Virus record (IMG/VR): IMGVR_UViG_3300002161_000019
Span: 1-34,267 of that record
Reading direction: 5' to 3' (one strand)
DNA: 34,267 nt
Source of the DNA: a virus
Shown here: positions 1 to 34,267 of the stretch, one piece after another
How the letters are laid out: every line of letters begins with the position of its first letter
Position numbering within the stretch: the first letter of the stretch is position 1
Made by a program: the position numbers and the translations under genes
The notes under the pieces: model-generated
The model's input: only the letters and a program-made list of their open reading frames with translations
Told to the model about the DNA's origin: nothing
The model's database searches: none

Positions 1-371
1 CACTTTTGAATACCCAGCAGGTCACCAATGTCGCGTCCTTCTTGGATGTCAATCGGTTCAATTTTTCCATATACAGCACTAATTGGAATTAGCAAACCCT
101 GCGACAGTTGACCACGCAACTTTACTGTACGCAGGCGTTCACCCTTGATGCCATTGTACTCACGGGGATCGCTACCCTTGCTCAGGAACGGTGCCAGTTC
201 GTGTGGAACCCAACTGTCAATTTCTAGGTAAACAGCAAGATCACCTGCTGCGAATTCACCGCGTTTTACTACGACCTTCCAGCCGCCAACAGTGGCAACT
301 TCAATTGCATCAGCACCGTCAATAGGGTCGATGGCATCAATTCGCCGTATACTTGCAAGTTTTCTTTCCAT
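1..371 (-). CDS. RNA ligase, DRB0094/Rnl5-like, N-terminal part (cut by window edge)
   Basis: The 123 visible residues read as the N-terminal OB-fold region of the DRB0094 (Deinococcus Rnl5-type) RNA ligases: it opens MERKLASIRRIDAIDPIDGA and continues through a GGWKVVVKRGEF segment and an RTVKLRGQLSQGL segment. In this family the OB module precedes the nucleotidyltransferase domain, so the catalytic Lys motif must lie beyond the window edge. An ATG two codons upstream (377) exists, but AGGA sits five bases before the ATG at 371 and almost touches the first one, so 371 is chosen. The likely role is sealing nicked RNA, together with the HD-Pnk end-healing enzyme at 30759..31910. A near-consensus promoter lies just upstream. 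The family call is by eye from the N-terminus only. Confidence 0.8.
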   Translation of the reverse strand, partial: MERKLASIRRIDAIDPIDGADAIEVATVGGWKVVVKRGEFAAGDLAVYLEIDSWVPHELAPFLSKGSDPREYNGIKGERLRTVKLRGQLSQGLLIPISAVYGKIEPIDIQEGRDIGDLLGIQK

Positions 372-396
372 ATGCATCCTTTTATCCAATAAGGAT

Positions 397-425
397 ATTA
401 TAACATGGTTATGCTAAAATGTTAA
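397..425 (-). promoter_or_regulatory. Sigma-70-like promoter for the RNA ligase gene
   Basis: On the minus strand TTAACA (425-420), a 17-base spacer and TATAAT (402-397) are present: 5/6 and 6/6 matches to the bacterial consensus. The start of transcription would fall near 390, about 20 bases before the ribosome binding site of the RNA ligase gene. This is the best consensus promoter in the window. Confidence 0.75.
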
Positions 426-432
426 TTGAAAA

Positions 433-463
433 ATTGTAACTAGAAATATTAATTGTAACTAGA
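433..463. repeat. Direct repeat ATTGTAACTAGA x2
   Basis: The 12-mer ATTGTAACTAGA occurs at 433-444 and 452-463, a 19-base period, just upstream of the RNA ligase promoter and overlapping the stop codon of the preceding gene. The core TGTAACTAG also forms half of a 16-base palindrome at 4222-4237. This may be a protein-binding site; the function is unknown. Confidence 0.5.
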
Positions 464-878
464 GTTGGTCAGACATTCCTTGTGAATGTAATTCTCTTTT
501 CATCTTAAGAAATAGAAGAATATTGAAGCAACGACAGTGAGTTTCAAGTGGCATATCAGGAGAAATCATTGTCACGCTTCTTAAGAAGAAACCCGCTCTC
601 CACGCTGGGCCCCATACAAAAGGTGCATTTATAGAAACAGTCATTCCTAGGCGGCTCTCAAGGGAAGAGATAGCATTTAGGTCAGTTAGATAGTTCTTGT
701 TTTCAACGGCATGACTTCCTAAAGCGTCAGCAATAAATTCAACCAAATGATTTGACTTTGCTGCTTTTTCCCAGTTATCAATTAATGTTTCGGTTACCGC
801 ATTTGCGATTTCATGCATAGAAACTTTTGGATGGCGTGCTCGTTGACCACGAGGAGCAAATTCTATAATTTCAGCCAT
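459..878 (-). CDS. Hypothetical protein, 139 aa
   Basis: I do not recognise this protein. It starts MAEIIEFAPRGQRARHP, a basic opening, followed by a mostly helical stretch and a Trp/Phe-rich middle (FVWGPAWRAGFF). It has no clear membrane segment, and its C-terminal Cys/His/Leu-rich part has no metal motif I can name. No Shine-Dalgarno sequence is visible ahead of the ATG. It begins 17 bases after the stop of a 57-residue gene, so it is probably translated from the same message, and it is followed by the promoter of the RNA ligase gene. Confidence 0.6.
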   Translation of the reverse strand: MAEIIEFAPRGQRARHPKVSMHEIANAVTETLIDNWEKAAKSNHLVEFIADALGSHAVENKNYLTDLNAISSLESRLGMTVSINAPFVWGPAWRAGFFLRSVTMISPDMPLETHCRCFNILLFLKMKRELHSQGMSDQL

Positions 879-895
879 AATTGTATATGCGCTGG

Positions 896-1069
896 TTATG
901 CTATTCGCTTAGCCACTTCTTTGTGTAACTCGAACCAGACGCTTATTTTTCTCTTCAGTTCTATCACTGAGCCTGGACGATTTATATCAGACGCAACCTC
1001 AACTACCGCTTGAGCAGCATTTCTTTCTTTTCGCTTTTGGACGTAGAAGTGGAAGTCGTATAGTTGCAT
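896..1069 (-). CDS. Small hypothetical protein, 57 aa
   Basis: This short frame (starts MQLYDFHFYVQKRKERN, ends EVAKRIA) fills the gap between the DNA ligase and the 139-aa gene. It is predicted helical and basic, with alternating charged and hydrophobic residues. The only purine-rich site upstream (AAAAGG, at the ligase stop) is about 15 bases from the ATG, farther than usual. A GATAAATA sequence, one mismatch from the T4 late promoter, overlaps the ligase stop at 1093-1100. Support is position, sensible codon use and gap filling; function unknown. Confidence 0.5.
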   Translation of the reverse strand: MQLYDFHFYVQKRKERNAAQAVVEVASDINRPGSVIELKRKISVWFELHKEVAKRIA

Positions 1070-1091
1070 TGTCGATTTTAGTTATAACCTT

Positions 1092-2378
1092 TTATTTATC
1101 ATCTCTGACATGCATGAAGACGGGAAATCGGAGGCTCATTTCCTTAGCATTTTTAGCCATGGACTTCTCTTGATACTTGATGGTCACGGTTTTACCGATG
1201 AAATTCTTTTGATTTTCCCAGATTTCAGCCCTCATCTCATCGCTGAAGCCGCTACCAACATTTACGTCAAATGAGATACCCTTCTCATCCACGCCGCGAA
1301 CGCAGATACCGCCAAGGGTGCCTTCAAGACGGGACTTGGCCCTACCAGGATAGACAGCATAAACCTGCCCATCGACGTCGTGCATTCGCTTCACCTTACA
1401 CCAATCAATGGTCCTGGCCCATTGATAGGGCGCATTCCAGTTCTTGAGGATAAGCCCTTCCTGTTTGTGCACGTCGATTACCTCATTGCAGTAGGCAATC
1501 ATGTCCTGATAGTCCCTGACCTCTCGCCCTTCGGACAGAATGACCTTTGTGCACTTGGCTTCCTTGATGAGAAAGTCAAGGCGCTGTCTGGTATCGCGCA
1601 TCGTGATGCTTGTCTTCTGCACCATCCAGTCTTCAAGTGGCATCATGAAGAAGGCACGCAAACGAAGGTTTGCCTTGGCAGTATCATTGCCTTCCTTTTT
1701 TGCATTCATTGTTTCAGTGAAGTCGGACGCGAATGCCTCACCATCCAGCACAAAGTCAGTTGCAATGCGAGCGCGGATAGCCGTCAAGTCTTCATCAAAC
1801 AGACCGTTGAGGTGCTCAGACGGCTTTCCACTCCGCGCTCGGTACTCAACTGGCTGCCCAGCACGCACGATTGCAATGGTGCGATTTCCATCATACTTTA
1901 CATCGGCTTGGCAGGGGAAAGACACCTGCTCCTCAAACTCTTCTGCAGTCTCGCACTTATCAGCAAGCATCACCTCAAAGGTAGGAATGACCTTTTCCTT
2001 CCAGACCTTGTTTGCAGTCTCGGCACTGAAGCCGCACCGCAGGTCCTTGTCAAGAACACGTGTAAGATACGCCGCATCTTCTGCGCTGTAAAGAGACAGC
2101 GTTTGAGTGACGGCTGCGCGGGCGGCATCTCCAGTGAGGAAGCGATTGGAGAGCCTATGGAGCAGAGACATGAACGGCTGTGGTGAAGATTCGCCCTTAG
2201 TTGGATGAGTAGGCGGATCAAAAAGCCGAACACCAAAAGTCATGTACGGGTTGAGAGCGGCGGTGATGAGGGCCTTGGCCTCACCATCAGCGGTGGCAAG
2301 AGCGGCCTGAATGGCCTTTTTGGTGCCTGCGCCTTCGGCCTTCTCACACTCCTTGATTACCTGAACAAAGTTGGTCAT
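1092..2378 (-). CDS. 30: ATP-dependent DNA ligase (T4 gp30-like)
   Basis: This enzyme seals nicks in phage DNA during replication and repair using ATP. Motif I is KYDGNR with the adenylated lysine at K161. It is followed by a motif III-like LDGEAF near residue 212, motif IV EGLILKNW near 308 and motif V CKVKRM. A helical N-terminal domain of about 150 residues precedes the adenylation domain, and an OB-fold region closes the protein. At 428 aa it is slightly shorter than T4 gp30 (487 aa). GGAG lies eight bases before the ATG. It follows the SprT-like gene by five bases in the same operon, so both should share the promoter at 2941-2969. Confidence 0.95.
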   Translation of the reverse strand: MTNFVQVIKECEKAEGAGTKKAIQAALATADGEAKALITAALNPYMTFGVRLFDPPTHPTKGESSPQPFMSLLHRLSNRFLTGDAARAAVTQTLSLYSAEDAAYLTRVLDKDLRCGFSAETANKVWKEKVIPTFEVMLADKCETAEEFEEQVSFPCQADVKYDGNRTIAIVRAGQPVEYRARSGKPSEHLNGLFDEDLTAIRARIATDFVLDGEAFASDFTETMNAKKEGNDTAKANLRLRAFFMMPLEDWMVQKTSITMRDTRQRLDFLIKEAKCTKVILSEGREVRDYQDMIAYCNEVIDVHKQEGLILKNWNAPYQWARTIDWCKVKRMHDVDGQVYAVYPGRAKSRLEGTLGGICVRGVDEKGISFDVNVGSGFSDEMRAEIWENQKNFIGKTVTIKYQEKSMAKNAKEMSLRFPVFMHVRDDK

Positions 2379-2383
2379 AGTGG

Positions 2384-2908
2384 TTACTCCATGTCTCCAA
2401 TAACTTCAGCAATATACTCTCGATCGTTCTGCTCCAATTTTGAAATTGCCTTCAACAGCCGAGCAACCTTTTCCTTGGTGCTGACAATGTTGTTCTTGCG
2501 CTTCTTCTTGTGGAGGTCAAGTGAAGTCAAATCGTATGTGTGCTTGGTCTTTGGCTGAAGATCAAGTACGCCCATAACCTCAGCCCATTCCTTACCGTGT
2601 GGCTTCACCTTCTTGCCGTTCATCGGCTTACTGTCATAGACGTGATGGGCTACCAGGTGGGCTACCTCGTGCGGAACCGTACTAGCAAGAAAGTCCTTTT
2701 CATTTTCTACGAGGAAGGTCAAGTTCAAGCGAATGAGGTTGCGGTGCAACCACGCTTCCCCGCCATTTGTGTTGCGGATGTCGAAACGAACTTCTGGCCG
2801 CGGGAACTTTTTCTTGTAGTGCTTCTCGGCTTTAACAAAGGATTCCTCCACTGCCATACCTACTTTTTGACGCAGAGAGGGGGTGAGGAGAAGTTCTTTA
2901 GAAGACAT
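2384..2908 (-). CDS. SprT-like zinc metalloprotease
   Basis: The protein has an HExxH zinc-protease motif, PHEVAHLVAHHVYD (H80, E81, H84), and a downstream PHGKEW segment whose H104 fits the third zinc ligand of SprT/Spartan-like enzymes. The rest is helical, and the zinc ribbon of bacterial SprT is not obvious. In the host-cell context Spartan relatives act on DNA-bound proteins; placement next to DNA ligase makes a DNA-repair role plausible but inferred. The frame stays open to a TTG at 2941, but that codon overlaps the TATAAT promoter box, so it cannot be in the message. The first usable start is the ATG at 2908, giving 174 aa. Confidence 0.8.
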   Translation of the reverse strand: MSSKELLLTPSLRQKVGMAVEESFVKAEKHYKKKFPRPEVRFDIRNTNGGEAWLHRNLIRLNLTFLVENEKDFLASTVPHEVAHLVAHHVYDSKPMNGKKVKPHGKEWAEVMGVLDLQPKTKHTYDLTSLDLHKKKRKNNIVSTKEKVARLLKAISKLEQNDREYIAEVIGDME

Positions 2909-2940
2909 TTTGAGGTGTTCCGTATTCAACTGATAGATCA

Positions 2941-2969
2941 ATTATACACATTCTAGGGTAAAAGTAAAC
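2941..2969 (-). promoter_or_regulatory. Promoter for the sprT-like/ligase operon
   Basis: GTTTAC (2969-2964), a 17-base spacer and TATAAT (2946-2941), with the shared upstream element ACACTTTT starting at 2980. The same layout recurs at 3737, 4139 and 12397. The transcript would start near 2934, leaving a leader of about 25 bases to the ATG at 2908. Confidence 0.65.
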
Positions 2970-3116
2970 ATAAAAAGTGTAATATTTGTTACAGAATTTG
3001 TAAAAATGCCTCTTTTTATGATGTAAATAATCTAACAAAAATCAAGGTACTGATTAACAGATACCTGAACCGTGCAAATTATAACAATAAAAATAAGAAT
3101 CTAAGGAGATTATACC

Positions 3117-3566
3117 TTGTCCAAGAAGAAAATTCCTGACCTCTTCATTGAGCGGGCTGAAGACCGTGGCAATTTTTTCTATGTTAGCGTACTAGAATAT
3201 AAGAGAGAAAACTATCTTGTCGTTGTTGACAACATTGGAACTGATGAGTTAGGTGCATACGTTCTAGACTATGCTCAACAAGAGGGAATTAGACTAAAGG
3301 ACCTCCTCACGGCTGTTACGTTTTGGTTTTACCGCGGGTCATACAACTACCCAGTATCATTTGAATTCTCTAGACTTGGAATTTCAAAGTATACTAACAG
3401 AATCTATAAGACCTTTGAACTTGCACACGTCACGCGCCTTATTGGCAAGGACTTTAAATACGACCTTCTTTCACCACCAAAGGTAAGAAGAAGGCGCGTA
3501 TCTAAGATACCTGCTGGCTTTGAAATCAAGTTGAAGAAAACTTCAATTTCACAATCTACAGTTTAA
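3117..3566 (+). CDS. Hypothetical protein, the only plus-strand gene
   Basis: This 149-aa protein starts MSKKKIPDLFIERAEDRGNF and ends in a basic, Arg/Lys-rich tail (KVRRRRVSKIPAG). The frame uses a TTG start with AAGGAG eight bases upstream; no ATG is near. It is probably soluble, with a beta-rich start and a Tyr/Phe-rich centre, and I cannot assign a family. It diverges from the sprT/ligase operon and converges on a 49-aa minus-strand gene with no bases between their stop codons. No good promoter is visible; a TATAAC lies near 3079 but lacks a -35 at the right distance. Confidence 0.7.
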   Translation: MSKKKIPDLFIERAEDRGNFFYVSVLEYKRENYLVVVDNIGTDELGAYVLDYAQQEGIRLKDLLTAVTFWFYRGSYNYPVSFEFSRLGISKYTNRIYKTFELAHVTRLIGKDFKYDLLSPPKVRRRRVSKIPAGFEIKLKKTSISQSTV

Positions 3567-3716
3567 CTACTGCAGCGTTGTTGATTCAATTGTGGTTTGA
3601 TACTTTCGTTGCAGGGCGGTAAATACCGCTTCTTCTAGCCAGCGTGCCTCCGCGTCTGACAGTTCTTCATCTTCAATCTTTCCAGCCCACCACAATGCAA
3701 AGCGCTCTTCAGTCAT
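3567..3716 (-). CDS. Small acidic protein, 49 aa
   Basis: A short frame beginning MTEERFALWWAGKIEDEEL and ending ESTTLQ. It is acidic, Trp-rich at the start and predicted helical. Support is good for its size: a promoter of the recurring GTGTAC-N17-TACAAT type ends 20 bases upstream, AAAGGA is placed correctly before the ATG, and the stop codon abuts the stop of the opposing gene. Early T4-like genes of this size often encode host-takeover factors, but nothing in the sequence assigns a role. Confidence 0.65.
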   Translation of the reverse strand: MTEERFALWWAGKIEDEELSDAEARWLEEAVFTALQRKYQTTIESTTLQ

Positions 3717-3736
3717 TGGTGTTTTCCTTTAAAGAT

Positions 3737-3765
3737 ATTGTACTACATCTACCCAGGTTGTACAC
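3737..3765 (-). promoter_or_regulatory. Early-type promoter for the 49-aa gene
   Basis: GTGTAC (3765-3760), 17 bases, TACAAT (3742-3737). ACACTTTT begins at 3776, exactly 40 bases before the end of the -10 box, as at 2941. The spacer begins AACCTGGGTAG, identical to the promoter at 4139. Confidence 0.7.
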
Positions 3766-3766
3766 A

Positions 3767-3791
3767 GGAAAAGTGTAACCATTACCTTTCC
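3767..3791 (-). terminator. Possible imperfect terminator hairpin
   Basis: GGAAA...GTAA-TGG-TTAC...TTTCC can fold at the end of the 116-aa gene, including its stop codon, just ahead of the next promoter. The stem is interrupted, so it is weaker than the hairpins at 4190 and 12428. Confidence 0.4.
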
Positions 3792-4132
3792 ATCGAGCGT
3801 TCCCACTCGATGGTATCCTCTTCAGAGTACGCATCAGAGCCGTATGCGGGGAAGGTTTCCTCCCATCGGTCGAATGCGACAGGGTTCTTGCCTTGTGATA
3901 GGCGGGTGGTTAGAGCATTCACCTGCTTCTCGACACGAGCGAACACCTCGGCTTCCTGCGAGTGGTGGAGCGTAACGACATGCCAGCGCTTACGGTTGCC
4001 CTCGGTGTCCTCAGCGACTACGTAACCGGCAATACCGAAGATGTGACCTTGCTGGTTGACGTAGTCAGCCATCTCGGGGTTCGACCCGATAACCACCACA
4101 TCGGTCGATGCAGAGAAGTGGGAGATGTTCAT
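3782..4132 (-). CDS. Hypothetical protein, 116 aa
   Basis: The protein starts MNISHFSASTDVVVIGS and holds a small beta-rich core (GIAGYVVAEDTEGNRKRWHVVTLH) followed by an acidic helical tail ending EWERSMER. I cannot assign a family. The frame extends to a GTG at 4150, but that codon overlaps the -10 box TACTAT (4144-4139), so the ATG at 4132 is taken. That ATG lies only seven bases past the -10 box, so the message would be leaderless or nearly so. It is flanked upstream by a strong terminator-like hairpin and downstream by another promoter, making it a single-gene unit. Confidence 0.65.
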   Translation of the reverse strand: MNISHFSASTDVVVIGSNPEMADYVNQQGHIFGIAGYVVAEDTEGNRKRWHVVTLHHSQEAEVFARVEKQVNALTTRLSQGKNPVAFDRWEETFPAYGSDAYSEEDTIEWERSMER

Positions 4133-4138
4133 GGATGT

Positions 4139-4167
4139 ATAGTAACACACCTACCCAGGTTGTACAT
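4139..4167 (-). promoter_or_regulatory. Early-type promoter, probably giving a leaderless mRNA
   Basis: ATGTAC (4167-4162), 17 bases, TACTAT (4144-4139). The spacer begins AACCTGGGTAG, identical to the promoter at 3737. The first base of the ATG is seven bases after the -10 box, where transcription should start. Confidence 0.65.
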
Positions 4168-4189
4168 AGCCAGGGGCTAAATGGAGCAC

Positions 4190-4216
4190 AAAAGTGTTAC
4201 TTTTTAACACTTTTTT
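4190..4216 (-). terminator. Terminator hairpin after the DnaE-like C-half gene
   Basis: A perfect 10-base-pair stem (4190-4199 with 4205-4214) encloses a five-base loop. AAAAGTGTTA pairs with TAACACTTTT, giving T-rich ends on both strands. It lies 16 bases past the end of the upstream gene and before the promoter at 4139. Confidence 0.7.
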
Positions 4217-4221
4217 CACTC

Positions 4222-4237
4222 CTGTAACTAGTTACAG
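4222..4237. repeat. Perfect 16-base palindrome
   Basis: CTGTAACTAGTTACAG reads the same on both strands and overlaps the stop codon of the DnaE-like C-half gene. Its half, TGTAACTAG, is the core of the direct repeats at 433-463. It may be a dimer binding site or an extra hairpin for the nearby terminator. Confidence 0.55.
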
Positions 4238-4816
4238 TCTTCCCTGCTCAATTAGATGTAACTGAAGTACCACAACCAGACTGTAGGCTAAACTGTGACT
4301 TTTCTTGAATTGATAGCCTTCATCATCCTTTGCATAGAGTACTCGCCGGCAAGCTTCTTTTTCCTTTAGATAAAGCCCGACCAGTGCTTTTTTCGCAGGC
4401 CTGATTAGCGCCATGCAATCAGCTAATTCCTCGATGCTCTTTGGCTTGACCTTCTGTAAAAGGTCGCCGTGTTTTGCAAGTTGGAACAACTTTGGGTGAG
4501 TTGATGGAAGTTGTAAAAGTGTCCAGTCGGGTTCTTTCTTCAGCAGTTCTTCTATCTCGCTTCGCGAAGAGAAAAGAGAATAGAAATTTAAATGAAGAAA
4601 ATCTACCTTAAGGTACCCTAGCTCTTCAGCTGCTTCATATGGAACTGCTGCTAACTTCGTGAATGGGTCAACTGCAATCGCCTGCGGATAAACACCGACA
4701 GGGTGTGGCTGTACCTTACCATCCTTCATCACTGATGCACGCACCCACGGGAAGTAATTCTCAGGGTTGAAGCTTGGTGCAGTGTCAATATCAACGTCGC
4801 CTCTACTTATTGACAT
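4232..4816 (-). CDS. DnaE-like (family C polymerase) C-terminal half: palm and fingers, miniaturised
   Basis: Three landmarks of the DNA polymerase III alpha subunit appear in order. GDVDID near residue 6-11 matches the PDFDVDF motif carrying the paired catalytic Asps. GYLKVDFLHL near 67-76 matches the KFDFLGL motif with the third catalytic Asp. YQFKKSHSLAYSL near the end matches YGFNKSHxxAY of the fingers. An HPVGV segment and ALIRPA (compare ALxRPGP) also align. At 194 aa it is far shorter than the family, with large deletions between motifs. The matching upstream part (GRGS motif) is encoded separately at 10439..10996. GGAG lies five bases before the ATG. Whether it polymerises DNA is unknown. 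All three Asps being kept argues against simple decay. Confidence 0.75.
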   Translation of the reverse strand: MSISRGDVDIDTAPSFNPENYFPWVRASVMKDGKVQPHPVGVYPQAIAVDPFTKLAAVPYEAAEELGYLKVDFLHLNFYSLFSSRSEIEELLKKEPDWTLLQLPSTHPKLFQLAKHGDLLQKVKPKSIEELADCMALIRPAKKALVGLYLKEKEACRRVLYAKDDEGYQFKKSHSLAYSLVVVLQLHLIEQGRL

Positions 4817-4837
4817 ACATACTCCATAAATCAGACT

Positions 4838-5458
4838 TTACCATGTATCGTCTACCTCCACATCTCCCAACCAATCCTGCCGTTCATCGAAATCACGTTC
4901 TCCAGTAGGAGAAATGAACTGCTCGTTGAGACCTGAGGGCAACATGTTTTCTATAACAACTGTTTTATTCTTGTCCGTCTTTAACTGTGCTGGCAAAGAG
5001 GAACGCTCTCCTGTTGTGAGATCAAGCAGCTGCAAATTAAACAGCTTTGGTCTCTTCTGAAGTGAGATGAGTAAATCCTCCCCATCCTTGAATAAAGTAC
5101 CACCTAACTGATATGCATCGCCAAGAACTATTGGTAGCTGAGATAAATCCTTCATATGGAGAATAAGATGGGCTGAGGCGGATGTCTTCCTAAACTTGGG
5201 CTGAGTATAGATTACCTCTAGCATATTATACTGTTTTCCGCTGATATTTGTTTCCTTAAACTTGATCCATCCTACAAGTTGCCCCTTTTTCATAAGAGCA
5301 AAGAATGAGTTCTTGTCACCGTCCTTCTTTATCACCATGCCATGCGGAAGCTTTTTGAAGGTAGGCAGCCTAGAGAAATGCTCAGCAAAGGAATCTAGTT
5401 CCTTCTCCGTATATTCAGTGTATTGAACACCAGTAAAAGTAATCTCAGTTAACTTCAT
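4838..5458 (-). CDS. Hypothetical protein, possibly GNAT-fold
   Basis: The 206-aa protein starts MKLTEITFTGVQYTEYT. Its middle resembles a GNAT acetyltransferase fold weakly: a beta strand with GQLVGWIKF, then MLEVIYTQPKFRKTSASAH where a strand is followed by an Arg-containing loop and helix. No confident acetyl-CoA motif is seen. The tail is acidic (ERDFDERQDWLGDVEVDD). The frame extends to a TTG overlapping the previous stop codon, but the ATG at 5458 has AAAGAG at a suitable distance and is preferred. It sits in the operon running from gp44 to the DnaE-like C-half. Confidence 0.6.
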   Translation of the reverse strand: MKLTEITFTGVQYTEYTEKELDSFAEHFSRLPTFKKLPHGMVIKKDGDKNSFFALMKKGQLVGWIKFKETNISGKQYNMLEVIYTQPKFRKTSASAHLILHMKDLSQLPIVLGDAYQLGGTLFKDGEDLLISLQKRPKLFNLQLLDLTTGERSSLPAQLKTDKNKTVVIENMLPSGLNEQFISPTGERDFDERQDWLGDVEVDDTW

Positions 5459-5484
5459 GCTATTCTCTTTTAAAGATGATAACC

Positions 5485-5685
5485 TCAATGCGAACCACTA
5501 CGCAACCTAGCTACTACTTGTGGCAAAGCTTCTTTCCATTTTAGCCCAGCCTGTGGGTCATCGGTGTCACAAATGAGGGTGTCAAACCAACCTTTTTGTA
5601 CCGCGTACAAGTTCAGCATTACATTTGAGAATACTGCTGAATAGAAGCGGCCGCTGTTTTCATCCATTCCTGTGCACGTGTTCAT
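5485..5685 (-). CDS. Small hypothetical protein, 66 aa
   Basis: The protein starts MNTCTGMDENSGRFYSAV, has a central aromatic and hydrophobic stretch (VMLNLYAVQKGWFDTLI) and ends LRSGSH. No family is recognised. Its ATG overlaps the stop of the zinc-finger-like gene by four bases (ATGA), implying coupled translation. It is probably real because it fills the operon without gaps. Confidence 0.6.
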   Translation of the reverse strand: MNTCTGMDENSGRFYSAVFSNVMLNLYAVQKGWFDTLICDTDDPQAGLKWKEALPQVVARLRSGSH

Positions 5686-6425
5686 AGCCCTACGAGTTTA
5701 GCGCCTTCTGAAAATTCCTTGAAGAGGCCGGGCTCTTGTGAAATTCTGGTATATGCAGCACCTGCATTGAGCGCATCAGTAAGCGCATCTCGCTCATCAC
5801 CACTGATGCTCAAGATATATTCCCTGAATTTTGCAGATGCAAGCAGGAACCAATATGTCAATTTTCGCCTCTTAATTAGTTCCACCAAGGTTTCAACACC
5901 TACTTTTGGATAGATATTAGGGAGTGGTACCTTCAGTTCTCTAGACAGTTCTTCAAGAAGTTCTAGACTTTGGAAGAACTGCTCTTGTGGAGTAACCGCT
6001 GCATCATAACTCTTTAGATAAAGAGAATACACATTATCACGACACCACAAAACGGGAGGAACATTCCCATTTTCAACCATCAGCCTTATGAATTGCTTGA
6101 CGTTGGGGATGTGTGTTTTTGTTGCGTGTTTGGCAAATTTGATGAATTGTCCGTAGAACTTACTTTGGGAAAAGGTGTCAATAGCCGGCACGGTGTGCTT
6201 TTGCGCTCGCATCCATTCTGAATAGTACGAGTACGCGGCTTGCCCAACAGGACTCCTAATTTCTTCATGGCGCAGTTTCTCCTTACAGTTATGAGACATA
6301 AAAACTTTTTCGGACATAAATGCCCGCTCGCAATAACTACAGAACCATTTTGGCTTTTTGCCCTCTCCATCTTGGTTGTAATTTCTGCGGGCCGTTGCCT
6401 TATTTCTTAGTTCTTCGCGTGTCAT
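5682..6425 (-). CDS. Hypothetical protein with an N-terminal zinc-knuckle motif
   Basis: The 247-aa protein begins basic and carries CSYCERAFMSEKVFMSHNC: C29, C32, H45 and C47 could bind one zinc, as in a C2H2/C2HC finger. The rest is long, helical and rich in aromatic and charged residues, with no catalytic motif I recognise. Its start overlaps the stop of the 183-aa gene (TGATG) and its own stop overlaps the next gene (ATGA), so it is tightly coupled to the clamp-loader operon. A role in replication or late transcription would fit the neighbourhood but is only inferred. Confidence 0.65.
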   Translation of the reverse strand: MTREELRNKATARRNYNQDGEGKKPKWFCSYCERAFMSEKVFMSHNCKEKLRHEEIRSPVGQAAYSYYSEWMRAQKHTVPAIDTFSQSKFYGQFIKFAKHATKTHIPNVKQFIRLMVENGNVPPVLWCRDNVYSLYLKSYDAAVTPQEQFFQSLELLEELSRELKVPLPNIYPKVGVETLVELIKRRKLTYWFLLASAKFREYILSISGDERDALTDALNAGAAYTRISQEPGLFKEFSEGAKLVGL

Positions 6426-6976
6426 CAGATGCTCTTTATGACGTAGCCAACAGGTAGTGTGTCAAGCCCCTCTTGCAGGGTGTTGGTCCAGTAGCTATTT
6501 TGCGGTAGCTCTTCCCTCGTGAGGAGCCATTCGGTGGCGAAGTCAGTCTTGTCACCGCGGTGAACGTGCAAGAACCCACCCTCTGCTCTGAATACACGCT
6601 GCGTGATGAAGGAGTAAATGCGCTCCTTGCGCTCGTGCTGATCTTGGTCCTTGGAATGTCGTGGTTCAGCCGTGAAGAATAGAGCGTCCATGTCGTGCTC
6701 ACGCCACACCTTGCGAACTGCGTTTAGCACCACGCCGTAGACCTTTACTGGAACTTCCTCTTGGCCTTCATGTGTTGAGTAGGCATCATCACCCTTCCTG
6801 TCCGTCCTGAAGAACGAGACCTCGTAAGTCCTCAAACGTGGAACGGCTGGTGCAGCGATCTTACTTAGCTGCACAGTAAAGAGTTGGTCACCCCATTTGA
6901 AATTTCCTTGCCGGCCCCAGTCTGTCTTATAGAGAATATCCGGGATCTCACTGTCAAGGATTTCTTGCATCTTCAT
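6425..6976 (-). CDS. Conserved-type phage hypothetical protein, 183 aa
   Basis: It starts MKMQEILDSEIPDILYKT and has a pattern I associate with a widespread uncharacterised phage family: a beta-rich first half, then a segment like VYGVVLNAVRKVWREHDMD followed by LFFTAEPRH and an Arg/Lys-rich helix (ERKERIYSF). No catalytic residues can be assigned. GGAG lies five bases before the ATG, which overlaps the gp62 stop by four bases (ATGA). It belongs to the gp44-gp62 operon. Confidence 0.65.
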   Translation of the reverse strand: MKMQEILDSEIPDILYKTDWGRQGNFKWGDQLFTVQLSKIAAPAVPRLRTYEVSFFRTDRKGDDAYSTHEGQEEVPVKVYGVVLNAVRKVWREHDMDALFFTAEPRHSKDQDQHERKERIYSFITQRVFRAEGGFLHVHRGDKTDFATEWLLTREELPQNSYWTNTLQEGLDTLPVGYVIKSI

Positions 6977-7428
6977 TCCAACTCCTTCTTCAACTTCTTA
7001 ACCTGTTCAGCATCCCATCCAAGTTCTTCAGCCATATCAACTAAATCTGTCGGTTTTACTAAAGTGTAGTGCTGTGCTTCACGGGTAGAACAATCAAAGT
7101 ACTGCTTGATGACCTCGATAGAGAGACGATTATTTTTACTTCCTGGTGACTTTAGCCAAGAATACCTCTTTTTACTTCTTGTTGTTGATGCAGCAAGAAG
7201 TTTGAAAAGAAGTGATTTTTCGGCACCTAGTTGGAAAATATAACGGTTGGCAAAGGTATTTATCCTCACAATTTGGGCAGGGTCATTTGTTCCACACAGC
7301 CATCGCATGATGACGAGTGGTGATGCTGCCTTTTTACCTTCTTCAGAGAGACTATCATACCACCTTAGGTCTCCTTCTGTAAGAGAATCTAGGGCTTTGA
7401 AGAGGTCAAATGCTTCGCGGTTTGCCAT
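6973..7428 (-). CDS. 62: Clamp loader small subunit (gp62-like)
   Basis: This 151-aa protein lies directly after gp44, as in T4. It matches the gp62 pattern of aquatic T4-like phages: a PLVIMRWLCG segment near 37-46, a KSLLFKLLAA helix, a KKRYSWLKSP motif near 86-95, and a C-terminal region ending EELGWDAEQVKKLKKELE. In T4, gp62 joins four gp44 subunits to load the gp45 sliding clamp onto DNA for the replicative polymerase. Its ATG overlaps the gp44 stop by one base (TAATG), consistent with coupled translation and fixed stoichiometry. Assignment rests on synteny plus these motifs, since the family diverges strongly. Confidence 0.8.
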   Translation of the reverse strand: MANREAFDLFKALDSLTEGDLRWYDSLSEEGKKAASPLVIMRWLCGTNDPAQIVRINTFANRYIFQLGAEKSLLFKLLAASTTRSKKRYSWLKSPGSKNNRLSIEVIKQYFDCSTREAQHYTLVKPTDLVDMAEELGWDAEQVKKLKKELE

Positions 7429-8342
7429 TACTCAACCAGAAGGCTAAGTTCAATCATAAGCGCCGCCACGTTGATCTCGGGATCTGCTACGAAACCGTGC
7501 CGATAGGCGTACTCGGCAATCTTCACGATAGCCTCGTCCTGTGCTTTAATTTTCTTGCTCTTTGAGATATTCTCATAGAGGAACTTATAAATGTCCTGCA
7601 GTTCTTCCTTACTTGATTTTTCACATACCAACTTGCGAATTGACTTAAAGTCAGATTTGTCTAGCAAAGGGAATATTTCAAACTTCCAATCTGCGGCACC
7701 TTCGCTACTTGCAATAACGAGTGAGCCGTGCTGTGAGTTTTGTTCTAGAAGGTGAATGATTTTTCTGAAGTCGGGGTATGCTACATTGATAACCTTTTCG
7801 AGGTCTTCAACTTGGAATTGTACATTCTGCTTTTCCAGAATTTCTGCGCACCGAATGGCTACTTGATTTATGTCTGGAGCATTGAATTGAAATTCCTGAA
7901 AGCGAGAACGCAGCGGTGGAATTACCTTGTTGATGTAGTTGCAGGTAGCAATAAACCGGCACGATGATGGGGCTTCATCAATAAGGGCACGCAGGAGGGC
8001 TTGGGCATCAATTGACAGATGGTCAAACTCTTCAAGTTGAATTACCTTGTACTTACTAACAGGGTAGGTATGAGCAAAGCCCTTTACCTTATCGCGCATT
8101 GCATCAATTTTCTCATCAGAACAGTTGATGCGCAGAATGTCAATTGCATCTACATCTAGGTCTCGGCACAGGGCTTTAGACACAGACGTCTTACCAGTGC
8201 CTGGCCGACCGCATAGCAGCAGATTTGGAAAATTTCCTTCTGCTACATACCCCTTGAAAGTTGCAGCAATCCGCCCATCTGAGAAGATGACGTCTTCGAC
8301 AGAATATGGAGAATGAACAATAATCCAAGGCTTCTTGACCAT
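7428..8342 (-). CDS. 44: Clamp loader large subunit, AAA+ ATPase (gp44)
   Basis: This 304-aa AAA+ ATPase has Walker A GRPGTGKT at residues 45-52, a Walker B-type IQLEEFDHL near 105-113, sensor 1 ATCNY, and PPLRSRFQEF holding the SRC/arginine-finger region. A helical collar domain follows. It opens the ring-shaped sliding clamp and places it at primer-template junctions, together with gp62 encoded just downstream. The length is close to T4 gp44 (319 aa). AGGA lies seven bases before the ATG. A TATAAT promoter is found about 30 bases upstream, so this gene starts the clamp-loader operon. Confidence 0.95.
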   Translation of the reverse strand: MVKKPWIIVHSPYSVEDVIFSDGRIAATFKGYVAEGNFPNLLLCGRPGTGKTSVSKALCRDLDVDAIDILRINCSDEKIDAMRDKVKGFAHTYPVSKYKVIQLEEFDHLSIDAQALLRALIDEAPSSCRFIATCNYINKVIPPLRSRFQEFQFNAPDINQVAIRCAEILEKQNVQFQVEDLEKVINVAYPDFRKIIHLLEQNSQHGSLVIASSEGAADWKFEIFPLLDKSDFKSIRKLVCEKSSKEELQDIYKFLYENISKSKKIKAQDEAIVKIAEYAYRHGFVADPEINVAALMIELSLLVE

Positions 8343-8372
8343 TTTGCAATCCTTTGTGTTTAGATAAAAAGG

Positions 8373-8401
8373 ATTATACCTTTTTTCAGGACCTGTGTGT
8401 C
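8373..8401 (-). promoter_or_regulatory. Promoter for the clamp-loader operon
   Basis: TATAAT (8378-8373) with a weak GACACA -35 at 17 bases. The -10 box is the loop of a seven-base inverted repeat (AAAAAGG/CCTTTTT), an arrangement that could also act as a weak terminator for the membrane-protein gene or overlapping message. Confidence 0.5.
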
Positions 8402-8418
8402 TGCTCTATAAAGGATGA

Positions 8419-9795
8419 TTATCTACCAGAGCGGTAAATTCCCGGCTTGAAGACTCCAGACTTAAAGACGCCTGTCTTTAAGCCTACTTCTTTTGTATCT
8501 TCTTTTGGTTCTACAATTTCTTGTTCGGGAATTCCAAGCGTTGACTTTGTAATCTGCTCACGTGCGGGTGCTTCTACAATTGTTTCAGGAATTGTTTCAG
8601 GAATTGTTTCAGGAATTGTTTCAGGCGGATTTTGATTATCAGTCACTGTTACTGCTAAAAGTTCCTCTATTTCAACTTTTGCTGCAACTTCTTCTTGAAT
8701 TGTTTGAGATATCTCTTTTTGAATTGTTTCAGGAATTGTTTCAGGAATTGTTTCAGGAATTGTTTCAGGAATTGTTTCAGTTATAACTTCCTCAATTTCA
8801 ACTTTTGCTGCAACTTCTTCTTGGATTGTTTTAGTTTGCTTTGCTAGAGTTATAACTTCCTCAGCAATTTGTGGTGCTGTATCTACATCTACCGGGGCAA
8901 CTACAGTTTCTGTTAATATCGCAGGCACAACTGCTGGAACAATTTCGCCTTCAATCTTTGCCTCTTCAACTGCTACTGTGTTTGGAGCAATTACTGCTGA
9001 TACAGTAGGTGCTACCATTTCGCGGCTCATAGTAGGAGCAGCAACTATTTTTTCTATCTCAGGCTCAGAAATTAGTGGAGATGGAGGACTTGGAGGAGGA
9101 GTCTCCAACATCTCCTTGCGTCTTTGGAAAAGCAGGAAGTTTCCAGCAATTATGAGAAAAACTGCAAGCGGGTCGAACACGAAGATAATCATCAAGATTA
9201 CCCACTTCACGGCTTCTTCTATGCTAACATCAAATGCCTTTGAGATGTAGAGAATTGGACCGGCTTTTGCTTCAACAGAAATCTGAGAAATTTGAAGAGT
9301 AGGTAGTTGCTGTGAAATTTCATTCAGTCTTGCAGTGACCAGCCGCTGCTCTTCCTTGAACTGATTCATTAAACGAATCTTTTGGTTTGCGCTGTACCTA
9401 TCGGGTATGGCGGCAATACCATCATCAATCTGTTTCTTACGCGCTTCTAATTTACCTTGCTCATCTTTGATTACCTGTATCTTCAACTGGCCTTCTTGAG
9501 TTCCAACTACTGCTTTTTGAAATTCGGCTGACAAATATCCCGCTGCGCCGGCAGAAGTAATTACCATCGTAATGACAGCAGCAATCAATCCATATGTTCG
9601 CATTAACCTGTTGAGTTTCTGCCAATATCCATACAACAGCGTTATTACAACCAATTTACCAATGTCAAGTACAACGGCAAGTGCAATGATAATTGGGTTG
9701 GCACCAAAAAGAGTGCTCAGTCCAATTACTGAAACAACTGTCCCAATTGCCTCAATAGAAAAAGCAGCGAAGAAGGTCAGCAGAATAAACGGCAT
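8419..9795 (-). CDS. Membrane protein with a repeat-rich cytoplasmic-type tail
   Basis: The 458-aa protein begins with three hydrophobic segments (about 2-26, 33-58, 68-91), followed by a coiled-coil-like region rich in Lys, Gln and Glu (about 95-190) and a fourth membrane segment (about 200-228). The remaining half is low-complexity and acidic, with two runs of the tetrapeptide ETIP and two copies of EEVAAKVEIEE. It ends in a short basic repeat (TGVFKSGVFKPGIYRSGR). The layout suggests an inner-membrane anchor with a long extended arm. I cannot name the family. It follows the gp31-like gene by four bases, so the two are probably co-transcribed. Confidence 0.7.
   Translation of the reverse strand: MPFILLTFFAAFSIEAIGTVVSVIGLSTLFGANPIIIALAVVLDIGKLVVITLLYGYWQKLNRLMRTYGLIAAVITMVITSAGAAGYLSAEFQKAVVGTQEGQLKIQVIKDEQGKLEARKKQIDDGIAAIPDRYSANQKIRLMNQFKEEQRLVTARLNEISQQLPTLQISQISVEAKAGPILYISKAFDVSIEEAVKWVILMIIFVFDPLAVFLIIAGNFLLFQRRKEMLETPPPSPPSPLISEPEIEKIVAAPTMSREMVAPTVSAVIAPNTVAVEEAKIEGEIVPAVVPAILTETVVAPVDVDTAPQIAEEVITLAKQTKTIQEEVAAKVEIEEVITETIPETIPETIPETIPETIQKEISQTIQEEVAAKVEIEELLAVTVTDNQNPPETIPETIPETIPETIVEAPAREQITKSTLGIPEQEIVEPKEDTKEVGLKTGVFKSGVFKPGIYRSGR
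8581..8628. repeat. 12-base tandem repeat, about four units
   Basis: TGTTTCAGGAAT is repeated head to tail, with a degenerate last unit. In the coding direction it spells the tetrapeptide repeat ETIP inside the membrane protein. Because the unit is a multiple of three, copy number can change without breaking the frame. Confidence 0.9.
8725..8780. repeat. 12-base tandem repeat, about five units
   Basis: A second array of TGTTTCAGGAAT in the same gene. Each array is adjacent to a copy of a near-identical 45-base segment (8661-8706 and 8788-8830), so a larger unit seems to have been duplicated. Confidence 0.9.
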
Positions 9796-9799
9796 TTAA

Positions 9800-10129
9800 T
9801 TACAGCGCCTGTGGTTGACAAGCGTCGATATCATTGGTAGCACAGATTATTTTACTGTCGTCTGTCTTCCAAACTTTTTCTGACTCATTAAGTTTAACAC
9901 CTTCCATCCACATTAAGGCTTCAATAAGAATAAAATCACCAGGAACTACGCCATCCACTGTAGGGCCTACGGCCAGCACCTTACCCCACCGTGCAATCTT
10001 TTGGCGATTTACAGACTGAGGGATGAAGATGCCGCTTGGCAATTTCCTATCGGTGAAAGAACCTTTCTCACCGCTAGTTTCATCAAGGAATTGGAAAATG
10101 ATATTATTTCTGAGTGGTTTAATAGACAT
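9800..10129 (-). CDS. 31: GroES-like co-chaperonin (T4 gp31-like)
   Basis: The 109-aa protein has the GroES fold pattern: MSIKPLRNNIIFQFLDE opening, a mobile-loop region (DRKLPSGIFIP near 27-37), a WGKVLAVGP strand and a VVPGDFILIE segment comparable to VKPGDxVLF. Length matches T4 gp31 (111 aa). Such proteins cap the host GroEL chamber and adapt it for folding the major capsid protein. It sits after a 77-aa conserved protein and a TATAAATA late promoter at 10416-10423, fitting a need during capsid production. A strong Shine-Dalgarno is lacking; translation may depend on the gene four bases upstream. Confidence 0.85.
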   Translation of the reverse strand: MSIKPLRNNIIFQFLDETSGEKGSFTDRKLPSGIFIPQSVNRQKIARWGKVLAVGPTVDGVVPGDFILIEALMWMEGVKLNESEKVWKTDDSKIICATNDIDACQPQAL

Positions 10130-10133
10130 ATGT

Positions 10134-10367
10134 TTATTTCTTCTTTAGTTGACGGGCTTGACCCGCGGATGCTGCTGCCGCCGCTTGTGCCACAGCAAGA
10201 ATATCTACGTCTGGCTGAACATTAGTTTTTACTCCATCGCGCTCATCAATTGCTTGCTTTCGCTGTTCTACGGGCTTTGGAACTGGTTTTGCAGATAATT
10301 GTGCCTTGATAGCGAGTAGTTCAAAGTCGACCATCTCACCTCTGGCGCTGCGAACAAGTTTTGACAT
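10134..10367 (-). CDS. Small conserved T4-like protein, 77 aa
   Basis: The protein starts MSKLVRSARGEMVDFELLAI and continues with a Pro/Lys-rich linker, an acidic stretch, an Ala-rich helix (VAQAAAAASAG) and a basic end (ARQLKKK). A short protein with the same type of opening is common in T4-like phages of aquatic bacteria, but its role is not known to me. GGAG lies nine bases before the ATG. It is the first gene downstream of the TATAAATA late promoter and precedes the co-chaperonin by four bases. Confidence 0.7.
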   Translation of the reverse strand: MSKLVRSARGEMVDFELLAIKAQLSAKPVPKPVEQRKQAIDERDGVKTNVQPDVDILAVAQAAAAASAGQARQLKKK

Positions 10368-10389
10368 CGTATATTTCTCCAGTTATATG

Positions 10390-10414
10390 AAAGTGCACTT
10401 GTCTAGTGCACTTT
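10390..10414 (-). terminator. Stem-loop between the DnaE-like N-half and the next gene
   Basis: A perfect 10-base-pair stem (AAAGTGCACT with AGTGCACTTT) and a five-base loop. It could terminate the upstream message or form the 5' end of the late transcript, since the late promoter is immediately upstream. The T tail on the minus strand is short. Confidence 0.55.
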
Positions 10415-10415
10415 T

Positions 10416-10423
10416 TATTTATA
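10416..10423 (-). promoter_or_regulatory. T4-type late promoter TATAAATA
   Basis: An exact TATAAATA octamer lies about 50 bases upstream of the 77-aa gene and the co-chaperonin gene. The start of transcription would fall in or just before the adjacent stem-loop. Confidence 0.6.
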
Positions 10424-10438
10424 TTTCCCCGCACCAGT

Positions 10439-10996
10439 TTAATCGTGGAAAAACTCATCTAAAGGTATATCATAAATGATGGGGTCAACAGAATGCAGGT
10501 TGAGTAGAAAAAGAACATAGGAAGCACAGGAAGAACCTCTTCCAACACCCCAAACTACTCCGCGCTCCTTGAAAACATCTAGAATGTAGATAACTGTCCT
10601 AAAGAAATCAGTCATTCCGCGAGTTTCAATCTCGTGCAGTTCATCTATAACCCGGGTAAATGCTGAGTCCCACTGCTGTTGGGTGTACCGTTGATATAGT
10701 TCTTCTGAGCGTTCATCAAGAACTTTTCCAACAACTTCTGACAGATTGAGGGTCTTATACTTCTCTGGTAAGTTCCAAGAAAAGTTTAGTTTGACAGGCT
10801 CTTCTTCAAAAATACGAATAGTATCTTCTTCTACAACGTTTGAATTAAAAGCCTGGATATCCTCATTGAGGTGGGTGACCCGCATCTGCGTAGGAGAAAC
10901 TCCATGAAGCAACGCATCTGCTACATCCTCAGGACAGATGATGCTTGTGCCGTCATATCTCAGCACCCGACCTTCTAGTTCTACAGAAAGTTGCAT
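10439..10996 (-). CDS. DnaE-like (family C polymerase) N-terminal half, GRGS segment
   Basis: The last 60 residues of this 185-aa protein match the segment of the DNA polymerase III alpha subunit just before its catalytic Asps: ETRGMTDFF, then VVWGVGRGSSCASYVLFLL (compare GxPVGPGRGSAAGSLVAY), VDPIIYDIPLDEFF (compare DPLxYxLLFERF). The family would continue into PDFDVDF; here the gene stops, and that part begins the separate gene at 4232..4816. No PHP domain is present. The ATG directly follows the stop of the previous gene (TAAATG) and has no clear Shine-Dalgarno. Its product most likely pairs with the other half. The biochemical role is unknown. Confidence 0.75.
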   Translation of the reverse strand: MQLSVELEGRVLRYDGTSIICPEDVADALLHGVSPTQMRVTHLNEDIQAFNSNVVEEDTIRIFEEEPVKLNFSWNLPEKYKTLNLSEVVGKVLDERSEELYQRYTQQQWDSAFTRVIDELHEIETRGMTDFFRTVIYILDVFKERGVVWGVGRGSSCASYVLFLLNLHSVDPIIYDIPLDEFFHD

Positions 10997-11281
10997 TTAT
11001 GCTGCGGCTTTTTCATTCATCCGTACAAGCCGTTGCGCATGAGTTTCCCTCGAAGCCTTTAGGTGGTGACCCGCAAACTTTATAAGAACAGTCATAGGCA
11101 CATCAGTAAATGGAAACTCACACAGGAACTGAGCCTTTCCCCAGTTTCCAGTTTGAATGAAGGAACGCAGCGATTCAAGATGTTCTTTGTTGGTTGGGTC
11201 AAACAGGGAGCGGGCCGTAGTGCACACCCGCAGCGAGTTAGAACGACTAAGGTAATCAGGGCTATCTGCAAAATCAGGCAT
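10997..11281 (-). CDS. Hypothetical protein, 94 aa
   Basis: The protein starts MPDFADSPDYLSRSNSLRVC and ends with a basic helix (ETHAQRLVRMNEKAAA). No motif is recognised. AGGAG lies six bases before the ATG, and the gene overlaps the end of the dCMP deaminase gene by eight bases, so it belongs to the same operon as the deaminase and the DnaE-like N-half. Confidence 0.65.
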   Translation of the reverse strand: MPDFADSPDYLSRSNSLRVCTTARSLFDPTNKEHLESLRSFIQTGNWGKAQFLCEFPFTDVPMTVLIKFAGHHLKASRETHAQRLVRMNEKAAA

Positions 11282-11720
11282 TATGCGCTCCTTTGTTGAC
11301 TTGAACTACATCTACACCACGCTCTTTCAGAAAATTTATTCCTGTATCATCACGATACTTTTCCCGAAAGAATACGTTCTTTATCTTTGCCTGCTTGATA
11401 AGTTTAGCACATTCACCGCAGGGAGAAAGAGTAACATAGAGAGATGAGCCGGCACAGCCGACACCACCATTCGCTGACAACTTCATCAGCGCGTTCAATT
11501 CTGCGTGTAGCACCGTGCTTTTGGTAACGAGCGTACCATCTGGCATAACATCTTCACATTCGTTGCTGTCGCCGGCGGCAGTACCATTCCACCCAAATGA
11601 AATGATGTTGTCGTCCTTGACAACTACTGCACCCACCTTTTTTCGGACGGCATGAGACATCTCGCTGATGCGGTCAGCAACATCCATGTAGAGTAAATTC
11701 AATGCTTCTTGTTTCGGCAT
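11274..11720 (-). CDS. cd: dCMP deaminase
   Basis: This 148-aa zinc enzyme has HAELNAL (H72, catalytic E74) and SPCGECAKL (zinc ligands C101 and C104), the signature of cytidine/deoxycytidylate deaminases. It converts dCMP to dUMP, the precursor for dTMP, feeding the same nucleotide supply as the ribonucleotide reductase at 19050..22490. It is shorter than T4 Cd (193 aa) but complete at both ends. It lies four bases after the coiled-coil protein gene and overlaps the next gene by eight bases. Confidence 0.93.
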   Translation of the reverse strand: MPKQEALNLLYMDVADRISEMSHAVRKKVGAVVVKDDNIISFGWNGTAAGDSNECEDVMPDGTLVTKSTVLHAELNALMKLSANGGVGCAGSSLYVTLSPCGECAKLIKQAKIKNVFFREKYRDDTGINFLKERGVDVVQVNKGAHNA

Positions 11721-11724
11721 TTGC

Positions 11725-12390
11725 CTATTTTACCAAACGGCCGAACTTCATTCCACGAGATGTGAGGACGACGACACCACCTGCGTGAGGTGCTATCCAC
11801 TTTACTTTGCCAACAACAGAAACCCACTTGTCTGTAGCCTTGGCATTTGCTGCTTCATTTGCCCAGTCTTCCTTTCCAGTCTTGAAACTGAAGGCCCGGC
11901 CATAACTAGAAGTAATTTTGATTTTGAAACTGGTACCAAAGGCATCTCTAACCTGTTCAACAGATTGGACCTTGCCCATTATCTTAACTTCATCATCAAC
12001 CTTAATGTCCTTCCAACCTTCTGCCTTCTTGGCAAGGTCACGTTTTTGACGGAAAGACCTAAGTAGCACTTCTACCTGCTTTGGAGATAGAAATCCACGA
12101 GAAGCATACTGCGACTTGAGAGAGTGAATAAACTCGTTGGTTACTTCTTCTCGACTGGTTACAGGATTGACGGTAGAAGAAGTCTGCTGGATTGCTTCTT
12201 CAAAGTCCTTCCTGTCTTCTTCAGACATAGAGGTCAGGAAGTTTTCCTTGTCAGCATTACGCTTCTCTTCCCATGCCTTCTTTTTTGCCTCAAGTTCGGC
12301 TGCACGAGCCGCAACTTTTGCCATAATCCGCTCTTGCTTCTTGACAGCAGCCCGAGCGGTCTTTTCTTCAGGAGTAAGTTTGGTAGGCAT
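11725..12390 (-). CDS. Coiled-coil protein with beta-rich C-terminal domain
   Basis: The 221-aa protein starts MPTKLTPEEKTARAAVKKQE, followed by an Ala/Glu/Lys-rich coiled-coil-like helix up to about residue 60. Residues from about 125 look like a small OB-type domain (DDEVKIMGKVQSVEQVRD, then KWVSVVGKVKWIAP). No known family is assigned. The frame extends to GTG codons within the promoter, but the -10 box at 12402-12397 excludes them. The ATG at 12390 lies seven bases past the -10 box, so the message should be leaderless. It heads the operon with dCMP deaminase. Confidence 0.7.
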   Translation of the reverse strand: MPTKLTPEEKTARAAVKKQERIMAKVAARAAELEAKKKAWEEKRNADKENFLTSMSEEDRKDFEEAIQQTSSTVNPVTSREEVTNEFIHSLKSQYASRGFLSPKQVEVLLRSFRQKRDLAKKAEGWKDIKVDDEVKIMGKVQSVEQVRDAFGTSFKIKITSSYGRAFSFKTGKEDWANEAANAKATDKWVSVVGKVKWIAPHAGGVVVLTSRGMKFGRLVK

Positions 12391-12396
12391 AGATGA

Positions 12397-12425
12397 ATTA
12401 TACACCATATTTTGGGGTTGTACAC
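12397..12425 (-). promoter_or_regulatory. Early-type promoter, probably giving a leaderless mRNA
   Basis: GTGTAC (12425-12420), 17 bases, TATAAT (12402-12397), with a terminator arm containing ACACATTTT 39 bases upstream of the end of the -10 box. It shares the layout of the promoters at 2941 and 3737. Confidence 0.7.
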
Positions 12426-12427
12426 TA

Positions 12428-12453
12428 AAATGTGTTACTTTTTTAACACATTT
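12428..12453 (-). terminator. Terminator at the end of the tail-adhesin block
   Basis: A perfect 10-base-pair stem AAATGTGTTA/TAACACATTT with a six-base loop and a following T run starts directly at the stop codon of the last tail gene, separating it from the next promoter. Confidence 0.75.
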
Positions 12454-12855
12454 TTAAGATCTTGCTAGATTTACAGGAAATAAAGTAATAGAGCCTTCTG
12501 TGGCTACTCCAAACATTCCTGCTCCACTAGAATTTGTATTTACAGGAAACATACTTATAGTGCCTGGAGAAAACGCAGTAGTACTACTTCCAGAATTAAT
12601 ATTCACTGGGAAGGTTGAAGTAACTTCTTCCTCAGCAGTATTGAAACCAACAGAAATGTTTACTGGGAACTGCGCAATAAGTGCAGTAGATGTTTCGTTA
12701 AAAACTGCTGAAAGATCAACTGGAAAACCATTAATGCCGTTTGCTTTTGCTGTTGTTGGTGTTGCTGAAAGATTTACTGGAAAGAGTGTTTGTTGACCAA
12801 TTAGATCACCGTCTTCATTTCGTGAAGCAATAATTCCAGCAATGGCGCCAAGCAT
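12454..12855 (-). CDS. Tail adhesin cassette gene C2: FPVN-repeat protein
   Basis: The 133-aa protein opens MLGAIAGIIASRNEDGD, almost the same as its paralogue at 13860..14186 (MIGALAGIIASRN). It then carries six copies of an FPVN(L/I)-centred repeat spaced about 18-23 residues, ending LFPVNLARS. A start further upstream exists, but the matching opening and the adjacent stop of the previous gene favour the ATG at 12855. The repeats suggest a beta-solenoid or fibrous element of the tail fibre tip. It is the last gene of the tail block and is followed by a strong terminator. The function is inferred from context. Confidence 0.65.
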   Translation of the reverse strand: MLGAIAGIIASRNEDGDLIGQQTLFPVNLSATPTTAKANGINGFPVDLSAVFNETSTALIAQFPVNISVGFNTAEEEVTSTFPVNINSGSSTTAFSPGTISMFPVNTNSSGAGMFGVATEGSITLFPVNLARS

Positions 12856-12856
12856 T

Positions 12857-13387
12857 TTATGTGTAGTTCCAAGTAGATGGGAACTCAATTCTCAAGTTAA
12901 GAACGCGGTATGGTTCCCCAAGCACGATACTTGTTGACCCCATTTCAAGATCTGAACCTGAACCAATTATCCCAACAGTGCCTATGATTTGATGAATTAT
13001 AAAATTTGGATTATCAAGATAATAAGTTGGTCTAACTGTTAACCAAAACCAAGTTGCCATTCCTGTGGCGGCGGCAGAAACATAGATTGTAGAAATAACT
13101 GCAGGATTTATTGTTGGCTGTGTTGGTGCAAAGTGGGCGCTACGAACTGAAAACTCTACAAGTGTATCAGCGGAACGTGAAGTATAACTTGTAAGAGTTG
13201 AAAGATCGACTGGGACAGTTCCTTTCATCAAAGTTAGACGTGTTCCTGGTAATCCATAACTGTCGTTGCCTGCCATTAATAGACCACTTGTGGCAGCAAC
13301 ATTTGATGTTGAAGCAGTCTCGCTAAATCTGAGAATTCTATTTGGCAGCCCTGCCATAAACCCTGAACTTAAATCAATTGTTGCCAT
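12857..13387 (-). CDS. Tail adhesin cassette gene B2
   Basis: The 176-aa protein starts MATIDLSSGFMAGLPNRILR and is Ser/Thr-rich and beta-rich. It is a paralogue of 14187..14750: both share MATI(D/E), a MKGTVP(V/T)D motif, TATWFW-like or MATWFWLTVRPT segments, and an end reading IIGTVGIIGSGSDLEMG followed by YRVLNLRIEFP. Such beta-rich, repetitive openings are typical of tail-fibre or baseplate-associated structural proteins. AAGGTG precedes the ATG. The role as receptor-binding accessory is inferred from position downstream of the large fibre. Confidence 0.7.
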   Translation of the reverse strand: MATIDLSSGFMAGLPNRILRFSETASTSNVAATSGLLMAGNDSYGLPGTRLTLMKGTVPVDLSTLTSYTSRSADTLVEFSVRSAHFAPTQPTINPAVISTIYVSAAATGMATWFWLTVRPTYYLDNPNFIIHQIIGTVGIIGSGSDLEMGSTSIVLGEPYRVLNLRIEFPSTWNYT

Positions 13388-13396
13388 AATAACACC

Positions 13397-13858
13397 TTAG
13401 AATGTTGCGCCAATGGAGCCATCAAGAATTACTGCTGATGACGCAGTGGAAAGATTAGCATTTGAGAAGCGAATTATTCCAAGTCCAACGCTGTCTGAAC
13501 AAGGTCCTACCAAAAAATTATTCGATGGCAAAGTTGTTGCTGCTACATTAGCAGCACTTACTGCAGTTGCCCAGAGAATACACCAGGTAGCAGTTCCAGT
13601 ATTAACTGGAAAACCCGCTGGAGGAAAAGTAGAAAGTTGCATCAAGATGCCGCTAGAGGGTTGTGACCAGGCGGCGCCAGCATAGTGAATTAAAAATCCA
13701 CTTGTTCCAGAGTTGTATGAAACCCAATTTGAAATAATATCATTTGTTGTGGGTTGAATTCCGGTGTAGATAGAAATTGAACAAGGGTTTGTAAAGTTTG
13801 CCAGCAGCCCACGCCCTATCATCAAATTTCTTACTGACTGTGAAAAAATTAGTGCCAT
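13397..13858 (-). CDS. Tail adhesin cassette gene A2
   Basis: The 153-aa protein starts MALIFSQSVRNLMIGRGLLA and is a paralogue of 14760..15233 (MAILFHPNIRNLMVNRGLLA). Shared elements are a YTG/YSG-TQP motif near 32, a NW(V/T)SYNS segment, an FLIH/CLIH strand and a WCI(L/I)W(A/S)TAV segment. It is beta-rich with no catalytic motif. AGGAG lies six bases before the ATG. It opens the second copy of the cassette. Confidence 0.7.
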   Translation of the reverse strand: MALIFSQSVRNLMIGRGLLANFTNPCSISIYTGIQPTTNDIISNWVSYNSGTSGFLIHYAGAAWSQPSSGILMQLSTFPPAGFPVNTGTATWCILWATAVSAANVAATTLPSNNFLVGPCSDSVGLGIIRFSNANLSTASSAVILDGSIGATF

Positions 13859-13859
13859 T

Positions 13860-14186
13860 TTATGCTCCTGTTACCGTCAGCGGAACGGTATTGATGTTCT
13901 CTGTGCGTAGTGAGTAACTTGAGGTATTAAGTTGAATTCCAACGCTTGTTATTGCTTCTGTAAAAAATGAAATACTATTGCTTGAAAGTTGAATAGTTAC
14001 TGGTGTAATACTCTCTTCATAGAATGAAAGGCTGTTACTGGAAAGTGTTAAAGGAACTGCAGTGATACTATCTTCTCTAAAAGAATTTCCATCACCATAG
14101 AGAAAAAGAGGAACATTAACAGCTATTCCAGAAAATTCAGCTGCAGCATTTCGTGAGGCAATAATTCCGGCTAAAGCACCAATCAT
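13860..14186 (-). CDS. Tail adhesin cassette gene C1: LSSNS-repeat protein
   Basis: The 108-aa protein opens MIGALAGIIASRNAAAEFSG like its paralogue C2. Its second part is built of about four repeats of 19-20 residues, seen as VPLTLSSNSLSF, VTIQLSSNSISF and VGIQLNTSSYSL, each preceded by an (E/T)xIT-type turn. The repeat chemistry differs from C2 (FPVN repeats) although the N-terminus is conserved, suggesting a constant attachment segment and an exchangeable repeat tip. Its ATG directly follows the stop of B1 (TAAATG). Confidence 0.65.
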   Translation of the reverse strand: MIGALAGIIASRNAAAEFSGIAVNVPLFLYGDGNSFREDSITAVPLTLSSNSLSFYEESITPVTIQLSSNSISFFTEAITSVGIQLNTSSYSLRTENINTVPLTVTGA

Positions 14187-14750
14187 TTAGAACGTCCAAG
14201 AAGTAGGAAATTGTAGACGAATATTAGTAATTCTATACGCTGCACCAGATACAATGTTGGTATCTGGAATTTCAAGATCTGCACCTGTTCCTGTCATACC
14301 AATTGTGCCAATAATTTGGTGCATCAGCGCATCAGTTCCACTTACACTTCCACCCGTTGTTGGTCTAACTGTCCACCAAAACCATGTTGCAGTACCAGAG
14401 GCAGATGCAGTTAGATAGTTGGATGTAATTACCACGGGGTTTGTGTTTGTCACTGATGGAGAAAAATTACCTGTAGCGTTAGAAACTCCAGTATATGTAA
14501 TCAAAACATCACTTGCGCGAGCATTAAAATTCGCGAGCGTAGCAAAATCTGTTGGCACAGTACCTTTCATAATATAGAAATTCAAATTTCCTGTATTTGG
14601 ATAATTAGCTGTACCAGGGCTAGCCATCAACCCATTTGTGCTTGCTCTACTTAGAACTGATGATGCAGGTGAATTTAACCAAGTTCCAAGTTGCATCATT
14701 CTACTTACATAACCACTTACAAATGCTGGTGAAATTTCTATAGTAGCCAT
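14187..14750 (-). CDS. Tail adhesin cassette gene B1
   Basis: The 187-aa protein starts MATIEISPAFVSGYVSRMMQ and matches B2 in overall order: MKGTVPTDFATL near 62, a TATWFWWTVRPT segment, HQIIGTIGMTGTGADLEI and an end with YRITNIRLQFPTSW. It is beta-rich and Thr/Ser-rich, probably a structural tail-tip protein. AGGA lies four bases before the ATG. It lies between A1 and C1 in the first copy of the cassette. Confidence 0.7.
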   Translation of the reverse strand: MATIEISPAFVSGYVSRMMQLGTWLNSPASSVLSRASTNGLMASPGTANYPNTGNLNFYIMKGTVPTDFATLANFNARASDVLITYTGVSNATGNFSPSVTNTNPVVITSNYLTASASGTATWFWWTVRPTTGGSVSGTDALMHQIIGTIGMTGTGADLEIPDTNIVSGAAYRITNIRLQFPTSWTF

Positions 14751-14759
14751 ATTATCCTC

Positions 14760-15233
14760 TTAGTTAGAAGACACTGAAATTGTGCCATCAGCAATTGTGA
14801 ATGGTGTTAATGCCACAAACGTAACTGTTGGATTAAACCTCACTATGCCATTACCCGCAAGCGTAGATACTGGACCAATAATAAATGATGTGGAAGGTAT
14901 TGTTGCACCAGCAAGAGCAGTTGGTGTAACTGCGGTTGACCATATAATACACCACTCACCAATTCCTGAATTTATTGCGGCTGTTGAAGCAGGGAAGGTT
15001 GTGATACTACCAAAAGTAGTAGTTCCATCAATTGGGTGCGTCCAGCCAACACCCTGAAAGTGAATTAAACAGGAAGCATTTGAGGAGTTATAACTGGTCC
15101 AGTTTGATGCAATTGTAGCAGCAGATGGTTGTGTTCCGGAATAAACAGTTACTCCTACTGTTGTTGTTAATCCAGCAAGCAAACCACGGTTTACCATCAA
15201 GTTTCTAATATTTGGGTGAAATAGTATAGCCAT
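14760..15233 (-). CDS. Tail adhesin cassette gene A1
   Basis: The 157-aa protein starts MAILFHPNIRNLMVNRGLLA. The frame continues upstream into the end of the large fibre gene, but the ATG at 15233 follows that stop codon by two bases, has GGA eight bases upstream, and gives the same opening as A2. Beta-rich, Thr/Ser-rich sequence with YSGTQPSAATIASNW and EWCIIWSTAV segments shared with A2. It follows the 926-aa fibre directly, which supports a tail-fibre accessory or receptor-binding role. Confidence 0.7.
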   Translation of the reverse strand: MAILFHPNIRNLMVNRGLLAGLTTTVGVTVYSGTQPSAATIASNWTSYNSSNASCLIHFQGVGWTHPIDGTTTFGSITTFPASTAAINSGIGEWCIIWSTAVTPTALAGATIPSTSFIIGPVSTLAGNGIVRFNPTVTFVALTPFTIADGTISVSSN

Positions 15234-15235
15234 TA

Positions 15236-18016
15236 TTATGTTCCAATATTTCCTTCGAGGTCCCAAACATCAGGTGCAACTTTGATTAGTGTTGCTTTTC
15301 CGTGAATGTTGGTAATGCTTAGTGAGTCAGGTGTGTTGATGGTAACGCCAGATCCAGCAACAAATGTTACATCACCCGTATTGTGCTTACCAACAATAAT
15401 AGTACCACCAATTGGCATTGGTGCTGGACTTGTTGGGTTAAAATCATTCTCATAGTACTGCTGTGTTCCAGTCCAGAAACTTTCTGGCTGGATTGTAATC
15501 GTTATTGCAGTTACAGCAGTACATCTGTAGTGTGAGTTGTGGTGTGCTGAAGAACCAAGGTCAAGAGCAGTTGACGTTGTGGTAGTTGTTGTTAGAGGTC
15601 TTGGCTTTGGCTGCTGCGATCCTGCAGGACCCGGTACCCAAGAGGTACCATTCCAAATCAATGCATCACCAACTATAGGTGCAGAAGTAGTTGTATCTAC
15701 ATCAGTCAAATCATCTGCAGACAGAATAATTGGTAGCGATGAAACTGCATCATCAACATATTTCTTATTAACGAGGTCATCATCAAGTAGGACAAGTGCT
15801 TCATAGTTTGTGAGACTTGAAGTAAGAACGCCATCTGATCTTAGAATGATGCTATTGGTAGAATTTTCAAGTGCAAGCCTACCAGCATCAGCAGCAATTC
15901 TTGGGTAGTTTGATGTAGTTACTCCAAACGCTGTTGCCCAAACATAGCCAGTAACATCAATTCCTGATACTACAGGCAGCGTATCAGATGCTTGGAACTT
16001 AGCCAGTAACTCACCATCGACAGATAATTGAACCTGAGCAGGCTGTGCTGGGTCAAACCAAAATCCGCTCTTATCATTTCCAACAAATGAAATGCCAGGC
16101 TGAGGTCCAAATCCATTAAAGAACTTTACCTGTCCTGTGAGTGTTCCACCGGCAAGAGGCAGGTAATCGTGTGAATGGGCTGTATTTGCTTTACCATTAA
16201 TTTCTGTCTGCAGATTGGTAAGAGTTGTCTGCAAATTGTAAATCTCATTTATTCCGTGAGTGTGACCAACATTGCTCTTTCCAGCCAGCGCAGTAACTAA
16301 CCCCATAACCTGATTCATATCATGTGAGTGAATTGAATCTGCTTTTCCAGCGAGTGCTGTATCAAGTCCAGAAATTTGAACCATGCTGTGTGTATGGTTT
16401 ATCTGTGGATATCGACCATCGAAGAAGTTTAAGTCATAACCACTATCTTGAATGCCGCCACCAGAAACAAATGATGCAAAGTTTCCTACAACTGCAGTAA
16501 GTACCTTATCTACCTTAGCCCCTAGAACAGTGCGAAGAGTTGAGCCAGTGCCCACATCTAAAGCGCTTGTTCTATTCACACCATCAAATACTTCGTCAAA
16601 TGTATTGACGTGAATGCGAGCAGCCTTGCTATTCAACTCAGTCTGAAGATCTGTTACCTGTGCAATTGAATGTAGGTGTGATACTGCTGCAAAGTCTGTA
16701 TGTGTATGACCAAGCAGTGAATATAAACTTGAATGGTCATGTGTTAAAGGAGCCTTATCATCAAGCGACGCTTGTAGAAGTGAAACATCTGCAATTGTAT
16801 GGATATGGCCAAGCATTGCCTTTCCTGTTATTGCAATTTCTGCAGCATCTAGACGGCTTTCATGAATTGTCAATTGTCCTGCTTGTGTTGAAGACATAAA
16901 GCCATTTTGGGTTTCCGATGATGCTGGCAGAGATAATGTCCAAACTTTTTCACCTAACCCATTTATAGAAAATGCTGAACTTAGTGGAGCATCTGCTTCA
17001 ACAATAACATCTGATGGTCCAGAAGAATAAACTTGTGGTGTTGTCTCAGCATCTATTTGGAAAACAATTGTTTTTGGCGATTTAATAAATCCAACTCTAT
17101 ACACCATTAGCCCCGTCGGGCGTGTGAGAGTAATTTGACCATTGTTGTCACAGAATACAGGATTTCCAATATGACCAGCCCAGTTCCAAGCGTCATATGA
17201 AATTTCACCACTTTGTGTTACAACACCAACTTGATTTGCTGAGAGTGGCTCTTGAACAATTCCAATTGGTACTCTTTGTGGTGAAAGAGAAGGATTGCTT
17301 GAGGCTAATGAAACAGTATTAGTAGCAGAAAAATATACCAATGACATTGCAGGAATATTTTCTCCTGCTTTGATCGGTATAAATGCATTTGGCAGCACTG
17401 CTAATACGCCTGTTGTGCCAACTGTTGTATTAAATCTCACTGGCGTATTTGACGTAACAAACTCAAGACTTGGCATTCTGAGTGGTGTGCCAAAGATATC
17501 TGTAGAGATATATCCAGCAGATGATGTTACTTGTAGTGCAATAGCATTTTTCCAGGGTTGTCCAGGTAATTCTGCCTGAATAGAGTTTGTGTTTCCATTT
17601 GCCACTTTACCAGCAAATGCCCTAATAACATGTTGCCATTCAGTTCCACTCCAACGCTTCATTTTCATTGAAGTCAAATCAAACCAATGTTGGTCGACTA
17701 CTGGACTTGAAGGTGCTGAAGGATGTGCTACAGGTTCAATGGTAGTAATACCATATGAAACTAAACTAGTAAGTGTATTGATATCCCAATAAAGATAATT
17801 GTCAATACTGCTAACTACTGGGCCCCAGGCAGCAGGAACGTCTTGCGAAAACACAAGAAGATAATTTGATGCACCGTCTGCAATAGTTACTGTTGTAGGA
17901 GTAGTTGATACGTTAAATGCAACATATGATGGTGTTGAAGATGCAATTAAAAATTGTGGTAGACCAAAAGGGTCTTTTTGGCAATCAACAATGCCTTGTC
18001 TGAATGGTAACTTCAT
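15236..18016 (-). CDS. Large tail fibre protein with HxH motifs
   Basis: The 926-aa protein has a beta-rich N-terminal region, then a central stretch (about residues 400-620) with eight HxH motifs (HIH, HDH, HTH, HLH, HTH, HSH, HTH, HSH) spaced by helical segments such as QTELNSKA and GLVTALAGKS, then a PLAGGTLTG motif common in phage fibres, and a Ser/Thr-rich distal part with a PAGSQQPKPRP linker. HxH motifs in the T4 gp37 tip bind iron along the trimer axis, so metal binding is plausible here. It is probably a trimeric fibre. The only purine-rich site upstream, AAGG, is about 12 bases away. The six cassette genes that follow may decorate or extend it. Confidence 0.8.
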   Translation of the reverse strand: MKLPFRQGIVDCQKDPFGLPQFLIASSTPSYVAFNVSTTPTTVTIADGASNYLLVFSQDVPAAWGPVVSSIDNYLYWDINTLTSLVSYGITTIEPVAHPSAPSSPVVDQHWFDLTSMKMKRWSGTEWQHVIRAFAGKVANGNTNSIQAELPGQPWKNAIALQVTSSAGYISTDIFGTPLRMPSLEFVTSNTPVRFNTTVGTTGVLAVLPNAFIPIKAGENIPAMSLVYFSATNTVSLASSNPSLSPQRVPIGIVQEPLSANQVGVVTQSGEISYDAWNWAGHIGNPVFCDNNGQITLTRPTGLMVYRVGFIKSPKTIVFQIDAETTPQVYSSGPSDVIVEADAPLSSAFSINGLGEKVWTLSLPASSETQNGFMSSTQAGQLTIHESRLDAAEIAITGKAMLGHIHTIADVSLLQASLDDKAPLTHDHSSLYSLLGHTHTDFAAVSHLHSIAQVTDLQTELNSKAARIHVNTFDEVFDGVNRTSALDVGTGSTLRTVLGAKVDKVLTAVVGNFASFVSGGGIQDSGYDLNFFDGRYPQINHTHSMVQISGLDTALAGKADSIHSHDMNQVMGLVTALAGKSNVGHTHGINEIYNLQTTLTNLQTEINGKANTAHSHDYLPLAGGTLTGQVKFFNGFGPQPGISFVGNDKSGFWFDPAQPAQVQLSVDGELLAKFQASDTLPVVSGIDVTGYVWATAFGVTTSNYPRIAADAGRLALENSTNSIILRSDGVLTSSLTNYEALVLLDDDLVNKKYVDDAVSSLPIILSADDLTDVDTTTSAPIVGDALIWNGTSWVPGPAGSQQPKPRPLTTTTTTSTALDLGSSAHHNSHYRCTAVTAITITIQPESFWTGTQQYYENDFNPTSPAPMPIGGTIIVGKHNTGDVTFVAGSGVTINTPDSLSITNIHGKATLIKVAPDVWDLEGNIGT

Positions 18017-18022
18017 GTTAAG

Positions 18023-18592
18023 TTATACCTTTGGTGGTTTAAGTGACGGGTCATCTTCATCAATTTGCTTTTCTTCTTGTGGTGCTTTCTGCATATCTCT
18101 TGCACCTCTATAATTGTATGAATAACCCTGCTGATGTGGTGGTGCTTGATAGTTGCCAATTGGGCGTCTTTGTTCTTCATATTCACCGTCAACATGGTCA
18201 CGAACAGATGTCTCATTATACTTATACTTTGCAGAAACAAACTTGCTGTAGCCTTCTATGCCACCTACATATGCTAGATAAATTCCTAGCACTGCTTCTG
18301 TAAGCCCACCAGTCAGTGTTAATTTTACCATAATCCAAGTAGCAGTAATGCCGCCGACAAGTTGAAGTATTTTCGTAAGGCTAATAGCTTTGCCATCCTT
18401 TGTAATCATATCAGCAAAATCAAGTTTGTTTGATGATTGAATTCTCCAGAAGAGAAATAGAATTCCTATGGCAGTAAAAATCATTGCAAGTGCCATAATA
18501 TTGAATTCATACCCAAACAGATCAAGAGTTACATCAACTGTCTGCTGATTGAGATTTTCTTTTACGGGTGTGGCTTGTGTTGCTGGTTGCAT
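18023..18592 (-). CDS. Membrane protein, possibly a holin
   Basis: The 189-aa protein has a short polar N-terminus, a hydrophobic segment at about 32-50 (MALAMIFTAIGILFLFW), and two more around 75-110 (LVGGITATWIMVKL and TEAVLGIYLAYVGG), then a long polar Gln/Glu/Pro-rich tail ending SLKPPKV. A SLTKILQLVGGITATWIM-type segment resembles small phage inner-membrane proteins sometimes annotated as holins, but function is not proven. AGGAG is six bases before the ATG, and a CATAAATA late-like promoter lies 26 bases upstream, consistent with late expression with the tail fibre that follows. Confidence 0.6.
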   Translation of the reverse strand: MQPATQATPVKENLNQQTVDVTLDLFGYEFNIMALAMIFTAIGILFLFWRIQSSNKLDFADMITKDGKAISLTKILQLVGGITATWIMVKLTLTGGLTEAVLGIYLAYVGGIEGYSKFVSAKYKYNETSVRDHVDGEYEEQRRPIGNYQAPPHQQGYSYNYRGARDMQKAPQEEKQIDEDDPSLKPPKV

Positions 18593-18747
18593 TAGAAACT
18601 CCTACACTATCATATCTTATTTATGGCATCATAATTCCGGGAGCACATAACTATGAATGCGGGCGCTATTTGTGCGCTAATGCTATAATATCGCGCGCGT
18701 TGTTGCTTGTGGCGTAGTTTTTCTTTTTTCGACTTGGTATAGGCATT
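18593..18747. other. Intergenic region with a GC-rich island
   Basis: About 155 bases without a coding frame I can support. It holds a late-promoter-like element near the fibre side and a short GC-rich island at roughly 18658-18712 (GCGGGCGC, GTGCGC, TCGCGCGCG) that stands out from the AT-rich surroundings. No tRNA fold could be drawn. Confidence 0.5.
18618..18625 (-). promoter_or_regulatory. Late-promoter-like CATAAATA
   Basis: A 7/8 match to the T4 late consensus TATAAATA, placed 26 bases ahead of the ATG of the possible holin gene and upstream of the tail-fibre block. Confidence 0.45.
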
Positions 18748-18773
18748 AAAAAAGGACCTTTTTGGTCCTTTTT
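18748..18773 (-). terminator. Strong intrinsic terminator after the glutaredoxin gene
   Basis: AAAAAGGACC pairs with GGTCCTTTTT around a five-base A loop, ending in six T on the minus strand. It starts right at the glutaredoxin stop codon and closes the nucleotide-reductase operon. Confidence 0.85.
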
Positions 18774-18774
18774 G

Positions 18775-19041
18775 TTAGTCCTTATTGCTGAAGAACTGTT
18801 TTAGTTCTTGATATCCACCTATTTTAGTTTGATGTCCGTCAAAGTCTAGCAGGATCTGCGGCATAGTTCTGGCACCTGGAAATACCTCTAGAATTTCATC
18901 TCGTGAAACGTAATTCTTTCCTTCCTCCTTTGGCTGCCCCATATCAAGCATATACTCAAGATATGCACATTCGTGTTGCTTTAGGAGTGCTTTGGCTTGC
19001 TCGCAAAAGGTGCATTGTGGTTTTGAATAAACTTTAAACAT
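18775..19041 (-). CDS. nrdC: Glutaredoxin
   Basis: This 88-aa protein has a thioredoxin fold with a CTFC active site (C10 and C13), a TMPQI cis-proline segment near 59-63 and an IGGY motif near 73 typical of glutaredoxins. It supplies electrons to the phage ribonucleotide reductase encoded just upstream, whose large subunit ends in a CESC pair. AAAGGA lies four bases before the ATG. It is the last gene of the nrdA-nrdB operon. The symbol follows T4 usage by function and place. Confidence 0.92.
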   Translation of the reverse strand: MFKVYSKPQCTFCEQAKALLKQHECAYLEYMLDMGQPKEEGKNYVSRDEILEVFPGARTMPQILLDFDGHQTKIGGYQELKQFFSNKD

Positions 19042-19049
19042 ATTTTCCT

Positions 19050-20150
19050 TTATAGTTCTGGAAGTTCCTCATAAACAAGATCAGAAGTCATTGATGCTAA
19101 AACATAACTTTGTGACTCATTTTCCTGAAGAGCAGTTTGTTTCTTGCTGGTATTCAGGTGCTTGTTAAACCAAGGAAGTGGAGTTGTTTTAATACCAATA
19201 TCGTATTTTATACCAATTTCCTTTAGCCGTGTTTGAGCAGTCCAATCGACGAAGTCTCGCATTACTTTGGCATTCAAGCCAATGACAGTGCCTTTCTTGA
19301 AGAGATAATCAGCCCACGCCTTTTCTTCTTCAATCACGTCAATAAACATTTGATAAACTTCTTCCTTGCACCTCTCCTTAGCAGCAGCAAAGCGCTTATC
19401 GTCCTTAACGACGCGGTTAATAATCATTCCAGTCCAATCAGTATGTAGAAGTTCATCATTAAGAATTAGATTGATGATATTTCCATTGCCAATAAAAATC
19501 TTATTTTCAACCATTCCGAGAGATGTAGCAAATGATACCATAAATCGAATTGCCTCTAGCGCGTATGAAGCATTCAGTGCAAGCCAAATTGCGTCGATCA
19601 TCTTCTCTTCATCTGGCTTTGTTGCTACTGGATTAACTGTTGCCTGAGCGTTAAGCACGCTAAGTTGATCGTAGTACTTCCCGATATGAGCCGCCATTTC
19701 TACAATTTCAGTAGTGTCGTGAATTCTGTTGAATTCTTCTGAAGGTACATTGTAGATATTTCTAATGATGTGGCTGTAACTGTCAGAGTGAATTTGCTCA
19801 AATGCAGACCACCACAAAACAAGTGCTTCAAGTTCTGGAACAGAAACAACTGGGAAAAAGCACTCAACTGGAGAACGACCTTGAATACTGTCAAGTGCCG
19901 TCTGCCTCAGAAGGTTGCTAGTGAAGATGTGCTTTACTGCTTCGTTTGCATTCTTGAAGTCAATCTTATCCTTCACCAAGGTGATTTCTTCAGGAACCCA
20001 GAAAAAGCCCTTTTGAGTCTTTACATATTTTGCAATACTTGGGTATGCGTGTTCCTCATAACGCTGAATGGTAACTCTACCAGCCGGGTCAAGGAACATC
20101 TGTCGATTTAGATAGTTTGGATTTGAACTGAAATTTAAACTGCTTTTCAT
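19050..20150 (-). CDS. nrdB: Ribonucleotide reductase small subunit, class Ia
   Basis: The 366-aa protein has the class I small-subunit metal site: D64 in KDKIDF, E118 and H121 in FEQIH, the radical tyrosine Y125 in SDSYSHII, and a second Glu pair including NDELLH. A TALDSIQGRSP segment matches E. coli NrdB closely. It holds the di-iron tyrosyl radical that starts ribonucleotide reduction by NrdA. Length is normal for the family, with no intron or intein. AGGAG lies five bases before the ATG. It lies 15 bases after nrdA. Confidence 0.96.
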   Translation of the reverse strand: MKSSLNFSSNPNYLNRQMFLDPAGRVTIQRYEEHAYPSIAKYVKTQKGFFWVPEEITLVKDKIDFKNANEAVKHIFTSNLLRQTALDSIQGRSPVECFFPVVSVPELEALVLWWSAFEQIHSDSYSHIIRNIYNVPSEEFNRIHDTTEIVEMAAHIGKYYDQLSVLNAQATVNPVATKPDEEKMIDAIWLALNASYALEAIRFMVSFATSLGMVENKIFIGNGNIINLILNDELLHTDWTGMIINRVVKDDKRFAAAKERCKEEVYQMFIDVIEEEKAWADYLFKKGTVIGLNAKVMRDFVDWTAQTRLKEIGIKYDIGIKTTPLPWFNKHLNTSKKQTALQENESQSYVLASMTSDLVYEELPEL

Positions 20151-20165
20151 AAAAACTCCTGCAAA

Positions 20166-22490
20166 TTATAGAACACAACTTTCACATACTTCTTCAACTT
20201 CTTCAATAACTTCTTGCTTTACTTCTGGCTCAAATGCCTTCGCCGCTTCACGCGCCGCTTGCTTTTCAACTAGGTGGTAATAGTGACTTTTCAATCCCCA
20301 CTTGTGGGCTAGCATTAGGTTCTTTGTTACCAAAGTTAGCGGTATCTTGCCATCGCTGAAGTGACGTGGAGAGTAGAAGGTATCTGACGAAATGCCCTGG
20401 TCAATGTATGCCTGCAGAACAGCCACTGTCTTGATGTAATCAACACAGTCCTTTTGTTCAAATAGCAACTGATAGTTCTTCTTCAGTTTTCTGAATTCAG
20501 GTGCCACCTGTGGAATAATACCTGCCTTGCTTTCCTTAATAACAATGAACTGCTTTAGGAGGTTAATTCCATTGGTGCTATCAATTACAACTGAAGAACT
20601 TTCAACAGGTGCAATTGCCATCAGGGTTGCATTACGAACACCGAAGGTCTTCATTTTCTCTCTTAGACCTTCCCAATCTAGATCATCACTAGGCACGAAC
20701 GATGTTAGATCATCAACACCCTTTGAGCGTCTTTCCCAAGGGAATACACCCTTACCATACCAGGTATTATGACTTTGCGAACAAGGACCCTTTTCCTTTG
20801 CAAGTTCAACGCTCATTTCCGTAAGATAGAATGCTTGGTGTTCCATCCAGCGCTTTACTTCAGCAAGCGCTTCTGTATCACCATACCGCAACTTACGCTT
20901 TGCATGCCAGAATGCTAGGTTAGTAACGCCAATTCCAAGTGGTTCAAACTCTTCATTGTGGAGTTTGCTTTGAACTGAAAGGAAGTCCTGGTACTGCAGC
21001 AGATTATGAAGACAGCGGTGAAGCAGCCTTGTTGGACGTCTCATTTCATCTGGGTGTCTGAACTTGCCCCAGTTCAAACTTCCAAGAGTGCATAACGCAA
21101 TCCTACCACACTCGTCATCTACCGTCTGGAATTCTCTTGTTGGGAGCATAATTTCAGTGCATAGGTTTGTCTGGTAGATAGGATGAACGCTGGTGTCAAA
21201 AGGACCTTGGTTTGAAACATTGTCAACGTTCAGAATATAGTAGCGACCAGTATCAGCACGCTCCTTCATTACCCAGCCGAATACCTTCTCTGCAGTTTCA
21301 ACCTTTGAACGAATGTCCTTTCGCTTCTCATACTCGCAGTACAGTTGCTCAAACTTAGCACTATCGCTGTAGAATGCTTCATATAGGTCTGGCACCTGGT
21401 TAGGGTCAAAGAAGGTAATGTTTCCACCTTGTCGAAGCCGCCGCCAGAAGAAAGCACTTAGCACCACGCAGTAGTCCATCTGTCGTACGCGTGTTTCTTC
21501 AGTGCCTTGGTTGTTCTTTAGCACGATGAAGTCATCAAACTGATAGTGCCAGATTGGCATATTCACGGTTGCAGAAGCATTACGAATTCCACCCTGGCTG
21601 CACGAACGAAGATCAGCAAACCACTTCTTCATAAAGGGAATAATGCCAGTGTGCATTACTTCGCCCTTTCTAATTTCGGCGCCCAATGGGCGAAGCCTTC
21701 CAATCTCTAGACCGATGCCTGCTCGCTTTGAGGCATAATCAGCCATAACTTGTCCAGTCGCAAAGATGCTTTTTAGTGTATCGTCAGTGCGCAACAACAC
21801 ACAGGAACTAAACTGCTTTGTCTTAGTGCCTAGACCTGCAAGAACCGGTGTTGCCAGCGTAAAGAGCCCATCAGAAGCAGCAGAATAGAAGTCCTTTACC
21901 CACTTAAGTCGTTCTTTCTTTTCTGCGTGGAATGCCACCGCTGCAGCCACCATATAGCGAACCTGGGGGCTTTCAATGATAAGGTTGGTAGAACGATTTC
22001 TAACCAGGTATTTTTCAATAAGTTGTTCAACTGCAGCGTATGACAACTGTTCATCACGCTCGTGTTCAACCCACCTGTTCAGTTCATTCCACTCTTCTTC
22101 TGAGTACCACTCTAGAAGTTCAGGGGTGTAGAGATTGAGTGCTACATTTTTCTTTACAATTTCATAAAGGTGTGGAGGATCATAATCTCCATACACATCT
22201 TTTCTTAACATGCTTATGCGCTGCTTTCCAGCAACATATTGGTAATTTGCATTTCCAATATCTGGATTTTCTTCTTCATCAATTAGATTGACCATTGCTC
22301 TTAGCGCAATTTGATCAAGTTCCCTAGTTGTCATACCATCAGTGAAATGCGCCTGGGCAGCAATTTCAATCATTGATGGGGAAACATCAGCAACACCCTC
22401 ACATACCTTTGCGATTTGTGCCTGCCACTTTGACAAGTCGAATGGGACTTTTTCCCCAGACCGTTTTACTACGAACATGCTTTTATCCAT
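20166..22490 (-). CDS. nrdA: Ribonucleotide reductase large subunit, class Ia
   Basis: The 774-aa protein begins with an ATP-cone-like domain (VVKRSGEKVPFDL), followed by the catalytic barrel. SSCVLL carries the redox cysteine C230, NLCTEI the Asn-x-Cys-x-Glu active-site motif, and RIALCTLGSLNW the partner cysteine. The C-terminus ends CESCVL, the flexible Cys pair that relays electrons from glutaredoxin. It makes deoxynucleotides from host ribonucleotides. The first ATG overlaps the previous stop by eight bases; a second ATG at 22478 has GGA seven bases upstream and could be the actual start, shortening the protein by four residues. Confidence 0.96.
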   Translation of the reverse strand: MDKSMFVVKRSGEKVPFDLSKWQAQIAKVCEGVADVSPSMIEIAAQAHFTDGMTTRELDQIALRAMVNLIDEEENPDIGNANYQYVAGKQRISMLRKDVYGDYDPPHLYEIVKKNVALNLYTPELLEWYSEEEWNELNRWVEHERDEQLSYAAVEQLIEKYLVRNRSTNLIIESPQVRYMVAAAVAFHAEKKERLKWVKDFYSAASDGLFTLATPVLAGLGTKTKQFSSCVLLRTDDTLKSIFATGQVMADYASKRAGIGLEIGRLRPLGAEIRKGEVMHTGIIPFMKKWFADLRSCSQGGIRNASATVNMPIWHYQFDDFIVLKNNQGTEETRVRQMDYCVVLSAFFWRRLRQGGNITFFDPNQVPDLYEAFYSDSAKFEQLYCEYEKRKDIRSKVETAEKVFGWVMKERADTGRYYILNVDNVSNQGPFDTSVHPIYQTNLCTEIMLPTREFQTVDDECGRIALCTLGSLNWGKFRHPDEMRRPTRLLHRCLHNLLQYQDFLSVQSKLHNEEFEPLGIGVTNLAFWHAKRKLRYGDTEALAEVKRWMEHQAFYLTEMSVELAKEKGPCSQSHNTWYGKGVFPWERRSKGVDDLTSFVPSDDLDWEGLREKMKTFGVRNATLMAIAPVESSSVVIDSTNGINLLKQFIVIKESKAGIIPQVAPEFRKLKKNYQLLFEQKDCVDYIKTVAVLQAYIDQGISSDTFYSPRHFSDGKIPLTLVTKNLMLAHKWGLKSHYYHLVEKQAAREAAKAFEPEVKQEVIEEVEEVCESCVL

Positions 22491-22737
22491 TTAATTGTTT
22501 TCTGATTGTTAATGGTCTCAAATTTATTGCTTTATCAGCATCGCCTTGAATTATGAGTGTTGATATAAGTTGTCTTCTAAATTCTGCTTTCTCTGTTTCT
22601 GATAATCTTGGTAAATTTCCTGCTGACCTTCTGATTTCTTCTTGACTTATCAGATATTCTACAGTATCCATATTATACTGTACTTTACTTGAAGTAATGA
22701 CAGTGAATAACTTTGGAGGAGTAAGGTCAGATGACAT
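22483..22737 (-). CDS. Small hypothetical protein upstream of nrdA
   Basis: This 84-aa protein starts MSSDLTPPKLFTVITSSKV and has a charged, helical second half (EEIRRSAGNLPRLSETEKAE). No motif is recognised. It has no clear ribosome binding site, lies after a T-rich stretch, and overlaps the nrdA start by eight bases, suggesting coupled translation with nrdA. An internal ATG at codon 23 preceded by TATAAT could mark a promoter for nrdA, but a -35 is missing. Confidence 0.6.
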   Translation of the reverse strand: MSSDLTPPKLFTVITSSKVQYNMDTVEYLISQEEIRRSAGNLPRLSETEKAEFRRQLISTLIIQGDADKAINLRPLTIRKQLNG

Positions 22738-22793
22738 TTAATTTTAAAAAATAAAAATACTGGAAATAACCTGAAAACAGGCTAAAACGAAAT

Positions 22794-23405
22794 TTATACT
22801 ACAGTTTCTGGATTGGTAGTATAATCACGCATTTCATTTATGCGTCTCATCCATCCATTTCTGAAACGTTCCTGAGAGGGATTGCGCTGAATAATTTCAG
22901 AATAGAAGTCCTGTCTGATATCACAAATAATACCACAGAGTGAAAGTTCGCCTATTTGAAAAAGTGCAGTATTAAGTGCCTTTAAAGAGCCCGGTCCAAT
23001 AGAACCATCTTCAGTTACTCTAATCGCACGCTGCAGAAACTTACTTGCTCTTCCAACACCGTGATTGATCGCGCCATCAAAGTGAAGTACAGCAAGGCGA
23101 GGCGAAAGTTGATTCACTGCATCGCACTTAGCGGCAAGCCAATACATTTTAAAATAAACTTCTTGAGCACCTGCCCAAGTCAAAAGGGTGATATTTAAAT
23201 CAGGGTTGGCATTTTTTGCAACACCAAACTTTGTTTCACCGCCTCGATCAAGCGGGTCATTTACATACCCAACAGCCCGTTGCTGTTCTCTAGTATTGAT
23301 TAACCCTTCTTCAACACCGGGTGCATCTCTTCTCCAGTGCCCGCCTACTTCATATAGCATTGCGTGATCGATGGCTGTTTCAAAGGCTGATGGGTACTGT
23401 GACAT
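22794..23405 (-). CDS. Endolysin, GH108 muramidase with peptidoglycan-binding domain
   Basis: The 203-aa protein matches the glycosyl hydrolase 108 pattern. The catalytic Glu is probably E19 in MLYEVGGHW, and VGYVNDPLDRGGETKFGVAK corresponds to the YVNDPxDxGGxTxxGI signature. After it come an LAVLHFDGAINHG segment and a small C-terminal binding motif (DGSIGPGSLKAL) like PG_binding_3. An insert of about 20 residues separates the catalytic Glu from the GGET motif. It cleaves the peptidoglycan glycan backbone at lysis. AGGAGA lies five bases before the ATG, and a GATAAATA late-like promoter sits inside an inverted repeat just upstream. No signal peptide is present, so a holin is needed. Confidence 0.9.
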   Translation of the reverse strand: MSQYPSAFETAIDHAMLYEVGGHWRRDAPGVEEGLINTREQQRAVGYVNDPLDRGGETKFGVAKNANPDLNITLLTWAGAQEVYFKMYWLAAKCDAVNQLSPRLAVLHFDGAINHGVGRASKFLQRAIRVTEDGSIGPGSLKALNTALFQIGELSLCGIICDIRQDFYSEIIQRNPSQERFRNGWMRRINEMRDYTTNPETVV

Positions 23406-23420
23406 GGCAATCTCCTGGTT

Positions 23421-23443
23421 GTGACCTATTTATCTGTGGTCAC
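23421..23443 (-). promoter_or_regulatory. Late-like promoter GATAAATA within an inverted repeat
   Basis: GATAAATA (23434-23427, 7/8 to the T4 late consensus) lies in the 11-base loop between the arms GTGACC and GGTCAC. It precedes the endolysin ribosome binding site and overlaps the stop of the upstream gene. Confidence 0.45.
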
Positions 23444-23949
23444 CCCAAAATATCGCCTACCGTCTTCCCTCCGATCCAGCGGTGCAAATCATGTGGCCCG
23501 CACACAATTCCATAGAAAATCGACTTCCCATGAAACAATTCCACACCTGTTGGGTGGATCATGGCTGATGCTTTTGGTACTGCAGGATGAATACAGGAAG
23601 TTTTGGCAGTATAGCCAATGATAGTCGCTGTTGCAGTTGCTAACTTACTGTCATCAGGAGAAAATAAAAGAAGGTCGTGGTTAAATGCAGCAGAACTGGT
23701 GATAGGGATACTATCAATTGTATAGGTTTCTTTATCAACTGCCATCACATGCCAACTTGCTGGAATTTCAACTTCTAAATTTTGAATACGCAGTTTAAGT
23801 GTATGACCTGTCGTTTCCTCAAGGTACTGCATTTCCTCCAACTTAAAGTCCATCATATGACTGCTAAATGACCAAAAGTGGGAAACACCAATAGGAGCAG
23901 TAATGCTCTCTAGAATGTATGCGCGATTTACCTCAGATAATATTTGCAT
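23440..23949 (-). CDS. Hypothetical protein, 169 aa
   Basis: The protein starts MQILSEVNRAYILESITAPI and has a beta-rich body with a hydrophobic core (IPASWHVMAVDKETYTIDSI) and a Gly/His-rich end (YGIVCGPHDLHRWIGGK). No catalytic motif is recognised. Its ATG lies within the end of the preceding gene, a 17-base overlap, and has no good ribosome binding site, so coupling is likely. It lies between the uvsW region and the endolysin. The function is unknown. Confidence 0.6.
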   Translation of the reverse strand: MQILSEVNRAYILESITAPIGVSHFWSFSSHMMDFKLEEMQYLEETTGHTLKLRIQNLEVEIPASWHVMAVDKETYTIDSIPITSSAAFNHDLLLFSPDDSKLATATATIIGYTAKTSCIHPAVPKASAMIHPTGVELFHGKSIFYGIVCGPHDLHRWIGGKTVGDILG

Positions 23950-24373
23950 TTTTGATATACTTTTCGGTTAGTTCTGCCAAAGTTAGTCGTGCAAAGTTTC
24001 CACCTGCAAATCGACCACCATACTTCTTCCATTCTTCTATTATAGATTGATATACCTGCTCTGCGGATACAATTTCTTGTGGTTGAAGGTGAATAATTAT
24101 ATCAAGCGTATCATACACTGTAGATGGGAGAGATCTGCCATAGTATGCTAGAAGTTGGTGTTGCTGGTTGCGGTGAAGGATGGCATTTAACTTTTCTTCC
24201 TCTTCTTGTGTACAGATTACATGAGCACGAGCCATCATATTAATAGTGTCACCAGCCATAAAAGCACCAGACAATTGCTCTTCAAGATTTGAGCCGCTGA
24301 TTATACCAATTGACAGGAGTTGGTGCCTTACATGCTGAAGGTCGCCAACGCCTGCTTTTCTCTCAATTCTCAT
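23933..24373 (-). CDS. Hypothetical protein, 146 aa
   Basis: The protein starts MRIERKAGVGDLQHVRHQLL and is predicted helical, ending LAELTEKYIKNANII. No motif is recognised. Its ATG overlaps the stop of the uvsW C-terminal gene (ATGA), and AAGG lies seven bases before it, so it is translated from the same message as that fragment. Confidence 0.6.
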   Translation of the reverse strand: MRIERKAGVGDLQHVRHQLLSIGIISGSNLEEQLSGAFMAGDTINMMARAHVICTQEEEEKLNAILHRNQQHQLLAYYGRSLPSTVYDTLDIIIHLQPQEIVSAEQVYQSIIEEWKKYGGRFAGGNFARLTLAELTEKYIKNANII

Positions 24374-25770
24374 GCTGTTGCCTTAACTACCTTCAGCACC
24401 GGGTATTGGGCTGACTCGTAGTATTTTTTGCGCTCACGATAGTGCTTGCGTGACCACTTTAAACTTGAATGAATATCAACGCAATGCACTCTTTCCTTGT
24501 CATCTGCCTTGCGAAGACCACGACCGATAGATTGAATTGTACGGACAAATGATTTACCTGCATCAATCATCATAAGGTTGAATACACGGTCAATGCTGAT
24601 ACCTGTGCTTGCAATTCCAAATGTTGCAATGACGATTAGATTGTCGGTGTTTTCAAACATGTGGTACCATTCCGCACGGACATCATTCTCAGTGGCTCCA
24701 TACAGAAACACACTATCCTTGATAAGTTTCTGCAGCGCTCTTCCCTGCTTCACTGAATTTACCAGCACAAAGGTATTACCAAATTGATCTGCCTTTGCAA
24801 TGATAAGGTCAGCAATAAAGTCAAGTCTATCAGAATTCCTGCTGAGGAAAGTTTTTTCAGATGAATAATCTGGAAATTCTTCTGTTGCAGTTTCTTGAAT
24901 TTCAATCGGCTCAATTTCAAGTTGAGCAAGATAGCCCATCCTGATGAGGTCAGCGGCAGAAATTTCAAATAAGATTTCACCGATTGCACCCCGTAGTGAC
25001 ATCTGGTCAATCTTTGGCTTTGGGAAGGTGCCGGTAAATCCAAAGCGGTATGCACAGTTTTTACCGTGCTTGTTTATCAACTCTCCAATAGTTTTTGCCG
25101 AGGCACCGTGGGCTTCATCCACAATAATGCAGTGAAAGTCCTCTACAACAACTGGGTTATTCTGCAGTGCCTGCCAAGTTGCTACTACGGTATAGTGGTG
25201 AATGTCCTTCTTGTTTCCAGAATAAACACCAACATCTAGATTTCCAAGCGTCATGGTGCTAGCAGTCTGCTCAACTAGGTCGGATGAAGGCACAATAACC
25301 AAGGTGCGAAGTTCTTGCTTTGCAAGAATGTCAGCCACACCGGCAATCATCCACGTGTTATGATGAAGAAGCCCATTTGCATCGTAATATGAATGATGAT
25401 TGGCATAAATTGAAATATCGTAAAATTCATCTTCACCATCTGGAATAATATCAACTATCTTTGTTAATCCTGTTTTTGTAACAATTTCATCATTGACATT
25501 CAATGATGATGCCTTTATTACGCCATTTTTATTAAACACCAAATGACCAGCAGCACACCTCAACTTGCAATTTTCTGTGTGTAGAATAAGTGCTTTGTCA
25601 GTTTTTTTAATAGCAGCAACTGCTAATTCCCAGCCGGTGGGTGTTTCAAATTTAATTTGAAGATCAGAAATATCTACAGGAATATTGACTTCAAATCTGC
25701 GCCCCGTCGTTTCTCCAATGGCGTTGAAGAGTTTCGCAAATGTCGTCAAATAATTTGTGTCTCGGGTCAT
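24370..25770 (-). CDS. uvsW: UvsW helicase C-terminal part fused to a C-intein (fractured gene)
   Basis: The 466-aa product begins with a C-intein (about residues 1-138), then continues at T139 as helicase: TWMIAGVADIL after the P-loop, DEAH box IIVDEAHGA near 217, motif III GFTGTFPK and motif VI QSIGRGLRK. The C-intein shows a block B-like CAAGH, an ASSLNVNDEIV segment, block F FYDISIYANHHSYYDANG and block G HHN followed by Thr. Two in-frame stop codons (TAATAA) directly precede the ATG, so this is a true gene start and not a frameshift continuation. It overlaps the endonuclease gene by 80 bases. UvsW unwinds branched DNA and R-loops in recombination. Trans-splicing with 26583..27095 would give about 470 residues, close to T4 UvsW. 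Confidence 0.92.
   Translation of the reverse strand: MTRDTNYLTTFAKLFNAIGETTGRRFEVNIPVDISDLQIKFETPTGWELAVAAIKKTDKALILHTENCKLRCAAGHLVFNKNGVIKASSLNVNDEIVTKTGLTKIVDIIPDGEDEFYDISIYANHHSYYDANGLLHHNTWMIAGVADILAKQELRTLVIVPSSDLVEQTASTMTLGNLDVGVYSGNKKDIHHYTVVATWQALQNNPVVVEDFHCIIVDEAHGASAKTIGELINKHGKNCAYRFGFTGTFPKPKIDQMSLRGAIGEILFEISAADLIRMGYLAQLEIEPIEIQETATEEFPDYSSEKTFLSRNSDRLDFIADLIIAKADQFGNTFVLVNSVKQGRALQKLIKDSVFLYGATENDVRAEWYHMFENTDNLIVIATFGIASTGISIDRVFNLMMIDAGKSFVRTIQSIGRGLRKADDKERVHCVDIHSSLKWSRKHYRERKKYYESAQYPVLKVVKATA
25357..25770 (-). other. C-intein (split intein C-terminal fragment)
   Basis: Residues 1-138 of the C-terminal uvsW gene. It keeps block B, normally in the N-terminal half of inteins, as well as blocks F and G, ending His-Asn before the +1 Thr. 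The split therefore lies just after block A. The first 25-30 residues may not be part of the fold. Confidence 0.88.
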
Positions 25771-26611
25771 TTATTATCCATTCTGAATACAAACTTTCTA
25801 GGTTTTTACCGTCAATTGCGCATATACATTTCTTTGCCAAATTTTCTGATTTAGATAACCATTTTAAATTTCGTGGAAATGCAATAAACTTTATATTAAC
25901 ACGATTTAAAAACCCCGCGCTGATAGAATATTGATGATCTAGATGTCTTATTCCATTCTTACTTTCACTACTTTGATTTATTTGGTCTTCAAACATACGT
26001 GCTGAAATTTTTGTTAAAATTCCAACATAATGCTTGTATTGTATCTTACGATCGCGCTCCTTGATAAGTTCTTGTGGGATAGATGAAGTTTTTTGTAGTT
26101 CTTTTCTTGAGGAAACTGTTTCAGCCCATTTTTTGTTTCTTATTAACCATAATTTTATGCCTTCTTCTAATCCATTTCTCTCAACAAATTTTTCAATTCT
26201 TCCTGTTGATTGTCTCTGTTTTTGAAGAATTTTTGCTTTCTCAAAATCATTATCGGTTTTCTTAAGAAAATATTTTATGCCGGTGGTGTTTTTAGAAATA
26301 CTAGACTTTTGAAAAAGTGAATTACCTAACGCTTCTCCGTGTCTAGAAATTTTTGCTTTTAGCGAAGAAGTATCACAATTTTTAGGTTTCCATTTTTTTA
26401 TTTTATTCTGAACGTGCTCTGAATAAAGTTTAGTAGCGCGATCTTTAGTAAAACCAGAACAAAATCTATTCAAATCTATTGATGTTTTACTGCTTGATTT
26501 ACAGTTACACAAAACAACTTCTGTTAATATTTTACTCCTAGCGCGTTTAAATTCAGAACCGCAATGCAAGCAGCGGGGTGTATTAAGTACGTGACCTTTC
26601 CAAGTTTTCAA
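25691..26611 (-). CDS. Free-standing HNH-type homing endonuclease between the intein halves
   Basis: The 306-aa basic protein has a Cys pair motif near its N-terminus (C14, C17, C35, C37), which may bind zinc. A C-terminal HNH-like core is also present: RHLDHQYSISAGF (H223, D225, H226), then PRNLKWLSKSENLAKK (N248, N257, K260), like DHxxxIxxGF...NLxxLSxxEN. Such enzymes cut intein-free alleles and spread the element by repair. It is in a different frame from both uvsW pieces. The start is a TTG with AGGAG six bases upstream, and TATAAATA lies about 30 bases before it. It overlaps the N-part by 29 bases and the C-part by 80. The family seen here is HNH rather than Vsr-like. Confidence 0.82.
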   Translation of the reverse strand: MKTWKGHVLNTPRCLHCGSEFKRARSKILTEVVLCNCKSSSKTSIDLNRFCSGFTKDRATKLYSEHVQNKIKKWKPKNCDTSSLKAKISRHGEALGNSLFQKSSISKNTTGIKYFLKKTDNDFEKAKILQKQRQSTGRIEKFVERNGLEEGIKLWLIRNKKWAETVSSRKELQKTSSIPQELIKERDRKIQYKHYVGILTKISARMFEDQINQSSESKNGIRHLDHQYSISAGFLNRVNIKFIAFPRNLKWLSKSENLAKKCICAIDGKNLESLYSEWIINDPRHKLFDDICETLQRHWRNDGAQI

Positions 26612-27095
26612 AATATTCTCCTATAATTCCACCTACACGTATATTTATAGGAGTATTTCCATCAATGCATTTCCCACTACCAGTGGCTGCCAGAATGAAG
26701 CCAGAAGTTGCTTCAAGCGCAGCATTCACAGCATCAACTTGGTATGGGCGGAGAACAACACCTAGTTTGTGTTCAGGCTTGTCTTTAAACCAATTGGCGT
26801 GAATACGAGTTTGTACAATCGGCTGGGCTTTCCTATTATCAACAATTTCTAAGTCATATCCCCATTTATCAAGATACGGAGTCACTTCGTCCAATAGCCG
26901 AAAATAGATTTTGCCAGCCTTATCAAAAAAATGTACTTTACCATCCCAACGACCGAGCCGGTACAAGGGCATAAAATATGCTCCTTCCACCATTACTGCA
27001 AATTTTTCCTCCAGAACCTTATGATCAGCCGGTTCTAGCCCAGAAATCCTGCAAAACACCTCATCATCTACGGTTATGAAAACTTTTTTACTCAT
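26583..27095 (-). CDS. uvsW: UvsW helicase N-terminal part fused to an N-intein (fractured gene)
   Basis: The 170-aa product starts MSKKVFITVDDEVFCRISGL, the N-terminal domain of T4-like UvsW, with GRWDGKVHFFD near 48-58 and a RPYQVDAV Q-motif near 116. Residues 131-142 end in AATGSGK, the Walker A motif cut after the lysine. Residue 143 is Cys, the first residue of the N-intein (CIDGNTPINIRVGG), which runs 28 residues to the stop. The next residue after splicing is the Thr of the C-terminal gene, restoring GSGKT. The ATG overlaps the previous stop (ATGA). Without the other piece it lacks motifs II-VI and cannot be an active helicase. Confidence 0.92.
   Translation of the reverse strand: MSKKVFITVDDEVFCRISGLEPADHKVLEEKFAVMVEGAYFMPLYRLGRWDGKVHFFDKAGKIYFRLLDEVTPYLDKWGYDLEIVDNRKAQPIVQTRIHANWFKDKPEHKLGVVLRPYQVDAVNAALEATSGFILAATGSGKCIDGNTPINIRVGGIIGEYFENLERSRT
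26586..26669 (-). other. N-intein (28 residues at most)
   Basis: Only intein block A is present: Cys1, then IDGNTPINIR, then GEYFENLERSRT and a stop. This is far shorter than the roughly 100-residue N-inteins of DnaE-type split inteins. It resembles the atypically split inteins with very short N-fragments such as AceL-TerL. The sequence also holds the late promoter and ribosome binding site of the endonuclease gene. Confidence 0.88.
26642..26649 (-). promoter_or_regulatory. T4-type late promoter for the homing endonuclease
   Basis: An exact TATAAATA lies inside the N-intein coding sequence, about 31 bases upstream of the endonuclease TTG. T4 intron endonuclease genes likewise carry embedded late promoters, so separate late expression is likely. 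Confidence 0.65.
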
Positions 27096-27538
27096 TCTTG
27101 ACTAAATGAAAAATGGCGTTCTAGATTATTCTTCCTGATATAGGAGATAGGTGTGATGTTCAAATTTGCTGCAGTAACAGTAATCATAGTCATCAGAGTG
27201 CTAATCTTAAGTTGCTCAATTGCAGTAATACTATGTTCAGGGCTAAGCACTGCCTTAATCTTTGCCCCGTTGGTGTGTTCGTGAAAAGAGATTACAAAAT
27301 CGTCATTGACAAAATTTACCGTCATAGCAGGAAAACAATTTTTTGTCAAACTTACGCTGCTCTTTGAAATATTAATTGGCGAAGAAGCAGAAGTACTTCC
27401 AAAACTTCCACCAGATATAATTGATCCTGATGTTATAGACGGTGACATTGGTTGATTGGTAATCGAGTACGTATAGTTTAGTGTTCCTGAAGCATCAGCG
27501 GTCACACTAATACCACTATCATCGGTAGAATTTGACAT
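27092..27538 (-). CDS. Hypothetical protein, 148 aa
   Basis: The first half is Ser/Thr/Gly-rich (MSNSTDDSGISVTADASGTL and repeats of SISSGS type) and probably extended. The second half has a beta-rich VNDDFVISFHEHTNG segment and a hydrophobic helix (KISTLMTMITVTAANLNI). No family is recognised. AAGGA lies six bases before the ATG. It sits between uvsY and uvsW, overlapping the uvsW start by four bases, so it is co-translated with the recombination genes. Confidence 0.6.
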   Translation of the reverse strand: MSNSTDDSGISVTADASGTLNYTYSITNQPMSPSITSGSIISGGSFGSTSASSPINISKSSVSLTKNCFPAMTVNFVNDDFVISFHEHTNGAKIKAVLSPEHSITAIEQLKISTLMTMITVTAANLNITPISYIRKNNLERHFSFSQE

Positions 27539-27547
27539 ATATCTTCC

Positions 27548-28009
27548 TTATAAAATAATATCGTTGAGGGATGCTACACGCAATTTTACAATATTTGAAA
27601 GCATCCAGCCCATTTGTTTGAATGATTCAACAATTGATTCAAGTCGCTGCTGGTACAAACTTGCTTCTACGATAAGTTGATTATGCTCTATCATATCTTT
27701 TTCACCAGAGATAAGCACACTTGTTTCTCTAGCACCAAAAGCGCGCTGACCATTTAGGTAGTTTTTGGTCAGCCGTGCCTCAATTCTACTCTTGTAGTTT
27801 TCCAACCACTTCACAAGTTGCTTTGCTTCCTGTGCAAGTTGGTCATACCTCATCTGATGATGGGGCAGATTTCTAATGAGTATTTCTAGCCGTTCTCCAC
27901 CAAGTTCAAACAGTGGTTCTGCTTGTGTAATACTTTCTTCGTACCGTGCAAAGAACGAAACAAGTTCATCTGCTAATTTATTTTCATCAATCTGGAGAAG
28001 AACGGTCAT
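27548..28009 (-). CDS. uvsY: Recombination mediator UvsY-like
   Basis: The 153-aa protein is almost wholly helical. It has a Lys/Arg-rich middle (LVKWLENYKSRIEARLTKNY) and a later stretch LISGEKDMIEHNQLIVEASL that parallels the LSADKDVLKVDTSLQYW part of T4 UvsY (137 aa). UvsY helps load UvsX onto DNA covered by gp32. Position in a cluster with uvsX, gp32 and uvsW supports the call. AGGGG lies six bases before the ATG, which overlaps the previous stop (ATGA). Confidence 0.78.
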   Translation of the reverse strand: MTVLLQIDENKLADELVSFFARYEESITQAEPLFELGGERLEILIRNLPHHQMRYDQLAQEAKQLVKWLENYKSRIEARLTKNYLNGQRAFGARETSVLISGEKDMIEHNQLIVEASLYQQRLESIVESFKQMGWMLSNIVKLRVASLNDIIL

Positions 28010-28272
28010 TCGCTACCCCTTTTTGAGATAATAAACTCATTTTCGTCATAGTCATAGTCAATAATCTGATTGGCTAAAAGTATTGCAGTTTGATAATCAA
28101 CTATGACCTTAGGTATGTGAGAAATGATGCTATCACCAGGTTGCGCCTCGGCATTAGGCTCTAAATCAATGTGTGAGCCAGCCTGAATTGTTCCAATTGC
28201 CTGAACACGAAAGCATTTGCCTGGCTCTAAAATCTGTAAAATCTTAGAGCGGGCACAAAGTGTAATCCGCAT
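28006..28272 (-). CDS. Hypothetical protein, 88 aa
   Basis: The protein starts MRITLCARSKILQILEPGKC, continues with a small beta-rich part and ends acidic (IIDYDYDENEFIISKRGSE). No motif is recognised. There is no clear ribosome binding site; a stable stem-loop lies about ten bases upstream. It overlaps the uvsY start by four bases and so is translationally coupled to it. Confidence 0.6.
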   Translation of the reverse strand: MRITLCARSKILQILEPGKCFRVQAIGTIQAGSHIDLEPNAEAQPGDSIISHIPKVIVDYQTAILLANQIIDYDYDENEFIISKRGSE

Positions 28273-28280
28273 AGTTTAGA

Positions 28281-28308
28281 AATTAGGGGAAAATTACTTC
28301 CCCTAATT
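28281..28308 (-). terminator. Stable stem-loop between the 57-aa gene and the 88-aa gene
   Basis: AATTAGGGGAA pairs with TTCCCCTAATT (11 base pairs, loop of six). On the minus strand it is followed by TTTCTAAAC, a poor T run, so it may attenuate or protect the message rather than fully terminate it. Confidence 0.6.
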
Positions 28309-28312
28309 AGTA

Positions 28313-28486
28313 TTACTCTGCGTCGTCATCCGCCTTCTTTGGAAGAAGGCTTAGATTTTCTACGGCGGCGCGTAGCGCCTTATTCAACTTACCTACTGAT
28401 GAATAGACTTCTGTAGTAGTCTTACCATCAGCAGTTACAGATAGAATAAAGCCACCCTTTGCAAATTGTACAACAATATTATCCAT
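28313..28486 (-). CDS. Small hypothetical protein after uvsX, 57 aa
   Basis: The protein starts MDNIVVQFAKGGFILSVTAD and ends LLPKKADDDAE: a small alpha-beta fold with an acidic tail. GAGGA lies five bases before the ATG at 28486; a TTG four codons upstream overlaps the uvsX stop and is less likely. It directly follows uvsX, in the recombination operon. No function is known to me. Confidence 0.65.
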   Translation of the reverse strand: MDNIVVQFAKGGFILSVTADGKTTTEVYSSVGKLNKALRAAVENLSLLPKKADDDAE

Positions 28487-28487
28487 T

Positions 28488-29615
28488 TTATTCCTCAATT
28501 GGTTGCATCTTTCGGGTGCGTTTGCCCTTAGATGTGGTTAATTCATCCTGATCAACAATTTGACCAAGTTCTTCCTCAGTGGCATCTGACCCCCCACGCA
28601 CAAGCATAGGCACACACGCTGGGTGCTTTAGGAGTTTGAGAGCAATCTCTTCATCGAAGTCCTTTTCCTTGAAGGTAATTCGCTCATCTCCAACTTCTGC
28701 AACATACAGAAGTTTTTCTCCTGGCTGCGTTCCCTTTGCAGTCACACCCATTTCAACTAGCATCTCAAGAAGACCGCTTGTTGCCGCCATACCACGGTTA
28801 TAAGGAACTTCCAGTTCAACTTTGGTACCAAGTTTTGCGAAGCGAGACTTGTAGGTCTCAAATCGCATCCTTACGCCAGTTACTTCACCTTCTTCCTTCA
28901 ACTTCAACTTGGTAACGATACCAATAATTGAAGATGAGAACTTAGTTGAGTTAGTGATTGCCCAGGCACCATCACCCATCATGATATCTTGAGGATACAC
29001 GTGATCGGTAATTACCATCGAGATTGGAAGACGACCAATGTGACCTACAGCAAGTCGAAGCATTGCCTTCCGGCGCTTTGCTAAGATGCCTTGGTCAGCC
29101 TTAATGGTACCATCTCGATCATAGTTTTCCATCTCAGTGCTTGAACTTAGCATTGCTAGACTATCAAGCACGATGAGGGTCTTTTGCGCAGAAAGATTAT
29201 CCTTGCCAAATGCCTTGATATATCCGCTGAAGAACTCAGCAAGCACGCGGTTGACATCCTCAATGGTAGTAACTGACATATACGTCAGCGCCTCATCAGT
29301 GATATTAACACCAATCTTGCGAAGATAATCTACATCAATTGCGTGCTCGCTGTCTAGATAGAGCACGTGATATCCTTCACGCTGCGCCTGCAGCGCAATA
29401 TTTGAAGCAATGAAACTCTTACCAGAACCTGATGGTCCAGCAAATAGAGAAATCTTGCCCAGCGGAATTCCCTTTAGGAAATCACCGCTTAGTGCTCGAT
29501 TGAGCGCAAAATTGCCAGTAGATAGCCATTCTTCAGTGGTCTTGATGCCCACACCGACGGTATCGAGTTTAGCAATTTCCTTCTTGAATTTATCCAAAAA
29601 AGGTAATCCAGCCAT
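28488..29615 (-). CDS. uvsX: UvsX, RecA-like recombinase
   Basis: The 375-aa protein is a RecA/UvsX core: Walker A GPSGSGKS at residues 60-67, catalytic Glu in LYLDSEHAID, Walker B TLIVLDSLAML, and an RLPISMVITDHVY segment before the flexible loop 2 region. Length is close to T4 UvsX (391 aa). It forms filaments on single-stranded DNA and drives strand exchange and recombination-dependent replication with UvsY, UvsW and gp32, all encoded nearby. The tail is basic then acidic (KGKRTRKMQPIEE). AGGAG lies six bases before the ATG. No intron or intein interrupts it. Confidence 0.96.
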   Translation of the reverse strand: MAGLPFLDKFKKEIAKLDTVGVGIKTTEEWLSTGNFALNRALSGDFLKGIPLGKISLFAGPSGSGKSFIASNIALQAQREGYHVLYLDSEHAIDVDYLRKIGVNITDEALTYMSVTTIEDVNRVLAEFFSGYIKAFGKDNLSAQKTLIVLDSLAMLSSSTEMENYDRDGTIKADQGILAKRRKAMLRLAVGHIGRLPISMVITDHVYPQDIMMGDGAWAITNSTKFSSSIIGIVTKLKLKEEGEVTGVRMRFETYKSRFAKLGTKVELEVPYNRGMAATSGLLEMLVEMGVTAKGTQPGEKLLYVAEVGDERITFKEKDFDEEIALKLLKHPACVPMLVRGGSDATEEELGQIVDQDELTTSKGKRTRKMQPIEE

Positions 29616-29643
29616 ATTTTACTCCTATCTGATACCCAAGGAT

Positions 29644-29668
29644 GGTGAGGAGGATTAACCTCCACACC
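29644..29668 (-). other. RNA stem-loop between gp32 and uvsX
   Basis: GGTG-T-GGAGG pairs with CCTCC-T-CACC around a five-base loop (TTAAT), interrupted by a single T-T mismatch. No T run follows, so termination is unlikely; RNA processing, stability or control of uvsX relative to gp32 are alternatives. Confidence 0.65.
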
Positions 29669-29680
29669 TCCGGAGTAAAG

Positions 29681-30580
29681 TTACTCGGCAGTCGCAGCAG
29701 CCTTCTGCTGTTGTCGAAGCCGAAGTTGTTCAACTACACTCAACTTCTTACCTTCTGCAGGAGCAGATGGAGCGGGAGCCGGTGCAGGAGCCTCATCAGT
29801 GCTGGTTGAAAGTGCCTTGGCAACCTTTGATACTGCAGGCTTGGCAGGTGCAGCATCTTCAGCATCTTCACCATTTGGTAGTGAAGAGCCAGTCTGATCA
29901 GCGATCAGCATCGCTTCAAGTTGCTCTCGCGAAACCTTAGAAGTGCGATATGCCTTCAGGTCAAATAGTTCGATTGCCTCAAGTACGTCGTCAGCAACAT
30001 CAGTTTGCTTAGGAGAGAAACTAGAGGTACCATAGTCAGCATACTGACCAGATTGGGTCTTCTTGATACGGAAGTTATACCCACCCTTTAGTTCGTAAGG
30101 AGGTTCCTCAAGATCACCGCTTTGGAAGGCTGCTTGAATTTGCTTGAAGATCTTTGGTCCAAACTCGATCAACTTAACAAGTTGCTCTGTGTCGTGCTCG
30201 ACAGGGGTCTCAAGAACTAGCACTTGACCAATGTAGCCCTTCTTACGGTAGTACTTCTTACCGAGTTCAGGGTTGTGCTCAGGATCCTTTTCATCGTAGT
30301 ACTTAGAGGACAGGGCGCAGATTGGGCAGTCCTCGCCGTGCATCTTCAGGCAGGCAACCTTCTCACGCTTACCATTTACAACAAGATCGTGAGTTAGGTT
30401 TTCCACGAGGAAACCCATCGGATTATCTTCATCTAGGTCGGGTAGGAAGCGGACAACAGAAACGCTGTCTGCGGGTGCCTTCCAAAAATTGAAAAACTTC
30501 TTCCAATTTTGGTCACCACCAGTGCCGGTGGTCTTTTGGGCGAATGAGGCGGCTAGGTCAGCCAGAGTACGTTTTGCCAT
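29681..30580 (-). CDS. 32: Single-stranded DNA-binding protein gp32
   Basis: The 299-aa protein starts MAKRTLADLAASFAQKTTG. It has the gp32 zinc-binding subdomain ACLKMHGEDCPICA (Cys, His and a CPIC pair) and an OB-type core with KYYRKKGYIGQVLVLE and aromatic DNA-binding residues. An extended Ala/Pro linker (EAPAPAPAPSAPAEG) leads to a Gln/Arg-rich C-terminal helix. T4 gp32 ends in an acidic tail; this one ends ATAE and is not strongly acidic at its tip. The frame extends upstream, but AAGGA fixes the ATG at 30580. It coats single-stranded DNA and coordinates replication and recombination proteins. Confidence 0.95.
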   Translation of the reverse strand: MAKRTLADLAASFAQKTTGTGGDQNWKKFFNFWKAPADSVSVVRFLPDLDEDNPMGFLVENLTHDLVVNGKREKVACLKMHGEDCPICALSSKYYDEKDPEHNPELGKKYYRKKGYIGQVLVLETPVEHDTEQLVKLIEFGPKIFKQIQAAFQSGDLEEPPYELKGGYNFRIKKTQSGQYADYGTSSFSPKQTDVADDVLEAIELFDLKAYRTSKVSREQLEAMLIADQTGSSLPNGEDAEDAAPAKPAVSKVAKALSTSTDEAPAPAPAPSAPAEGKKLSVVEQLRLRQQQKAAATAE

Positions 30581-30632
30581 TTTATAAATTCCTTCAAAGT
30601 TAGAATAAACAAGATTGATTTTGTATAAACAG

Positions 30633-30648
30633 TGTTGATTGCTCAACA
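30633..30648 (-). promoter_or_regulatory. Hairpin with GCAA tetraloop in the gp32 leader
   Basis: TGTTGA-GCAA-TCAACA forms a six-pair stem with a GNRA loop, 53 bases ahead of the gp32 ATG and followed by an AU-rich unstructured stretch. T4 gp32 represses its own mRNA through a leader pseudoknot and AU-rich region, so this may be the nucleation site here. Confidence 0.45.
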
Positions 30649-30652
30649 ATTT

Positions 30653-30660
30653 TATTTATA
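30653..30660 (-). promoter_or_regulatory. T4-type late promoter TATAAATA upstream of gp32
   Basis: An exact TATAAATA octamer, about 75 bases before the gp32 ATG, just upstream of the GCAA hairpin. It would keep the SSB gene active late in infection. Confidence 0.7.
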
Positions 30661-30725
30661 CGCTTCCACACAAAGATGATGGTATCAACCTCCAAAAAGT
30701 CAGAATGCTATTTCCAACGTTTTTA

Positions 30726-30734
30726 ATTATACCA
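30726..30734 (-). promoter_or_regulatory. Extended -10 promoter upstream of gp32
   Basis: TGGTATAAT is a full extended -10 element (TGnTATAAT). A good -35 is absent, as expected for extended -10 promoters. The start would lie about 140 bases before gp32. With the late promoter it gives gp32 two promoters. Confidence 0.55.
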
Positions 30735-30758
30735 CCTTCTAGTGTTCTGGTGTGCGAA

Positions 30759-31910
30759 TTAACAGGTCTGAAGTACAATTTCATCAACTTCGCTACCTGC
30801 CCGCGCACAAGTCTGGCTGTAGTATTGGCGTGCAACAGCATCATATCCAACACTTTTGTCTGGTCGTGTTTCCTGGCGAACCATCAGAGTTTCAATGTCA
30901 CACCAGAATTCCACTGCAACTACCTTCATTCGGTTTTGTCTTGCCAACTGAACGTATCTTGCTCTTGCCTTCTTAGAGGCATTTACGTTGTCAATGGTAA
31001 TGCCAAATTTCTTTCGGTCGGCATCTTGCATCAACGTACGTAGGTCTTCCGCAATATATTTGTCAAACTTTGTTTTGTGCTCATTGCAGAAGTTCCAAGC
31101 ATCAGCATACAGACGCTTTACATCATCTGAGCTGTGCCCGTGCTTATTCATATAGAATGATAGCCTAAGTACATCAAGCGAGTGATAAACCGTGTTTTGG
31201 AGATTTTCCCTGAAATAGGTAGATTTTCCGGCGCCTGAAGGTCCGATTAGAATGTAGCAGGTACCCTCAGCCTCATCAAAGGTATTCAACGCATCCTCTT
31301 GGATATTTGAAAACGTTGAAATCCAGTTCTTCACCCTTTCAAGTTTTTCCTGGTGGTTATCAGACGTTCTGCCTGCGGCATCTGACCTTAGGCAGTCAAA
31401 GAAAATATCACAGTGATGAAGCGTTGAAAGAGTTGCCCTCTTTAGTGCACTCAGCTTTGCCTCATCTTTTATGCCATACGGCAGGTGGTGCTCGATTATC
31501 CACCGAACTCTTCGTGCATCCTCGGCGCTCAGCAACGAGCGCAGCCTCTCGCTCTTCAACCAATGCTCTGTAAAAATAACTGCAGAAAGAAGTTCGTGCC
31601 CAGGGTAGCGACGATACGTCTGACCATCCGAAGTTTTGACCGTTTCCTCTGCCTTTGGCTTTCCAGCATCGTGAAATAGAAGAGAACATACAGCAATGAT
31701 GTTGTGGGTTAGTGGGCGAAATGATGAAAAATTCTTGATGTAATGGTCAATGACCATCTCAGTGTGTGTCCAGACGTTTTCCTCTCTGTGATATGGGCTA
31801 TTCTCAGACGTGTTGAGCATTGCCACGCCTGCAGCAGAAGCCTCAAGCGAGACAATCACCTCCCACAGTTCTGGAGAAAAGTCAAAATCAGTCTGTTGAA
31901 GAATTTTCAT
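30759..31910 (-). CDS. HD-Pnk: RNA/DNA end-healing phosphoesterase-kinase
   Basis: The 383-aa protein joins two domains. Residues about 40-200 form an HD phosphohydrolase: H49, H80-D81 in LLFHDAGK, PGHE near 105, EHH at 140-142 and D177 in RSDAAGR. Residues about 215-383 form a P-loop kinase with Walker A GPSGAGKS at 223-230. This order matches bacterial HD-Pnk (studied in Runella), where the HD domain removes 2',3' cyclic phosphate or 3' phosphate and the kinase adds a 5' phosphate. Together with the RNA ligase at the left edge it could repair cleaved tRNA, as T4 Pnkp and Rnl1 do against host anticodon nucleases. The ATG overlaps the preceding stop. Confidence 0.85.
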   Translation of the reverse strand: MKILQQTDFDFSPELWEVIVSLEASAAGVAMLNTSENSPYHREENVWTHTEMVIDHYIKNFSSFRPLTHNIIAVCSLLFHDAGKPKAEETVKTSDGQTYRRYPGHELLSAVIFTEHWLKSERLRSLLSAEDARRVRWIIEHHLPYGIKDEAKLSALKRATLSTLHHCDIFFDCLRSDAAGRTSDNHQEKLERVKNWISTFSNIQEDALNTFDEAEGTCYILIGPSGAGKSTYFRENLQNTVYHSLDVLRLSFYMNKHGHSSDDVKRLYADAWNFCNEHKTKFDKYIAEDLRTLMQDADRKKFGITIDNVNASKKARARYVQLARQNRMKVVAVEFWCDIETLMVRQETRPDKSVGYDAVARQYYSQTCARAGSEVDEIVLQTC

Positions 31911-32248
31911 CAGTCAATATTAGAAACTACACGAGCAGAAATGCCGTGTTCAGCAAGCACCTTCACAAAGGCTCGCGCACCTTCTTCCTTCGCGTACATC
32001 CACTGCGTGCTGTTCCTAGAAGGGTTGAAGATGTTGTAGCCGCCGTAGAACTCATCAACATTGCCAACCTTTTGGTCCTTCAACATCGACACAAAGCGAC
32101 CACGAGCAGGACGAATATTCACATGCACAAACCCACAGGGATACCACTCGCCTGGATGGTCAGAGAGGTACTTCTGCGTAGCAGCACCTGCAAGTCGAGT
32201 TGCTTCATTGAAGACGTCAAGTTCCTTCTGATACTGGTATGGTTGCAT
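31910..32248 (-). CDS. Hypothetical protein with a YPCG motif, 112 aa
   Basis: The protein starts MQPYQYQKELDVFNEATRLA and has GEWYPCGFVHVNIRPARGRF near 40-59, a small beta-rich module with a conserved-looking Tyr-Pro-Cys-Gly. The frame is open further upstream, but AAGGA seven bases before the ATG at 32248 fixes the start. Its stop overlaps the HD-Pnk start (TGATG). A YPCG also occurs in the neighbouring upstream gene, so the two may be related. The function is unknown. Confidence 0.65.
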   Translation of the reverse strand: MQPYQYQKELDVFNEATRLAGAATQKYLSDHPGEWYPCGFVHVNIRPARGRFVSMLKDQKVGNVDEFYGGYNIFNPSRNSTQWMYAKEEGARAFVKVLAEHGISARVVSNID

Positions 32249-32261
32249 ACTGATATCCTTC

Positions 32262-32696
32262 TTAGAAGTGGGGGTTACGCTCATCGACAGTTCCAGAGAC
32301 AAGAGAGAATGTACCTCCAATCTCCTTCCATGCCGGTCGGTTCTTGCAGCGGTTAAAGCGTGCACCCGTAGAGGTAGTAATCCTCCACGACTTGGTAATC
32401 CTTACAATCTTTCCACACGGATAGTAGTCACCATTGAAGCCGCGAGAAACATCATCCCCTACTGTAGGCGCTTCAAATACCTCAAACCGTGGAGAAACAC
32501 TAGATGAATTATCGGCAGAAAGCCATACATTTCCAGTCATCGCAGTAATATAGACTGCTAGTTTTTCGGCTTCTTCCATTGAAGAGACATCTTGCCGTAG
32601 CGACATCCAGCCATTGACCTTGTCCCAAGTAGCATTCTTTGGGAACTCACTTGAAACTTCAACTGGAAGACCATTGACCATACGCACATACTTCAT
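32262..32696 (-). CDS. Hypothetical protein with a YPCG motif, 144 aa
   Basis: The protein starts MKYVRMVNGLPVEVSSEFPK, with a helical DVSSMEEAEKLAVYITAMTG part and then GDYYPCGKIVRITKSWRITT. GGAAGGAG seven bases before the ATG fixes the start at 32696; longer frames would begin upstream of the promoter. A six-codon ATG frame (MEGDIV) spans the ribosome binding site and ends overlapping this ATG. It is the first gene after the terminator and promoter that follow the LamG protein. Confidence 0.65.
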   Translation of the reverse strand: MKYVRMVNGLPVEVSSEFPKNATWDKVNGWMSLRQDVSSMEEAEKLAVYITAMTGNVWLSADNSSSVSPRFEVFEAPTVGDDVSRGFNGDYYPCGKIVRITKSWRITTSTGARFNRCKNRPAWKEIGGTFSLVSGTVDERNPHF

Positions 32697-32720
32697 ACAA
32701 TATCTCCTTCCATAGATGCT

Positions 32721-32749
32721 ATTATACACCAGTTTCTGCGGAAAAAGAA
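32721..32749 (-). promoter_or_regulatory. Promoter for the YPCG / HD-Pnk operon
   Basis: TATAAT (32726-32721) preceded by GGTG, the same GTGTATAAT box as at 2941 and 12397. The -35 is poor (TTCTTT at 17 bases), but the ACACTTTT element begins 41 bases before the end of the -10 box, as in the other cassettes. Confidence 0.55.
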
Positions 32750-32751
32750 AC

Positions 32752-32783
32752 AAAAAAGTGTGTCATTTTAGACACACTTTTTC
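32752..32783 (-). terminator. Terminator after the LamG protein
   Basis: AAAAAGTGTGTC pairs with GACACACTTTTT around a six-base loop; about 12 base pairs with T runs on both strands, 18 bases past the LamG stop codon and directly ahead of the next promoter. Confidence 0.8.
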
Positions 32784-32800
32784 TTAACCTGCCTTAGAAA

Positions 32801-34267
32801 TTAAGCAGGAGTAAAGTTGCTGGTGTAAAGGGCTTCAGTTGTTACCTTTAGACCTTGGAGATAACCGTTGAAGTAATCTCCTGCGAGACCTGCATACGTA
32901 TTCCAACCAACGCCCATTTCTTGATTGCCTACAGGGAAAAGGTTAGAGGTCGTTGTTCCTACAGATACACCGTCCTGGTACATCGTAATCGTTGAACCAG
33001 ACTTAACGATTGCTATATGGTACCAGGTGTCAATTGACAGTGAAGGTCCTGTTATTCTGTTTGCGCCATTACCAGAGACAGTGGTTGAGTACAGTCTAAA
33101 TGTGGATAGTCCTACATACACGTTCCACCTGTAGTTTGTCCCAGTTCCAAACTGGAAAATGTGTGGGGTGTTTGCAAGAGAGTTAAAGCGTACCCAGCAC
33201 TCTACTGTAAAATCACCACTATACAGGTCTAAGAACCTAGACGATGGAACAGTTAGGTAATCTCCATTTCCGTCAAATGCAACCGTTGTATTTCCACCAC
33301 GGGTTTGAACGTTGCTTACCCGTGCATCTCCAAAGGCGGCAATGTTGTTCTTTGTCGTGGAGTCAAACAGACCAGCGTGTCTAAAGTCAAGCGCCAAACT
33401 TGTTGCTGGAGTTATATCAAGAGGTGCTGATGCAGGTCTGAAGTTTCCTTCGTATAGACCAGCGCCACGAATAACTCTAACTGAAGATATGCGACCAGAA
33501 GAAGGGCTTGCTACTGCAACCCCAGCACCTAGTGTCACTGATGTAGCCGACGTGCTAAGTGCCGCACTGCTAACAATAGTTGTGGCTAAAACACCATTTA
33601 AGAACAACCTAATAGAACCACGAACCCGACAGGCTGTTACGTGATGCCAAACATTTGCTCTTGGTGTGGAAGTTATTACTGTGTTATTTGAGATATCCCA
33701 GGATGTACCGTTTGATGAGGAATAAAATGCAAGTCCGCCCGTACTATTAACATAAAATAGCCATCCAGGATAGTTCGTGCCATTCCACCCGCATCCCATA
33801 ACTGCGGTTGAGTTGGTAATTGTTGCAGGTCCAGGTCTCCACCAGAATTCAATGGTGAAGTCCTCACTTGAGGTAGGAACAAATGCTGTAGAGCCAGTGA
33901 TTGCAAGGCTATCACCAGTTCCATCAAAATATGCATTTCCAGCAGACATCATATTTGAATAATTTGACGCTGTGGTGCTTGACGAGGTCTTTGTGAATGG
34001 CGTATTAGGGCGAACACGAGCAGAGTTGAAGAGCCTGATGTAGTGGTTGTTGCGGCTCTCATCAATAACATTTGAAGAACGAGCAGTTAGCAGACTGAGG
34101 TTCTTTGAGTATTGGCTAGCCTGTAGCGGTGAGGAACTTGGAGTAAATGCACCGGTATATGCAACCACTCCTTTTAGAATTCTTATATTTGAAACATGGC
34201 CCTTATAATAAGCAGCACCTGTAGCACCAATTGTTCCACCAGAGTTGTAGTAGTTGCCTACAGTGGT
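32801..34267 (-). CDS. LamG-domain tail or adhesin protein (5' end beyond window)
   Basis: The reading frame is open from the right edge; the visible 488 residues contain two complete LamG/concanavalin-type jelly-roll modules and the end of a third. Landmarks are AYFDGTGDSLAI, FTIEFWWRPG, WHHVTACRVRGSIRLFLNG and later FDGNGDYLTV, FTVECWVRF, WYHIAIVKSGSTITMYQDG, each module ending in a short ALYTSNFTP-type motif (GAFTPSSSPL, GNFRPASAPL, SNFTPA). Such modules bind carbohydrates or decorate capsids and tails. An in-frame GTG at 34168 is not the true start because it lies within a module. Confidence 0.85.
   Translation of the reverse strand, partial: TTVGNYYNSGGTIGATGAAYYKGHVSNIRILKGVVAYTGAFTPSSSPLQASQYSKNLSLLTARSSNVIDESRNNHYIRLFNSARVRPNTPFTKTSSSTTASNYSNMMSAGNAYFDGTGDSLAITGSTAFVPTSSEDFTIEFWWRPGPATITNSTAVMGCGWNGTNYPGWLFYVNSTGGLAFYSSSNGTSWDISNNTVITSTPRANVWHHVTACRVRGSIRLFLNGVLATTIVSSAALSTSATSVTLGAGVAVASPSSGRISSVRVIRGAGLYEGNFRPASAPLDITPATSLALDFRHAGLFDSTTKNNIAAFGDARVSNVQTRGGNTTVAFDGNGDYLTVPSSRFLDLYSGDFTVECWVRFNSLANTPHIFQFGTGTNYRWNVYVGLSTFRLYSTTVSGNGANRITGPSLSIDTWYHIAIVKSGSTITMYQDGVSVGTTTSNLFPVGNQEMGVGWNTYAGLAGDYFNGYLQGLKVTTEALYTSNFTPA

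Follow-up and report, generated by a model that had tools for sequence, protein, structure and literature searches.

Two homologous three-gene sets of separate ancestry lie directly behind the tail-fibre gene of an uncultivated virus, and the first two proteins of each set, A and B, are very probably garland-type proteins, distantly related to those that form the garlands of Agrobacterium phages 7-7-1 and Milano. The DNA analysed (the window, G000 among the genomes below) is the entire virus record of 34,267 bases, which is possibly a fragment of its genome. Garlands round fibre tips have recently been described in these two related phages, according to the parts of PMC10811340 and PMC12796354 available to us.

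Two homologous gene sets of separate descent

The six genes (Table 1) follow the fibre gene on the minus strand in the order A-B-C-A'-B'-C' (12454-15233), exactly as placed by an earlier reading made from the sequence alone (the sequence-only reading). Neighbouring genes in the run are separated by 0-9 nt, the gaps between A and B in set 1 and between A' and B' in set 2 both being 9 nt. The ATG at 12855 was preferred to the TTG at 12888 as the start of C' because of homology with C. A Pfam search with A to C' returned nothing above cut-off. The last ~110 residues of the fibre are conserved upstream of A in the relatives L024 (62%), L003 (55%) and L002 (48%). The same record has a baseplate-wedge match at 32801-34267 and encodes UvsX, UvsY and a single-strand-binding protein (SSB), a gene content typical of T4-like contractile phages, and this context suggests a contractile tail.

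Table 1. Tail-fibre gene and the two gene sets behind it (window positions).
Feature	Position	Strand	Basis
Tail fibre, 926 aa, PTR phage tail repeats	15236..18016	-	Pfam PTR E 1.1e-24
A, 157 aa, probable garland-type protein, first of the A-B pair	14760..15233	-	A profile matches 9rkv_A / 7-7-1 gp103
B, 187 aa, probable garland-type protein, second of the pair, distant paralogue of A	14187..14750	-	model, hhalign
C, 108 aa, conserved 13-residue N-terminus, then four to five 19-residue repeats	13860..14186	-	
A', 153 aa, 40% identical to A, 61% to L024_A2	13397..13858	-	
B', 176 aa, 42% identical to B, 69% to L024_B2	12857..13387	-	
C', 133 aa, N-terminus as in C, six FPV-type repeats of 19-23 residues	12454..12855	-	
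Codons of the conserved C' N-terminus (13 residues)	12817..12855	-	

Global alignment of the paired proteins gave 61 identical residues of 153 aligned for A and A' (40%), 73 of 175 for B and B' (42%) and 33 of 104 for C and C', the last pair being weaker than the other two and still significant. Local alignment scores stood 37.8, 46.9 and 8.9 SD above those of shuffled sequences for the A, B and C pairs, respectively, and none of 500 shuffles reached the score of any pair, so that the homology proposed by the sequence-only reading held for all three.

Relatives were collected by viral-contig scans, in which B found 14 loci, A found 2 and a B-family alignment found 38, several of these being the same contigs, and 25 records (1,688,732 bases, 1.69 Mb) were examined whole. 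The A and B models merged in iterated HMM searches, which were used for gene finding only. A tblastn search with A, B and B' against 50,697 phage records gave no match, and a B scan of genome contigs yielded none that was confirmed. Profile searches of the 25 records found B in all and A in 21. At 25 of 26 A places, a count that leaves out the A-profile places overlapping a B place in G021 and G024, B directly follows A on the same strand; the exception is G010, where ~1.4 kb lies between them. More than one A was present in four of the 21 A-bearing records, with two in the window and three each in G001, G005 and G006. The last of these (locus L024) is syntenic with the window: its ribonucleotide reductase small subunit is 81% and a membrane protein 64% identical, its fibre is 53% identical in the N-terminal and 62% in the C-terminal part, and downstream of this fibre stand three A-B-C sets followed by the same deaminase and small genes. 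A search for a third copy, together with single-set relatives, had been proposed with the sequence-only reading; G006 thus carries three whole sets, G001 and G005 carry three A-B pairs each, and most other relatives, L002 and L003 included, have a single set. The fibre-associated module therefore does occur in whole multiplied A-B-C sets. The A of some relatives (L001, L005) carries an inserted propeller, B can carry a PKD fusion, and G005 has an extra B copy that looks fresh and decaying. Three B-like places, some of them weak, were also seen in each of the Erwinia phages Yoloswag and Alexandra.

The ancestry of the sets was analysed with a tree of concatenated A and B from 20 sets (351 columns). 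Window set 2 and the middle set of L024 are sisters in this tree with support of 99/97, in keeping with the identity of A' and B' to their L024 counterparts (61 and 69%) as against that to A and B (40 and 42%). Forcing the two window sets to be sisters cost 71 log units and was rejected (p-AU 5.9e-8). A clade of window set 1 with the first set of L001 and the second of L005 had a p-AU of 0.465, a single clade of the three L024 sets 0.056, and a single clade of the two L001 sets 0.030. In the single-gene trees, support was below 80 at 12 of 19 inner branches for A and 9 of 18 for B. Judged from these sequences, the two window sets are not sisters, and a local doubling of a single set within this lineage therefore does not explain their multiplicity. 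The split between the sets would predate this phage lineage, or one set would have come by import; duplication long ago followed by loss, and acquisition of a second set from elsewhere, are both possible.

The sequence-only reading had called the locus a tandem duplication. Of this description the adjacent homologous sets stand, while the sets as sister copies of one another were rejected by the AU test quoted above. A recent in-place copying of one A-B-C set followed by divergence, in C through turnover of its repeats, would account for sets that are adjacent, in the same order, equal in their 9-nt A-B spacing and homologous in every pair, and the seemingly fresh, decaying additional B of G005 may be taken as a point in its favour. 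Nevertheless, both the rejected sisterhood under the model used and the closer identity of set 2 to the L024 middle set than to set 1 argue against it, and we regard such an event as very improbable.

Kinship of A and B with garland proteins

The sequence-only reading had given A and B no name. Their profiles are related (hhalign E 4.8e-5, probability 68%), from which we take the two to be kin. The predicted structure of B (pLDDT 78, pTM 0.78) was searched against the PDB with Foldseek, and 9rkv_A was the sole match under 0.001 (E 1.4e-5). In the VIA comparison the same chain gave Z 10.3 with an rmsd of 3.1 over 130 residues, the next row being at Z 5.7. Entry 9rkv is recorded as 'tail fibers' from Agrobacterium phage 7-7-1, and chain A of this entry corresponds to gp103 of the phage's GenBank record across all 141 residues. 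By entry title, size and position beside the fibre, we equated gp103 with the garland protein that the available part of PMC12796354 names gp014.

Profile searches pointed the same way. Against all PDB chains the B profile matched 44nx_B, a 'structural protein' (E 7e-6), which is also matched by 7-7-1 gp105, and the A profile matched 9rkv_A at E 0.0055, a value that is weak alone. Since E-values from a seven-sequence comparison are not genome-wide, the whole genomes of 7-7-1 and Milano were searched for that purpose. The B profile matched gp105 only in 7-7-1 (E 6.6e-6) and gp127 (E 1.7e-5) and gp125 only in Milano, and the A profile matched gp103 only in 7-7-1 (E 0.0103, again weak) and nothing in the whole Milano genome. 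All profile matches in these two genomes were thus confined to garland genes or their neighbours.

According to the part of PMC10811340 available to us, homo- or heterodimers of gp125 and gp127 form the garland round the distal ends of the Milano tailspikes and fibres, and its authors consider the glue or string of this garland unclear, with gp126 a possible candidate. The same source likens the Milano fold to the dimers of T4 gp8 and A511 gp105, those of A511 being threaded by an extended chain. The garlands of 7-7-1 are described as homodimers in the accessible part of PMC12796354, and an A:B heterodimer is therefore not required.

The window resembles these phages in the fold of the B model, in profile similarity, in the contractile tail suggested above, and in that two paralogous small proteins are encoded directly behind a fibre or tailspike gene. 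The 7-7-1 genes run fibre gp102, gp103, gp104, gp105, and Milano gp124 to gp127 show the same fibre-garland-spacer-garland order. In contrast, A and B are adjacent here and C comes after the pair, whereas the spacers gp104 and gp126, which gave no match to the A or B profile in the seven-sequence comparison, stand between the garland genes. The present locus and its relatives further differ in the number of sets, which can rise to two or three, in that relatives carry the propeller in A and the PKD fusion in B, and in size, at 153-187 aa as opposed to ~140 aa in Milano and 7-7-1. The garland dimers of those phages lie round the distal fibre ends of the virion; for the uncultivated virus of the window such a position is a prediction. 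With the T4 gp8 and A511 gp105 connectors (BW3TFN, beads on a string) the measured similarity was weak: the B model gave Z 4.5 with the T4 baseplate chain 5hx2_C, lower than would show kinship. These connectors sit near the fibre base, unlike a garland at the distal ends.

The repeats of C and the adhesins beside A-B

The first 13 or so residues of C and C' are nearly alike (11 of 13 identical), as the sequence-only reading had noticed, and by eye this N-terminus is conserved in eight C proteins. Beyond it both proteins are periodic at 19 residues and, in the window, consist of repeats only, without added tip domains. When C and C' were aligned gap-free from the N-terminus, their residues 14-101 scored 6, against -57 +/- 19 for shuffles, of which 4 in 5000 reached that score, and the four best-scoring shifts were -19, -17, +19 and 0. 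C and C' are therefore members of one repeat family in one phase. In the ungapped alignment FPVN and FPVD of C' sit over VPLF and VPLT of C, and LSSNS of C sits over LSAVF, which comes after FPVD in C'. The switch from an LSSNS-type to an FPVN-type repeat, as originally read, accordingly fell away; both motifs belong to one 19-residue unit in the same phase, and to set LSSNS against FPVN is to compare different parts of that unit. Beta-solenoid modelling of the C proteins had been suggested with the sequence-only reading; the AlphaFold2 model of C' was too poor to judge this fold by (mean pLDDT 44.8) and had about two strands per 19 residues, and the C profile found no relative among PDB sequences (best E 0.51).

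In relatives, C-type proteins extend into other domains. The C of the L024 middle set runs on into a propeller related to those inserted in A in L001 (z 24) and in L005 (z 31), that of L002 runs on into a Laminin_G_3 lectin domain (E 1e-16), and a C-type gene of L006 has a Gly_rich_2 domain (E 6.5e-14). The C-type repeats are thereby joined to Laminin_G_3, BNR-type propeller and Gly_rich_2 tips as found in modular adhesins, from which the window's own C and C' differ in having repeats without such tips. The true module exchange among C relatives thus lies in the distal domains around these FP repeats. The idea of a fixed N-terminus with a variable tip stands as far as the conserved N-terminus and the swappable distal domains across relatives are concerned, but not with the repeats as the exchanged tips; overall, the first observation was partly confirmed and its interpretation partly supported.

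Eight C proteins were used to build a C profile, with which the same 25 records were searched. At E ≤ 0.1 it picked up 15 proteins from 11 records, the eight source proteins among them. All seven independent matches fell in a gene directly beside A or B, in records that all bear B; among them, G008 matches by the first 16 profile positions alone and G005 at E 0.013. In 14 of the 25 records there was no match at E ≤ 0.1, and C is therefore not obligatory. Scans of viral contigs with C-type queries brought no contigs beyond those already in the set. Among the seven are two proteins, of 1,284 and 1,679 aa, that carry Laminin_G_3 domains, and one of 1,097 aa that begins with the repeats and continues through four Laminin_G_3 stretches. 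In G005 the repeats are N-terminal with lectin domains after them, and in G001 and G010 they are C-terminal of other domains, the repeat stretch of the 1,679-aa G001 protein being weakly periodic (30 of 500 shuffles reach it). In these sequences the repeat, rather than the tip, is the recurring part of otherwise different adhesins beside A-B.

A possible arrangement at the fibre ends and its meaning

We propose that A and B would be two distantly related subunits of a garland-type network at the distal ends of the fibre, most likely as A:B dimers strung along these ends, a dimer being the simplest inference because A and B are nearly always encoded as a pair. C would be a small accessory protein that docks on the A:B beads through its 19-residue FP repeats, perhaps together with its hydrophobic N-terminal 13-mer, and in relatives the same repeats would carry the lectin, propeller or glycine-rich domains that touch the host. 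Two sets of old, separate descent may then provide two kinds of bead, or two kinds of docked tip, on one fibre system. Dimerisation of A with B, position in the virion, docking of C and host contact are what we infer, and the arrangement as a whole, garland beads with C docking adhesin domains on them, is somewhat favoured. As the FP repeats are constant amid swapped domains, they look more like a docking part than a tip, and their place N-terminal to the lectin domains of G005 fits such a role; a pure docking role does not predict their place C-terminal of other domains in G001 and G010. The weak sequence evidence linking A on its own to garland proteins, with no A match in Milano, the homodimers of 7-7-1 and the 14 records with no C-profile match likewise count against the proposal.

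It is conceivable, though doubtful, that A and B are garland-type while, in line with the sequence-only reading of C, its repeats, perhaps beta-structured, touch the host themselves and the 13-residue N-terminus anchors the protein. The conserved N-terminus, the difference in repeat sequence between the sets and the strands in the weak C' model would fit this, but the large multi-domain adhesins beside A-B share the repeats and not the N-terminus, and the order seen in G005 speaks against it as well. That A and B decorate the head or neck instead of the fibre ends we consider improbable. Among PHROGs, B matches phrog_3758 best (E 2.2e-6; B' 1.4e-7), a family filed under head and packaging, and the neck or connector chains 9c39_K and 9mt4_K come next after 9rkv_A in the fold list, both at Z 5.7. 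A Z under 8 can, however, reflect a common arrangement and 9rkv_A scores far higher, while the genes stand directly behind a PTR-repeat fibre gene and lectin-type adhesins adjoin them in relatives.

Within the proposed garland arrangement, it is tentatively suggested that the FP repeat could be the missing garland 'string', each repeat threading or clipping one A:B bead. If so, the number of repeats in C would set the count of joined beads, any protein gaining repeats, such as the lectins and propeller proteins, would plug into the garland, and the two or three A-B-C sets, differing in descent, would serve one tail as docking systems that work in parallel and are mutually specific.

In the literature searches made, no paper on multiplied garland sets or on the FP repeat was found. 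Garland-type gene pairs also occur in other, uncultivated phages, where whole sets of old, separate descent are multiplied, even the bead proteins tolerate inserted domains, and the proteins that adjoin the pairs are marked by a short repeat that recurs. The locus allows the question of how the beads are joined to be approached by a concrete and inexpensive binding assay, and with its relatives it provides a map of where host-contact parts get swapped.

Helicase, repeat and polymerase-like genes of the window

The DNA helicase gene (window 24370-27095, minus strand) appears from its sequence to lie in two separate pieces, and the 306-aa ORF between them had no match when compared with the PHROG and Pfam profiles. 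The ETIP-repeat protein likewise had no match in the PHROG comparison and is also kept, at 54% in protein comparison, in L024, a relative syntenic with the window. Because phrog_11127 is itself only 171 positions long and the L024 counterpart (13997-14581) of the DNA-polymerase-like protein is conserved at 54% (protein comparison), the latter looks like a stable stand-alone fragment.

Features of the window and of relatives L001, L005 and L015
Feature	Locus	Coordinates	Strand	Remark
Helicase piece	window	26583-27095	minus	phrog_16 positions 90-217
Helicase piece	window	24370-25770	minus	phrog_16 positions 304-613
306-aa ORF	window	25691-26611	minus	between helicase pieces
458-aa protein	window	8419-9795	minus	hydrophobic N-terminal part, tandem ETIP-type repeats
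DNA-polymerase-like, 185 aa	window	10439-10996	minus	phrog_11127 match
A with propeller-like insert	L001	6556-7929
A with propeller-like insert	L005	247-1626
A with propeller-like insert	L015	6874-8400
GIY-YIG-like (by eye)	L001	8668-9510		among A-B pairs
GIY-YIG-like (by eye)	L005	2821-3477		among A-B pairs
GIY-YIG-like (by eye)	L005	4469-5485		among A-B pairs
130-aa ORF	L015	6491-6883		between A and B

Remodelling of the A and B genes in relatives

The propeller-like insert in A (garland-type, as is B) is about 290 aa long and interrupts the host domain near residue 58. In L015, PKD domains followed by B are fused in one protein. In L005 (1627-2592) a shortened B is followed by a second, frame-broken copy with identical starting residues, apparently a fresh, decaying duplication inside the A-B array.

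Interspersed genes

The L015 130-aa ORF looks, by eye, like a putative SET domain. The GIY-YIG-like proteins, which we take by their look to be putative homing endonucleases, could be movers of A-B sets.

What the first reader, a model, noticed from the sequence alone, without database searches (positions are those of the whole stretch)
24370..27095. Fractured uvsW joined by an atypically split intein with a homing endonuclease gene in between
Seen: the P-loop GSGKT of UvsW is cut between K and T. The upstream gene ends with Cys1 plus 27 intein residues. The downstream gene starts with intein blocks B, F and G ending His-Asn-Thr. A separate HNH endonuclease lies between, and all three genes are in different frames. 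Known: fractured phage-like genes with split inteins and intervening endonuclease genes have been described from environmental sequences, and AceL-TerL shows a very short N-intein. Inferred: UvsW forms by trans-splicing, and the whole unit is a mobile element targeting a highly conserved P-loop codon pair. The N-fragment (28 residues or fewer) with block B on the C-side makes it an unusual natural split.
Basis: partly seen in the sequence, partly recalled or inferred. Interest (0 to 1): 0.92.

Follow-up and report, generated by a model that had tools for sequence, protein, structure and literature searches.

The report
Phage helicase gene split by intein
In this phage the gene for the DNA-repair helicase UvsW is cut in two exactly at its ATP-binding motif by a mobile element: the two protein halves carry the two parts of a self-splicing protein (a split intein) that should rejoin them, and a DNA-cutting gene that probably spreads the element sits between; the kind of arrangement is known, but this target gene and the make-up of the cutting enzyme seem to be new.

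Summary
On the minus strand uvsW is interrupted between the Lys and Thr codons of its Walker A motif (GSGK|T) by 1,313 bp holding a 28-aa N-intein, a homing-endonuclease gene and a 138-aa C-intein, in three frames. The joined exteins give a 470-aa UvsW; syntenic relatives have the uninterrupted site. The insert is an AT-rich island with edges at the splice junctions. Profile, structure and residue tests support an atypically split class 1 intein near VidaL, Cat and gp41-1; no intron was found. A second contig (L199) has the same fracture at the same codon, which excludes an assembly artefact. Its endonuclease shares the N-terminal part with the window's but ends in an EDxHD-type nuclease where the window's ends in HNH: apparently a catalytic-domain exchange at one target. 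Atypical splits are not rare in phages: 24 of 46 related intein loci are clearly split, with N-inteins of 27-58 aa. A fractured gene with split intein and intervening endonuclease gene is a known kind; I found no report of uvsW as host. Other phages carry a different split intein in the uvsW DEAH box. Splicing and homing are inferred, not shown.

The parts
26670..27095 (-). UvsW N-extein (142 aa, ends ...ILAATGSGK)
   Evidence: Pfam UvsW_N E=5e-8, PHROG 16259 E=6e-19; 76% identical to intact UvsW of L005
26586..26669 (-). N-intein, 28 aa, Cys1 codon 26669-26667; stop codon 26583-26585
   Evidence: sequence; N-intein profile rank 1 of 20,001
26618..26622 (-). AGGAG ribosome-binding site of the endonuclease gene, inside the N-intein codons, 6 bases before TTG
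   Evidence: sequence; function inferred
25691..26611 (-). Homing-endonuclease gene, 306 aa; overlaps the N-gene by 29 bases and the C-gene by 80 bases
   Evidence: ORF; homologues L199, Cr30, L092
26297..26578 (-). Endonuclease residues 12-105: zinc-ribbon-like N-terminal region found otherwise only in the endonuclease of the other uvsW Walker A fracture (L199)
   Evidence: blastp E=8e-13 to L199, best of 11 other such endonucleases E=0.1; role in DNA recognition inferred
26057..26290 (-). Endonuclease residues 108-185: module shared with EDxHD-type endonucleases of other fractured genes (consensus about IEYWLKKTD..RQSTFSLEKCIEKYGEEEG)
25766..25951 (-). HNH nuclease domain (residues 221-282, HLDHQYSISAGF...NLKWLSKSENLAKK)
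   Evidence: HMM of five HNH-type phage endonucleases, E=2e-15
25357..25770 (-). C-intein, 138 aa: N-terminal helix (residues 6-22), block B His76, block F Asp118, His137, Asn138
   Evidence: HMM E=7.7e-19; AlphaFold2 pLDDT 82 and Foldseek hits all inteins or HINT domains; PDB profile search VidaL E=1.8e-13
24373..25356 (-). UvsW C-extein (328 aa, begins with Thr+1; DEAH box and helicase motifs); stop 24370-24372
   Evidence: PHROG 16 E=6e-64, Pfam ResIII and Helicase_C; 77% identical to L005
25357..26669 (-). Whole insert, 1,313 bp, between the AAA (Lys) and ACG (Thr) codons; GC about 32% against 43-44% in the exteins
   Evidence: empty site in L005, L006, L007, L011

Best explanation
It is a fractured uvsW gene carrying an atypically split class 1 intein with a homing-endonuclease gene between the intein halves. 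The halves UvsW-IntN and IntC-UvsW are made as two proteins. IntN (28 aa) docks into the IntC HINT domain; Cys1, block B His, block F Asp, the penultimate His, the last Asn and Thr+1 carry out trans-splicing, giving a seamless 470-aa UvsW with its Walker A motif restored (shown: anatomy, homology, predicted fold, residues; inferred: the reaction). The endonuclease recognises the conserved Walker A codons of intein-free uvsW in a co-infecting phage, cuts there, and repair from the fractured copy moves the whole 1,313-bp unit (inferred). Its nuclease end differs in type (HNH instead of EDxHD) from that of a homologous endonuclease at the same site, while the N-terminal part is shared (shown by comparison with L199; exchange and its direction inferred).
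For: Gapless join of the exteins on intact UvsW; uninterrupted site in syntenic relatives and in 71 of 78 checked UvsW loci; intein profiles for both halves; PDB profile hits VidaL 1.8e-13, gp41-1 2.7e-11, Cat 6.7e-10; predicted fold matches inteins and HINT-type domains, VidaL rmsd 3.0 over 104 columns; composition island bounded by the splice junctions; second contig L199 with the same fracture, 36% identical C-intein; patchy occurrence on a UvsW tree, window and L199 in separate clades among intein-free sequences; no Rfam intron in either locus; both exteins conserved (pN 0.17-0.30 against pS 0.77-0.93 for window pairs).
Against: No splicing or homing was observed. The block B Thr is Ala here (CAAGH), though the same change stands in relatives including VidaL. 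Extein conservation says little about the time since insertion, because synonymous sites are saturated. The C-gene has only a weak ribosome-binding site. The fold is of the C-intein alone; the N+C complex could not be modelled.
Confidence: 0.9

Rival explanations
1. The interruption is an RNA intron (group I or II) with an HNH gene, so that the join occurs at RNA level.
For: HNH endonucleases are often intron-encoded; IBB_35 TerL was described with both an intein and an intron (PMC3322345).
Against: No Rfam match on 25300-27100 except a sub-threshold snoRNA-like hit, none in L199; the endonuclease ORF fills nearly the whole space between N-intein and C-intein, leaving no room for a ribozyme; the intein halves carry their own stop and start codons.
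Confidence: 0.03
2. The insert is a dead remnant: the gene halves are translated but not spliced, and UvsW is lost or replaced.
For: No functional data; block B Thr is Ala; weak ribosome-binding site before the C-gene.
Against: All three ORFs are open, all other catalytic residues are in place, the extein motifs are intact and as conserved as in intein-free relatives, and L199 keeps the same split at 36% intein identity.
Confidence: 0.06
3. UvsW works as two unjoined subunits, like the genes-in-pieces ribonucleotide reductase split by an endonuclease gene, with the intein pieces as mere tails.
For: Precedent for an endonuclease-split gene that works in pieces (Friedrich et al. 2007, cited in PMC10448857).
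Against: The break lies inside the Walker A motif between Lys and Thr, where two chains could hardly form an ATP site; intact splice residues on both sides.
Confidence: 0.03
4. Assembly chimera or sequencing error broke a normal uvsW.
For: The window is a metagenomic contig and reads cannot be inspected.
Against: L199, from another dataset, has the same architecture at the same codon; insert edges coincide with exact splice junctions.
Confidence: 0.01

Closest known systems
Fractured genes with split inteins and intervening homing endonucleases (Dassa et al. 2009, NAR 37:2560; known to me and cited in papers here, not readable in this library)
   Same: Gene cut at a conserved site, split-intein halves on both sides, free endonuclease gene between
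   Different: Host gene uvsW; short N-intein; HNH nuclease end on an EDxHD-type N-terminal part
Atypically split inteins AceL-TerL (25 aa IntN), GOS-TerL (37 aa), PolB16 OarG (15 aa), VidaL
   Same: Very short IntN, block B on the IntC, phage or metagenome origin (PMC11766414, PMC10189870); VidaL is among the closest solved structures
   Different: Other host genes; about 23% identity to VidaL over the C-intein; N-terminal helix of about 22 residues on the C-intein
Pseudomonas phage MIJ3 PolB split intein with HNH gene (PMC6892783)
   Same: Phage fractured gene, HNH endonuclease between the halves
   Different: PolB host, Ser1 intein, blocks A to N4 on the N-side, so a conventional split
Contig L199 (IMGVR_UViG_3300046485_000154), fractured uvsW
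   Same: Same gene, same codon pair, 29-aa N-intein, homologous C-intein (36%) and endonuclease N-terminal part
   Different: EDxHD-type nuclease end; Ser+1; separate UvsW clade
T4 SegE
   Same: A homing endonuclease that targets uvsW (PMC2988022)
   Different: Free-standing GIY-YIG gene beside uvsW, no intein

Membership tests
Class 1 split intein (HINT) | HINT fold of the intein | tested here: met
   C-intein model pLDDT 82; top 50 Foldseek hits are inteins or intein-like HINT domains; complex with IntN not modelled
Class 1 split intein (HINT) | Nucleophile at position 1, His in block B, penultimate His, last Asn, Cys/Ser/Thr at +1 | tested here: met
   Cys1, His76 of IntC, His137, Asn138, Thr+1
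Class 1 split intein (HINT) | Block B Thr three residues before His (usual, not universal) | tested here: not met
   Ala at that place, as in the related phage inteins and VidaL; a feature of the clade, not a loss in this copy
Class 1 split intein (HINT) | Trans-splicing activity | not testable with these tools
   needs expression
Atypically split intein | IntN far shorter than about 100 aa, block B on IntC | tested here: met
   28 aa and 138 aa
Fractured gene with intervening homing endonuclease | Two host-gene parts with intein halves and a free endonuclease gene between, empty site in relatives | tested here: met
HNH homing endonuclease | HNH nuclease motif | tested here: met
   HMM E=2e-15; no Pfam or NCBIfam HNH hit
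HNH homing endonuclease | Site-specific cleavage of the empty site | not testable with these tools
   needs assay
EDxHD (Vsr-like) homing endonuclease | EDxHD nuclease domain | tested here: not met
   C-terminal end matches HNH, not the nuclease end of L199, L092, Cr30, though the first ~185 residues are shared with that group
Group I or II intron | Ribozyme core | tested here: not met
   No Rfam match
UvsW helicase | UvsW N-domain plus SF2 helicase motifs in one colinear protein after joining | tested here: met

The most novel reading that the evidence does not exclude
The uvsW element shows that intein-fracturing endonucleases are modular: at one target (uvsW Walker A) the catalytic domain has been exchanged between EDxHD and HNH types while the target-reading part and the split intein were kept, and uvsW is a recurrent, previously unreported host with two separate split-intein sites (Walker A and DEAH box).
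Probability: 0.6. Interest if true: 0.6.

Novelty: new member of a known kind. Interest (0 to 1): 0.5.

Why it matters
It adds uvsW, a replication and repair helicase, to the phage genes invaded at the ATP-binding loop, at the very codon pair where two unjoined chains could hardly work. The window/L199 pair is a natural experiment on how homing endonucleases change their cutting domain without changing their target. A Cys1 intein with a 28-aa N-half is also a candidate tool for peptide ligation. The survey here suggests that atypical splits are frequent in phage genomes and mostly unannotated.

Tried and rejected
Single-sequence scans of viral contigs with the C-intein and the endonuclease found nothing; a two-sequence intein scan found nothing; a seven-sequence intein alignment had no usable stretch. 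Pfam and NCBIfam do not recognise the intein halves above cut-off. The first N-intein test with a small contiguous-intein profile was weak (4 of 5000 shuffles scored higher); a dedicated N-intein profile settled it. AlphaFold2 of the endonuclease failed (pLDDT 39) and is not used. RNA intron, assembly artefact, unjoined subunits and dead remnant were considered and judged unlikely (see rivals). I first took the N-terminal ~22 residues of the C-intein for an accident of the overlap with the endonuclease gene; L199 shares part of them (LTTxxxLFxAIxE), so they seem to belong to the intein. Synonymous sites were saturated, so selection since insertion could not be timed. Genome contigs held no relative of the C-extein. 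Dassa et al. 2009 and the VidaL paper are not in the library, so whether uvsW was listed there could not be checked.

Full report
Observation. The window is a whole 34,267-base virus record, probably a fragment of a T4-like phage. On its minus strand lie gp32 (29681-30649), uvsX (28488-29615), uvsY (27548-28009) and then the uvsW region. uvsW is in two pieces. The N-gene (27095-26583) ends GSGK followed by a 28-residue tail that begins with Cys; the C-gene (25770-24370) begins with 138 residues ending HHN and goes on with TWMIAG. Between them, overlapping the N-gene by 29 and the C-gene by 80 bases, is a 306-codon ORF with AGGAG six bases before its TTG start. The three starts are in three frames. 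The insert runs from 26669 to 25357, 1,313 bp, exactly between the Lys and Thr codons.

UvsW. N- and C-pieces match UvsW models, meeting without gap at profile position 146 of PHROG 16259. The joined 470-aa protein aligns end to end with intact phage UvsW. In IMG/VR contigs with the same gene order (gp32, uvsX, uvsY, uvsW, and the gene like window 23440-23949) uvsW is continuous, the two window pieces abutting at residue 142 and 139 (codons shown). Of 78 UvsW loci checked, 71 have the uninterrupted P-loop directly before the C-extein.

Intein. A profile of five contiguous phage inteins, without the window, finds the C-piece at E=7.7e-19 while the next ORF scores 0.5. A profile of 30 other N-inteins puts the 28-aa piece first among 20,001 sequences with shuffles and first against 992 decoys. 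With 34 relatives the C-piece profile finds VidaL, gp41-1, Cat and NrdJ-1 in the PDB, the list being inteins and intein-like domains. The AlphaFold2 model of the C-piece (pLDDT 82) matches gp41-1 and VidaL best, and the top 50 hits are inteins or intein-like HINT domains. Cys1, block B His, block F Asp, penultimate His, last Asn and Thr+1 are present; the block B Thr is Ala as in the relatives.

Mobility. N-intein, endonuclease gene and C-intein (outside the gene overlap) are 31-33% GC, the exteins 43-44%, and the most AT-rich 900-base window of the contig lies in the insert. On a tree of 41 UvsW C-exteins the window sits in a supported clade of nine whose other members lack the intein, and L199 sits in another clade. 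This patchiness fits horizontal movement; it does not prove homing.

A second case. Scanning with the C-extein alone found contig L199: UvsW N-part ending GSGK, 29-aa N-intein CVFGDTLIKIKVSNELAEKIREIENANIS, endonuclease, and a C-gene whose intein ends YYDANGFLHHN before Ser+1. The C-inteins are 36% identical, including part of the N-terminal helix. This excludes an assembly artefact. The two endonucleases align over window residues 12-187 (E=8e-23). The first 105 residues of the window protein resemble only L199 among 12 other such endonucleases, while residues 108-185 are shared by most. The rest differs: L199 ends like the EDxHD enzymes (IIEFYGDYWHANP), the window like HNH enzymes (E=2e-15). 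I read this as exchange of the catalytic domain with the target-reading part kept; that the N-terminal region reads the target is inferred from its restriction to the two uvsW elements.

How common. A scan with a TerL intein alignment gave 47 loci. Of 46 loci examined (45 of these plus L094; some are near-duplicates) 24 are clearly split with N-inteins of 27-58 aa, five contiguous, 17 undecided. Atypical splits also occur in named phages: uvsX of MIJ3 and relatives with a 17-aa N-intein, and phoH in LR756500. MIJ3 PolB with an HNH gene is published (PMC6892783). The window is thus a new member of a known kind. A full-text search for uvsW with intein returned seven papers; in the five I opened none reports an intein in uvsW; two were not opened, and the library lacks most subscription papers.

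Limits. Splicing and cleavage are not shown; the endonuclease fold failed; the N+C complex was not modelled; the founding papers could not be read. That phage homing endonucleases of different catalytic families share DNA-binding modules is known to me from general knowledge (see also PMC3943268, on modular DNA-binding regions), so catalytic-domain exchange as such is not new; at a split-intein site it may be.

Noticed in passing
L212, L214-L216, L220 (loci): uvsW of other phages is fractured at a different site, the DEAH box (WDE|CHG), by a conventional split intein (long N-intein, short C-intein); L215 and L220 have another endonuclease-like ORF between. L214-L216 look near-identical.
   Followed up: partly
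L091:1709-4715 (Pseudomonas phage MIJ3 and relatives): uvsX is fractured by an atypically split intein with a 17-aa N-intein (CLPETAKVKIRLSKKQS) and an EDxHD-like endonuclease gene; the records annotate only RecA or hypothetical proteins.
   Followed up: partly
L086:1096-4370 (LR756500, uncultured phage): A phoH-like gene is fractured by an atypically split intein with an endonuclease gene between.
   Followed up: partly
L097:225-4218 (Klebsiella phage KP13-7): nrdA is fractured twice, by two conventional split inteins, with a GIY-YIG-like and an HNH-type endonuclease gene in the gaps.
   Followed up: partly
L092:4301-6520 (same region in L100): A TerL intein stays one open frame across about 300 codons that are the out-of-frame reading of an EDxHD-like endonuclease gene: endonuclease gene overprinted inside a contiguous intein.
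   Followed up: partly
L094:6747-7196 and L087:3282-3734: TerL C-inteins end SLN or NLN, without the usual penultimate His.
   Followed up: no
L137, L139, L141-L144: Further atypically split inteins in the Walker A motif of other P-loop proteins (VGKC, TGKC junctions), not identified further.
   Followed up: no
window 23933-24373 (-): A 146-aa gene of unknown function between uvsW and its usual neighbour, without a PHROG match and without a match in the syntenic relatives.
   Followed up: partly
window 10439-10996 (-): A 185-aa gene matching only a small part of DNA polymerase III alpha (PHROG 11127 over its whole length).
   Followed up: no
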